DNA of 48,477 nucleotides from Flavobacteriales bacterium (GTDB lineage Bacteria; Bacteroidota; Bacteroidia; Flavobacteriales_C; GCA-002722245), in the NCBI GenBank assembly GCA_947444925.1, contig CANFBW010000023.1, positions 1 through 48,477 on the forward strand. The letters are read 5' to 3'. Positions 1 through 48,477 of this stretch are shown here, one piece after another. The notes beneath the pieces were generated by a model. That model was not told the DNA's origin, searched no databases, and saw only the letters and a program-made list of their open reading frames with translations. Position 1 is the first letter of the stretch. Each line of letters begins with the position of its first letter. A program made the position numbers and the translations under genes.

Positions 1-47
1 ACTTTATTTTATTTCGAGCTATAGTTCCAAAATGGAAGGAACTAATA

Positions 48-779
48 CTAATAGAAAATCGTATCTCGAAAAATTTTAAGCGAAGTTGGGAGAAATACGC
101 TATCGATCTTTGTATTCCATATTCCATTTGTGGTGAACTTTATTTTATAACGGTAAAAATGATCTCCATCTAAGGGGTAAGCGTTATTTGGAATAACATT
201 GTCCACATATTCAAATGGACCCTGACCTGAATAGCTGAAAGAATTTGATTCGTCATCTTCTAGAGAATTCCATTCATAAAGTATAAAAATCATATTGTCT
301 TGATCCGATGATATCCCCGACTGTTTTTTTAGAACCGGATTAAATAGTGCTATTCCATCCATTTGAATATACGCGTTTTCAACTCCAGGCTCATCTACTG
401 GATAAACCCCTCCTCCGTGCGGATGTAAATAGTTGTAGCCCTCTTTTGTTAGGTATAAAAAACCGCCACCTGAGGAAGTTACTAATTCTATCTTAAATTC
501 CCCATCTTTATTGGTATAGGCACTGTCGCTATGCTGAGGGCCTGTGCCTCCAAAATCTATAGGTCCCGAAACATCAATCCCATCGTTGAATTTTACTTTT
601 ACACTATCAATTGGTTTTTGTGTCGCTTTATTTACAATAATCCCAGTGACCATAATTACTTTATTCGACTCACATGATGAAACAGAACAAAATACTAGAA
701 GTGCAAAAAGCCCTAAAAAAATTATCTTTTTACACAACGTGACATTGGCAAAACCATCAATATTTATGTATTTCATCAT
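48..779 (-). CDS. Putative lipoprotein with carboxypeptidase-regulatory-like domain
   Basis: Not a recognised family by name. The N-terminus is hydrophobic (about residues 17-35) and ends in SVSSC, which resembles a lipobox with Cys at about residue 36. That leader is long. A TTG codon 14 residues downstream (near 737) would give a more typical 22-residue lipoprotein signal, so the start is uncertain. The mature part opens with VTGIIVNKATQKPIDSVKV, the pattern of the carboxypeptidase-regulatory-like/CNA-B beta-sandwich common in Bacteroidota surface proteins. The C-terminus is rich in aromatic residues and has no T9SS domain. It lies 20 bp downstream of the T9SS hydrolase on the same strand and may be cotranscribed. 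Function is unknown; an envelope location is inferred. Confidence 0.6.
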   Translation of the reverse strand: MMKYINIDGFANVTLCKKIIFLGLFALLVFCSVSSCESNKVIMVTGIIVNKATQKPIDSVKVKFNDGIDVSGPIDFGGTGPQHSDSAYTNKDGEFKIELVTSSGGGFLYLTKEGYNYLHPHGGGVYPVDEPGVENAYIQMDGIALFNPVLKKQSGISSDQDNMIFILYEWNSLEDDESNSFSYSGQGPFEYVDNVIPNNAYPLDGDHFYRYKIKFTTNGIWNTKIDSVFLPTSLKIFRDTIFY

Positions 780-798
780 GATTTTTCGAACTAAATAT

Positions 799-3624
799 TT
801 ACATTTTAATTATTTTCAAAATTGCAGAATTGTTGTCATTCTTCACTTTTAAAAAATATACTCCCGCTTCCAATGTTGACAAGTCCATCGTACAGTATAC
901 ATCTTTTAAAATGACTTGCTGCAGTAATACTTGACCAAATTCATTGAGCATTTCAATGAGTGCATTTTCAGATTGCATTCCATTGACACTAACTTGCAAT
1001 TTATCAATGCAGGGATTCGGCTGTGCCATTATTTTTAAAGGAACTTGAACTTCAACAGGCAATTCTCTCTTGTTACTATAATTGTATTGCTTCCTCAAAA
1101 ATGAAGATTCCTGCAAGTAGGCAGCGCCTCGTTTATTGGTTTTTTCCATCTCGTCTTTTTTAGCTAAAGGCGCATTCGGTAGGACTGTTTTTTGAATACG
1201 GGCAGACATTTTGGCTCCTTTTTTTGTACTGAACCCATCGGTAAATAAAATGTTTTTGCCAGCCACAATATTAACATCGGCCCCCTTTTCAAAACTTATC
1301 TTGTTGTGATTTCCTCCAAAAGCAATGGATTCTACTACTCTATAAGCCACAGGTTTGCTAACCGTTTGGGTAATAAAAGGTCCATTTCTTCTAATGGGGC
1401 GGGTTGTTCTAGTCAAATCAACATTCAACCAATATGATTCAATATATTTTTTAGTTTCATACGTTATCGTCATGTGCTGTTGGTTGTCCCCTTCCACTCC
1501 TTTAATCGCATCAAAAGGTGTCATTATCTTTCCACTTGCGTGGTCGTTGCAATTTGTAAACGCCTTCCAATTTTTTGAAACAAGCGACCTTTTTTCTGAT
1601 AGCGTAGTGCCTATAACACCAAAGGCCGATGAAGTGGGAATAAAAGTTGACCATTTGCTGGGAATGTTCTTTTCGTTTTTGAGAAATCCGTTATTGGACT
1701 TATTGAAATTAAAACTGTAAAGCGCATCTGTCCAACCACCTGGAGCATTGTCGTAAGGAACAGTATTGGCATACATTATATTTTCTTTTCCTCCTTGTCG
1801 ACTCCCTTTCAAGCAATCGACTCTCTCCGATGAACACCCACCCCACCCCTGCATCCATGTATACCAAGTGTACCACAAACTAAAATCGAGTACATACTTC
1901 CCTCCCAAATAAAGATGCTCAGTCCCTCCATTTGTCAATGCGTAATTTTTTGAATAGATCGGATATTTCAATTTATTCAACTTATCTTGAAGCGAAGTGT
2001 ACATTCCGTCTGGCGCAGCAGCCACAAGATTTTCCTTTGTTGTTGTGCATGCTAAAAAATGTTCCCCTAACAATTGCTTTGCTGCTGGAGAGCAAAGCAC
2101 CTCTTTTTTGCTATCGAAGGGATTTTCTTTCCCCACGGTGTTTAATTTTGTGCCAAAATCAACAGCGTGCTGCAGCGCCATAGTAATATTGGCGCCTTTG
2201 TGCGGTGAGTCAAAAGAAATCCATGACTTCACAAAATGTTCTTCTTTATGTTGCTCCATTGTTGTTAGCGCTATGCGTGAAATTAGTCCACCCATACTGG
2301 GTCCTACCAAAATCATTTCTTCAGTTTGGTTGTCTCTGAAACCAATGCCGTTAAGAACTTCTTTGATAAAACCACGAAGCAATTCTGCATTAGTATTAAT
2401 ATCACCATCGCCGTACATGAAATTGATGAATACGATATCATATCCATAATAGCGTAGGTCGGCAACGAAATTCGCATCGCTATTTTGAGAATACCAGGGC
2501 GATGGATCGCCATTCAAATAGTGAAATAGTCCGCGATGATCTCTTTCGTATGGCAATAGTTTTTTATCTGGTTCGTCGTGGCGCGTTTCTCTATAATCTC
2601 TTTGGTTCTTAGGATCAAAGCCATCCACCATGATAAATGGCCGTCTCAACATTTTACTGTTGTTTTTGGGAGCCATCAGATACGACACTTGCAATGTGTA
2701 CTGCGGCGAAACAGCCACAGGATCAAGAATAAACGGATAAGGAACCTGATAGTATTGAAGATAAGGGTAATACTGCTCAAGCGACACTTTTAATGCTACT
2801 GAATTTTCAGCCACTGAGCTCTTCGGGCCAGCACTCAAAACCGGCACATTCACATCGCTTTGTCTATAAAATGAAGTGCGCATGTATCGATTTTCTATTT
2901 GCCCATCGCTTCTGCTTTTAAAGACCATTTTCACGATCATTTCTACATAAGAACTAGTGCCTTCATAATTTACAGTGAACTCCTGATCTAAAAATATATT
3001 TTGAAAACCCCGTCCATTTCCTCCATCTATATCAATAGAAATCAATTCGTCTGAAACATTGTTACTAAAATACAAGGAGGAGGGAAAAACAAAATGAATG
3101 ACATCGCCAAAAAAATTACTGGTAAAACAAGTTGCTGCCAATGCCCTTTCAGAAGAGTAGCAAGAGGAGTCGGCTTTAATGTCGTTGAGTTTATTTTTTT
3201 CAGGCACAAGCTTTCCATTCTCCAATGCTTGCTGGATAATTCTTTTAAATTGACAATCAAAAACGGCAATCACATTTACATGTTCACTAATGTATTTTGA
3301 TTTACTGTATAATTGCAACACCTTAAATGGCGGCAATAAAGAACTATCGCTATTTGCGAATTTCAAAGCGGTGTACATTGTATACCAATCATTGTAATCA
3401 ATAGATGTAACGAGCTCACGACCATTTACATTTAGCAACAAGGTATCGAATGGCACTCGATCGATAAGCAAACTTGACTTTATTTTGCTGCTGTCGAGTT
3501 GAGATAGGTATCCTTTAGGATCAGCATGATAAGCGTCGTTTTGCAATACATTGGCTGATTGCTCCCACTGCGCCAGAGATGCAATAGAATACAAAACCAA
3601 ACCCAAAGCAAAGCACTTTTTCAT
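799..3624 (-). CDS. T9SS-secreted alpha/beta hydrolase (lipase/esterase-like)
   Basis: A secreted protein of 941 residues. The signal peptide (MKKCFALGLVLYSIASLAQ) fits a start at the ATG at 3624 rather than the GTG one codon upstream. The central region carries an alpha/beta hydrolase fold: FIMVDGFDP begins the core, and LVGPSMGGLISRIAL gives a GxSxG nucleophile elbow with Ser443. A GKNILFTDGFSTKKGAKM stretch around residues 790-830 matches the short beta repeat that often precedes Bacteroidota sorting domains. The last 75 or so residues (PNPCIDKLQV to VYFLKVKN) are a type A T9SS sorting domain. It is probably cell-surface or released. The substrate is unknown; lipase or acyl-esterase is an inference from the fold. 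It starts 12 bp after the stop of the next gene upstream, suggesting an operon. Confidence 0.75.
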   Translation of the reverse strand: MKKCFALGLVLYSIASLAQWEQSANVLQNDAYHADPKGYLSQLDSSKIKSSLLIDRVPFDTLLLNVNGRELVTSIDYNDWYTMYTALKFANSDSSLLPPFKVLQLYSKSKYISEHVNVIAVFDCQFKRIIQQALENGKLVPEKNKLNDIKADSSCYSSERALAATCFTSNFFGDVIHFVFPSSLYFSNNVSDELISIDIDGGNGRGFQNIFLDQEFTVNYEGTSSYVEMIVKMVFKSRSDGQIENRYMRTSFYRQSDVNVPVLSAGPKSSVAENSVALKVSLEQYYPYLQYYQVPYPFILDPVAVSPQYTLQVSYLMAPKNNSKMLRRPFIMVDGFDPKNQRDYRETRHDEPDKKLLPYERDHRGLFHYLNGDPSPWYSQNSDANFVADLRYYGYDIVFINFMYGDGDINTNAELLRGFIKEVLNGIGFRDNQTEEMILVGPSMGGLISRIALTTMEQHKEEHFVKSWISFDSPHKGANITMALQHAVDFGTKLNTVGKENPFDSKKEVLCSPAAKQLLGEHFLACTTTKENLVAAAPDGMYTSLQDKLNKLKYPIYSKNYALTNGGTEHLYLGGKYVLDFSLWYTWYTWMQGWGGCSSERVDCLKGSRQGGKENIMYANTVPYDNAPGGWTDALYSFNFNKSNNGFLKNEKNIPSKWSTFIPTSSAFGVIGTTLSEKRSLVSKNWKAFTNCNDHASGKIMTPFDAIKGVEGDNQQHMTITYETKKYIESYWLNVDLTRTTRPIRRNGPFITQTVSKPVAYRVVESIAFGGNHNKISFEKGADVNIVAGKNILFTDGFSTKKGAKMSARIQKTVLPNAPLAKKDEMEKTNKRGAAYLQESSFLRKQYNYSNKRELPVEVQVPLKIMAQPNPCIDKLQVSVNGMQSENALIEMLNEFGQVLLQQVILKDVYCTMDLSTLEAGVYFLKVKNDNNSAILKIIKM

Positions 3625-3636
3625 CACTCATAATTT

Positions 3637-4620
3637 TTATTTGTGTTGCGCTGCGATCCACTCCTGCTGCGCCGTCAATGTTTTTTTAATCTCATCAATG
3701 ACACGTTGTTGCTGCAATATATAAAGCATCAATTCTTCAATCTTCTCCATTTGTTTGCATTGCATATCGCCTAACAACAATCCCTTTTCCTTAATCTCTT
3801 CTGCTGACGCCGTGTTTGGCAAGCGGTGGTTTTTAATAATATACTTCGACACTTCCGACAAGGGCATCAACTTATATTCACTGTCAAAAACGTAATCGGG
3901 AAAAGTTGCTTCCATCACAGATATTTGATGTGCATAAAAAATTCCATCACTGCCTACTTTAAACAAATCTTTCACAATAGTTCCAGCATTGTATTCTGAA
4001 AATCGCATGGTCAACACATTGTTTACTGTGCTTACACGCAGCATTCCCTTCATTGTACCCAAGCCATTATTGTAAATGATGTCCGACAAATTTCCATTCG
4101 ACTCAAACACAAGGTTTGCATTGCCTGAACTAATTGAACTAATGAGCTTCAATGTGTTTTTTCCATCTTTTAGTTGAACACCTCCATTTTGTTTGAATAC
4201 CGCTGATCCAATGTACACATTGTGAGAATTAACGCCATCAAAATACCCAGTGCCAAAACGAATGGCCGTAGCTGATGCGACAGTGCGGTTTGCGATTTCA
4301 AAAATTTCACCACCCAAATTCGGATTCCAAGTAGTGCCGAGTGCAAACTTTCCCTTGCCTTCAAAATTAATTCCATTGTAGTACAGGTTGAGTTTCCCAT
4401 ATACAGATCCCATGTCGTAAATTCCACCCAAACTCTTTAGCGTGATAAAAGGTTTCGCATCATTGATCTGCAGTGAAGTAGCAGGAATTTCTTTGCCCGT
4501 TCCTATACCTACTTTCCCCATTGTTGAAGTTGTAACTGTTGTGGATCCTTGCCAATAATCTTGGGCTTCTATTTTCGTGCACAATGCAAAAACGACCAAT
4601 AACAATAATACTTTTTTCAT
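3637..4620 (-). CDS. Secreted protein with tail-fibre-like C-terminal domain
   Basis: A protein of 327 residues when started at the ATG at 4620, which gives a clean signal peptide (MKKVLLLLVVFALCTKIEAQ). An upstream ATG at 4671 would add an unlikely extension. The body is Gly/Asn-rich with short beta segments, beginning with VTTSTMGKVGIGTG as in fibre-like proteins. The C-terminal about 90 residues (FPDYVFDSEYKLMPLSEV, then HRLPNTASAEEI, then a coiled coil of KIEELMLYILQQQ type) form a module found at the ends of many Bacteroidota surface proteins and related to phage-tail-fibre ends. No T9SS signal is visible. It is the first gene of a unit with the hydrolase downstream, so the two may act together at the cell surface. 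Function is unknown. Confidence 0.65.
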   Translation of the reverse strand: MKKVLLLLVVFALCTKIEAQDYWQGSTTVTTSTMGKVGIGTGKEIPATSLQINDAKPFITLKSLGGIYDMGSVYGKLNLYYNGINFEGKGKFALGTTWNPNLGGEIFEIANRTVASATAIRFGTGYFDGVNSHNVYIGSAVFKQNGGVQLKDGKNTLKLISSISSGNANLVFESNGNLSDIIYNNGLGTMKGMLRVSTVNNVLTMRFSEYNAGTIVKDLFKVGSDGIFYAHQISVMEATFPDYVFDSEYKLMPLSEVSKYIIKNHRLPNTASAEEIKEKGLLLGDMQCKQMEKIEELMLYILQQQRVIDEIKKTLTAQQEWIAAQHK

Positions 4621-4841
4621 ATTTCTGTAGCTTGTTGGAACTAAAAAGAAAAACCAATTGAAAAGACCCATGTTTAAATTTTAACAGTGGAATTTTCAAA
4701 CATGAACAAAACATGTGTAAAAAAATTATGCCATGAAGAAAATGGATAGTGTCACAAATAAAAGTGCGACACGCACAAGAAATTTCCGGGCGTCAAAAGC
4801 ACCCAAGCATTCAGTAGTTCTATTTTTTTGAACAAAAAAAA

Positions 4842-6083
4842 CTAAGGATAAAGCAAGTACTTATTGCGGAGCCCTTTGTAAAAAGTCAGCTCTTCTTGCC
4901 ATGAAGCACGAATTTCTTGCTCCGACATTCCTGCGATTATTTGTTTGCGCAAACGATCACTGCCGGCGAGTTGATCAAAAAATTTGGCGTAGGCGAAAAA
5001 ATTTTCGGTGCTGGTATTTCTATATGCGTCTATTAAATACTGCAAATCTAAACCCTTTGTCCGCAGACTATCTACATTGCTAGCGCGCAAATCTCTACCA
5101 AAACATTTTTCATCTTTCAATAATGGATCCATGCTCTTGCCCTTAATTGGTTTGGGAGTAAAAGAAAAAGCAGAGGTTTTGTATTTAGGATGACCATAAG
5201 TTTCAAAGGGAAACTCTGTACCTCTGCCTACACTCATGACTGTACCTTCAAAAAAACACAGCGAAGGATACAAATAAATTGAACGCATGTTTGTGAGATT
5301 TGGAGAAGGATGTTCGGGTAAATCATACACCATAGCGTGGTTGTAATTTTGCATTTTCACAATCGTCAGCGGACAACGCAAGGTCAATGAATCGTGCAGC
5401 CATTTTTCGCCGTTCACCATTAATGCATACTCCCCAATAGTTAAACCATGCACCACTGGAATGGGATGCATACCAACAAAAGATTTGTATTTTTTTTGGA
5501 GTACCGGTCCGTCCACGTAATTACCATTCGGATTCGGACGATCAAGCACAATCAAAGGTTTTCCATATTCTGCACAAGCTTGCATCACATAATGCAAGGT
5601 TGAAATATAAGTGTAAAAACGAGCGCCAACATCTTGTATGTCGAAAACCAAAACATCGAGAGAATCCATCCACAATTTAGAAGGCTTCTTGTTTTTACCA
5701 TATAGCGAAAAAAGCGGAAGTCCCGTTTTAGGATCCAACCCATCTTTCACTTCTGCGCCAGCATCGGCATCTCCGCGAAAACCATGTTCCGGTGCAAAAA
5801 CATATTTAATTTTTACGCCCAAAGCCAATAAAGTATCTACCAAGTGAACATTGTCAATTCGTGCTGTATGATTGGCTATAACACCAACTCTTTTTCCTCT
5901 AAGCAAAGGAAGGTAGTTGCTGAAACGCGCAATACCCAATTTAAATGAACTTGAATCGGATTTCACCTCTAACATCTGCTTTTCATCTACAGGTGCAACT
6001 GCACTCACTTTAGAAGCACATGCTATTGTAATTATAATGGCAAAAACGAAAACAATTCCTTTTAATAGTCGGGAGCTGAGCAT
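4842..6083 (-). CDS. DUF1343 protein, NamZ-like exo-beta-N-acetylmuramidase candidate
   Basis: A full-length (413 aa) DUF1343 protein. Characterised family members (NamZ, GH171) release N-acetylmuramic acid from the non-reducing ends of peptidoglycan fragments. Conserved blocks are visible: GVIANHTA, APEHGFRGDADAG, DSLDVLVFDIQDVGARFYT, IVLDRPNPNG, GPVLQ and GRGTEFPFE. The N-terminal hydrophobic segment ends in IACAS, which could be a signal peptide or an imperfect lipobox, so a periplasmic or lipid-anchored location is inferred. A role in cell-wall recycling or scavenging follows from the family. It is divergent from the permease gene, with only about 22 bp between the chosen starts. Confidence 0.85.
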   Translation of the reverse strand: MLSSRLLKGIVFVFAIIITIACASKVSAVAPVDEKQMLEVKSDSSSFKLGIARFSNYLPLLRGKRVGVIANHTARIDNVHLVDTLLALGVKIKYVFAPEHGFRGDADAGAEVKDGLDPKTGLPLFSLYGKNKKPSKLWMDSLDVLVFDIQDVGARFYTYISTLHYVMQACAEYGKPLIVLDRPNPNGNYVDGPVLQKKYKSFVGMHPIPVVHGLTIGEYALMVNGEKWLHDSLTLRCPLTIVKMQNYNHAMVYDLPEHPSPNLTNMRSIYLYPSLCFFEGTVMSVGRGTEFPFETYGHPKYKTSAFSFTPKPIKGKSMDPLLKDEKCFGRDLRASNVDSLRTKGLDLQYLIDAYRNTSTENFFAYAKFFDQLAGSDRLRKQIIAGMSEQEIRASWQEELTFYKGLRNKYLLYP

Positions 6084-6105
6084 GAATTCTTATTTTTGTA
6101 GTAAG

Positions 6106-7413
6106 TTGAACTTAGAGTTTTTCATAGCAAAACGAATCATACTTGGGAAGAAACATCAATCTTCCCTCACAAAATCCATTGCGAATATAGCCATTATCGG
6201 CATATCCTTAGGCGTTACGGTGATGATTTTGACTTTCGCGGTAACCACCGGATTTCAAAAACAGGTAAAAGAAAAAATCGCGAGTTTTAGCTCCGACATT
6301 GTTATTTCGTCAAACACCGGCGACTTCTCTTTTGAAAGCACTCCAATTTCGGGCAAACAAAATTTTTACCCACACATCAGTAAAGACCCTGCCTTCTCTC
6401 ACGTTCAAGTATTCGCCACTAAACCAGGCATTATCAAAACCAAAGAGAACATGCAAGGGATTGTGCTGAAAGGCATAGGCAGTGACTTCAACTGGCAGCT
6501 TTTCAATGACAACATCAAAGAAGGTGAAAAATTGAATTTAAGCGATAGCAGCAAATCGAAAGATGCCCTAATATCGCGCAAAATCGCTCAGAATTTGAAA
6601 TTGAAAATCGGCGATAAATTCGTCATTCATTTTGTGTCGAAAACACAAGGCAACGACGACCTGTTTGCCTACCAACCCACCAAATACGCTTTCTTTGTGA
6701 AAGGCATTTACGAAACGGGAATGTTAGAAGAAATAGACAACCGTTTTGTACTCATCGACATACAACACATTCGCAAAATCAACGGATGGCAAAATGGTCA
6801 GGTGGGTGGATTTGAAGTCTTCTTAAGCAAAAACACGCTGAAGCAAGATATAAAAAACATGCTCCAACCTGAAGAGATCTTACTTGAAAGTTTGGAGCGT
6901 AAAATCTTTGACGATTATTTTTTTATAGGCTCTGATTTGAAAGCAGAAAGCTTGTACACACGCTACCCATCCATGATGAATTGGTTGGAGTATTTGAGTG
7001 GTTTGATTTCCATCGTTATTGTGATTATTCTTATTGTGAGCATCATCAACATGTCGTCAGCATTGTTGATTTTAATTCTCGAAAAAACACAAATGATTGG
7101 CATTCTAAAAGGAATGGGCATGGCTCAAAATGGTATCAGAAAAATATTTGTTTATCAATCAGCCTTTCTAATTGGCAAAGGAATTTTATGGGGTAATATA
7201 ATTGGTCTCACTCTCTGCTTTTTACAATTGTATTTTAAGTTCATACCTATGGATCCCAAAATGTACTATTTGGATACCGTACCTATCAACATAAGTGTTT
7301 TCCACCTTTTAATTGTCAACGGTATCACTCTGGTGTTTTGCTTATTGATAATGGTACTGCCTTCGTACCTTGCAGCAAAGATTCAGCCTGTGAAAGCGAT
7401 ACGATTTAATTAA
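6106..7413 (+). CDS. FtsX/LolE-family ABC transporter permease
   Basis: A permease of the MacB/FtsX/LolC-E class, about 435 aa. TM1 is near residues 25-45 (IGISLGVTVMILTFAVTTGF). A large periplasmic domain follows, and three C-terminal membrane segments begin at about residues 290, 345 and 395. This 1+3 layout is typical of LolC/E lipoprotein-release permeases. No ATPase gene is adjacent. The TTG at 6106 is preferred because it yields (M)NLEFFIAKRI, matching the usual MNxExFIAKR start of Bacteroidota homologues, and because TATTTTTG (a -7 box) lies at 6091-6098. The alternative ATG at 6082 would add eight residues and overlap the divergent start codon in a shared CATG. Whether it exports lipoproteins or another substrate is not shown. 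Confidence 0.8.
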   Translation: MNLEFFIAKRIILGKKHQSSLTKSIANIAIIGISLGVTVMILTFAVTTGFQKQVKEKIASFSSDIVISSNTGDFSFESTPISGKQNFYPHISKDPAFSHVQVFATKPGIIKTKENMQGIVLKGIGSDFNWQLFNDNIKEGEKLNLSDSSKSKDALISRKIAQNLKLKIGDKFVIHFVSKTQGNDDLFAYQPTKYAFFVKGIYETGMLEEIDNRFVLIDIQHIRKINGWQNGQVGGFEVFLSKNTLKQDIKNMLQPEEILLESLERKIFDDYFFIGSDLKAESLYTRYPSMMNWLEYLSGLISIVIVIILIVSIINMSSALLILILEKTQMIGILKGMGMAQNGIRKIFVYQSAFLIGKGILWGNIIGLTLCFLQLYFKFIPMDPKMYYLDTVPINISVFHLLIVNGITLVFCLLIMVLPSYLAAKIQPVKAIRFN

Positions 7414-7476
7414 CAAAACTGATGCTCAATAGCTAAGTAAATGACTTTCGTCATGTTGTAAAAGCGCACAGTTGAT

Positions 7477-7484
7477 CAACTTTG
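7477..7484 (+). promoter_or_regulatory. -7 box of ccoI promoter, leaderless arrangement
   Basis: CAACTTTG differs from the Bacteroidota -7 consensus TAnnTTTG at one position. A TTG -33-like element is at 7456-7458, 18 bp upstream. The box is followed by CACC and then the ATG, so a start site about five bases after the box would fall on the start codon. Confidence 0.45.
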
Positions 7485-7488
7485 CACC

Positions 7489-9870
7489 ATGACAACAGCG
7501 CTTTGTTTTCATTGTGGAGATGCAGTTTTCGAACGATTTGTAGCGAAAGGCAATGTGTTTTGCTGCGTGGGCTGTATGAACGTATACGAATTACTTTCGT
7601 CTTCGGGACTCGCAAACTACTACGCCCTTGAGCAAGCACCGGGGTATTCTCCGAAAATCAAAGAAGATGCTTTTGCCTTTCTAGATTTGCCGTCAGCCGT
7701 TGAAAAACTGCTTGATTTCAAAAGCGAAAACATTGAAAAAGTTCGTTTGGTATTGCCCAAAATTCATTGCAGTTCCTGTGTGTATTTACTTGAAAACCTG
7801 CATAAAATAAAAGAGGGCATTAGCGCTGTAAATGTCAATTATTCGCTTAAAGAAGCCGCAATTACTTACAACCCCAGCAAAACCTCTCTCAAAGAGATAG
7901 CGCTCTTACTCAATAAAATTGGTTACGAACCGAGTTTCAAAAGAATTACAGACGATGCCCCAGCCAATGCATCATACAAAAAACAATTGTGGAAAATTGG
8001 CGTAGCCGGATTTTGCTTTGGCAATATCATGCTACTTAGTTTTCCTGAGTATCTGGCCATTGAAGAAGTGTCTGATAATTTCAAACTCATTTTTCGTTAC
8101 CTAAATGTACTGCTCATATTACCTGTACTGTTTTATTCGGGCAGCGAGTATTTCATCAATAGCATTGCTGCTTTAAAAATTAAAAAAATAAGCATCGACG
8201 TGCCTTTAGCAATAGGTATTGTAGCGCTTTTCGGACGAAGCATTTTTGAAGTTTTTTCAAACACTGGATCTGGGTATTTCGACACTTTGGCCGGACTCAT
8301 TTTCTTGCTGCTCAGTGGCCGCTATTTTCAAAACAAGGTCTTTGATCAATTCTCTTTTGAACGTGAATTGTATTCCTATTTCCCCCTGTCTGTTCTTAGC
8401 ATAGCAGCTGGCACTGAAGAACGCGTGCTGATCGAAGATCTGCAGCAAGGAGACATCATTAAAATCAAAAACGAAGAAATTATTCCTTGTGATGCTGAAT
8501 TGCTATCGGAAAGCATTACTGCTGACCTTAGCTTCATCACCGGCGAAGCAATGCCTAAAATATTTTCGAAAGGCAGCAGAATATACGCAGGAAGCAAGGT
8601 AATGGGACAACCAGGCGAGTTCCGCGTGTTGCAAAAAACCGACAAAAGCTATCTCGCGCGCTTGTGGGACGAAGTAAAATCAAGCGGAAAAACTGACGTG
8701 CTCGAATCGCTCACTGGTTCCTTTAGTGCTTACTTCACAAGTTTGGTTTTGATTGTCGCCAGCTCCTCATTCGGTTATTATTGGTTCAATGACAATCTAC
8801 CTGGCGCATTCAATGCATTAACAGCTGTGCTACTTATCACCTGTCCTTGCGCCTCGGCCTTAAGCGCACCAATGGCCTTAGGAAATGCTATTCGCTTGCT
8901 TGCTCGCAAAGGCTTTTATTTGAAAAATGCCTTCGTGCTTGAGAAAATAGCGGGCATAAAAAATGTGGTGCTCGACAAAACTGGTACGATCACAGTGGCT
9001 GAAAAAGTAGCCATTTCTTATCGTGGACTGACCATGACAGAGGAGGAATTACAATGGGTTTTCGCAAGTGTTAACGCGAGCAATCATCCTTTGAGTAGAA
9101 TACTGACAGCTCATTTGAAACAAGACACAACTCCCCTCTCCCCTTCATCGTTTGAAGAAGTTAAAGGCAAAGGAATTGTGTCAGTAGTGGTTAATCAAAA
9201 AATAGTTGTGGGTTCAGCATCGTTCACCCATGCTCCTGAAATTGAAAATACCGAAATCAAGGGCTACGGTTCCGTAGTACATGTTTCAATCAATGAAAGA
9301 TACAAAGGACACTACTTCATTGAAAGCCGCTACCGAGAAGGTCTTTGGGATACATTAGCAACATTAAAACAGTACAAAAATATTTATCTATTAAGTGGTG
9401 ATCAAGAAGATGAAAATCCCAAACTTGAAACCTTTTTTGCCTCCAACAGAACCTTTAATCAGAGTCCCGCCGACAAAAAAGAGTTCATCCTTAACTTACG
9501 TTCGCAAGGCGCAACGATGATGATCGGCGATGGCATCAACGATGGCGTTGCGCTGAAAGTGAGCGACGTTGGCGTAGCAATTTCTGATAATGTGAACTCC
9601 TTTTACCCTTCGGCTCATGTCATTTTAGACGGACAAATGTTCAATGAATTACCGCGAATACTGCGTTATTCAAAAACAGTGTTGACGATCATTTATTCCT
9701 GCCTGGCTTTATCCTTTTCGTACAATATTGTAGGCATGTATTATGCATGCACTTTGGGAGTAACGCCTTTATTTGCCGCAGTTTTAATGCCTATTAGTTC
9801 AATAACAGTGGTGTCACTTGCCGTTGGAGGAACGTACATCGCTTACCGTCGAACATTTAAAACGGTTTAA
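7489..9870 (+). CDS. ccoI: CcoI/FixI-type copper-translocating P-type ATPase
   Basis: A P1B-type ATPase of 793 aa in the CcoI/FixI branch, which supplies copper for cbb3 cytochrome oxidase assembly. The N-terminus has the branch-specific Cys-rich metal-binding region (Cys6, Cys9, Cys25, Cys26, Cys29). It is followed by an HMA domain with a CxxC at residues 94-97 (IHCSSC). The membrane metal motif is CPC (Cys452-Pro-Cys454). The phosphorylation motif DKTGT has Asp496, the nucleotide-domain HP motif is His533-Pro534, and the hinge GDGIND begins near residue 680. The actuator motif reads TGEAMP, where TGES/TGEP-type sequences are usual. No ccoN/O/P/G/H/S gene is nearby, which is odd for this family. 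Its stop codon overlaps that of the convergent subtilase. Confidence 0.9.
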   Translation: MTTALCFHCGDAVFERFVAKGNVFCCVGCMNVYELLSSSGLANYYALEQAPGYSPKIKEDAFAFLDLPSAVEKLLDFKSENIEKVRLVLPKIHCSSCVYLLENLHKIKEGISAVNVNYSLKEAAITYNPSKTSLKEIALLLNKIGYEPSFKRITDDAPANASYKKQLWKIGVAGFCFGNIMLLSFPEYLAIEEVSDNFKLIFRYLNVLLILPVLFYSGSEYFINSIAALKIKKISIDVPLAIGIVALFGRSIFEVFSNTGSGYFDTLAGLIFLLLSGRYFQNKVFDQFSFERELYSYFPLSVLSIAAGTEERVLIEDLQQGDIIKIKNEEIIPCDAELLSESITADLSFITGEAMPKIFSKGSRIYAGSKVMGQPGEFRVLQKTDKSYLARLWDEVKSSGKTDVLESLTGSFSAYFTSLVLIVASSSFGYYWFNDNLPGAFNALTAVLLITCPCASALSAPMALGNAIRLLARKGFYLKNAFVLEKIAGIKNVVLDKTGTITVAEKVAISYRGLTMTEEELQWVFASVNASNHPLSRILTAHLKQDTTPLSPSSFEEVKGKGIVSVVVNQKIVVGSASFTHAPEIENTEIKGYGSVVHVSINERYKGHYFIESRYREGLWDTLATLKQYKNIYLLSGDQEDENPKLETFFASNRTFNQSPADKKEFILNLRSQGATMMIGDGINDGVALKVSDVGVAISDNVNSFYPSAHVILDGQMFNELPRILRYSKTVLTIIYSCLALSFSYNIVGMYYACTLGVTPLFAAVLMPISSITVVSLAVGGTYIAYRRTFKTV

Positions 9871-11513
9871 TTTTTTAGCACCTTGTACATTTTGCTCATT
9901 CCATTTTGATCGCTAACCGTAAAAAAATATAGGCCTGACGAGAGTCCTTCGAGGTTACTAAGTCCAAAAACCAGGTATTGGTGCGACAGTATCGTTTGGT
10001 TTTCATTGCGAATAAGTCGACCGCTGATGTCCATCAATTGAAAAGTCAATTCTTGCTGCTGTGCTGAGTACAATTCAACCCCGATCCGATCGCTAAAGGG
10101 ATTGCTGCGCAATGAAATTAATAGTGTTTGATCATAACTGTATACATCCATTGAATCAAGCAACATGAAAGCACGCATCAAGTTTGGAATGCCAAAGCCC
10201 AACAAAGAATCAGGTGCATTGTACTGACTGGCACATTTTTCAATTTCTTTTTTCAACTGCAAATTACTTAAATGCGGAAAAGCTTGCCAAAGACAAGCTG
10301 CAGCACCCGCCATCAATGGGCCCGAAAAAGATGTGCCATTGGCCACCATATATCTATTGTTGACGAAAGTAATCACCGCATCTTGTCCTTGCGTAGCTAC
10401 ATTGGGCTTCACATCACCATCAGACGATGGCCCGGTTGAACTAAAGTAAGCGTATTTAGACGCTGCGTTAACCGCTCCCACGGCAAGCACACTATCAGCA
10501 TCAGCAGGTGCAACCACATAGTGCCATGGCTTTTGTGCGTCATTTCCTGCACTGGCTACCACGAAAATTCCCTTGCGTGCAGCTGTATTCGCCGCTTTAC
10601 TCACGAGCGTTGTATTGCCGTTCATATCACTGTATTGATGATTGGTGGAAATATCATCAAACAGCGTATAACCTAAAGATGAATTAATAACATCAACACC
10701 AATACTGTCGGCTCTTTCAGCAGCCATTAGCCAATTATATTCTTCAAGCAAAGTTTCTGAGAACTCGTCTTCCGACACAAATAAATAGTAATTGGCCTTT
10801 GGAGCAACACCACTAATGTTTTTATTGCTATTGGCTAATATTGACAATACCATTGCGCCATGTATGCTCTTTTCAAAAACAGTTGCATCGTTGTCCACAA
10901 AATCCCAGGTGTCTTTTATTTGCCCTCTTGACTGAAGTTCAGCAAAAACCGTAAATCCATTTGGAGCGAAACCTGCGTCAAAAACGGCGATATCCATACC
11001 GGCACCTGTGAAACCACGTTCATGTAGAAAGTGCGCATTGAGCATTGCTATTTGATTAAAGCCCTCTCCATAGGGCATCGTCAGAAAACGCGAATCACTA
11101 TTCTCTTTACCATCAGTGCTTTCCTTTTTAATAGCTCCCAAATATATAGTTGTGAATAAGGATAGTGATTTCACTCCGCTCTTCAAACGTATTTGCGCGC
11201 AAATGGAGGTATCGTTCATTTTCACCAACACTGAATTTCGCCACTTGGAATGGTGTGTAATACTAAGCGGAAAAGCGGCAATGTTTTGCAAATAGGATGC
11301 TCGAAGCGGCAGATCCAAATAGTCAATAGCAACATTGCGTTGACTTTTTTTCGTCAAACTTTGTTCGCTTAAAAAAGCAGTCGGAATACTGGTGCTATAA
11401 TCATTGCCTTTATCTGTGAAAGTAAGTTCAAAATAGTAATCACTTTGCGCACACAAAATGTGTTTCAAACACAGAAATGCAAATACAAGCCAGCATCGCT
11501 TAATTGTTTCCAT
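9867..11513 (-). CDS. T9SS-secreted subtilisin-like serine protease (S8)
   Basis: A secreted subtilase of 548 aa. The start at 11513 gives a signal peptide (METIKRCWLVFAFLCLKHILCAQ). The catalytic triad is visible: Asp179 in VFDAGF, His218 in IHGAMV and Ser395 in NGTSFSGPLMAG. The oxyanion Asn lies in ASAGND. Residues 20-150 likely act as a propeptide. The C-terminal 80 or so residues (SLRSNPFSDRIGVELYSA to LYFFTVSDQNG) form a type A T9SS sorting domain, so the enzyme is expected on the surface or outside the cell. It overlaps the upstream lipoprotein gene by 14 bp and is likely last in that operon. Its stop overlaps the ccoI stop. Confidence 0.9.
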   Translation of the reverse strand: METIKRCWLVFAFLCLKHILCAQSDYYFELTFTDKGNDYSTSIPTAFLSEQSLTKKSQRNVAIDYLDLPLRASYLQNIAAFPLSITHHSKWRNSVLVKMNDTSICAQIRLKSGVKSLSLFTTIYLGAIKKESTDGKENSDSRFLTMPYGEGFNQIAMLNAHFLHERGFTGAGMDIAVFDAGFAPNGFTVFAELQSRGQIKDTWDFVDNDATVFEKSIHGAMVLSILANSNKNISGVAPKANYYLFVSEDEFSETLLEEYNWLMAAERADSIGVDVINSSLGYTLFDDISTNHQYSDMNGNTTLVSKAANTAARKGIFVVASAGNDAQKPWHYVVAPADADSVLAVGAVNAASKYAYFSSTGPSSDGDVKPNVATQGQDAVITFVNNRYMVANGTSFSGPLMAGAAACLWQAFPHLSNLQLKKEIEKCASQYNAPDSLLGFGIPNLMRAFMLLDSMDVYSYDQTLLISLRSNPFSDRIGVELYSAQQQELTFQLMDISGRLIRNENQTILSHQYLVFGLSNLEGLSSGLYFFTVSDQNGMSKMYKVLKN

Positions 11514-12240
11514 GTGACACGTAGCGCTGCTCACAAACAACCCCAGCCTTTATCCGCTGCATAATTGGAATTGCGCTGCCAGATTCTTGAGATTCCACAT
11601 CAATTACTTTTCGGTATACCAAGCCAATGTGTTTGGCATAAACCTCTTCATAGTATTTTTTAGAAATCTGTAATTCATCGTCAATCTCAACAACGGTTGC
11701 TGTAGAATCGAATGCAACACCTGGCAATTTGTATTTCTTGCCAACCTTACTGTATTCGTATACCCAAGGATCAATGGTATTGTAAGCATTGCCATTCCAT
11801 TTACCACCTTCAACAACAGGAAATTTCAATCGAGTGAATCTAAAACTCTCTTCTACCCGATCAAAATGGTCTTTGAATTTAGTAACGCTCCAAACATTTT
11901 TAAAAATCCAAGGCGACGTATTTTTGGGAGTGGTATCGCTGCGCGTATATCGATTCAATCTAAAGGAAAGATTACCAGAAAGATCCGTAAAGGTATCGCC
12001 AATTTCTTCTTTCAACTGAAAATTAAAGGTATCAGACCGTTCAGTGAAATCATTAAAATAAATAGAATCAATGTGGTATATGATGTATTGTCCTGTCGCT
12101 AAGGGAATAAAAGTAGTGCCACTGTCAACAACAGTATCAATATTCTTGTCACAAGAAGCAATAAAGAAAGTTGCAGCTGCAAAAAAGACTAAAACTTTTC
12201 CTCTTTGCTTACGACTCCTTGTTGATTGTAGTATTTCCAT
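11500..12240 (-). CDS. Lipoprotein of unknown function
   Basis: Not recognised as a named family. Residues 1-30 form a basic n-region (RSRKQRGK), a hydrophobic stretch and a lipobox-like FIASC, so it is probably a lipoprotein with Cys30. The mature chain begins DKNIDTVVDSG and resembles Bacteroidota proteins of about 240 residues with a beta-rich body (LATGQYIIYHIDSIYFND, then a WxFKNVWSV region). No enzyme motif is visible. It overlaps the MORN-repeat gene upstream by 52 bp and the subtilase gene downstream by 14 bp. Such tight coupling suggests the three are cotranscribed and translationally coupled. A role assisting the secreted protease is possible but purely contextual. Confidence 0.7.
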   Translation of the reverse strand: MEILQSTRSRKQRGKVLVFFAAATFFIASCDKNIDTVVDSGTTFIPLATGQYIIYHIDSIYFNDFTERSDTFNFQLKEEIGDTFTDLSGNLSFRLNRYTRSDTTPKNTSPWIFKNVWSVTKFKDHFDRVEESFRFTRLKFPVVEGGKWNGNAYNTIDPWVYEYSKVGKKYKLPGVAFDSTATVVEIDDELQISKKYYEEVYAKHIGLVYRKVIDVESQESGSAIPIMQRIKAGVVCEQRYVSHGNN

Positions 12241-13292
12241 GTTCCTTGTTTTTTTCCTTTGCTAAAAAATCCTTCCGCCTTTTTAGTGCCGTCACCATAG
12301 TACTCTGTATAGGCTCCATTTTCTTTGTTGTGAACAAATGACGTGCTTGTCGCAAGCTTTCCTTCTGTATAAGTCTGCAAAACACCTTCGCGGTTGCCTT
12401 TCACGTAAGAAATTGTTGAATCCAAATCGCCATTTTTGTTGTAATATTTCCATTCGCCATGTTTGGCATTCTTTAAAAAATGGCCTTCGCGTTGAACTTT
12501 TCCTTCCTCGTAATAATGCACATAGTTGGTGCTGAAATCAAGATTATACGTTTCTCTGCTGCGCACTACAGTTTCAACTGAATCCCAATATGAAACGCGC
12601 TCTTGAGTGGTGTACACAACTTGTCCACCTTCATAAATTTCTTTGTTTTCCTGCTCTCCTTTTTCACTTCTGTAAAGCCATTCACCGTCTTTAACACCAG
12701 CTTTGTATTTCCCTATTGAACTGGTAATGTTGTTGCGGTAATAGGTTTTAAAAAGTCCCTCTGGTTTACCCTTTACGAATACACCCTCTTTCATCACTTT
12801 TCCGTCATCGTAAAACTCTGCGGTTGACCCTTCCTTCACATCGTTATTCCATGTTTCAAGAGCCGAAACTTTTCCATTACTAAAAAAACTTTTCCAAATT
12901 CCGAATTTAACACCACGACGATATATCTCTTGAGAAAGTAGCACATTATCAACGGTATAATAATTCCACACACTGTCTTTTTTTTGATCGTAGTATTTAC
13001 CACTCGCCATTACTTTTCCATTAGGATAGTATAAGTAAGCAGCAGCCATTTTGCCATCTCCAAAATAATTCAATTGAGATTTCAGCTTACCCGTTTCTTC
13101 GTAAAAATATTTGAATTCACCCGTGGGAACTCCATGTTGAAATTGTCCAGTGTATCTTTTCTTGCCGTTTTTAAAATATTCAGTCCAAGCCCCATCATTC
13201 TTCCCTTTTTCATCAGGTTTATTAGCGCTTGGTGTTTGAGCAGCGAGCACAAAATTCAACAACAGTAAGGAGAAAAGGAGAATTTGCTTCAT
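12189..13292 (-). CDS. Secreted MORN-repeat (YwqK-like) protein
   Basis: The start at 13292 gives a signal peptide (MKQILLFSLLLLNFVLAAQ) and a protein of 367 aa. The rest is about a dozen MORN-type repeats of 22-25 residues with the pattern G-x-W-x-x-Y-Y-x-N-G-x-x-x-x-x-G-x-F, for example GEWKYYNKNGDLDSTISY and GTWKYYNQQGVVSKEEKF. These are often annotated as YwqK-family antitoxin-like repeats in Bacteroidota. The repeats form extended beta-hairpin sheets, and no catalytic domain is attached. It probably sits in the periplasm or outer membrane as a binding or scaffold protein. It is the first gene of the MORN-lipoprotein-subtilase unit. The molecular function is unknown. Confidence 0.75.
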   Translation of the reverse strand: MKQILLFSLLLLNFVLAAQTPSANKPDEKGKNDGAWTEYFKNGKKRYTGQFQHGVPTGEFKYFYEETGKLKSQLNYFGDGKMAAAYLYYPNGKVMASGKYYDQKKDSVWNYYTVDNVLLSQEIYRRGVKFGIWKSFFSNGKVSALETWNNDVKEGSTAEFYDDGKVMKEGVFVKGKPEGLFKTYYRNNITSSIGKYKAGVKDGEWLYRSEKGEQENKEIYEGGQVVYTTQERVSYWDSVETVVRSRETYNLDFSTNYVHYYEEGKVQREGHFLKNAKHGEWKYYNKNGDLDSTISYVKGNREGVLQTYTEGKLATSTSFVHNKENGAYTEYYGDGTKKAEGFFSKGKKQGTWKYYNQQGVVSKEEKF

Positions 13293-13381
13293 TTTATTAA
13301 TTTTTGTTTGAAGGTAGGCAATTTTTGAGCCAGCTCTTGATCGACCTTCATATATTTTATTAACGGTGCTCTGTAGAATAG

Positions 13382-14323
13382 TCAAACCTCTTTTTCGATT
13401 AAATAGGTATTTCTTCCAGTAGAATTACGCGCTACCAACTCCGCCAGAAAACCAGTCAAAAAGAACATGGTTCCCATCAACATAGTAAGTAAACCGTAGT
13501 AAAAACGAGGTCTGTCGGTCATTGGATAATAGCCAGGAACAAATATTTTCTCAATAAGCAACGAAACAGCAATACCGGCCCCAATAAGAAACATCACGAT
13601 GCCCAGCGTACCGAAAAGATGCAATGGTTTTTTACCGAATTTCGACACAAACATGATCGACATTAAATCGAGAAAACCGTATACAAATCGTTCAATACCT
13701 CCAAATTTAGTATATCCGTACTTACGTGCTTGATGTTGCACTTCCTTTTCACCTATCTTACTGAATCCGCTCCACTTGGCAATTACTGGAATATAGCGAT
13801 GCATTTCGCCATAAACCTCAATACTTTTAACTACTTCAATTTTATAAGCCTTTAGTCCGCAATTGAAATCGTGTAAATAAATACCGGTCATTTTACGTGT
13901 CGTCCAGTTGAACAATTTCGTAGGCAGCGTTTTACTCAACGGGTCGTACCTTTTCTTTTTCCAGCCCGACACGAGATCATAGCCCTCTTCAATAATCATT
14001 TTTCGCATACCAGGAATTTCTTCTGGACTGTCTTGCAAATCAGCATCCATCGTCACCACCACTCTTCCATTTGCGGCTTGAAATCCCGTTTGCAGTGCGG
14101 CCGACTTGCCATAATTTCTGCGGAACTTAATACCGCGCACATTGGCATCAAGGGCGACCAAGTCTTCAATCACCTGCCATGAAGTATCTTTACTTCCATC
14201 ATCAACAAAAAGCACTTCATAGGAATAGCCGTTGGCCTTCATCACCTGTACTATCCAGGCATGCAACTCTTTTAAAGATTCCTCTTCGTTAAAAAGAGGG
14301 ATTACCATTGAAATATCTTTCAT
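13382..14323 (-). CDS. GT2 glycosyltransferase, polyprenyl-phosphate sugar synthase type (DPM1/GtrB-like)
   Basis: A 313-aa family 2 glycosyltransferase. The GT-A domain starts at the N-terminus (MVIPLFNEEESLKEL), with FVDDGSKDTSW and the metal-binding DAD motif in VVTMDADLQDSPEE. Two membrane segments lie near the C-terminus (about residues 232-254 and 275-300), as in GtrB/ArnC/DPM1-like enzymes that load a sugar onto polyprenyl phosphate at the inner face of the cytoplasmic membrane. The donor sugar is not evident. It lies 55 bp downstream of the DUF4199 gene in the same orientation, a pairing I recall as common in Bacteroidota genomes. Confidence 0.87.
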   Translation of the reverse strand: MKDISMVIPLFNEEESLKELHAWIVQVMKANGYSYEVLFVDDGSKDTSWQVIEDLVALDANVRGIKFRRNYGKSAALQTGFQAANGRVVVTMDADLQDSPEEIPGMRKMIIEEGYDLVSGWKKKRYDPLSKTLPTKLFNWTTRKMTGIYLHDFNCGLKAYKIEVVKSIEVYGEMHRYIPVIAKWSGFSKIGEKEVQHQARKYGYTKFGGIERFVYGFLDLMSIMFVSKFGKKPLHLFGTLGIVMFLIGAGIAVSLLIEKIFVPGYYPMTDRPRFYYGLLTMLMGTMFFLTGFLAELVARNSTGRNTYLIEKEV

Positions 14324-14378
14324 TGTTATTCCATTGAATATTTACATGTGAAACAATCAGCACATAAATACAGATGCA

Positions 14379-14885
14379 TCAATCTTGTATTTTATTGTCT
14401 TCAAAGATAGTTTTTTCTTTCTTTAAGAAAAGACCTACCACCAAGAAGCTAACAAAAGCAAATATTGACCAAACAAAACACTGTACCGCAACATGATACA
14501 TTGGTGAATAAAGCGCTGCGATGCTGTCGGCTTTTTCAGCGTCAGTGAGATCTTTGTTTTTATTGATTAACACGTTTAATTCTTCAAGTACAGAACTATC
14601 TATATACTTAATGTACAAGAAGTTCACAAACCCCACTATAATACCTGCAGCAAAACCAGTCATGAGTCCAACGCGCATCGCATCGCCGAGCATTAAATAG
14701 CCCTCTTCTACGCTTTCTTTATAGTGCCGCACAAAAAAATAGGCAAGCACCAGCAAAACTGCAATTTGCACAATTTCAGGATAAGTCATGGTTGGCGCAA
14801 TGAAATACAAAGCCGCTTCTACCAGCAACAAAGCCAATCCCAGAAGCATTCCATATACGAGCGAAAATCGAAACATTGGAGTCAT
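14379..14885 (-). CDS. DUF4199 integral membrane protein
   Basis: A 168-aa protein with four predicted membrane helices: residues about 8-30, 35-52, 72-97 and 130-152. The charged stretch between helices 3 and 4 contains LINKNKDLTDAEKADSIAA. Length, topology and the Asp/Lys-rich loop match DUF4199, a Bacteroidota membrane family of unknown function usually placed beside a GT2 glycosyltransferase, as here. A joint role in lipid-linked sugar metabolism is only contextual. The start codon is preceded by TAACTTCG and four bases, suggesting a leaderless message. Confidence 0.8.
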   Translation of the reverse strand: MTPMFRFSLVYGMLLGLALLLVEAALYFIAPTMTYPEIVQIAVLLVLAYFFVRHYKESVEEGYLMLGDAMRVGLMTGFAAGIIVGFVNFLYIKYIDSSVLEELNVLINKNKDLTDAEKADSIAALYSPMYHVAVQCFVWSIFAFVSFLVVGLFLKKEKTIFEDNKIQD

Positions 14886-14889
14886 GCGG

Positions 14890-14897
14890 CGAAGTTA
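14890..14897 (-). promoter_or_regulatory. -7 box for the DUF4199 gene, leaderless arrangement
   Basis: On the minus strand TAACTTCG (one mismatch to TAnnTTTG) is followed by CCGC and the ATG. A TTG lies 19 bp upstream of the box, within the usual 17-23 bp spacing. The geometry equals that of ccoI and rlmD. Confidence 0.4.
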
Positions 14898-14942
14898 TTA
14901 AATAAAGACAAAGGGGCAATACAAAGGCTTTGTTGATTTGTA

Positions 14943-14972
14943 TTGTTCATTTCCCATTTTTTTATACATTTG
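14943..14972 (+). promoter_or_regulatory. Promoter of the SRP RNA gene
   Basis: TACATTTG at 14965-14972 matches the Bacteroidota -7 consensus TAnnTTTG exactly. A TTG at 14943-14945 sits 19 bp upstream as the -33 element. The inferred RNA 5' end is about five bases downstream of the box. Confidence 0.7.
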
Positions 14973-14976
14973 CCTT

Positions 14977-15074
14977 GGGGTAAGTCTTGTACGACCAGCT
15001 CCTGCCGAACTCCCCCAGGTCTGGAAGGAAGCAAGGGTAGGTGGTTGAGCGGTGCGATGCAAGTAGCTTACCCT
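14977..15074 (+). ncRNA. ffs: Signal recognition particle RNA (4.5S type)
   Basis: The small bacterial SRP RNA, which binds Ffh and targets nascent membrane proteins to the Sec translocon. The apical helix and loop core is clear: CCCCCAGGTCTGGAAGGAAG, then CAAGGGTAGG, which closely resembles the E. coli core around GTCCGGAAGGAAGCAGCC. The distal strand GAGCGGTGCGATGCAAGTAG follows. The ends close by pairing of GGGTAAG (14978-14984) with CTTACCC (15067-15073). The length of about 98 nt fits the small form without an Alu domain. Exact ends are inferred from the closing helix and the promoter. Confidence 0.9.
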
Positions 15075-15091
15075 ATTTTTCTTAAATAGGG
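15071..15091 (+). terminator. Hairpin at the 3' end of the SRP RNA
   Basis: CCCTATTT pairs with AAATAGGG across the five-base loop TTCTT. It has no long T-run after it, so it is a weak terminator or a 3' processing and stability structure. Confidence 0.45.
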
Positions 15092-15186
15092 ATTCGTTTA
15101 CACGAAGTATTAATTTTTTAAATTGTAACGTGAAGTAGCCAGATCAATTAGTATTAGGCTGCAACATGACCTTAAAAAGAAAGCGC

Positions 15187-15759
15187 ATGAAAACTATCCT
15201 CCTCCTTCTTATCACAGTAATGACTTCTCAATTTGTTTGGAGTCAAGGTTCAAGTCAAGATGTAAACAGTGAAGATTATGAAGCACCCTACCACATGTTT
15301 CAGGTAGGCGGAGGCGGCTCTTACAATGCCATGATCAACAAATATGGCATCAACACAAAATTCGATTTTAATTTCACCAGAAAATTGTCCTTCGGACCTG
15401 AGTTCACCTATTATTTTAGTAATGCAAAAGATACTCGACCCAACTATTTTTACGAAGTCAACCTCACCGGAACTTTAGTGGAATTGGGCAAAGTATCCTT
15501 CTTCGCTCTTACTGGAGTAACATACATGCAGTCGCGAATTGCAGCAACGAATAGCTATGGCACTGCTTTTCAAGGCATTAACCTTGGATTTGGCATGCAA
15601 TACCGTAAAGACTTAATGTCACTCTTTATAATTGAGAAATTAACGAGCAGCAACAGTGACTTGTGGCTGTCTGCCGGTGCTTGCTACTATTTTGACATCA
15701 ACGCGCTAAACCGCTTGAATAACAAATACAATTTAAATAGAAGAACACGTAAAGAATAA
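15187..15759 (+). CDS. Outer-membrane beta-barrel-like protein
   Basis: A protein of 190 aa if started at the ATG at 15187 (MKTILLLLITVMTSQFVWSQ signal peptide). The ATG at 15166 would add MTLKRKR, which could also serve as an n-region. After the signal the chain alternates polar and aromatic or hydrophobic residues (FQVGGGGSYNAM, FDFNFTRKLSFGPEFTYYFS, YEVNLTGTLVELG, FQGINLGFGMQYRKD). This is the signature of a small outer-membrane barrel of about eight strands. No ligand site is recognisable. It is followed after only four bases by the exonuclease gene, so the two are probably cotranscribed, though no functional link is obvious. Confidence 0.6.
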   Translation: MKTILLLLITVMTSQFVWSQGSSQDVNSEDYEAPYHMFQVGGGGSYNAMINKYGINTKFDFNFTRKLSFGPEFTYYFSNAKDTRPNYFYEVNLTGTLVELGKVSFFALTGVTYMQSRIAATNSYGTAFQGINLGFGMQYRKDLMSLFIIEKLTSSNSDLWLSAGACYYFDINALNRLNNKYNLNRRTRKE

Positions 15760-15763
15760 TAAC

Positions 15764-16351
15764 TTGAGCTTTTCAAAAAAAATCAGCAAAGAAGAAATAC
15801 AAAATCTGCCGTTATTCAGCTATAACGGACTGATTGTGAGCGTTGATAACAAACATCAATTTGAAGATGCATTCAAAAAAATGAATGCTGAAAGCATTAT
15901 TGGTATCGATAGTGAAACCAAACCAACCTTTGTTAAAGGACAATACCATCATACAGCGCTCATTCAATTGGCAACTGCCGATTGCGTTTACTTGATCAAA
16001 CCACAAAAAACAGGCTTTCCCGACTTGCTCGTTGATTTGCTAGAGAACAAAAACATAATGAAAGTGGGCATTGCAATTGCGCAAGATTTGACTGACATGC
16101 GTAAATTCAAGCCTTTCAAAGAGCAGTCTATGTGCGACCTGAACAACATCTGCACCAAATTGGGTTTTGAAAACATAGGCGCAAAAAACCTATCGGCCAT
16201 ATTTTTAGGGCACCGTATCAGCAAATCACAGCAAACATCAAACTGGGAAAATGATCCTTTAACATTGCCTCAAATGCTCTATGCTTCAACCGACGCATGG
16301 ATATGCAGAGAAATCATGCTTAAATTGCAAGCGCACAACTATCCGATCTAA
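15764..16351 (+). CDS. 3'-5' exonuclease domain protein (RNase D-like, DEDDy)
   Basis: A 195-aa single-domain DEDDy exonuclease. The first acidic pair is Asp49/Glu51 in IGIDSETKP, the second site lies in VGIAIAQDLTDM, and the third is Tyr173-x3-Asp177 in YASTDAW, the tyrosine variant of motif III. The family (DNA_pol_A_exo1/RNase D) trims RNA or DNA 3' ends with two metal ions. There is no HRDC or helicase domain, so this is the minimal cytoplasmic form. No ATG precedes the conserved N-terminus in frame. The TTG at 15764, giving SFSKKISKEEI, is the most likely start and fits homologue length. Confidence 0.8.
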   Translation: MSFSKKISKEEIQNLPLFSYNGLIVSVDNKHQFEDAFKKMNAESIIGIDSETKPTFVKGQYHHTALIQLATADCVYLIKPQKTGFPDLLVDLLENKNIMKVGIAIAQDLTDMRKFKPFKEQSMCDLNNICTKLGFENIGAKNLSAIFLGHRISKSQQTSNWENDPLTLPQMLYASTDAWICREIMLKLQAHNYPI

Positions 16352-16355
16352 AGAA

Positions 16356-17402
16356 TCAATTTTTTAGTATCCATCTTTGCGCCTTCTTTTCGAAGAAGGA
16401 GTACAAAAGAGATGAGATTATAACAAGTACTATGTAATATAAAACAATATGTAACAAATTAAATGTTGTTCTACTTACCAGCTTTAAATATATCATTGCA
16501 ATAGGAAATTGCAAAATATAAACCGCATAACTAACATTACCCAAATACACCAAATATTTATGCGAAAACAAACGTGATATAAAAGATTCGTCCATCGCTA
16601 GGCCAACTGTTACAAACATAAACAATGGACAAAACAGCCCGGTTGTTAATTTATACACATATTTCACCTCGTTTTGATTTATAAAATAGACAACCAGAAA
16701 AGAACCTATTATCCATGTTATGAATGGAAAAATAGAATAGGAATATTTCATCCTCTTTAGTTTCAAAACTATGACACCCGCTAGTATACCAAAAATGAAT
16801 GTATTTAAATGAAAAAGGGGAAACAAAATAATGAAATTCGTAACATTTTGTGCGTTCTCAAAAAAATAAAATAAATCTCTTTCAACAAAGAATTCCCAAT
16901 ATCGGCATACTCCCCATATACCAAGGGTGAAAATCAACATAAAACTAAAAGTCTTTTTTTGTAAAAAAACAATTAAAAAAGGAAACAAACAATAAAAGAA
17001 CAATTCAGCTGAAATAGACCATGAAGGGTAATTTATTTTCAATACAACCTCTGGATTCCATGCTTGAATCATCAGTATTTCAGAGACAATTTCATCCCAA
17101 AAAAGACTTGAATGCGTCATTAGGATGGTGAGTGTAAGAAGTGACGCGAGTATGTATAACGGGTAAATTCGTGCTAATCTTTTTTTAACAAATAGTCTTG
17201 CCGAAAACTTTTCTTTTTCCCAGTAACTAAGAGTCAAAACCATTCCAGATAAAAAAAAGAAGAAACTCACAGCTACATCCGCATTCATCACAACGTTTGA
17301 CAAATACTGACTGTTAAAGGGATATATTGAATTTCCGAAATGAAAAAAAACAATACAACTTGCAGCAATGAATCGGGTAAAAGTTAACTGAGGAACGTAC
17401 AT
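16356..17402 (-). CDS. Acyltransferase 3 family membrane protein
   Basis: A 348-aa polytopic protein with about ten membrane segments and the acyltransferase-3 hallmarks. These are an N-terminal TFTRFIAASCIVFFHFGNS with the conserved His, FFFLSGMVLTLSY, and a WSISAELFFYCLFPF motif. These enzymes O-acetylate or O-acylate cell-surface polysaccharides, lipid-linked sugars or other acceptors using acyl-CoA from the cytosol. The acceptor is not evident. The base composition is visibly AT-richer than the flanking genes. Together with the lack of an operon partner, this suggests acquisition by transfer, a weak inference. It ends 5 bp from the convergent exonuclease gene. Confidence 0.8.
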   Translation of the reverse strand: MYVPQLTFTRFIAASCIVFFHFGNSIYPFNSQYLSNVVMNADVAVSFFFFLSGMVLTLSYWEKEKFSARLFVKKRLARIYPLYILASLLTLTILMTHSSLFWDEIVSEILMIQAWNPEVVLKINYPSWSISAELFFYCLFPFLIVFLQKKTFSFMLIFTLGIWGVCRYWEFFVERDLFYFFENAQNVTNFIILFPLFHLNTFIFGILAGVIVLKLKRMKYSYSIFPFITWIIGSFLVVYFINQNEVKYVYKLTTGLFCPLFMFVTVGLAMDESFISRLFSHKYLVYLGNVSYAVYILQFPIAMIYLKLVSRTTFNLLHIVLYYIVLVIISSLLYSFFEKKAQRWILKN

Positions 17403-17487
17403 ACTTTTGAATTTCTTTATAAATCTGTCAATATTAAATTTTACCTCGATTAATCATAAACGTGAATATACAACGATTTATCAATTT

Positions 17488-19125
17488 CTACCCTCCCCTT
17501 TTCGCCACCCAAACTTCAGAGAAGTCTTCTCGCACTTTTCGCAACAACACTTCAATCTCTTCTTTTGTTTTTGCACTTCCACAAGTGATTAAATAAAATC
17601 CGTTTTTCTTCAAAAGCACTTCGGACGAATAGCCCTTCGCTAAAATTTCTTTTTGGCAATTTAATGCGAAATCATGGTTTTTAAAACTTCCCGCCACTAT
17701 AATATAGTCTTCATCATTAGACACAATAACTACCTTCTCTTTCTTTTTTTCTGGCTGAAGTGTGACTTCTCGCGTTTTCTTTTTTTCTTTTTTAGAAAAT
17801 GGCACAACTGTTTCCTTTTCTTGCTTGGCAAGCAATGCTCTTTGTTCAGCCTTTTCTTTATTTCGCTCCGCCTTCGCAATTTCTTGTTTTACAATGCGCT
17901 CCGTTCGCTGCGCATTTTCAGGACTAAATGCCTCATCGAGCAAAGCTGTGAAATCAGTAAACCAATTGTCGGCAGGCGGAACACTGTCTTTTTTTTCTTC
18001 CATTGCTGCGGCATCCACTTCAAATATTTCTTTGTAAAAAGCCAACCAATCGTTGTCGTGAACCAATGAAGCATCTTGAAATACTTGCAGCGACCCACTG
18101 TAACATGCGACCCACACCTCCCCTTTGTTTTCATCGAGCGTGATGCCAATAGGATGGTATGCCGTTTCTATCCGCTGCTCCATGGTGAAATACTTTGTAT
18201 TTACTTTCGACAAAGAACTTTCATCGAAATTAACTACATACAACATTTTACCATCGGAACTTAAGGCCATTGACCGGGGTTCACTACCCGTTTCGCAATA
18301 TGAAACAGCATTGTTCTTTAAATTGATCTTGGCTATACGCGCTTCGTCATTGATCGATACATAGAGCAAATTCTGCTTGGCATCCAAACACAAATGACGC
18401 AAGCCAACACCTATATTTTCAATGTAAGAAACCTTCCAGGTCAACATGTCAACCACTGCAATACGACTCTCCCCCATCAGTGAAACGTATATCTTATTTT
18501 CAGCGGGATGAATGGCAATTCCTCGAGGAAAACGACCAACGTTTACTATTTTAAAAACCTGATCGTCAACTGTGCTAATCACATGTATATCACCACTGGT
18601 CCAATTTGCCACCACTAAAATGTGCAACGCATCATTGGCAACTAAAAATTTTGGTACCGACCCAACTTCCACAGCATCTTCAATGGCAAAATTCCATGTA
18701 TTGATTTTATAGACAAAACTGTGGTCGAAATTTTTACCCGTGCATTCATCACAACCGGGATGCCTAAATTTCCCACCTTTTATCATGTAATTACTCACCC
18801 ATAAATATTTGCCATTGTTTGAAAAAGCACCTTCTACTGGCGCTCCCCAATACATCATGGACTTATAACTTGAATCAAATTGCGACAAATCCACATCGTC
18901 ATGCACTGTTGAACGAAGTTTGTATTTTCGATCAAAAAAACTCACCGTGTGCCTGAACATCATATTTTGAGCGGCAAACATTCCATCACCGCTGTGCACA
19001 ACTGATTTTGGAGTAATATCTTCACGAATTGTCTTCTTCAACTTCATTCCCCCTTGCGCAAAGATATTCGTCATGTAAAAAAAACAAAATAGCACAAATA
19101 TGTATCGTTTAGGAATACTCTCCAT
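17488..19125 (-). CDS. Secreted YncE-like beta-propeller with C-terminal SPOR domain
   Basis: A 545-aa exported protein; the start at 19125 gives the signal peptide MESIPKRYIFVLFCFFYMTNIFAQ. Residues about 60-350 are propeller repeats of the YVTN/YncE type, for example FPRGIAIHPAENKIYVSLMG, LRHLCLDAKQNLLYVSIND and PRSMALSSDGKMLYVVNFD. A highly charged Lys/Glu coiled-coil linker (about 400-465) follows. The last 75 residues (DYIIVAGSFKNHDFALNCQK to ITCGSAKTKEE) form a SPOR domain, which in characterised proteins binds denuded glycan strands at division sites. The DECTGK/CDECTG region near residue 130 is Cys-rich. A periplasmic role at the cell wall is inferred. The fusion of propeller and SPOR is unusual. 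Confidence 0.8.
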   Translation of the reverse strand: MESIPKRYIFVLFCFFYMTNIFAQGGMKLKKTIREDITPKSVVHSGDGMFAAQNMMFRHTVSFFDRKYKLRSTVHDDVDLSQFDSSYKSMMYWGAPVEGAFSNNGKYLWVSNYMIKGGKFRHPGCDECTGKNFDHSFVYKINTWNFAIEDAVEVGSVPKFLVANDALHILVVANWTSGDIHVISTVDDQVFKIVNVGRFPRGIAIHPAENKIYVSLMGESRIAVVDMLTWKVSYIENIGVGLRHLCLDAKQNLLYVSINDEARIAKINLKNNAVSYCETGSEPRSMALSSDGKMLYVVNFDESSLSKVNTKYFTMEQRIETAYHPIGITLDENKGEVWVACYSGSLQVFQDASLVHDNDWLAFYKEIFEVDAAAMEEKKDSVPPADNWFTDFTALLDEAFSPENAQRTERIVKQEIAKAERNKEKAEQRALLAKQEKETVVPFSKKEKKKTREVTLQPEKKKEKVVIVSNDEDYIIVAGSFKNHDFALNCQKEILAKGYSSEVLLKKNGFYLITCGSAKTKEEIEVLLRKVREDFSEVWVAKRGG

Positions 19126-19197
19126 TTTTATACTATGAGTCATCAACGGATATATCATGCTTGTTTTCTCGCTAACTATAACAACTTATTCAGTTGT

Positions 19198-19473
19198 TTA
19201 CATGCGAATAATTTTAAAGTCCTTCAGTTTTTTTACTTCGCCTTGCCTGATGTCAATTTTATCCACTCTTGACAAGGTCGATCCATGATAACATTTCTCA
19301 ATCATCTCATCCACCACAGCTTGCTGCCCTTCCATCTCCACAGTTACCGTACCATCAAGCTCATTGCGCACCCAACCGGTGATACCGAGAACATTCGCTG
19401 CCATATGCACATAATTGCGATAGCCTACGCCCTGCACCCTCCCGCTTACACTTATTGTTGCATTGATTACCAT
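19198..19473 (-). CDS. acyP: Acylphosphatase
   Basis: A complete 91-aa acylphosphatase, which hydrolyses carboxyl-phosphate bonds such as acetyl phosphate or 1,3-bisphosphoglycerate in the cytosol. Both family signatures are present: GRVQGVGYRNYV with the phosphate-binding loop and catalytic Arg19, and GWVRNELDGTV with catalytic Asn37. The length matches the usual 90-100 residues. It lies alone between the propeller-SPOR gene and the divergent rlmD gene. A TATTTTTA sequence about 16 bp upstream of the ATG could be its -7 box. Confidence 0.95.
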   Translation of the reverse strand: MVINATISVSGRVQGVGYRNYVHMAANVLGITGWVRNELDGTVTVEMEGQQAVVDEMIEKCYHGSTLSRVDKIDIRQGEVKKLKDFKIIRM

Positions 19474-19618
19474 ACTGCGATTTGAGATTTAAAAATACGC
19501 AATATTCAACTGTACAAAATGCAATTGCGCATAAATTGATAACGCTCCATTGTTAATTGAGTGCGAATGCACACCTACTTCAAACTCTTTTTTTTCGCTT
19601 TTGACTATTGACTTTCTA

Positions 19619-19626
19619 TATATTTG
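19619..19626 (+). promoter_or_regulatory. -7 box of rlmD promoter, leaderless arrangement
   Basis: TATATTTG is an exact TAnnTTTG match. It is followed by CCAC and the ATG at 19631, so transcription starting five bases after the box would begin at the start codon. The -33 element is weak: a TTG at 19601-19603 lies only 15 bp upstream. Confidence 0.55.
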
Positions 19627-19630
19627 CCAC

Positions 19631-21040
19631 ATGGCTCAAAGAAGAAACAACTATCCTTTATTGGAAAACATAGAAATACTGGATATCGCCGACAAAGGCA
19701 ATACCTTCGCTAAGTTCAACGAACTGGCTCTTTTCATCACGGGAGGTGTACCGGGCGACATCGTTGACATTCAAGTCACTAAAAAGAAAAAATCATTTTT
19801 AGAAGGCAGGATTGTCAAAACACACCAACTGTCGACCTTACGCGACACTCCGTTTTGCGCCTACTTTGGCGTGTGTGGCGGCTGTAAATGGCAACACATG
19901 GCCTACCCCGAACAACTTAAATTCAAACAACGCCAAGTGAGCGATCAACTGCAACGCATAGGAAAAGTTGAATTGCCCGATATCACTCCAATTCTGCCAG
20001 CACCTGCCACAAAATTCTACCGCAATAAATTAGAATTTTCTTTCAGTCACTTGCGTTGGTTGCTCGACAAAGACAAAAATTTAGAAGACCAAGGCGAATT
20101 GCGCGGCCTCGGTTTTCACGTTCCCGGACGCTTCGACAAAGTGGTTGACATCGACCAGTGCTGGCTGCAACCCGAACCGTCGAACGCCATTAGAAATGGA
20201 CTTCGCAAATTCGCCCTTGACAACGACTTCTCATTCTTTAATATTCGCGCCCACGAAGGACTTTTACGCACCCTTATTTTGCGCGACACCATGCAAGGCG
20301 AACTGATGGTGATTGTTACTTTTTTCGACAATGAACCCGAAAAAATTGAGGCAGTAATGAACTATTTAAAAACTGCTTTTCCGCAAATCACCTCATTAAT
20401 GTATGCCATCAATCAAAAAGGAAACGACAGTATATACGATCAAAATGTTTTGCTATACAGCGGAAAAGACCATATTATAGAGGACTTTGAAGGCATTCAA
20501 TTTAAAATCGGACCCAAATCTTTTTTTCAAACCAACTCTAAACAAGCGCTGGAATTGTACAAAATCACCCGCGATTACGCAGGGATCAAGTCGACAGATG
20601 TTGTTTACGACTTGTACACCGGAACCGGCACTATTGCCAACTTCGTTGCCCACCAAGCCAAAAAAGTAGTAGGTGTAGAATACGTCCCTGAAGCGATTGA
20701 AGACGCCAAGGTAAACGCCCAACACAACAAAATAGCCAATACTATTTTCTTTGCTGGCGATATGAAAGATGTATTAACGGCTGACTTCATCGCACTTCAT
20801 GGCAAACCAGATGTACTGATCACCGACCCTCCTCGCGCCGGAATGCACGAAGACGTTATTGCCCGTATCATGGAAGCTGAACCAAAAGTGATTGTGTATG
20901 TAAGTTGCAATGCCGCAACGCAGGCCCGTGACTTATCGCTGATGAGCTCTAAGTACAAGGTAACTAAAGTTCAAGCGGTCGACATGTTTCCGCACACACA
21001 TCATACCGAGAGTGTATTGAGGCTGGAGCTGATAGGCTAA
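19631..21040 (+). CDS. rlmD: 23S rRNA (uracil-C5)-methyltransferase RlmD-like
   Basis: A 469-aa SAM-dependent RNA m5U methyltransferase of the RumA/RlmD class. The start at 19631 begins MAQRRNNYPLLENIEILDIA, opening a TRAM RNA-binding domain. The 4Fe-4S cysteines are in CAYFGVCGGCKWQ plus a later Cys in DQCWLQP. The SAM-binding motif is VYDLYTGTGTIANF. DPPRAGMHEDV and the catalytic Cys in VYVSCNAATQARDL complete the active site, and the C-terminal HTHHTESVLRLELI block is typical. RlmD modifies U1939 (E. coli numbering), while RlmC-type paralogues modify U747, so the exact position is not certain. Confidence 0.93.
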   Translation: MAQRRNNYPLLENIEILDIADKGNTFAKFNELALFITGGVPGDIVDIQVTKKKKSFLEGRIVKTHQLSTLRDTPFCAYFGVCGGCKWQHMAYPEQLKFKQRQVSDQLQRIGKVELPDITPILPAPATKFYRNKLEFSFSHLRWLLDKDKNLEDQGELRGLGFHVPGRFDKVVDIDQCWLQPEPSNAIRNGLRKFALDNDFSFFNIRAHEGLLRTLILRDTMQGELMVIVTFFDNEPEKIEAVMNYLKTAFPQITSLMYAINQKGNDSIYDQNVLLYSGKDHIIEDFEGIQFKIGPKSFFQTNSKQALELYKITRDYAGIKSTDVVYDLYTGTGTIANFVAHQAKKVVGVEYVPEAIEDAKVNAQHNKIANTIFFAGDMKDVLTADFIALHGKPDVLITDPPRAGMHEDVIARIMEAEPKVIVYVSCNAATQARDLSLMSSKYKVTKVQAVDMFPHTHHTESVLRLELIG

Positions 21041-21045
21041 ACAGT

Positions 21046-21059
21046 CTTTTGATCAAAAG
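21046..21059. repeat. Perfect 14-bp palindrome downstream of rlmD
   Basis: CTTTTGATCAAAAG lies six bases after the rlmD stop. It is a perfect inverted repeat with no loop and no T-run, so it is more like a protein-binding site than a terminator. The rest of the 138-bp convergent gap to the SelO gene holds nothing I recognise. Confidence 0.35.
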
Positions 21060-21178
21060 CTGAAATATTGCAAAAGTTGATGTCTTTCCGAATCATGAAA
21101 CTAAATGCATTTCAGCAGAGAACAGGTATTTTGCTCAACTCTTTTGAACTTAACGAGTCACACAGAAGACCAGTTCAA

Positions 21179-22639
21179 CTATGTCCCGCAGTAGGTTTTG
21201 TAACCTTGCCCGCCATCAGCCGGAGGGGAATGGTATTTTTTTTGCTCTCCATTGTATTGGTAGGGCATTGACAAAACGGCCAACAAATCTTCTGTCGTTT
21301 TTAAATTATTTTCTTCCGATGCATCGAACAATGCCGCCTCTACAAGATGGTTGCGCGGAATAACAGTTGGATTACTTTGTCGCATCAAGGCAAATGAACC
21401 CTCTACATTTTCAATTGATCTTCTTTTTTGCCAGCGGGCATACCACGCTATAAACACATCATTTTTATAAATTTCTTCTTGCAAAATATCAGCCTCCTGC
21501 AAAGCAAGAAAGGTATTGGTATAATCGGCAGCGTGGCTTTGCATCCATTGCAGTAAATCACGAATCAAGGCTTCATCCTCATCTTGTTCAATGGTAAATC
21601 CAACTTTATTGCGCATCATGCGCAGCCACTTACTTTCAAATAAAGGAGAAAAAGTATTTAGCACCTCAGTTGCCAAAACAATTGCCTGTTCACTTTCACT
21701 GGCTATGAGTGGCAATAAACATTCCGCAAAACGCGTAAGATTCCATTGCGCAATGGCGGCCTGGTTGCCAAAGGCATACCTTCTGTTTGGATCAATAGAA
21801 CTAAAAACAGTTTGAGGGTCGTAGGCATTCATGAATGCACAGGGACCGTAATCTATCGTCTCACCAGCAATACTCATGTTGTCGGTATTCATCACACCAT
21901 GAATAAAACCAACGCGCATCCACTGTACAATAAGGTCAATTTGCTTTTCCATCACCTCTGTCAGCAATGACAAAGCTGGATTTTCAGCAACTGACAAATG
22001 CGGATAATGGCGTTGGATGGTATAGTTGGTGAAAATCTGCAATGTTTGATGATCGGAAAATTTGCGCACATATTCAAAGGTACCCACCCGAATGTGACTT
22101 GCGGCAACCCTTGTTAGCACAGCTCCTTCATGCTCATAGCTTCGCTGAACTTCTTCTCCACTGGCAACCACTGCCAAACTCCTGGTGGTGGCAATGCCCA
22201 AGGCGTGCATCGCCTCACTTACAATGTATTCGCGCAACATCGCCGACACCGTCGCACGGCCATCGCCGTTGCGCGAGTAAGGCGTGACACCCGACCCTTT
22301 CAATTGTATATCATAGCGAAACCCAGCGTCAGTGAGATGTTCACCCAGCAATATCGCCCTGCCATCACCCAACCTGTTGAAATAGCCAAACTGATGTCCG
22401 GCATACGCCTGCGCTATTGCTTGAGCGCCATCAAGCATTGTATTTCCCGATAAGTAAGCTGCCTTTTCAGCATCAGAAAGGGAAGCGAAATTCGCACCGA
22501 TTTCTTTCGCTAAGTCTTCATTGAAAAACAAAAGCTGAGGCGCACTCACTACTGTTGGCAAACATTCTGCAAACAATTGCTCAGGCAACAAAATATAAGT
22601 GTTGTCGAAATTAAAAACGGAATTTATTTTTTTTACCAT
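21179..22639 (-). CDS. selO: SelO/YdiU protein adenylyltransferase
   Basis: A full-length (486 aa) SelO pseudokinase. Characterised members transfer AMP from ATP to Ser/Thr/Tyr residues of proteins and are linked to redox stress. Signature blocks are present: AQAYAGHQFGYFNRLGDGRA, LKGSGVTPYSRNGDGRA, LREYIVSEAMHALGI, and the metal-binding region HGVMNTDNMSIAGETIDYGP. The C-terminus ends in CGT, placing Cys484 at the antepenultimate position where eukaryotic SelO carries selenocysteine. It appears monocistronic, with a TATCTTTC -7-like box about 24 bp upstream of the ATG on its strand. Confidence 0.95.
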   Translation of the reverse strand: MVKKINSVFNFDNTYILLPEQLFAECLPTVVSAPQLLFFNEDLAKEIGANFASLSDAEKAAYLSGNTMLDGAQAIAQAYAGHQFGYFNRLGDGRAILLGEHLTDAGFRYDIQLKGSGVTPYSRNGDGRATVSAMLREYIVSEAMHALGIATTRSLAVVASGEEVQRSYEHEGAVLTRVAASHIRVGTFEYVRKFSDHQTLQIFTNYTIQRHYPHLSVAENPALSLLTEVMEKQIDLIVQWMRVGFIHGVMNTDNMSIAGETIDYGPCAFMNAYDPQTVFSSIDPNRRYAFGNQAAIAQWNLTRFAECLLPLIASESEQAIVLATEVLNTFSPLFESKWLRMMRNKVGFTIEQDEDEALIRDLLQWMQSHAADYTNTFLALQEADILQEEIYKNDVFIAWYARWQKRRSIENVEGSFALMRQSNPTVIPRNHLVEAALFDASEENNLKTTEDLLAVLSMPYQYNGEQKKYHSPPADGGQGYKTYCGT

Positions 22640-22859
22640 TATGCATTAGCAATTATACAGACGAAAGATACAACGATTCTATTTTTGTTTCTGACCAAAA
22701 ACAAAAATTTACTGATCGTGCAACACTTATACAACTTTTTATTTGACACTTCGATACTGACAATTGCGGTAAAACCCGAAATATGAAGAGTGCAATCACA
22801 CCGCCTTACATTTATTTAAGAGGTATTTTTCATACATTTAATTAGCAATTGAAAGTATT

Positions 22860-23255
22860 ATGGCCCTCAGAATAGACAAATATATTTGGTGCGTGCGTTT
22901 GGCAAAAACGAGAACCTTAGCTTCTGAAATGGTGGCAAAAGGTAAAATAAAAGTCAACAAAAGCAGCACTAAACCTGGCAAAGACGTTAAAGTTGGCGAC
23001 CTTATTTCACTGTCTAAAAACGCCGCTGTTTTTGAATACAAAGTTTTGGCGCTGCTCAACAAGCGCGTTGGCGCTCAGTTGGTGGGACTCTACCTTAAAG
23101 ACAATACGCCGCCAGCGGAAATTGAAAAATTTAAATTATACCAGCAAAGTCAAGCGGCCTATCGCGAAAAAGGAAATGGAAAACCGAGCGGCAAAGACCG
23201 TCGAGATTTAGACTCTTTTTTTTCGTGGGAAGCAGACGACAGCAATGACGAATGA
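22860..23255 (+). CDS. S4-domain RNA-binding protein (Hsp15/RqcP-like)
   Basis: A small (131 aa) RNA-binding protein. The N-terminal 60 residues form an S4 domain: MALRIDKYIWCVRLAKTRTL, then GKIKVN, then KPGKDVKVGDLISL. The C-terminus is basic and ends in an acidic tail. It resembles E. coli Hsp15 (HslR) and RqcP, which bind 50S-peptidyl-tRNA complexes in ribosome rescue. That role is by family only. TACATTTA at 22833-22840 is a near-consensus -7 box, giving a leader of about 15 nt. It converges on the beta-helix gene with a 20-bp gap. The 220 bp upstream, to the SelO start, hold no other gene. Confidence 0.87.
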   Translation: MALRIDKYIWCVRLAKTRTLASEMVAKGKIKVNKSSTKPGKDVKVGDLISLSKNAAVFEYKVLALLNKRVGAQLVGLYLKDNTPPAEIEKFKLYQQSQAAYREKGNGKPSGKDRRDLDSFFSWEADDSNDE

Positions 23256-23275
23256 TCGCTGCGCCGCAATTCAAA

Positions 23276-25057
23276 CTATTGCAACAACAAACGATGCAAA
23301 GTAAACTTTCCTGACGACGCAATTGCTTTCACAAAATACACGCCACTGCTCTGGCCTATCAGCGAGTAATTTAAATTTTTTTGCACCAAAAACTCAGACA
23401 CCTTTTCACCCAACACATTGAACACTTCAATTCGCTCCGCAGCATCGCTAATTCCAACGATTGAAAAAAGTCCGCTTGTTGGATTCGGATATATAAAATT
23501 GACCGCTTCCCCCTCTTCAAGCAGTGCCGCACTTAAAGGCAATTGCCGCTCATACGCTCCCAAATCAAATGCATTGTCGCTTGGACGAGCATTATTGTCG
23601 AAATCAAACAACACATCAACAGACGTCCCAGCATCGATACTCGAAGAATTTTCTGACAAATGAAAATCGCGCTGTGCTGCATCTACAAAAACAGGATCAC
23701 CGTAAATACTATTAGCGTCTTTACCCGACAAGGACTTAAAATTTAGCACATCGCTTTTACCTGAAGTGAAAACAATGTATGGATCCACGATTGAATCATT
23801 GGTATACAACACGGCCAACAACTGCGTTTCTTTTTCAGTAAATACCGCATTGTAGTTTAACGTTAGGGCCGCCACATCAGTATTGTATTTATAAATGAGA
23901 TAAGTAGGATAATTCTTTCCCGCTGCTGAAGAACTGTAAAAAATATTGTTCCTAAAATAAATCTCTGTGTTTGCAATATTGGTAAATGACAAATCCACGT
24001 GCGCTCCATGCTTGTCGGGACGCTCCTCATAGCCCCAGCCAGCGCCTGCATCATAGCAAGTATTGTTCTCAAAATGAATGTTGTTGTATGTCGATGTATT
24101 CGAATTGTCATAGCCCCAAAAATCAAGAGAAGCCAAACCACTGTTGTAAATAATATTGTTGTAGAAATAGATATTGTACATCGACGCGTGGTCAACAAAC
24201 ATTTCACAGCCCACAGCACAGTCGTACATCTCTCCTATTTCATTGTTTCTAACGATCATGTCGTGCGAATTCCCATTAAATTCAATGGCATTTCCCCAGC
24301 GAATGTTTCTGCTGGGACTATACTTTTGGGCGTGATCCACGTCTCCTCCGCCCATGTATGTGATTTTTAAATTTTGAAAAATCAAATGACTTGCCGTCGA
24401 TCCTTTAATACAATAGCTGCCTCCATATTTAAATTCTAAATTTTCTACCACCATGTACTGTTGTCCTGCAAAAGTGACCATATAAGTATTGATAGCACAT
24501 TCCATATCACTGTATAATTCAGCCGGGTTTTGGGCAGCATAAACCATCAATGTTTTGGTGTTGGATCGGTCGTACCAAAAATCGCCTTGCGCTTTTAAAT
24601 CCACTTTTGCCCATTTCTTATGACCCATTGAAGTGCTGCCATTCGCTGACAAAATAATATTGCCGATATCGGAATCAAAAGTGACTGTTGTTCGCCAAAC
24701 ATTTGTGCTGTCGTTCACCCAATCACTGCTTTTGTTTTTATTTACCGAGCCTAAAATAAGCGGTTTTGCCCCCAATCCATAACTGGTAAAAACGATGTAT
24801 TGACCAGCACTCCCCCCTTTTCCTTTGATGTTTCCGCGCCAGCTTTGTCCGCATTTAAATTTCACGGAATCACCCGCTGCAAACCAAAAACCATTTACCT
24901 TCTCTAAGGTTTTCCATGCCAATGCAGGAGAGTTTCCCGCTTGTGCATCATTGCCCAAAGTATCAATGAAGTAAGACTTCGCGCTGAGTCCTATTGGTAA
25001 GACAAACAGACAAAACAAAACACGAATGCATTTATTAAAAAGTATCGAATAGCTCAT
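23276..25057 (-). CDS. T9SS-secreted right-handed parallel beta-helix protein
   Basis: A 593-aa secreted protein. The start at 25057 gives the signal peptide MSYSILFNKCIRVLFCLFV, then a mature start near KSYFIDTLGND. This is the common opening of Bacteroidota beta-helix proteins (TLGNDAQAGNSPALAWKTLE). The core has repeated rungs with Asn ladders, for example NLEFKYGGSYCIKGS, IVRNNEIGEMYDC and YNIYFYNNIIYNS. This is the fold of polysaccharide lyases and some glycosidases. No lyase-specific catalytic residues can be assigned by eye. The C-terminal 80 residues (YPNPTSGLFSIVGISD to GVYFVKAIASSGKF) are a type A T9SS domain. It may act on a polysaccharide outside the cell. Confidence 0.78.
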   Translation of the reverse strand: MSYSILFNKCIRVLFCLFVLPIGLSAKSYFIDTLGNDAQAGNSPALAWKTLEKVNGFWFAAGDSVKFKCGQSWRGNIKGKGGSAGQYIVFTSYGLGAKPLILGSVNKNKSSDWVNDSTNVWRTTVTFDSDIGNIILSANGSTSMGHKKWAKVDLKAQGDFWYDRSNTKTLMVYAAQNPAELYSDMECAINTYMVTFAGQQYMVVENLEFKYGGSYCIKGSTASHLIFQNLKITYMGGGDVDHAQKYSPSRNIRWGNAIEFNGNSHDMIVRNNEIGEMYDCAVGCEMFVDHASMYNIYFYNNIIYNSGLASLDFWGYDNSNTSTYNNIHFENNTCYDAGAGWGYEERPDKHGAHVDLSFTNIANTEIYFRNNIFYSSSAAGKNYPTYLIYKYNTDVAALTLNYNAVFTEKETQLLAVLYTNDSIVDPYIVFTSGKSDVLNFKSLSGKDANSIYGDPVFVDAAQRDFHLSENSSSIDAGTSVDVLFDFDNNARPSDNAFDLGAYERQLPLSAALLEEGEAVNFIYPNPTSGLFSIVGISDAAERIEVFNVLGEKVSEFLVQKNLNYSLIGQSSGVYFVKAIASSGKFTLHRLLLQ

Positions 25058-25427
25058 AACAGCAAATAACAAAACAATTATATGCATACAATACGCAACA
25101 AACAAAGATGGTTGCCTCTATTCATAATATTTTACGATTGAGTGACTCATGAATTAAGTTTTATTTCCTCAGTATATTTCAATGTCATTATGTCGAAAAG
25201 AGTAAACTGGAGCCGCCACTATTAACTGGCAACAAAGTATTATTTCGTACAAAACAGGCGCAAAATTGTGCGCTTTTCCTTACATCTTGCTAACTCAAAC
25301 AAAAAACCATTTTCTTTGAATAACAGATAGAAAACGGCTTGAACAAAATACTAATGCATTTGAACAAAATTCCAAATGCGTTTTTCACTGCGCTGCCTAA
25401 CTTGCTCGCAGAAATAAAACTACACTA
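25058..25427. other. Intergenic regulatory region between divergent secreted-protein genes
   Basis: 370 bp without a gene. It holds a quasi-palindrome GCGCAAAATTGTGCGC at 25258-25273, tandem TTGAACAAAAT direct repeats at 25339-25370, and a probable promoter for the + strand unit (TAACTTGC at 25398-25405). Nothing else is recognised. Confidence 0.5.
25339..25380 (+). promoter_or_regulatory. Tandem direct repeats with 21-bp period, AraC-type site candidate
   Basis: TTGAACAAAAT occurs at 25339-25349 and again at 25360-25370, exactly 21 bp apart (two helical turns). The second copy abuts the expected -33 region of the promoter with its -7 box at 25398. This is the position of a class II activator. 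AraC-family DNA-binding domains, including those of HTCS regulators, recognise direct repeats of about this period. Confidence 0.45.
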
Positions 25428-26402
25428 ATGAAGAAAAAATTACTTTCTGCAGCTCTAATTTTAGCGATCGCTGCTATTCAAGCACAACCATTATTAACTG
25501 ACGTGGCAGTGTACGACGATTTTTCGACAAAAACCGAATACAGTGCTGAAGAACAAGGCACAAGAGGGATCTACTGGTGGGTTACAGCAGGAAAACAAGT
25601 GATCACTAGAGATTCTGAAAACAAACAACTCGATGTTAGCATGTCGCAAGTTGCCTATCAATACATACCATTTGGTGTTGGTTTTGGCACAACGGCTGGC
25701 AAACCAAATACGATAGACCTTAGTGGTGATGGCACGTGGTCTTTCGATATTGAGAATACTGGAAAAGAAGGTTTGTCTATGCGTGTCGCTTGTCAAGACG
25801 ACAGCAATAAACTCGTTGACTGTGCGCCAACACCAGCGGGAATGGCATTCGATCCTATTTGGAAGTACCAAACACAAATCCTTATTCCAGTTGGGCAAAA
25901 AGTAACTTTCAAAGCAGGCACACCCAATGGTGCTGGCGGCGGCATCAATAACAATTGTGATTTCGCCAACGGTGTGTGGGGTGACTACGGCACACCAACC
26001 TATCCACACATTGGCTCAAAAATCAGAAGAGACTGTAATCTTGCAAAAATAAAAGGGATTAACATTACCGTGCTCAGCTCTGAAAAGAACAATGTCAACC
26101 AACATGCGCTATCGTTAATTAATGGCTTGTTTTCTATCTCTAATTTCAGGGTAGGTGCTGCCGGCTCGGCAGGCACCGAAGAATACAGCAAAAAAAAACA
26201 ACTAATGTTGTATCCAAATCCAGCAAATTCATCACTTACAATACAAGGCGAAGGTCAAGTGCAAATAACAACCATACTCGGGCAAGTTATATACCGCAAC
26301 GCCATCAACAACTCTATCACCATAGACCTCAGCACCTTTGATGCAGGTATATATTTTGTTGACAATGGTCATCAAATACAGAAATTAGCAATAGAAAAAT
26401 AA
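25428..26402 (+). CDS. T9SS-secreted protein of unknown function
   Basis: A 324-aa secreted protein that I do not recognise. Signal peptide: MKKKLLSAALILAIAAIQAQ. The mature region (about 25-235) is beta-rich, with Trp and Gly patterns such as RGIYWWVTAGKQVITRD and DLSGDGTWSFDIENTG. These recall jelly-roll carbohydrate-binding modules. The stretch GGGINNNCDFANGVWGDYG has Cys residues that may form disulphides. A type A T9SS domain ends the protein (LYPNPANSSLTIQGEGQ to IYFVDNGHQIQKL). It is first in a unit with an aldo/keto reductase (23-bp gap) and a GH3 enzyme, so a glycan-binding role is inferred from context. Confidence 0.65.
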   Translation: MKKKLLSAALILAIAAIQAQPLLTDVAVYDDFSTKTEYSAEEQGTRGIYWWVTAGKQVITRDSENKQLDVSMSQVAYQYIPFGVGFGTTAGKPNTIDLSGDGTWSFDIENTGKEGLSMRVACQDDSNKLVDCAPTPAGMAFDPIWKYQTQILIPVGQKVTFKAGTPNGAGGGINNNCDFANGVWGDYGTPTYPHIGSKIRRDCNLAKIKGINITVLSSEKNNVNQHALSLINGLFSISNFRVGAAGSAGTEEYSKKKQLMLYPNPANSSLTIQGEGQVQITTILGQVIYRNAINNSITIDLSTFDAGIYFVDNGHQIQKLAIEK

Positions 26403-26425
26403 CAAAACAATAAAAGACAGCAATT

Positions 26426-27397
26426 ATGGAATACAGACGGTTTGGAAGAAGCAATTGGCCTATCAGTGAAGTTGGCTATGGCATGTGGGGACTGGCCGGA
26501 TGGTCAGGCTCGCAAGAGTCGGAATACAATGCCGCCCTCGACCTATCGGTAGAAATGGGATGTAATTTTTTTGATTCAGCTTGGGGCTACGGCGAGGGGT
26601 TGAGTGAATCAGTACTCGGTAAATTGATGAAGCGCCACAGTCCTAAAAAACTGTACGGCGCCACTAAAATTCCACCAAAAAACTTTAAGTGGCCTTCTAA
26701 AGGAGAATACCAATTGAAGGACTGTTTTCCGTATGAACACATTATTGAATACACCGAAAAGAGTTTAAAAAACATGCAAGTAGAGCGCATCGACCTGCAG
26801 CAATTTCATGTTTGGGAAGACGCTTGGGCCGATCAAGACGAATGGAAAAATGCAATTGAAAAATTGATTAAAGATGGAAAAGTACAGCACTTTGGCGTTA
26901 GCGTGAACCGCTGGGAACCTAACAATTGCTTACGTACCTTAGAAACAGGACTCATTGATTCGGTTCAAGTCATTTACAATATATTCGATCAAGCTCCGGA
27001 AGACCAATTGTTTCCACTGTGCAAAAAACTTGACATCGCAGTAATTGCTCGTGTACCCTTTGATGAAGGTACACTTACTGGTACCTTAACTAAAGACACC
27101 GTATTTCCTGCAGACGATTGGAGGAGCACGTATTTTGTACCTGAAAATTTAATTGCCAGCGTAGAACGTGCCGACAAATTAAAACCACTCTTACCTCTCA
27201 ATACAAGTTTGGCTGAAACTGCACTTCGCTTTATTATGGAAAACCCTCAGGTAAGCACCATGATACCAGGCATGCGCTCGATAAAAAATGTAAAAGCAAA
27301 CATGTCGACCAGCGACGGAAAAAAAATGAATACTTCCCTTTCAAAGGTACTCAAGCACCATCGCTGGGACCGCGAACCAACGGAGTGGTCACAATAA
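26426..27397 (+). CDS. Aldo/keto reductase
   Basis: A 323-aa (alpha/beta)8 NAD(P)H-dependent oxidoreductase of the AKR superfamily. The catalytic tetrad is visible: Asp and Tyr in FFDSAWGYGEG, Lys in YGATKIPP and His in LQQFHVWED. The family motif GVSVNRWEPNN lies in the middle, and the C-terminus has AETALRFIMENPQVSTMIPG. There is no signal peptide, so it is cytosolic. Its length and the YRRFGRSNWPISEVGYGMWG start match AKRs acting on sugars or small aldehydes. It sits between a secreted protein and a GH3 beta-glucosidase, so a sugar-derived substrate is plausible but not shown. Confidence 0.9.
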   Translation: MEYRRFGRSNWPISEVGYGMWGLAGWSGSQESEYNAALDLSVEMGCNFFDSAWGYGEGLSESVLGKLMKRHSPKKLYGATKIPPKNFKWPSKGEYQLKDCFPYEHIIEYTEKSLKNMQVERIDLQQFHVWEDAWADQDEWKNAIEKLIKDGKVQHFGVSVNRWEPNNCLRTLETGLIDSVQVIYNIFDQAPEDQLFPLCKKLDIAVIARVPFDEGTLTGTLTKDTVFPADDWRSTYFVPENLIASVERADKLKPLLPLNTSLAETALRFIMENPQVSTMIPGMRSIKNVKANMSTSDGKKMNTSLSKVLKHHRWDREPTEWSQ

Positions 27398-27438
27398 AAA
27401 AACAAAACAAAGAAGAGTACTTATTAATCTTTACACCC

Positions 27439-29673
27439 ATGACAAAAAAGTTGAAAATGAAAAATACAATAGCAATCATTTTATTGAACAGCGTAGGCTT
27501 TTGCGCTTTTTCACAAACCGTCGATGAAGCACAAATTGACAAGATCATCAGCCGTATGAGTGTGGAAGAAAAAGTAGGACAAATGACCAACATGACTTTG
27601 GCTACCATTGCTTACGAAAAAGACGGCACAGTGATGATTGATCAAACTAAACTAAAAGAAGCTATTGCAACTTACCATATTGGCTCCTATCAAAATGTTT
27701 TGAACCACGCCTACTCCATTAAAGAATGGCACCAATTGCTTGATACTATACAAAGTGTAACGCTGCGCCTAGAAAAACATAAAATCCCATCTCTGTATTG
27801 TATTGATGCAGTGCACGGCACTACTTACACCAAAGGATCTACCTTATTTCCACACAACCTCGCCATGGCTGCAACACGTAACCTAGATTTGGCAACCTTG
27901 GGCGGACAGGTAACGGCGCTAGAAACCAGAGCAACGGGCATTCGCTACAACTTCTCGCCTGTATTGGATGTGGGTCGCCAACCACTATGGCCGCGATTCG
28001 CAGAAACTTTTGGAGAAGACACCTACCTTGTGAAAACAATGGGACTTGCCACTATTAAAGGATACCAAGGAACAAATTTAAAATCAACATCTTCAGTTGC
28101 CGCATGTATGAAGCATTTCATGGGCTACTCCGTTCCCGCATCAGGAAGAGACAGAGCTCCTGCATACATCAGCGACATTCAGTTGCGCGAATATTTTTTA
28201 CCACCATTCAGAGAAGCTGTTTTAGCAGGAACAAAAACTGTCATGGTAAACTCTGCCGAAATTAATGGAATACCTGTGCACTCCAACCACTATTTACTCA
28301 CTGACGTGTTAAGAACTGAATTGGGATTTAAAGGCGTAGTAATTACCGATTGGGAAGACGTTAAAAAATTGGTGGAAAGACATCAAACAGCTCAAACATA
28401 CAAAGAAGCCGTTTTTCAATCGGTCACAGCTGGTATTGATTTATGCATTGTTCCAATGGACTATGACTTCACTAAAAATTTAATCGCTCTAGTAAAAGAA
28501 GGTAGAATTTCAGAAGAAAGAATTAATGTTTCGGTGAAAAGAATTTTAATGATGAAAATGGAGTTGGGATTGTTTGATCATCCTTACGTGGAACAAGCCG
28601 CAAAATCACAACTTGGAAAACCTGAATACAGAAACAACACTTTAGAAGCCGCGCGAGAAGCAATCACACTGTTGAAAAACGAAGGAAATATTTTGCCTCT
28701 AGCTAAAAACAAAAAAGTATTGGTACTCGGTCCAACAGCAAATTCAAAAACAAGTTTGAATGGCTGTTGGTCATACACTTGGCAGGGGCAAGACGCCAGT
28801 TATTTTGACGTAAAGGACTTAAGTATTCTCAATGCAATAAAAGAAAAGGTAAGCGGTGAGGTGCGATATGTAACGCAAAAAGAATACGAATCCAACCCTT
28901 TATTGGCCAATCAATTCGACTATATTGTTGCCTGTATTGGTGAGGATTCTTACGCTGAAACACCAGGAAACATCAAGGATTTAGAATTACCTTCGGATCA
29001 AAAAGAATTGGTTAAAACTTTGGCGCGCTATGGAAAACCAGTCATTATGGTGTTGGTAGAAGGTCGTCCGCGAATCGTGCGCGACATTGAACCATTGTGC
29101 CCCGGTATTCTTATGGGCTACTGGCCTGGTCCACAAGGAGGGACTGCGATTGCAGATGTTTTGTTTGGAGATGTAAATCCAAGTGGGAAATTACCTTTCA
29201 CCTACCCACGCAACAGCGGAGACATATTAACCTATGATCACAAATTATTAGACGAAGCCGTTGAAGTGCAAAGCCCATACAGTTACCGTTATGAATTTAC
29301 GCCGCAATGGCAATTTGGCCATGGCTTGAGTTACACCTCTTTTTCCTACGAAAATTTAAAAATAAGCAGCGACACGCTTCGTGGAAATGCTATTTTGAAA
29401 ATTTCAATAACAGTTAAAAATACAGGAAACAGAGCAGGAAAAGAAGCAGTAGAATTGTATTCAAGAGATGTATTTGCTTCTATAACACCACCCGTAAAAC
29501 GATTAAGAAAATTCACTAAAATAAATTTAGAAGCTGGCGCTGCACAAGAAATAGTTTTTGAATTAAGTGCTGCCGATTTGTCTTTTGTAAACAAAGATTT
29601 AAAGTGGGTGACAGAAGAAGGTGACTTTGAAGTACAGGTAGGTGGATTAAAAAAGACTTTTTACTACAAATAG
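27439..29673 (+). CDS. GH3 beta-glucosidase (exo-acting)
   Basis: A 744-aa glycoside hydrolase family 3 enzyme started at 27439. An ATG at 27457 gives a tidier signal peptide (MKNTIAIILLNSVGFCAFSQ). The three expected domains appear in order. First is a TIM barrel with FSPVLDVGRQPLWPR, ETFGEDTYLV, KHFMGYS and the nucleophile Asp304 in VITDWED. Second is an alpha/beta sandwich with the acid/base region CIGEDSYAETPGN. Third is a C-terminal FnIII-like domain. Such enzymes release glucose from the non-reducing ends of beta-glucans or oligosaccharides, here probably in the periplasm. It is last in the + strand unit, 41 bp after the aldo/keto reductase. A ROK glucokinase gene converges from downstream. 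Confidence 0.93.
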   Translation: MTKKLKMKNTIAIILLNSVGFCAFSQTVDEAQIDKIISRMSVEEKVGQMTNMTLATIAYEKDGTVMIDQTKLKEAIATYHIGSYQNVLNHAYSIKEWHQLLDTIQSVTLRLEKHKIPSLYCIDAVHGTTYTKGSTLFPHNLAMAATRNLDLATLGGQVTALETRATGIRYNFSPVLDVGRQPLWPRFAETFGEDTYLVKTMGLATIKGYQGTNLKSTSSVAACMKHFMGYSVPASGRDRAPAYISDIQLREYFLPPFREAVLAGTKTVMVNSAEINGIPVHSNHYLLTDVLRTELGFKGVVITDWEDVKKLVERHQTAQTYKEAVFQSVTAGIDLCIVPMDYDFTKNLIALVKEGRISEERINVSVKRILMMKMELGLFDHPYVEQAAKSQLGKPEYRNNTLEAAREAITLLKNEGNILPLAKNKKVLVLGPTANSKTSLNGCWSYTWQGQDASYFDVKDLSILNAIKEKVSGEVRYVTQKEYESNPLLANQFDYIVACIGEDSYAETPGNIKDLELPSDQKELVKTLARYGKPVIMVLVEGRPRIVRDIEPLCPGILMGYWPGPQGGTAIADVLFGDVNPSGKLPFTYPRNSGDILTYDHKLLDEAVEVQSPYSYRYEFTPQWQFGHGLSYTSFSYENLKISSDTLRGNAILKISITVKNTGNRAGKEAVELYSRDVFASITPPVKRLRKFTKINLEAGAAQEIVFELSAADLSFVNKDLKWVTEEGDFEVQVGGLKKTFYYK

Positions 29674-29853
29674 AAAAATGATTGTCCGCAATCGCACTTA
29701 TAACTTTAAGGATCTATCGCCACTTTAAGAACACAGGATATGCAATTCGGATAAGCATAAGCGGTAATTCGCGTTGAAATAACACTTTTATCAAGTGCAC
29801 ACTAAACGATGAATCACAGAGCGAAACAACAAAACCAATCTCTTGAATTACCA

Positions 29854-29893
29854 TAAAAAAAAGTCCAACACCTTCGTGTTGGACTTTTTTTAT
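29854..29893. terminator. Bidirectional Rho-independent terminator
   Basis: AAGTCCAACAC (29861-29871) pairs perfectly with GTGTTGGACTT (29876-29886) across a CTTC loop. An A-run precedes it and a T-run follows, so it can end both the GH3 unit and the convergent glucokinase gene. The 180 bp between the GH3 stop and this hairpin hold nothing recognisable. Confidence 0.9.
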
Positions 29894-29910
29894 GTATCAT
29901 TTACAAAGAA

Positions 29911-30825
29911 TTAATTATCACCATAACTGTGGTAAATCAAGCTTGCCGCTCCAAGAATACCAGCATTTTCTCCATCAGACGCTTTTCTAAATTCAATGCC
30001 ATCGCAGTAATATGCAGGTAGATTTTCTCGAATTGTTTTTTCTGTTTGTGGAATAAAAAAATCGAAAGCTCCGGCAACCCCTCCTCCAATTACAAATTTA
30101 TTGACGTCAGAAAAACGCATCATTGAAATCAAACCATAACCCAATGCTTTTCCAACATGCTCCCAAACAGCTAAGGCAAGTTTATCCCCTTTTGTAGCGG
30201 CTTCAAAAATTAGTTTTGGATTGATGTTTTGTTTACTCAAGTCTGACGTAGCGAAGGCTGGATCTTTTGCTAAATTATTAGCGTACTCCGTAATTTGATG
30301 TAAACCCAAATGCTGTTCCACCGTTTTACCTTCCATTGGTGTAAACATGTGTCCTACCTCAGTAGCATTTCCGCGCGAACCCAAAAATAATTTCTTATCA
30401 CAAATATATCCTCCACCAACACCAGTGCCAAGTGAGATGAACAAAAAGTCAGTCATGCCCTTTGCTTCACCAAATTGCAATTCGCCTAAGGCAGCGCACT
30501 TTGCATCGTTTTCAATTTTAACAATGAGTTTAGGCAGTTCCTTTTTGAATTTAGCAACCACTTCCTCATTGGCTACACCTGGCACATTGGGCAGTAAAAT
30601 AACGTTTTTTCGGTCTTTGGAAACCAAACCAGGAAATCCTATCCCAATGCCTTCCACTTCTGGAAATTCAGCAATAATGCTTTTTACTTCCTTAATCATT
30701 GCATCTGTAATTCCTGCCGCAGCTGCTTGCATCGTATCGATGCGCTTGGCAAAAGCAATTTCACCATTCAGTTTAATCACTCCAAATTTGATGGTCGTAC
30801 CACCAACATCAATTCCTATAACCAT
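29911..30825 (-). CDS. ROK-family glucokinase
   Basis: A 304-aa sugar kinase of the ROK family, most likely phosphorylating glucose to glucose-6-phosphate in the cytosol. The ATP-binding start MVIGIDVGGTTIKFGVI, the KIENDAKCAALGE sugar-site motif, FISLGTGVGGGYI and the EVGHM His are visible. The Cys-rich zinc motif of many ROK repressors and kinases is absent (TPMEGKTVEQHLG instead), as in some glucokinases. There is no HTH domain, so it is a kinase rather than a repressor. The neighbouring GH3 would supply glucose, consistent with this role. The substrate could instead be another hexose or N-acetyl sugar. Confidence 0.88.
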   Translation of the reverse strand: MVIGIDVGGTTIKFGVIKLNGEIAFAKRIDTMQAAAAGITDAMIKEVKSIIAEFPEVEGIGIGFPGLVSKDRKNVILLPNVPGVANEEVVAKFKKELPKLIVKIENDAKCAALGELQFGEAKGMTDFLFISLGTGVGGGYICDKKLFLGSRGNATEVGHMFTPMEGKTVEQHLGLHQITEYANNLAKDPAFATSDLSKQNINPKLIFEAATKGDKLALAVWEHVGKALGYGLISMMRFSDVNKFVIGGGVAGAFDFFIPQTEKTIRENLPAYYCDGIEFRKASDGENAGILGAASLIYHSYGDN

Positions 30826-30908
30826 TGTTTTATGTTTTCAGATTTTGTTTTCGAATATATGCTTTATTAAGTAATTGTAAATTATACAACTATTCTTTTT
30901 CGAAACTT

Positions 30909-30939
30909 TTGAATAAAATCTAGTGACATTGAACAAAAT
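30909..30939 (+). promoter_or_regulatory. Direct repeats similar to the 25339 site
   Basis: TTGAATAAAAT (30909-30919) and TTGAACAAAAT (30929-30939) are 20 bp apart. They share the 11-mer, and part of what follows it (TAATG), with the site upstream of the 25428 gene. The site is about 85-115 bp upstream of the glucokinase start but points away from it. Confidence 0.35.
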
Positions 30940-30981
30940 CTTAATGATTATCCGCAATTGCACCAGTCCTATGACAGAAGT

Positions 30982-31119
30982 GGCGATTGGTCCTTCGGGG
31001 TACTTCAGGAGGACAATCATTCTCAAAAAACAATATGTGTAAAATCGTTCGCTTTTGTCCTCCTGAGATTTGAGATTAAGAGGAGAAACGAAATTTCGGT
31101 TTTTGAAGGACCAATCGCC
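30982..31119. repeat. Nested inverted-repeat element (MITE-like or structured RNA)
   Basis: Outer arms GGCGATTGGTCCTTC (30982-30996) and GAAGGACCAATCGCC (31105-31119) are perfect 15-bp inverted repeats. Inner arms TCAGGAGGACAA (31005-31016) and TTGTCCTCCTGA (31055-31066) are perfect 12-bp inverted repeats. The right arm also contains CGAAATTTCG, a 10-bp palindrome. The structure is about 138 bp long and lies between the glucokinase and beta-glucuronidase genes. No clear target-site duplication flanks it. Confidence 0.7.
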
Positions 31120-31175
31120 CTAAACATAAATCTACTGTTACGATTCCACATAATCATAAATCTTAAGACAGGATA

Positions 31176-32978
31176 TTACTTTAACTGCCAATCGGCATAA
31201 AACTTTTGCACCACATAAAATGCCTTTTTCCTATCTCCATGTTCAGAGATCAATCCTTTTCGGTTCCAAAAATTTTGAATGGATGGCAACGGTCGTCGCG
31301 GTGAACGAAAATCAGCCAATACCCAAGGTGAAACTCCTCTCAAAAAAGGAATGCGCTGCAGCATGGCAAGTTGGTGTTTAAAATAATTTTCCTGATACTC
31401 TTCGGTAAAGCGAACGTTGTTGGCGCCATGCATTCCGAAAGCAGCATCGGCTCCAGTCTCGCTAATCACCAATGGCTTATTGTATTTGGTAGTCCATGAA
31501 ATACTGTCGCAGGCCTGCGGAGTTTTATCTCCATACCAACCAATGTACTCATTGCAACCAAGAACATCAAGATACGCTCCCAAAGGATCGTCAATCATCA
31601 TCGTGTTTTTGTCGGAAGTATGAATTTCCAACGCAGCAGAAATCAACCTCGTGCTATCAAGTTGTCTTGTGGCATCCACCAGTGCTTTCAAAAAAGTTAG
31701 TCGAGGCATGCTTAAAGGAGTTTCATTCGCCATTGACCAAATCATCACGGACGCTTTGTTTTTGTCACGTGTAATCATTTCAGTCAATTGCTTTTTCGCG
31801 TTTTCTAAAACCAAAGGATTGCTCCATTCTATAGTCCAGTATACTGGGATTTCCGACCACACGACCAATCCCAATTGATCAGCCAATCGTGTCATGTTTT
31901 CATTGTGCGGATAATGCGCCAAGCGTACATAATTGCAGCCGAGTTCCTTTGCCCAGCCCAGCAGCAAACGCGCATCTTCCATACTGTAGGCGCGCGCGCC
32001 ACGGGTGGGCACTTCTTCATGAATACAAATTCCTTTGAGCAACAATTGTTTTTTGTTCAATAAAATATCATGTCCCTTTGTTTCAATGCAACGAAAACCA
32101 ATTTGATCTTCTAAGGTGTCATTGCCAACAATAACTAACACTTTATACAATTTCGGATTTTCAGGCGACCACAATATCAACTTCGTTTTTATAGCTATTG
32201 GCGCAAGTCCTAAGGCATCACTTGTTGTTTCAAAATCAACTTTCGCATCAGGAATGCATACTTTTATTTTTTGTGATTTATTGGCGCCGTTTAATTGAAC
32301 CCAACCACTAATTTCGTTGAGACTTCCTTTTTTCAATTGAATATAGGTGTCCTGCACAAAAGTATTTTCAACTTCAATCAACTGCACATCCCTTGTCAGT
32401 CCTCCGTAATTCCACCAATCTGTATTCAATGTAGGTACGCCGTCTTTGCTTCGCTTATTGTCGGCTTTGACTACCAGGTAATTGTCTTTCTCTACGAGCA
32501 AATCCGTGATTTCAAAATTAAATGGCGTGAATCCTCCCGTGTGCTCACCAATTTTTTTGCCATTCAAATAAATGTGTGCTTTATAATTGACAGCACCAAA
32601 GTAGACAAATACTCTTTTTTGCTTTTCGCTCTTTTTGTAATCAAAAGACCGCTTGTACCAAATAGTGCCTTCGTACCATTTTAACATTTCCATCTGCGAA
32701 TTCCAATCGCCAGGAACATATAATTCATCAGAAGCATCAAAATTATATTCAACCAGCTGTGATGGATCAGCAGCTTTTTCATTCTTAAAATAACCGGCAG
32801 CACTCTCTTCGTAGCGGTAATTGTAAAAACCATTTTCATATGGATCGACAATGATTTTCCACTTACCATTGAGCGACTGAGTTGATCTATTATCGGTATT
32901 GGTAATCAAAGTATTTTGCGCTGACACAAAAGTCTGGAGGAACAAAAAAAGTGTTGCTATTTTCATTTCTATTTTCAT
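31176..32978 (-). CDS. GH2 beta-glucuronidase
   Basis: A 600-aa GH2 enzyme with a signal peptide (MKIATLFLFLQTFVSA, from the internal Met5). The order is sugar-binding domain (LNGKWKIIVDPYENG to GGFTPFNFEITDLL), immunoglobulin-like domain, then TIM barrel. The acid/base is Glu419 in WSMANETPL and the nucleophile is Glu507 in VISETGADA, close to E413/E504 of the 603-aa E. coli beta-glucuronidase. The Asn572-Arg-Lys574 (NRK) motif near the C-terminus corresponds to the NxK that binds the glucuronate carboxylate and separates glucuronidases from galactosidases. It should release glucuronic acid, probably in the periplasm, for the uronate operon upstream. Its promoter carries an operator-like site shared with that operon. 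Confidence 0.85.
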   Translation of the reverse strand: MKIEMKIATLFLFLQTFVSAQNTLITNTDNRSTQSLNGKWKIIVDPYENGFYNYRYEESAAGYFKNEKAADPSQLVEYNFDASDELYVPGDWNSQMEMLKWYEGTIWYKRSFDYKKSEKQKRVFVYFGAVNYKAHIYLNGKKIGEHTGGFTPFNFEITDLLVEKDNYLVVKADNKRSKDGVPTLNTDWWNYGGLTRDVQLIEVENTFVQDTYIQLKKGSLNEISGWVQLNGANKSQKIKVCIPDAKVDFETTSDALGLAPIAIKTKLILWSPENPKLYKVLVIVGNDTLEDQIGFRCIETKGHDILLNKKQLLLKGICIHEEVPTRGARAYSMEDARLLLGWAKELGCNYVRLAHYPHNENMTRLADQLGLVVWSEIPVYWTIEWSNPLVLENAKKQLTEMITRDKNKASVMIWSMANETPLSMPRLTFLKALVDATRQLDSTRLISAALEIHTSDKNTMMIDDPLGAYLDVLGCNEYIGWYGDKTPQACDSISWTTKYNKPLVISETGADAAFGMHGANNVRFTEEYQENYFKHQLAMLQRIPFLRGVSPWVLADFRSPRRPLPSIQNFWNRKGLISEHGDRKKAFYVVQKFYADWQLK

Positions 32979-33020
32979 AATTACATTTTGATTATTTATT
33001 AAAAAAACAGCTCGTTAACG

Positions 33021-33036
33021 TACACGCAATGATAAT
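33021..33036 (-). promoter_or_regulatory. Operator-like site and promoter of the beta-glucuronidase gene
   Basis: On the minus strand, TATCATTG (a -7-like box, at about 33027-33034) runs into CGTGTACGTTAACG, which ends near 33014. This 14-mer agrees with the kdgK site (CGTGTACGAACACG) at 11 of 14 positions. A repressor bound here would cover the transcription start. Confidence 0.5.
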
Positions 33037-33114
33037 GAATATTTAAATGTGACTTGTATAAAGTGTTAAAAAAAATACTTTTTTGCTAACTTTCTAAATA
33101 AAATTGACCATGCA

Positions 33115-34563
33115 TTATCTTAACAAAGTGAGATATCCACTTTTCTCAAAAGCTTTGTTTGTCAAATCACTATAGTTCGCCACCCAATAGTAAGTACCTG
33201 AAGACGCTAAATTATTGCTCACCAATCCATCCCAAATTGGAATTTCAGTTTTCTTTTCTTCAAAGACTTTAATCCCCCATCTGTCGTAAATCACAAAATG
33301 CATAAATGTCAAATGCGTGTTGTAAAAGGAAATATTTCCTGAATTAATCTCTTCTTCTGTGTTGCCACAAGGCCTAAAATCATCGTTTATTCCATCACCA
33401 TTTGGTGTAAATACATTTGGAAAACAAAGACTCATTGAATCACAATATGCAGTCACTACAATTGTGTCTTTGGATTGACATGAAAACGCATTGCTCACCG
33501 TTACTATCACTTGCTCTGCTTTTGTGTAAACAATAGTTAATCCCTTACTCCCATTGGACCACTGCACACTGCTGTATATATTTGGAAGTGTATCCGTTAA
33601 TGTTTTACCTTCTGCAAAACAAGCACTAACATCCGGTCCTAAATCTACCAATGGCTTTGCATTGACAGCAACCACAATTGTATCTTGCCATGAAGCATAG
33701 CAATTTGTCACATCCACCAAATACTGCGTGGGCAAGGTGGGAAAGAGAAATGGCTTGGAAGAAGTTGTTGATGTAATGTTGCTATCAGGAGACCAGTTGT
33801 AGGTTAAATCTCCTGAGATATCAATTTGTATACTATCGCCTGCGCATATCGTGTCAAATATTTTTTTGTACGGCACAAAATGAAAATCACGAATTATTTG
33901 CTCATTTTTAGATCCACCAGTTGATGCCGTAAAACCATAATAAACGTTTGGATTTCCTGCAAAAACATTGGCAATAACATCATTCGTGTACGACAAACGC
34001 AACACACAGTCAAAGTAAACATCCAGTGTTTTGGTTGTCGCATTCCATTTTACACGTGAAGTATGAAATTGCCCATCTTCAATATTTACAGAAGAAGCAC
34101 TCGCTTGAATTGGTCCTGCCAAAGTATTTAACGTATTGTGATCAACATTGCCATTTTTTTCAATGGCAATATGATCGGCAACAATGTCGTAGGGCGTATT
34201 TTGATAGGTGTCGTACTCCACAATTAAAGAAGGCGTCACACCACCCACTCCCAAACCCAATCCAGCATTTCCAATATTTGTACTTAAAGGTTGTAAAGTA
34301 AAAGTCATGCCGTCGGCGCCTGTTGCATCATGTATTCCGAAATACAAATCAAAATACAAATCAAAGGAATTGTTGAGATCAATTTTGTTGTTGTTCCAAA
34401 CGCTTCCTTCCTTCCACAATGAATCTGGTGTAAGCTGGTATGTTTTGGTTCCGGTTTGAACAGCTTTGCCTACCAAAGAATACTGAGCATTCACAGTACC
34501 AATAAGCATCATAATAAATACTACAACACCTATTGTGCTTCTATTTTGTAAAGAAAAAATCAT
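33115..34563 (-). CDS. Secreted L-type lectin-like protein with CHU_C (type B T9SS) domain
   Basis: A 482-aa secreted protein; the start at 34563 gives MIFSLQNRSTIGVVVFIMML as signal peptide. Residues about 20-230 resemble a legume/L-type lectin beta-sandwich: NNSFDLYFDLYFGIHDATGA, DGMTFTLQ, VEYDTYQN and DHIAIEKNGNVDHN, with the DG-x-TF and Ca2+-site Asp pattern. Ig/PKD-like repeats follow. The last 90 residues (FPNVFTPNGDGINDDFRP to YYWVANYSD) are the CHU_C/gliding-motility-associated domain that directs type B T9SS export. It should bind glycans at the cell surface. It lies downstream of the uronate operon but has its own operator-like site, suggesting co-regulation. Confidence 0.85.
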   Translation of the reverse strand: MIFSLQNRSTIGVVVFIMMLIGTVNAQYSLVGKAVQTGTKTYQLTPDSLWKEGSVWNNNKIDLNNSFDLYFDLYFGIHDATGADGMTFTLQPLSTNIGNAGLGLGVGGVTPSLIVEYDTYQNTPYDIVADHIAIEKNGNVDHNTLNTLAGPIQASASSVNIEDGQFHTSRVKWNATTKTLDVYFDCVLRLSYTNDVIANVFAGNPNVYYGFTASTGGSKNEQIIRDFHFVPYKKIFDTICAGDSIQIDISGDLTYNWSPDSNITSTTSSKPFLFPTLPTQYLVDVTNCYASWQDTIVVAVNAKPLVDLGPDVSACFAEGKTLTDTLPNIYSSVQWSNGSKGLTIVYTKAEQVIVTVSNAFSCQSKDTIVVTAYCDSMSLCFPNVFTPNGDGINDDFRPCGNTEEEINSGNISFYNTHLTFMHFVIYDRWGIKVFEEKKTEIPIWDGLVSNNLASSGTYYWVANYSDLTNKAFEKSGYLTLLR

Positions 34564-34603
34564 ACTTACGCTATCTATCAAAAACAATTATATCAACTTT
34601 AAG

Positions 34604-34621
34604 TTTGTGCGTACGCAAAAA
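34604..34621. promoter_or_regulatory. Operator-like palindrome upstream of the lectin gene
   Basis: TGCGTACGCA at 34608-34617 is a perfect 10-bp palindrome, extended by TTT/AAA arms after one mismatch. It shares the core GTACGnACA (read on the minus strand) with the kdgK site, matching 9 of 14 positions. It lies between exuT and the lectin gene. Confidence 0.4.
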
Positions 34622-34664
34622 ACTACAAATGGTTATGGTGCACTTTCGAAATGCTGTCAATATT

Positions 34665-35942
34665 TTATAACACTGTTCGCTCTAATTTTTTATTATATAA
34701 ATGAACAAGCAACAAAGCGGGCAAATATGCGCAGCTTGCAAATACGAATAAAGGCATAGGACCAAACTCCTGATACACAAAGCCTGTAGTTGCCGCTACA
34801 AGCATGCCAACTAAAGCCCCCATCATTGAACCAAAACCTACTACTGAAGCAACAGCCGACTTTGAAAAAGAATCAGAAACAGTTGTAAATAAATTGGCAC
34901 TCCACCCCTGATGAGCAGCTGTAGCTAATGCTATCAAAGCGATGGCAATATTTAAGTTCGAGGTCATTGAAGCAAAGAAAATAGGAGTTACCGCAACACC
35001 GCAAATCAACATTGTTAACTTGCGCGCCTTGTTGGTCGACCACCCTTTTTGCATCAGGCGCGACGAAAACCACCCACCAGCCACGCTTCCCACATCAGAC
35101 AATAAGTAGATCACAATCATTGGCAAAAACATCGCCTTTAAATCTACGTGGTGTTGCTCTTTAAAAAAAATAGGGAGCCATGTGAGATACAAATACCAAA
35201 CTGGATCAGTGAGCATTTTGCCGAACGCAAATGACCAAGTCTGCCTTAGTCCAACAATCTTCTTCCAAGGTGTTTTTGCCGTGCCTTCCTCCTCTTGATC
35301 ACTTTTGATATATGCTAATTCAGCAGGCGACACACCTGGATGCTCATCTGGTTTCTTGTATGTCAACAGCCAAAAAAAAAGCCATACAAAACCCAATGCA
35401 CCAGTGACAATAAAAGCACTTTGCCATCCATAATTCAACACTAAAAAAGGAACAAGTAAAGGCGCAATGATTGCGCCAATATTTGAACCTGCATTAAAAA
35501 CACCGGTAGCAAAAGAACGTTCTTTTTTTGGAAACCATTCCGCTATCGTCTTCACGCACGCCGGAAAATTTGCAGCCTCCCCAATGCCTAAAAAAACACG
35601 ACCAATACCGATACCCACTACGGATTTAGCCAAGGCGTGTCCAGCAGCTGCAACACTCCATAAAACGATGGCAAAACCAAATCCTTTTTTGCTTCCAAAC
35701 CTATCGAGTACAGTACCCATTACCATAAAACCCAATGCGTATGCCCCTTTAAAGGCCGCATCTAAATAACCAAAAATTTCTTTATTGAGCGAACCATCAG
35801 GATTGGCCAATCCAACTGCACGCAAAAAACCTTCATCTGTCACCACCAGCGACAACACCTGACGATCAATATAATTGATGCTTGTTGCAAAAAACAACAA
35901 AGCAACAATACGCCATCTGTACATACTTGTTTTTTCCTGCAT
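34665..35942 (-). CDS. exuT: Hexuronate MFS transporter (ExuT-like)
   Basis: A 425-aa major facilitator with 12 membrane segments of the anion:cation symporter (ExuT/GudP) type. MYRWRIVALLFFATSINYIDRQVLSLV is the typical start of TM1. The signature loop after TM2 (GTVLDRFGSKKGFG) and IGIGRVFLGIGEAANFPACVKTIAEWFPKKER in TM4/5 fit the hexuronate branch. It would import glucuronate or galacturonate with H+ across the cytoplasmic membrane. It is the last gene of the kdgK-eda-SDR-uxuA-uxaC-exuT operon, 5 bp after uxaC. Confidence 0.9.
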   Translation of the reverse strand: MQEKTSMYRWRIVALLFFATSINYIDRQVLSLVVTDEGFLRAVGLANPDGSLNKEIFGYLDAAFKGAYALGFMVMGTVLDRFGSKKGFGFAIVLWSVAAAGHALAKSVVGIGIGRVFLGIGEAANFPACVKTIAEWFPKKERSFATGVFNAGSNIGAIIAPLLVPFLVLNYGWQSAFIVTGALGFVWLFFWLLTYKKPDEHPGVSPAELAYIKSDQEEEGTAKTPWKKIVGLRQTWSFAFGKMLTDPVWYLYLTWLPIFFKEQHHVDLKAMFLPMIVIYLLSDVGSVAGGWFSSRLMQKGWSTNKARKLTMLICGVAVTPIFFASMTSNLNIAIALIALATAAHQGWSANLFTTVSDSFSKSAVASVVGFGSMMGALVGMLVAATTGFVYQEFGPMPLFVFASCAYLPALLLVHLYNKKLERTVL

Positions 35943-35947
35943 GCGCT

Positions 35948-37393
35948 TTATTGAATAGATTGTTTTATTGTTACTGAGTTTGCTATTTCTGGAAATTCAA
36001 AATACGACACAGCATTATTGTAACACACGTTTTCAACCATGTTGCCAAGCATAGCATAATCTTCAGGTATTTCGCCACTCAACACATCGGCTGCAATTTC
36101 TTGACATAGGATTCTGCGAAAATACTCGTGACGTGGATGCGACAAAAAACTTCTACTATCGGTGACCATCCCCACAAATTGGCTCAACAATGAAAAGTTC
36201 GACAATACATTCAACTGCTGAACAATGCCTTCTTTTTGATCTAAAAACCACCATGCGGCACCGTATTGCATTTTTCCTTTTTGTCCGCCATCATTGAAAT
36301 TAGCGATCATTGACGCCATCATTTCACTGTCTTTGGGATTCAAATTGTAAAAAATACTTTTCGTCAATGAACGACACATACTCAGCTTGTCTAAAAATCG
36401 CTGCATGGGCGCACAGTGGTCTCCTGCCCCAATAGAATCGTAACCCGCATCAACACCTTGAGCAGCAAGCATGACTGAATTGTTGTTTCTAATGGCGCCA
36501 ACATGAAATTGTTGCACCCACCCTTTTGCATTATTCATCACAGCAAGCTCAAACAAAACACAGGACTTGAATTGTGCAATTTCTGTCGTTGTCAGGGGAA
36601 GTGCAGCCATTCCTTTTTGAAAAATATCTTCCACTTCTTGGTCTGTATAAACACTTGCATAAAAAGTTTCTATGCCGTGATCCGATAAACGACAACCATT
36701 GTTGTGAAAAAAATCGTGGCGTTTTTTCAATGCTGCTACAAAATCAAAAAAAACTAAAATCGATTGTCCATTGAGCAACTCCAATTGCCGCACCCAACTC
36801 ACAAACTGTTCACCACATTCAATATTCATCGCCTTGTCGGGACGAAAAGTGGGATACACTTTAATCTCAAACTCCTCTTTCCTAAGCTGTTCATGATACT
36901 GCAAATGATCCAGCGGATCATCAGTGGTACACAACACTTTTACACGCATTTTTTTAAGGAGGCCTCGCACCGAAAACTCTTTTTGCTGAAGTAAACGTGA
37001 AGCTTCATTGTATACTTCCTCAGCTGTTTCTGGACACAACAAAGTATTGATTCCGAAATACTTTTTGAGTTCTAAATGTGACCATACATAAAGCGGGTTG
37101 CGCAAAGTAAAGGGTATTGTTTCTGCATATTTGAGAAATTTATCAAAGTCATTAGCAGTTCCAGTGATGTATTTTTCGTGCACACCACATGCCCGCATAG
37201 CCCTCCACTTATAATGATCACCCGCAAGCCAAGCTTCCGTTAAATTAGCGAATTGTTTGTCCTCGGCAATGTCACGCACCGACAAATGACAGTGGTAATC
37301 CACAATAGGCATAATTTCCGCGTGTTCGTGGTACAACTTTTTCGCTACAGTACTTTGCAATAAAAAATCGGCATTTAGAAAATTGTTTTCCAT
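35948..37393 (-). CDS. uxaC: Glucuronate (uronate) isomerase
   Basis: A 481-aa UxaC of the amidohydrolase superfamily, which isomerises D-glucuronate to D-fructuronate (and D-galacturonate to D-tagaturonate) in the cytosol. The family start (NADFLLQSTVAKKLYHEHAE) is followed by the metal-site IVDYHCHLS motif. LCTTDDPLDHLQYH, FHVGAIRNNNS, the GAGDHCAPMQRFLD region and RSFLSHPRHEYFRRILC are typical blocks. It is full length against the usual 465-475 residues. It is the fifth gene of the uronate operon, with a 5-bp gap to each neighbour. First step of the pathway. Confidence 0.96.
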   Translation of the reverse strand: MENNFLNADFLLQSTVAKKLYHEHAEIMPIVDYHCHLSVRDIAEDKQFANLTEAWLAGDHYKWRAMRACGVHEKYITGTANDFDKFLKYAETIPFTLRNPLYVWSHLELKKYFGINTLLCPETAEEVYNEASRLLQQKEFSVRGLLKKMRVKVLCTTDDPLDHLQYHEQLRKEEFEIKVYPTFRPDKAMNIECGEQFVSWVRQLELLNGQSILVFFDFVAALKKRHDFFHNNGCRLSDHGIETFYASVYTDQEVEDIFQKGMAALPLTTTEIAQFKSCVLFELAVMNNAKGWVQQFHVGAIRNNNSVMLAAQGVDAGYDSIGAGDHCAPMQRFLDKLSMCRSLTKSIFYNLNPKDSEMMASMIANFNDGGQKGKMQYGAAWWFLDQKEGIVQQLNVLSNFSLLSQFVGMVTDSRSFLSHPRHEYFRRILCQEIAADVLSGEIPEDYAMLGNMVENVCYNNAVSYFEFPEIANSVTIKQSIQ

Positions 37394-37398
37394 AGTAT

Positions 37399-38595
37399 TT
37401 ATTTTTTTTGCTGCGCAAAACTGCGGGCAATCCCCATTTCTAAACCACGCAATTCAGCCAAACCTTTTAGGCGGCCAATAGCAGAATATCCAGGATTGGT
37501 ATTTTTATTTAAATCGTCTAAAATTTGGTGACCATGATCGGGACGCATGGGAATATGCACATCACTTCTTCCTTGAGAAATACGCAACTCTTGTTGTTTC
37601 TTAATCGCCAAAAGTACTTCAAACATATCCACATCACCCTCAAGGTGATTCGCTTCATAAAAGCTGCCGTCAGCTTCGCGCTGCGTGCTTCTCAAATGAA
37701 CAAAGTGCATGCGCGCGCCGTGGCGGCTTATCATTCCTGCCAAATCATTGTCGGCGCGAACACCAAAAGAACCCGTACACATCGTGAATCCGTTGCTGAG
37801 CGAATCAATTGCATCAAGCACAAAAATTAAATCTTTTTCAGTACTAACAATGCGTGGCAAACCAAGAATCGGAAATGGAGGATCATCTGGATGTATGGCC
37901 ATCTTCACCCCATTCTCTTCAGCAACCGGAATGATGGCATTTAAAAAATTGGCAAGGTTTTCACGCAAGGCCGCAGCATCAATTGCGCTGTACTCATTTA
38001 GTTTATTTTGCAGATCCTGCAATGTATAAGACTCTTCTGATCCTGGCAATCCAGCCGCAATATTGTTTTGCAGCACAGTCTTTTCATCAGCACTAAGCAT
38101 GCTTAAATATGTGCGCGCTTGAATCAGCAGTTCGGGCGTATAGTCGCGTTCTGCAAAAGGTCTCTTAAGCAAGAAAACATCAAACGCAGCAAAGGCAACA
38201 CGATCAAAACGCAGGGCTTTACTTCCGTCTTTCAAAGCAAAGGAAAGATCGGTACGCGACCAATCCAACACGGGCATGAAATTATAGCACACAACAGTAA
38301 TACCACATTGCGCTAGATTCCGAATGGAATTTTTGTAATTTTCAATGTAACGCAAATACGCTCCCTTTCTTTTTTTGATGTCTTCGTGCACCGGCACACT
38401 TTCTACTACCGACCAGAGAAGACCTGCTGCTTCAATGGTATTTTTTCTAATTAATATTTCTTGTGCCGACCACTCTTCTCCGTTAGCAATGTGGTGCAAG
38501 GCACTAACAATGCCGCTAGCTCCTGCTTGCGCAATATCTCTGAGCGACACGCTGTCGTGCGGTCCGAACCACCTCCATGTTTGTTCCATTCCCAT
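37399..38595 (-). CDS. uxuA: Mannonate dehydratase
   Basis: A 398-aa UxuA that dehydrates D-mannonate to 2-keto-3-deoxy-D-gluconate (KDG). The start at 38595 ([20 protein letters not shown]) matches the family's N-terminus and leaves a 10-bp gap to the SDR gene. Conserved TIM-barrel metal-site blocks are visible: [72 protein letters not shown] and [14 protein letters not shown]. The last includes the catalytic Arg/His/Asp region. Third step of glucuronate catabolism, after the isomerase and the SDR reductase. Confidence 0.96.
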
Positions 38596-38605
38596 ATTTA
38601 CATTT

Positions 38606-39418
38606 TTACACTCCACTATAAGCCGTAAATCCGCCATCTACATATACAACAGTACCCGTCACAAATCGCGCGGCATCACTGCACAAAAACAACAACGCAC
38701 CATCAAGATCGTTCGGATTCCCAAAGCGTTTCATTGGGGTGTGCGCAATAATTTGGTAACCTCTATCGCTTAGAGATCCGTCAGTATTGGTAAGCAAAGA
38801 CCGATTTTGTTCTCCTAAAAAAAAACCAGGAGCGATGGCATTTACGCGCAAACCTTCACCATATTTCATTGCCAACTCTACTGCCATATATCGCGTAAAA
38901 TTATCTACTGCCGCTTTTGACGCTGCATAACCAACTACTCTTGTGAGTGGCAAGTGAGCAGCCACAGAAGACAAGTTTACAATGACGCCACTTTTTTGCT
39001 GCACCATCGCCTCCGCAAAAACCTGCGTTGGAAGCACAGTGCCCATCAAATTCAAATCAAGCACCTTGCGAAAATCTTCTGTTTTCAAGTCGAAAAAACT
39101 TTGACCTACACCTATCGTTGCACCGGCTAAATTTCCGCCGGCAGCGTTGATCAAAACATCTATTTTATGGTAGTGCCGAAGCACTTCTTCCTTTGCTAAC
39201 TCCAAGGCTTTTCTATCAAGCACATCAGCACACAAAGCCAAGGCCTCAGCGCCTTGCGCCTGTATTTCAGCAACGAGCTCCTGCACTTGCTCCATCCGTC
39301 TACCCAACACCGCAACTTTTGCCCCAGCATGAACCAGTGTTTTCACCATGTGTTGTCCCAATGCACCAGTTCCACCAGTTACAATTGCTACTTTCCCTTT
39401 TAAACTAAATAAATTCAT
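38606..39418 (-). CDS. SDR-type D-mannonate oxidoreductase (fructuronate reductase)
   Basis: A 270-aa short-chain dehydrogenase. The NAD(P) motif is [12 protein letters not shown] near residues 14-25. The catalytic Ser is in [11 protein letters not shown] and Tyr-x3-Lys in [12 protein letters not shown]. The family alone does not fix the substrate. The operon supplies every other enzyme of the glucuronate route except fructuronate-to-mannonate reduction, and SDR enzymes replace the classical UxuB in many Bacteroidota, so this role is the best inference. Its start overlaps the eda stop by four bases (ATGA), implying translational coupling. Confidence 0.85.
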
Positions 39419-40077
39419 TGCGATTGAAGTTGATGTATCATTGAAAAAACTTTTTTTACTTCTTCCGTGAGAATGTCAAATCGTTTGTCATCAATTGTTT
39501 CTTTTTTGAGCAGCTGTGCTCCCATGCCCACACAAACAACACCCGCCTGAAACCACGCGGTTAAATTTTCTTGCAATGGCAGCACTCCACCTGTTGGCAT
39601 TAGTTTCAACTTAGGCATCGGGCCGCGCACAGCAGAAACAAACTCGGGCCCAAGCACCGAACCTGGAAACAACTTAATCAATTCAGCACCCCACTCTTCT
39701 GCTTGGGCAATTTCTGTTAAGGTCATGCACCCGGGTATGGCGTATACATTTTTGAGCTGACAGCGTCGCAGTATTTTTTCATTTAAAAAGGGAGAAACGA
39801 TAAAGTCGGCTTGCGCATAAGTAAATGATTCCACATCACTTAAACTCAAAATTGATCCTGCTCCTAGTAGCATATCGGGATAAGTAGCCGCTACAATTTT
39901 TTTCAATTCAACAAAAACCGCTAGCGCATTTTCACCGCGATTGGTGTACTCAAAAGCACGCCCCCCTCCGTCGTAACAAGCTTTGATTACCGCTATGCAA
40001 ACATCTACATCACCATGGTAAAACACAGGAATCATTTGACTGGCAAGCAAGCGCCTTGAAACATCTTTTACATCCAT
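39415..40077 (-). CDS. eda: 2-keto-3-deoxy-6-phosphogluconate aldolase
   Basis: A 220-aa class I aldolase that cleaves KDPG to pyruvate and glyceraldehyde-3-phosphate, the last step of the pathway. Glu43 in RAFEYTNRG is the general acid/base and Lys135 in AELIKLFPGS is the Schiff-base lysine, close to E45/K133 of E. coli Eda. The phosphate-binding MPTGGV motif is present near residue 180. Second gene of the operon, 5 bp after kdgK and overlapping the SDR gene by four bases. Confidence 0.95.
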   Translation of the reverse strand: MDVKDVSRRLLASQMIPVFYHGDVDVCIAVIKACYDGGGRAFEYTNRGENALAVFVELKKIVAATYPDMLLGAGSILSLSDVESFTYAQADFIVSPFLNEKILRRCQLKNVYAIPGCMTLTEIAQAEEWGAELIKLFPGSVLGPEFVSAVRGPMPKLKLMPTGGVLPLQENLTAWFQAGVVCVGMGAQLLKKETIDDKRFDILTEEVKKVFSMIHQLQSQ

Positions 40078-40082
40078 CGTAT

Positions 40083-41090
40083 TTATCTTAAAATTCTACC
40101 TCCGTTATCTCCCTTCATTACATTTAATACTTCGCTGAGAGATGCCAAATTAACATCTCCTGGTATAGTGTGTTTGAGACTTGCTGCCGCAGTTGCAAAA
40201 TCAACGGTTCGTTGTGCGTCTTCAGAATGCTGTAACAATCCATAAACAATCCCTGCCATGTATGCATCTCCAGCACCAACTCTATCCACAATATTTGTGA
40301 GCGCGTATTGCTTCGAAGTATACAAACATTCATTTTGCCAAAGTACTCCTTGCCACAAATAACCACTTGCTGTTGCTTCATTTCTTACGGTGCTAGCGAT
40401 AGACTTCAACTTAGGAAAACGGATTTTCCATTTTTTAAAAACACTTTTTAAATCTTCATCTTTTTCCACAGGAATTCCCAACATCAGTTCAGAATCGTCT
40501 TTTCCACCCAACACCACATCACAATAGGCCAACAAATGCGGCATCACTTCGCTCGGTCGCTTTCCGTACTTCCATAAATTTGCCCGAAAATTACAATCCG
40601 CAGACACCAAAATCCCCATATCCGACGCCACTTTCAAGGCCTCTTCACAAACAGCTGCAAGAGAATAACTCAGTGCTGGTGTAATGCCGCTCCAATGAAA
40701 ATGATGAGCGTCCTTTAAAATGGCTTTCCAATTGATCATGCCAGGTTTCAACTCCGAAAACGAAGAATGAGCCCTATCGTAAATTACTTTCGACGCCCTT
40801 AGTAAAGCACCTTTTTCTAAATAATACAAACCCATTCGTGACCCACCAAATAATGTCGCCTCAGTATCCACGCCATGCTGATGCAGAAAAGACAAAGCGC
40901 TTTCAGCGATTTCATTGTCAGGCAATCTTGTAACAAAAGAAGCGTCAACGCCAAACTTGCGCAGCGACAAGGCCACATTGGCTTCCGATCCTCCATAGTG
41001 CACTTCAAAAGAAGTGCTTTGAATAAACCGCCTATGATCAGGCGCATTCAAACGCACAAGCAACTCTCCAAATGTGATTGTTTTTTTCAT
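40083..41090 (-). CDS. kdgK: 2-keto-3-deoxygluconate kinase
   Basis: A 335-aa PfkB/ribokinase-family kinase that phosphorylates KDG to KDPG. The N-terminal GELLVRLNAP and VHYGGSEANVALSLRKFG (substrate-lid GG) motifs and the C-terminal DRVGAGDAYMAGIVYG with catalytic Asp275 are clear. KDG as substrate is supported by the operon, which makes KDG through UxuA and cleaves KDPG through Eda. It is the first gene of the six-gene operon. Its promoter has an exact TACATTTG -7 box and an operator-like site just downstream of the expected transcription start. Confidence 0.93.
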   Translation of the reverse strand: MKKTITFGELLVRLNAPDHRRFIQSTSFEVHYGGSEANVALSLRKFGVDASFVTRLPDNEIAESALSFLHQHGVDTEATLFGGSRMGLYYLEKGALLRASKVIYDRAHSSFSELKPGMINWKAILKDAHHFHWSGITPALSYSLAAVCEEALKVASDMGILVSADCNFRANLWKYGKRPSEVMPHLLAYCDVVLGGKDDSELMLGIPVEKDEDLKSVFKKWKIRFPKLKSIASTVRNEATASGYLWQGVLWQNECLYTSKQYALTNIVDRVGAGDAYMAGIVYGLLQHSEDAQRTVDFATAAASLKHTIPGDVNLASLSEVLNVMKGDNGGRILR

Positions 41091-41102
41091 AAAACTTCAT
41101 AC

Positions 41103-41116
41103 CGTGTTCGTACACG
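41103..41116. promoter_or_regulatory. LacI-type operator upstream of kdgK
   Basis: CGTGTTCGTACACG (read CGTGTACGAACACG on the minus strand) is an inverted repeat with 6 of 7 pairs and a central CpG, as in LacI-family operators. It covers roughly +5 to +18 of the predicted kdgK transcript, where a repressor would block transcription, and it lies in the divergent gap shared with the regulator gene. Confidence 0.65.
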
Positions 41117-41125
41117 ACATATTAT

Positions 41126-41161
41126 CAAATGTATCACATTTTTTTTCTAATTTTACAAAAA
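41126..41161 (-). promoter_or_regulatory. kdgK operon promoter
   Basis: On the minus strand TACATTTG (41126-41133) matches TAnnTTTG exactly. A TTTTTG -33 element is at 41156-41161, 22 bp away. Confidence 0.7.
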
Positions 41162-41198
41162 GACAATATTTTTTAATCAACAACCAAAGCATTTCACC

Positions 41199-42224
41199 AT
41201 CGCAACAATTAAAGAAATAGCAAAAAAAGCAGGCGTATCAATAGGAACCATTGATCGAATATTGCATCAGCGCGGCCAGGTTTCGCAAGAAAATATTGAC
41301 AAGGTCAACAAAATCATAAAGGAATTGGGGTACAAACCCAATGTGTATGCGCGCAATTTAGCACTCAACAAAACTTTCACTTTTGCCGTATTGCTTCCAC
41401 AACCGAAAGACTTAGAATATTTCAAAGCGACTGTACTCGGCATTGAAAAGGCAGAAGAAGAACTCCATAGTTTTGGCGTAAAAGTGCAGTACTATTTTCA
41501 CAACTACAGCAATTCCTCTTTCAAAACGCAGGCTGCCAAAATCATGAAAGACAATGTTTCTGCTGTTGTTTTCGCCCCTTTGTCAGAAGGCTCAGCGAAT
41601 GAATTCACAAGCACTTGTGACAAAAGTAAATTGCCTTATGTACTGATCGACTCTAACATCAGCGAACAAAAAGCACTAACCTATATTGGTCAGGATGCCT
41701 TTCAAAGTGGCTATCTTGCTGCAAAACTTTGCGACAACAAAAGTACTGGCAAAAATATACTCATTGTTAAAATCGCAGAAGAACTCGAAAGCAACAGCGT
41801 TTTAGAACAAAGAATAAAAGGGTTTCGCGCCTATTTTAGCGACAAAAATCCTGACGTATCTATAATAGAAACAAACATTCAAAATACAACAACACAACAA
41901 CTCAGCAAGCACATCAACACAAATACTCTCCCTACTGTTCGCGCAGTTTTTGTACCTAACTCACGTGCACACATTGTTGCAAGCCACCTGCAAAAGAACC
42001 ATCTAAAAGTACCTTTGGTAGGTTATGACTTGATTCAAAAAAACATTTCTTTTTTGAAAAGTGAATACATTGATTTTCTTATCAACCAAAAACCAACAGA
42101 GCAAGGTTACAAAGCTGTAAAATCATTGTACCAAGCATTGGCACTGAAGGAAGATATTTCACCATTACTTCTTATGCCACTTGAAATAGTCGTGAAAGAA
42201 AATGTTGATTTCAGCCATTCTTAA
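41199..42224 (+). CDS. LacI-family transcriptional regulator of the uronate operon
   Basis: A LacI/GalR-type regulator of about 341 aa. The N-terminal helix-turn-helix (ATIKEIAKKAGVSIGTIDRI, then hinge QVSQENIDKVNKIIKELGYKPN) leads to a periplasmic-binding-protein-like effector domain (about 60-330). The HTH frame is open from 41151, but no ATG, GTG or TTG precedes it. The first TTG (41262) lies inside the HTH. The codon ATC at 41199 would give (M)ATIKEIAKKAG, the usual LacI-family start, and the usual length. So the start is either a rare ATC or a mutated ATG. It is divergent from kdgK, and uronate or KDG sensing is inferred from position. TAATTTTA at 41148-41155 is a possible -7 box. Confidence 0.8.
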   Translation: MATIKEIAKKAGVSIGTIDRILHQRGQVSQENIDKVNKIIKELGYKPNVYARNLALNKTFTFAVLLPQPKDLEYFKATVLGIEKAEEELHSFGVKVQYYFHNYSNSSFKTQAAKIMKDNVSAVVFAPLSEGSANEFTSTCDKSKLPYVLIDSNISEQKALTYIGQDAFQSGYLAAKLCDNKSTGKNILIVKIAEELESNSVLEQRIKGFRAYFSDKNPDVSIIETNIQNTTTQQLSKHINTNTLPTVRAVFVPNSRAHIVASHLQKNHLKVPLVGYDLIQKNISFLKSEYIDFLINQKPTEQGYKAVKSLYQALALKEDISPLLLMPLEIVVKENVDFSHS

Positions 42225-42235
42225 AAACGCAAAAT

Positions 42236-42277
42236 AAAAATGCTGGAGTGATTTTTACATCAGCTCCAGCACTTTTT
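42236..42277. terminator. Bidirectional Rho-independent terminator
   Basis: TGCTGGAG (42241-42248) pairs with CTCCAGCA (42264-42271). The stem extends inward through TGAT/ATCA with one bulge, with A-rich sequence before and CTTTTT after. It separates the convergent regulator and GH-A glycosidase genes. Confidence 0.85.
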
Positions 42278-42292
42278 CACACATCGCTCTGT

Positions 42293-44098
42293 TTACTTAA
42301 AAGAGATATCGTCAACCCAAATAGAAAAAGGTTCACCCACCCCTGCGGAATACAAAGTAAATCCGGTTCGAATACAACGCAGGTCCGATTCTTCCAATTC
42401 AATTTCGTACTTCGTCCAATCCAATGACAAAGGAATTTTTATTGATTTTTTTTCTGTGTCGTAATATGGATTTTCATCACCTATCATCCCAAAACCTATG
42501 GTTGCTTGTACATTTTCAACATTGCATTTTGCCCAAAACACATATTTCTTTGCGCCTTTTACACTGTAACCACCTGGTCGAGCGCCCCAATCGTTTGCCG
42601 GATCAACAAAGCCAATTCCAAACCAGCCATCTGCTCTGTCGTAAGAAATTTTAATTACTTCTTTTCCTGAATGCACTTCTTCTCTGTTCGCTGCATCAAC
42701 TTTCATACTGGCAAAATCACCCATATAGGCCGTTGGCGAATAAGGCATTTTAGCGGCATCGTTGTATACAAAAAACGGCAAAGTAGTTTTCGCTCCGGGT
42801 AAAAATTTAGAGTTGCCCTTGTTCTTAATAACAATTGAACTTTGTGCAATGCCAATATTGTTGTAGCTGTCTTTTGCAAAAACGTACAATTTAACAATTC
42901 CATTTTCATCAGGCACCTTTATCTCGTAGCCTTTCTGCGCCGAACCTCTACACTCTAAAGCATTGATTTGATCTTTCCGCGCTCGAGAGCCCAAACGCTG
43001 ATTGTAATGAAAACTTATTTCAAGTTTATCATTTTCTGCGTCGCTAATATCTACCTGCACCTTGACCCACTTACCAGTAGCCGACAAAGTATCCATAATT
43101 TTAAAGCCCAACAACTTAGGCACGTTGTTGATTGGCTTTAACCCAGTGAAAGCCTCGCGTGTTGCCCAATACTGTGGACGAAAGCTGTCATTGTAGCGCA
43201 ATAACAACCATACTGATCCAAAACTATTGTCGTTTCCGTAATGAAAAACATACACTCCCAAGCAAGAAGGTTTTGACAAAATCCACTCTTTTGCACCCAC
43301 CGCAATATCGTGGTACTTGTCTTCATCGGAAGGTTCAATCAGCGACCCATTTCTATCTTTTTTAGAATCCCATTCACCACTCACACCAAATTCAGTGATG
43401 ACATAAGGCTTATCGACACCCGCTTTTTGCAGTTCGTTGGGAATTTGCGCAACACCTGGCCCATATGAATTCACACCATATATATCCACTGAAGGCACAT
43501 ATTCTTTCCACCATTTAAAGCCAAAACTCCACGCATCCACTGATACTATTGGATGATTGCTGTCAATACTTTTGATATGACTACAAACCTTTTCTAAAAA
43601 TAAAGAATAAGCCTTCTTCTCTTCGTCGGTGGCAATGTTCAAATACACTTCATTTCCAACACCAAAATACAATAAGGCTGGATGGTTTTTAAATTGTTCT
43701 ACCGTAGCAATCGCTCCTTTATACATATCGTCCATTCCCTTGCTGTCGGTAAGATAGTCAAAGCTGTCGTCGCCCTCCATTCCCGGTCTACCATGACGCA
43801 TCCAAATCCCCAACATTACCTTGATGCCATAAACTTCAGCGCTGTCCAACAATATTTTAGTATTGTCGTTCGTGCCCCAAGTTCTAACGGTATTCACTCC
43901 TAAAAAGCGAAGATCTCTCAGGTATCCACCCACATTTTCTTTGGTAACATCTCCACCAAAAGTCAATCCTTTTACTTGAAAAGGTTGCTCATTGACAAAT
44001 AGTTTCCATTCCCCATTTTCCTTTTTGACTGTCGTTTTAGCAAGCACAATTCCTTGCGTCAAAACGAGTAGCGCAGCAACAACTATTTTCTTTATCAT
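42293..44098 (-). CDS. Clan GH-A glycoside hydrolase with C-terminal carbohydrate-binding-like domain
   Basis: A 601-aa secreted hydrolase with signal peptide MIKKIVVAALLVLTQGIVLA. Residues about 35-330 form a TIM barrel of GH2/GH5-like type: LRFLGVNTVRTWGTND, the acid/base Glu150 in FGVGNEVYL and the nucleophile Glu236 in VITEFGVSGEW. An Ig-like segment follows. The C-terminal about 160 residues (ASMKVDAANREEVHSGKEVI to FSIWVDDISFK) look like a carbohydrate-binding jelly roll. There is no T9SS domain. The exact family cannot be assigned by eye. Linkage 38 bp downstream of a GH16 laminarinase suggests a beta-glucan substrate. Periplasmic or surface location is inferred. Confidence 0.8.
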   Translation of the reverse strand: MIKKIVVAALLVLTQGIVLAKTTVKKENGEWKLFVNEQPFQVKGLTFGGDVTKENVGGYLRDLRFLGVNTVRTWGTNDNTKILLDSAEVYGIKVMLGIWMRHGRPGMEGDDSFDYLTDSKGMDDMYKGAIATVEQFKNHPALLYFGVGNEVYLNIATDEEKKAYSLFLEKVCSHIKSIDSNHPIVSVDAWSFGFKWWKEYVPSVDIYGVNSYGPGVAQIPNELQKAGVDKPYVITEFGVSGEWDSKKDRNGSLIEPSDEDKYHDIAVGAKEWILSKPSCLGVYVFHYGNDNSFGSVWLLLRYNDSFRPQYWATREAFTGLKPINNVPKLLGFKIMDTLSATGKWVKVQVDISDAENDKLEISFHYNQRLGSRARKDQINALECRGSAQKGYEIKVPDENGIVKLYVFAKDSYNNIGIAQSSIVIKNKGNSKFLPGAKTTLPFFVYNDAAKMPYSPTAYMGDFASMKVDAANREEVHSGKEVIKISYDRADGWFGIGFVDPANDWGARPGGYSVKGAKKYVFWAKCNVENVQATIGFGMIGDENPYYDTEKKSIKIPLSLDWTKYEIELEESDLRCIRTGFTLYSAGVGEPFSIWVDDISFK

Positions 44099-44136
44099 AA
44101 GCTACAAATATTTGAATGTCGTTTTTTATATCTCTA

Positions 44137-45600
44137 CTATTCTTTAACCAACTTCACTGTTGACACAGCGCTTTCTGTTTCTATTTGAACAAGGTACACG
44201 CCAGCTGAAAATTGCGAAGTATTTAAAACTGAATTTCCTTTTTTGAAAGATTCATACAAAACAATTCTGCCCGAAAGATCAAAGACCCGCACTGTCGCAT
44301 CTTCCTCTTGGGATGCAATATGAATTTCACTTGAAAATGGATTAGGGAATACTTTCGGTAGTTCCACTGCAATTGGCTGCACCTCGGTGCTGATCAGCTC
44401 ATAGTTCACATAGTTCAAATTGAATTGCCCTGTAAAATCAAGCGTAATGTTTTGCACACCTTTCTTAAGTGTAAATTGCAGCAACACATCTTGCCAACTC
44501 TGCCACCCTCCTGTTGTGGACACATTTGCGGTGCCCAACTGCACACCACCACTTGAAATTTTAATAGCGCCCGAATATCCTGTTCCCGCAGCCACTCGAA
44601 AAGTAGCTTTATATAAACCAGCATCCTGCGCTACGAGATTATAACTTAAGAAATCACCAGTTCCAATTTGCCCCATATCGTATCCACCATCAGTATCTGT
44701 GCAAACTTCCTTTTGCGTTCCTTTTTCAGAAGTAAAGGCTTCTGCTTGAATTTTTGCAGGAATAGTCACAATTTCATCGGCCGTTTTGTAAACACGAACG
44801 TAATCCACAATGTATTTCGCCATCATTGCAGCGCCATCATCCTTTCCACACATTGCAGCACCAACACCTGCGCTCAAAATAATATAAAATTCTTCGTTGA
44901 ATGGAAAATAGTATTGTGTACCATAGGGAACGCTGATGTCTGCGGTTTTAAAAACATTACCGTCGATGTACCATTTCAATTGCGTCGCCGTCCATTCAAT
45001 TCCGTAAACATGAAAATCATCGGCCAAATCGGTAGGTGTTGGTTTATATATAGCGTATGAATGTTGGTCATTACCGCTTTCACCAAAATGCATGGTGCCC
45101 TGCGACTGTGTTGTTTGCGCTCCACAAATTTCAAGCACATCAATTTCACCACTCCGCGGCCATCCACCAAACTTATCAAAAGTAGGCAGCATCCAAAGCG
45201 CAACTCCTTCACCTACGCCCTTTGGCACTTTGGCTCGCATTTCAACTTTTCCATGCTTAAATGATAATTTTTTCGCCGTATTTAAACGCCCAGATGTATG
45301 CGAATACTGTTTCCAATTGTTGTAGATATCGGTATTCCAATAATTGCTTTCCTTTAAAGTTTGAATGGTAAGATACCCTCCACGAACATGCACATTGGTA
45401 TCACGCTTGGTGTCGAAATCTACCTGCCCGGTACCCCAACCCCAATTGCCGTTACCCAATTCATAATTCCAATAATTTTCATCCAAAGCAGTTCCGTTAA
45501 ATTCGTCGGACCAAAAAAGCTGGTAACTTTGTGCTTGACTTTCGGCGGAGAGTAATACCAATAGCAGCAAAGTTGTTTTAATCAATAAGTTGTTTTTCAT
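44137..45600 (-). CDS. GH16 laminarinase-like beta-glucanase with CBM6-like module and T9SS domain
   Basis: A 487-aa secreted endo-beta-glucanase candidate. The start at 45600 gives the signal peptide MKNNLLIKTTLLLLVLLSAESQAQ. The GH16 catalytic domain (about 25-265) contains FWSDEFNGTALDENYW and the signature GEIDVLEICG with Glu152 as nucleophile, Asp154 and Glu157 as acid/base. Residues about 275-400 (IQAEAFTSEKGTQ, GGYDMGQIGTGDFLSYN) are a CBM6-like beta-glucan-binding module. The last 75 (FPNPFSSEIHIAS to VYLVQIETES) are a type A T9SS domain. GH16 members with this motif mostly cut beta-1,3 or mixed-linkage glucans. It is first in a two-gene unit and divergent from the sensor gene. Confidence 0.92.
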   Translation of the reverse strand: MKNNLLIKTTLLLLVLLSAESQAQSYQLFWSDEFNGTALDENYWNYELGNGNWGWGTGQVDFDTKRDTNVHVRGGYLTIQTLKESNYWNTDIYNNWKQYSHTSGRLNTAKKLSFKHGKVEMRAKVPKGVGEGVALWMLPTFDKFGGWPRSGEIDVLEICGAQTTQSQGTMHFGESGNDQHSYAIYKPTPTDLADDFHVYGIEWTATQLKWYIDGNVFKTADISVPYGTQYYFPFNEEFYIILSAGVGAAMCGKDDGAAMMAKYIVDYVRVYKTADEIVTIPAKIQAEAFTSEKGTQKEVCTDTDGGYDMGQIGTGDFLSYNLVAQDAGLYKATFRVAAGTGYSGAIKISSGGVQLGTANVSTTGGWQSWQDVLLQFTLKKGVQNITLDFTGQFNLNYVNYELISTEVQPIAVELPKVFPNPFSSEIHIASQEEDATVRVFDLSGRIVLYESFKKGNSVLNTSQFSAGVYLVQIETESAVSTVKLVKE

Positions 45601-45615
45601 TGTTAGGGCATTCAA

Positions 45616-45819
45616 AATACTTACGTGCGCCAGTCTTTCTGACGACTGTTACGAAGATATGTGCAATAAGTTTTTTTAAGGGGAGCAGATTGTCCAAAAA
45701 GGGTGCATTATTGTGCATACTGCAATTCTAGCGCTGCAAATTGCCATAGTATGATTTTGGATCCTTGTGCACTTAAACTATTTATTTGTATTTTCAGTCT
45801 GTAAATCCGCAGTATCAAT
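45616..45819. promoter_or_regulatory. Divergent regulatory region between GH16 and the sensor gene
   Basis: 204 bp. It holds two TTG-headed repeats, TTGTCCAAAA (45690) and TTGTGCATAC (45711), 21 bp apart. They loosely resemble the direct repeats at 25339. TTTATTTG at 45781-45788 is a one-mismatch -7 box for the sensor gene, with TTTTG 21 bp upstream. Confidence 0.35.
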
Positions 45820-48336
45820 ATGAAGAAAGGCTATTTGTTTTCCCTGTACATACTATTGTCACTTCTTGTGAATGCGCAGGAGAGCGCCAACAACCTTAGG
45901 TTGTCTCACATCGACATTGACCGCGGTTTATCAAACAGCTCGGTCAACTGTTTTTACCAAGACCACTTGGGTTTTATTTGGGTGGGCACTGAAAATGGTC
46001 TAAACAAATACGACGGATTGAATTTTCAAATTTTCAGACACGATGGCAATCCAAACAGTATCAGCAATAACAAAGTCAATTGCTTAATTGAAGACAGTCG
46101 TCACAATATTTTAATAGGTACCAATCAAGGGCTAAGTCTATACCAGAGAGCTAGTTCCACTTTTAAAAACCTGGTTTTAAACGTGCCGGTGAATGTGATA
46201 TTTGAAGATTCTCAAAAAAACATTTGGTTTGGCACTGACCACGGCGAACTGCATCTCTTTGATCCCAGCACGATTAAATCAAGCATCTTCTTTAACAACG
46301 AGCCCAATGTGCACTTAAGTTCCAATGCCATATATGCCATTGCAGAAGACAGTAAAGAAAACCTTTTTATAGGTCGCGGAGGCAGCGGACTCAACGTATT
46401 TAATTTGAAGTATAGAAAGTTTACCCGTTATTACAAAGAGGGAAATGGAAAAAGCAGTATCTCTGACAATTACATACAAAGTTTGTATTTTGACAACAGC
46501 AACAACACCCTTTGGATAGGTACCCATAAAGGCCTTGACCGCTTTAATGCAAAAACTTTACAATACCGCAACTTTACATGCAACACGCAAGGTCAAGCCC
46601 TGCGCAACCTATACTCTATTGCCAAAAACAAAGAAAACCTTCTTTGGATCGGCACTGAGAGCAATGGCGCTTTTGTTTTCAATCCACTTACTTCCTCTTT
46701 CAAAAGTGTGCAAGCCCAAGCCAGCAACCCCAACGGACTTAGCAACAATCAACTTAGAAGTGTATACTGCGACAAAGAAGGAAATATTTGGCTAGGGTGT
46801 TACCGCGGAGGCATCAACCTGCTCACCAATAGCAGGTCATTCAATTATTACCAACACCAAGCTGGAAACAATCAAGGACTTAATAGCAAAGTAGTGCTCA
46901 GCGCCATTGAAGACCGAAACAAAAACATATGGATGGGTACTGAAGGTGGAGGCGTTAACTTTTTAAATTGCAAAACAAAACAATACTCTTATTACAAAAC
47001 CAGCAACAGCAACTTAAGCGACAATGCAGTGCAATGTCTTTTTGAAGACCTTGAAGGAAAAATTTGGATGGGTACGGGCAATGGTGGGCTTTCTATATAC
47101 AATCCAAAAAGCAATAATTTCACGCATTTCAAAGACCCTGACTCTACTTTATTCAGGGGCTCTAATGACATCAGAGCTATCATAGGTGACCACCAAGGAA
47201 ACATATGGATTGCTAGCAACGGCAACGGAATCAGTAAATTCAATTTAAATGGAGAACGGATCGCCAATTATAGAACCGACTGGGGTCGACGCGACATTTC
47301 ACTTGTAACAAACTGGATAAGAACACTATACATTGATCGAAAAAACAATCTTTGGATAGGATCAGTCACAGGAATCAGCATTTTAGATATTGAAAAGAAC
47401 GCATTCAAAAACTACTTCAAAGACGTAAAAGAAGACATGACCGTGTATTCTTTTTGCGAAGACAATGAAGGCAATATGTGGGTAGGCACATCGACAGGAC
47501 TCAAAAAATTCTTGAGTGCTTCGCAGTCTTTTGAAACCTACACCATGACCGATGGACTGGCCGACAATATTATCAACGGTATTCTCGTCGATGGTAAAAA
47601 CAATCTTTGGTTAAGCACCAACTATGGCCTCTCTTCATTCAACAGCCAGTCCAAGCGAACGCAGAATTTTGATATTACGGATGGTTTACCTGACAACAAC
47701 TTTATCATTAATGCTGCTTATGAATCTGCAGGAGGTCAAATGTATTTCGGCAGCAACAACGGCTTACTTAGTTTTAACCCCAACCAAATCACTACATCCA
47801 ATTACATTGCGCCAATTAGCATTACCGCGCTGCGCATCTACAACAAACCAGTGAAAATTGGAGATATGGATTCGCTGTTGACCCGCGATATTGCAGAAAC
47901 TAAAGAAATTGTATTGAACTACGACCAAGCTTATTTCGCCTTTGAATTTGCTGCGCCCAATTATGCCAATCCTAAAAAAAATCAGTACAGATACAAACTT
48001 AAAGGCTTCGACAAAGACTGGATTTACAATGGATCTGTAAATACTGCTGCCTACACCAATGTAGCGCCAGGCAATTATACCTTCTTGGTTGGATCGGCAA
48101 TGAGCAATGGGCAGTGGACCGCCGAACCAGCATCTATTTTGGTCACCATTCTCCCTCCTTTTTGGCGAAGTAAAATTGCGTATGCGCTTTATTTCTTAGT
48201 AGTAATTGCAGCGCTCTATTTATCGAGACGCTTCATTATCAACAAAGAAAAAATGAAGAACGACCTCGAACTCGAAAAAATGAAAGTGGAAAAAGCAGAA
48301 GAAATCAACAGCATGAAACTGAACTTCTTTGTATAA
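45820..48336 (+). CDS. Hybrid two-component sensor (HTCS-type), interrupted after its coiled coil
   Basis: The sensor half of a Bacteroidota hybrid two-component regulator. Signal peptide MKKGYLFSLYILLSLLVNAQ is followed by about 14 Reg_prop repeats (for example GFIWVGTENGLNKYDG, KNIWMGTEGGGVNFLN, GNMWVGTSTGLKKFL). These would make two seven-bladed propellers. A Y_Y_Y domain follows (about 680-770), then one membrane helix (IAYALYFLVVIAALYLS) and a signalling coiled coil. The frame ends at MKLNFFV and a stop, exactly where family members continue into the HisKA motif (FFTNISHEFRTPL). The kinase, receiver and AraC-type HTH domains are missing. Sequence after about 48330 looks like an insertion-sequence end. 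The gene probably sensed a beta-glucan oligosaccharide for the adjacent GH16 genes. Confidence 0.85.
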   Translation: MKKGYLFSLYILLSLLVNAQESANNLRLSHIDIDRGLSNSSVNCFYQDHLGFIWVGTENGLNKYDGLNFQIFRHDGNPNSISNNKVNCLIEDSRHNILIGTNQGLSLYQRASSTFKNLVLNVPVNVIFEDSQKNIWFGTDHGELHLFDPSTIKSSIFFNNEPNVHLSSNAIYAIAEDSKENLFIGRGGSGLNVFNLKYRKFTRYYKEGNGKSSISDNYIQSLYFDNSNNTLWIGTHKGLDRFNAKTLQYRNFTCNTQGQALRNLYSIAKNKENLLWIGTESNGAFVFNPLTSSFKSVQAQASNPNGLSNNQLRSVYCDKEGNIWLGCYRGGINLLTNSRSFNYYQHQAGNNQGLNSKVVLSAIEDRNKNIWMGTEGGGVNFLNCKTKQYSYYKTSNSNLSDNAVQCLFEDLEGKIWMGTGNGGLSIYNPKSNNFTHFKDPDSTLFRGSNDIRAIIGDHQGNIWIASNGNGISKFNLNGERIANYRTDWGRRDISLVTNWIRTLYIDRKNNLWIGSVTGISILDIEKNAFKNYFKDVKEDMTVYSFCEDNEGNMWVGTSTGLKKFLSASQSFETYTMTDGLADNIINGILVDGKNNLWLSTNYGLSSFNSQSKRTQNFDITDGLPDNNFIINAAYESAGGQMYFGSNNGLLSFNPNQITTSNYIAPISITALRIYNKPVKIGDMDSLLTRDIAETKEIVLNYDQAYFAFEFAAPNYANPKKNQYRYKLKGFDKDWIYNGSVNTAAYTNVAPGNYTFLVGSAMSNGQWTAEPASILVTILPPFWRSKIAYALYFLVVIAALYLSRRFIINKEKMKNDLELEKMKVEKAEEINSMKLNFFV

Positions 48337-48356
48337 CGTCAGCAAAAAGTGAACTA

Positions 48357-48405
48357 TTAAGGGTTTAGATTTAAGAGAGATATTTCTTAATTTAATAACC
48401 TTTAA
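48357..48405 (+). repeat. Hairpin in the leader of the putative IS
   Basis: TTAAGGGTT (48357-48365) pairs with AACCTTTAA (48397-48405) with one mismatch. Inside it TTAAGA (48371-48376) pairs with TCTTAA (48385-48390). Such a stem between the IS end and the transposase start could block translation of read-through mRNA. Confidence 0.45.
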
Positions 48406-48416
48406 AAATTGTTCAA

Positions 48417-48477
48417 ATGACAAAGAAAAAGAGTGCGAGTTCGTTAATCAGCGAACTAAAGAGAAAAACTAGAAAAG
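48417..48477 (+). CDS. Transposase OrfA N-terminus, IS3-like (partial)
   Basis: Twenty codons from the ATG at 48417 read MTKKKSASSLISELKRKTRK before the window ends. The basic, Ser-rich start and the KRKTRK run just before the expected helix-turn-helix resemble OrfA proteins of IS3-family elements in Bacteroidota. The assignment rests on this short stretch and on its position inside a disrupted gene, so another transposase family is possible. Confidence 0.4.
   Translation, partial: MTKKKSASSLISELKRKTRK

Follow-up and report, generated by a model that had tools for sequence, protein, structure and literature searches.

The IS1595 family of insertion sequences, the definition of which reportedly goes back to Siguier and colleagues in 2009, has transposases of the DDE type, and target duplications at precise element ends are a signature of DDE transposases. 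Y1 enzymes, to our knowledge, make no target-site duplications. For the IS1595 family the target duplication is 8 bp long (PMC12561309, PMC10045372), and that of its member ISApl4 is preferably A/T-rich (PMC12561309). Among the Y1 transposases of Bacteroidetes, genes of subclass 2.6 are flanked by 'atypical secondary structures' that are copied elsewhere in the genome (PMC6006769).

Here we analyze an obscure nested palindrome from the genome of a Flavobacteriales bacterium, using coordinates of the window (the whole 48,477-nucleotide stretch of DNA that was analyzed). The palindrome is very probably the interior of a 214-bp non-autonomous IS1595-type MITE that carries an inverted pair of REP-like arms as its cargo. 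Its structure would then be explained by one mobile system overlaid on another, with REP-like hairpins inside a DDE-type MITE. A literature search on the repeat sequence returned unrelated subjects only, and separate searches for a publication joining REP and MITE found none.

Results

The element lies between genes for a ROK-family kinase (29911–30825, minus strand) and a GH2 glycoside hydrolase (31176–32978, minus strand), 18 bp past the stop codon of the latter. A first-pass annotation of the sequence had reported a perfect 15-nt outer inverted repeat, a perfect 12-nt inner one and a short palindrome, all of which we recovered: the outer repeat (GGCGATTGGTCCTTC) at 30982–30996 and 31105–31119 and the inner repeat (TCAGGAGGACAA) at 31005–31016 and 31055–31066, each with 100% identity, and the palindrome CGAAATTTCG at about 31088–31097. 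The assertion that these repeats were far beyond chance also held, in that, when the 220-bp region was shuffled 2,000 times, the longest exact inverted repeat was 12 nt (found once), and one of 15 nt never arose.

The bounds originally given to the element (30982–31119) proved too narrow and enclosed just its interior. An alignment of 29 copies with their flanks, in which similarity begins and stops sharply at the ends, placed the complete unit at 30944–31157 (214 bp), with ~24-bp terminal inverted repeats that open as ATGATTATCCG.. at 30944 and close as ..CGGATAATCAT at 31157. The left terminal repeat (ATGATTATCCGCAATTGCACCAGT; 30944–30967, plus strand), delimited by the end pattern, and the right one (31134–31157, minus strand; reverse complement ATGATTATGTGGAATCGTAACAGT) are bordered by two perfectly matching 8-bp duplications, AAATCTTA, at 30936–30943 and 31158–31165. 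Inside the terminal repeats, two subterminal segments, delimited by the alignment and by module order, form the 'A' side (30968–30981) and the 'B' side (31120–31133) of a backbone. Between these segments lie a short REP-like arm that combines one arm of the 15-nt outer repeat with one of the 12-nt inner repeat (GGCGATTGGTCCTTCGGGGTACTTCAGGAGGACAA; 30982–31016, plus strand), a central loop (31017–31054) and a long REP-like arm (31055–31119, plus strand), in which the inner 12-nt and outer 15-nt complements are separated by a hairpin module that we call M. M, which includes the CGAAATTTCG palindrome, occupies 31068–31103 on the plus strand, as matched by a covariance model (G000:C23:31068-31103). 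The only open reading frame in the element is one of 80 amino acids, and the element contains no transposase gene.

A MITE-like mobile palindrome was among the identities originally suggested, together with a search for further copies, and the genome bore out this suggestion. A 181-bp query gave 73 local matches in its own genome at about 40 separate places, of which 28 were copies with both ends, their 24-nt ends inverted relative to each other. Lengths across the ~40 places ranged from 171 to 214 bp, and the units with matching ends were uniform at 207–214 bp. The outcome named beforehand as refuting the observation, a lone genomic copy that relatives do not conserve, was thus not obtained. 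The end pattern occurred 55 times in the genome (25 on the plus and 30 on the minus strand), and a reversed control pattern did not occur. When a 1-nt shift of the element end was permitted, as some copies required, a perfect 8-mer duplication flanked 14 of the 28 copies (compared with 0.13% of 756 mispaired flanks), and flanks matching at 7 or more of 8 positions were found for 21 of the 28 (compared with 2.6% of the same 756). The 8-bp repeats are target-site duplications; the insertion targets were AT-rich. All but one of the 28 copies fell outside long ORFs, although ~82% of the sampled bases lay within ORFs of at least 150 amino acids, and the copies sat beside unrelated genes in tandem, convergent and divergent contexts. 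One copy (L042:2387-2615) had a tandem repeat, CAAATGCGAACAAAGGTCCGTCATGG.., in its loop.

A potential source of the transposition machinery was found in another genome of the same genus, which contains a 1,004-bp insertion sequence (L068:2805-3808) with the same ends in inverted orientation. Its single gene, of 307 amino acids, encodes an IS1595 transposase (Pfam PF12762, 2.1e-24; NCBIfam NF033547, 5.9e-60), and an 8-bp duplication, ATTAGTTA, flanks it on both sides, 1 nt off the ends as we defined them. Homology between the MITE and this insertion sequence is limited to the ~24-bp ends. The home genome yielded a decayed remnant of an IS1595 transposase, with many stops and without a Pfam match, and no intact IS1595 transposase. 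The MITE is therefore probably stranded there now. Because repeats tend to drop out of MAG assemblies, an intact copy could also be missing from the assembly.

Other genomes had ends of this kind around other sequences. In the same-genus genome G003, a unit at L067:2618-2823 had the same ends and a perfect duplication, TATGCTAA, around a different cargo, a CGTCATTGCGA..CTCGCAATGACG palindrome; another such unit lies in L095, which may also contain one more whose ends are weaker. G004 contained five 179-bp units (L093:911-1089, L096, L099, L101 and L090) with similar ends and a GGCCTCATCC..GGATGAGGCC palindrome inside. At the level of sequence, ends of this kind have thus served repeatedly to enclose different palindromic cargo. 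The exact end pattern also occurred in Prevotella UBA3776, where a pair of ends spans 408 bp around masked sequence, and in Desulfobacterales, Cyclobacteriaceae and Algoriphagus (L078-L082, L084), and a scan of viral contigs for the element ends gave no match. Another IS1595-family element, at L106 (G001:C25:4209-4661), had different ends, GGTGATGACCCATTAAATGGC...

Inside the MITE, the short arm (GGCGATAGATCCTTCGGAGTACCTCAGGAAGACAA) and its complement, which with an insert forms the long arm, make an inverted pair around the 38-nt loop. The modules were not ordered alike in all copies: the insert was on one side in ~13 and on the other side in ~9, one copy (L020) had no insert and thus no M, and another (L027) had its loop reversed. 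Such differences could have arisen by inversion at the nested pair of inverted repeats, or else because copies gained the insert independently. G001 contains paired arms of a similar sort (L073:2903-3003 and L054) that lack these terminal repeats.

The insert is M, a 36-nt module of the form ATTTGATATTAAGAGGAGAA-(stem)-TTCGGTCTT with a conserved 5′ tag. Across the genus, the distal stem of M covaried (score 0.149, compared with 0.056 for shuffles, none of 500 of which reached it) in a set of 16 distinct sequences that, having been picked by hand, was not a random sample. M sits in the middle of palindromes of at least five otherwise unrelated families (TCCTGAG, GTCATTGCGAG, CGCTTAG, GAGCCAAGAG and AGCTTTCAGCTTC; L117-L146, L157-L184), usually 1 nt after GAG or TAG (31 of 43 distinct contexts, which are not independent because many belong to one family). 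Its covariance model detected M 56 times in the home genome and 2–23 times in each of four further members of the genus, but not in any of five sister-genus genomes; scanning viral contigs gave no match to M. Over these ten genomes, which were the same whether the search was made at the level of the order or of the family, the presence and absence of a Y1 transposase gene coincided with those of M, a coincidence that may reflect mere kinship. In three genomes, a Y1 gene lay between inverted repeats resembling M-bearing families (65 nt at 91%, 61 nt at 97% and 39 nt at 92%). Two of the at least four M-bearing families other than that of the MITE are involved in this flanking of Y1 (RAYT-type) genes. 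These framed genes (L072:1890-2749, L149:1444-2151 and L152:1419-2083) look like small autonomous elements, and further Y1 genes were noted on C78 and C31 from the ORF list and one motif scan.

These observations bring up a speculative scenario, to which we give a minor chance, in which M itself is mobile or exchangeable: a Y1 transposase of the genus would move M, in single-stranded form, to the tips of hairpins belonging to several unrelated palindrome families, and one of these families would later have hitchhiked within a MITE of the IS1595 type. Such mobility of M is unproven.

A broader role for Y1 enzymes would make the element primarily a repeat of the REP/REPIN type spread by a Y1 (RAYT) transposase, with the outer ends and duplications secondary. 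This reading draws on the inverted pairing of the inner arms, the sharing of the M hairpin with repeats that flank Y1 transposase genes, and the occurrence of M and the Y1 transposase in the same five of ten genomes; against it stand the 8-bp duplications at the precise outer ends and the failure to find the TCCTGAG-type arm flanking a Y1 gene. We consider the reading improbable. By inspection, a GTAG/GTGG guide was absent from the foot of the arms and of M; Bacteroidetes subclass 2.6 is reported to be atypical (PMC6006769). The first-pass suggestion of a REP-like element is correct in part: REP-like arms in an inverted pair make up the interior, though they are tied to a Y1 transposase only indirectly.

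Still less probable is a structured RNA, either a leader or a 3′-UTR element, that regulates the glucokinase or the GH2 gene. The sequence does fold stably as a minus-strand RNA (z of −6.2), as expected because any such palindrome must fold in single-stranded form. An alignment of 27 copies, however, had double changes in 11 pairs, compared with 8.6 ± 1.9 after shuffling, and a covariation score that was matched by 73 of 500 shuffles, such that the helices of the MITE, for which a covariation check had been proposed, had no excess over shuffles. An Rfam scan of the whole window placed no family at the element, the varied gene contexts of the copies fit regulation of one gene poorly, and the glucokinase-like genes of relatives (~41% identical) had no element alongside. 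With no covariation excess and no conservation of the site in relatives, the proposal that the glucokinase leader contains a structured RNA is unsupported. An M hairpin does occur downstream of the glucokinase-like gene of one relative. The sole Rfam match in the window was a small SRP RNA of the Bacteroidales type at 14971–15077 (RF04183, 97 bits).

We give almost no credence to an intrinsic terminator, which the position just after the GH2 stop codon would suit and of which a terminator scan found no trace (in keeping with the original opinion that the structure was not a terminator), or to a chance palindrome, which the shuffles oppose and the copy number refutes.

Discussion

The terminal repeats, the 8-bp duplications, the ~40 copies and the matching insertion sequence within the genus together identify the element as a MITE of the IS1595 type. 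It is real and of a known kind, and most likely a selfish mobile repeat rather than an RNA that regulates glucokinase. Judging from the ends that it shares with the full-length element, an IS1595 enzyme most likely moved it. In the proposed mechanism, an IS1595-family DDE transposase, supplied in trans, would either excise the MITE unit or copy it, and would insert it into AT-rich 8-bp targets that become duplicated. At some point two REP-like arms in inverted orientation, with M on one of them, would have been captured within IS1595-type ends. The nested perfect repeats that first drew attention to the locus would be this captured cargo, and the differences among copies would reflect rearrangement of the arms and loop after capture.

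The reuse of such ends in sister species, where they carry quite different palindromic repeats, adds to the significance of the MITE. The only really novel lead is the possible, and unproven, mobility of M between hairpins. If it is true, one mobile system would be nested within another and the mobile hairpin would be very small; movement of M between palindrome families would then offer a concrete handle on an open question, namely how the palindromic repeats that Bacteroidota carry in high copy number spread and mix.

Described systems invite comparison. The Y1 genes of the genus that are framed by repeats resemble Bacteroidetes Y1 subclass 2.6 in their flanking repeats (PMC6006769). REPINs or BIMEs and their RAYTs (TnpA-REP) resemble the element in having an inverted pair of hairpin-forming arms, in being intergenic and multicopy, and in having related families of M-bearing repeats beside Y1 transposase genes; the element differs from them in its outer ends of the DDE type with target duplications, in showing no GTAG-type guide and in that its own arms were not found beside a Y1 gene. 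The closest likeness is to MITEs and the IS1595 family, with which the element shares inverted terminal repeats, 8-bp AT-rich duplications, small size and the lack of a gene, and to which a full-length IS1595 element with matching ends in a sister species ties it. Its ends (ATGATTATCCG..) differ from those of ISApl4 (GGGGCTGTACTAGA; PMC12561309). Compared with other members of this group, it has no intact partner in its home genome, and it is set apart by its palindromic, REP-like cargo, which varies by species.
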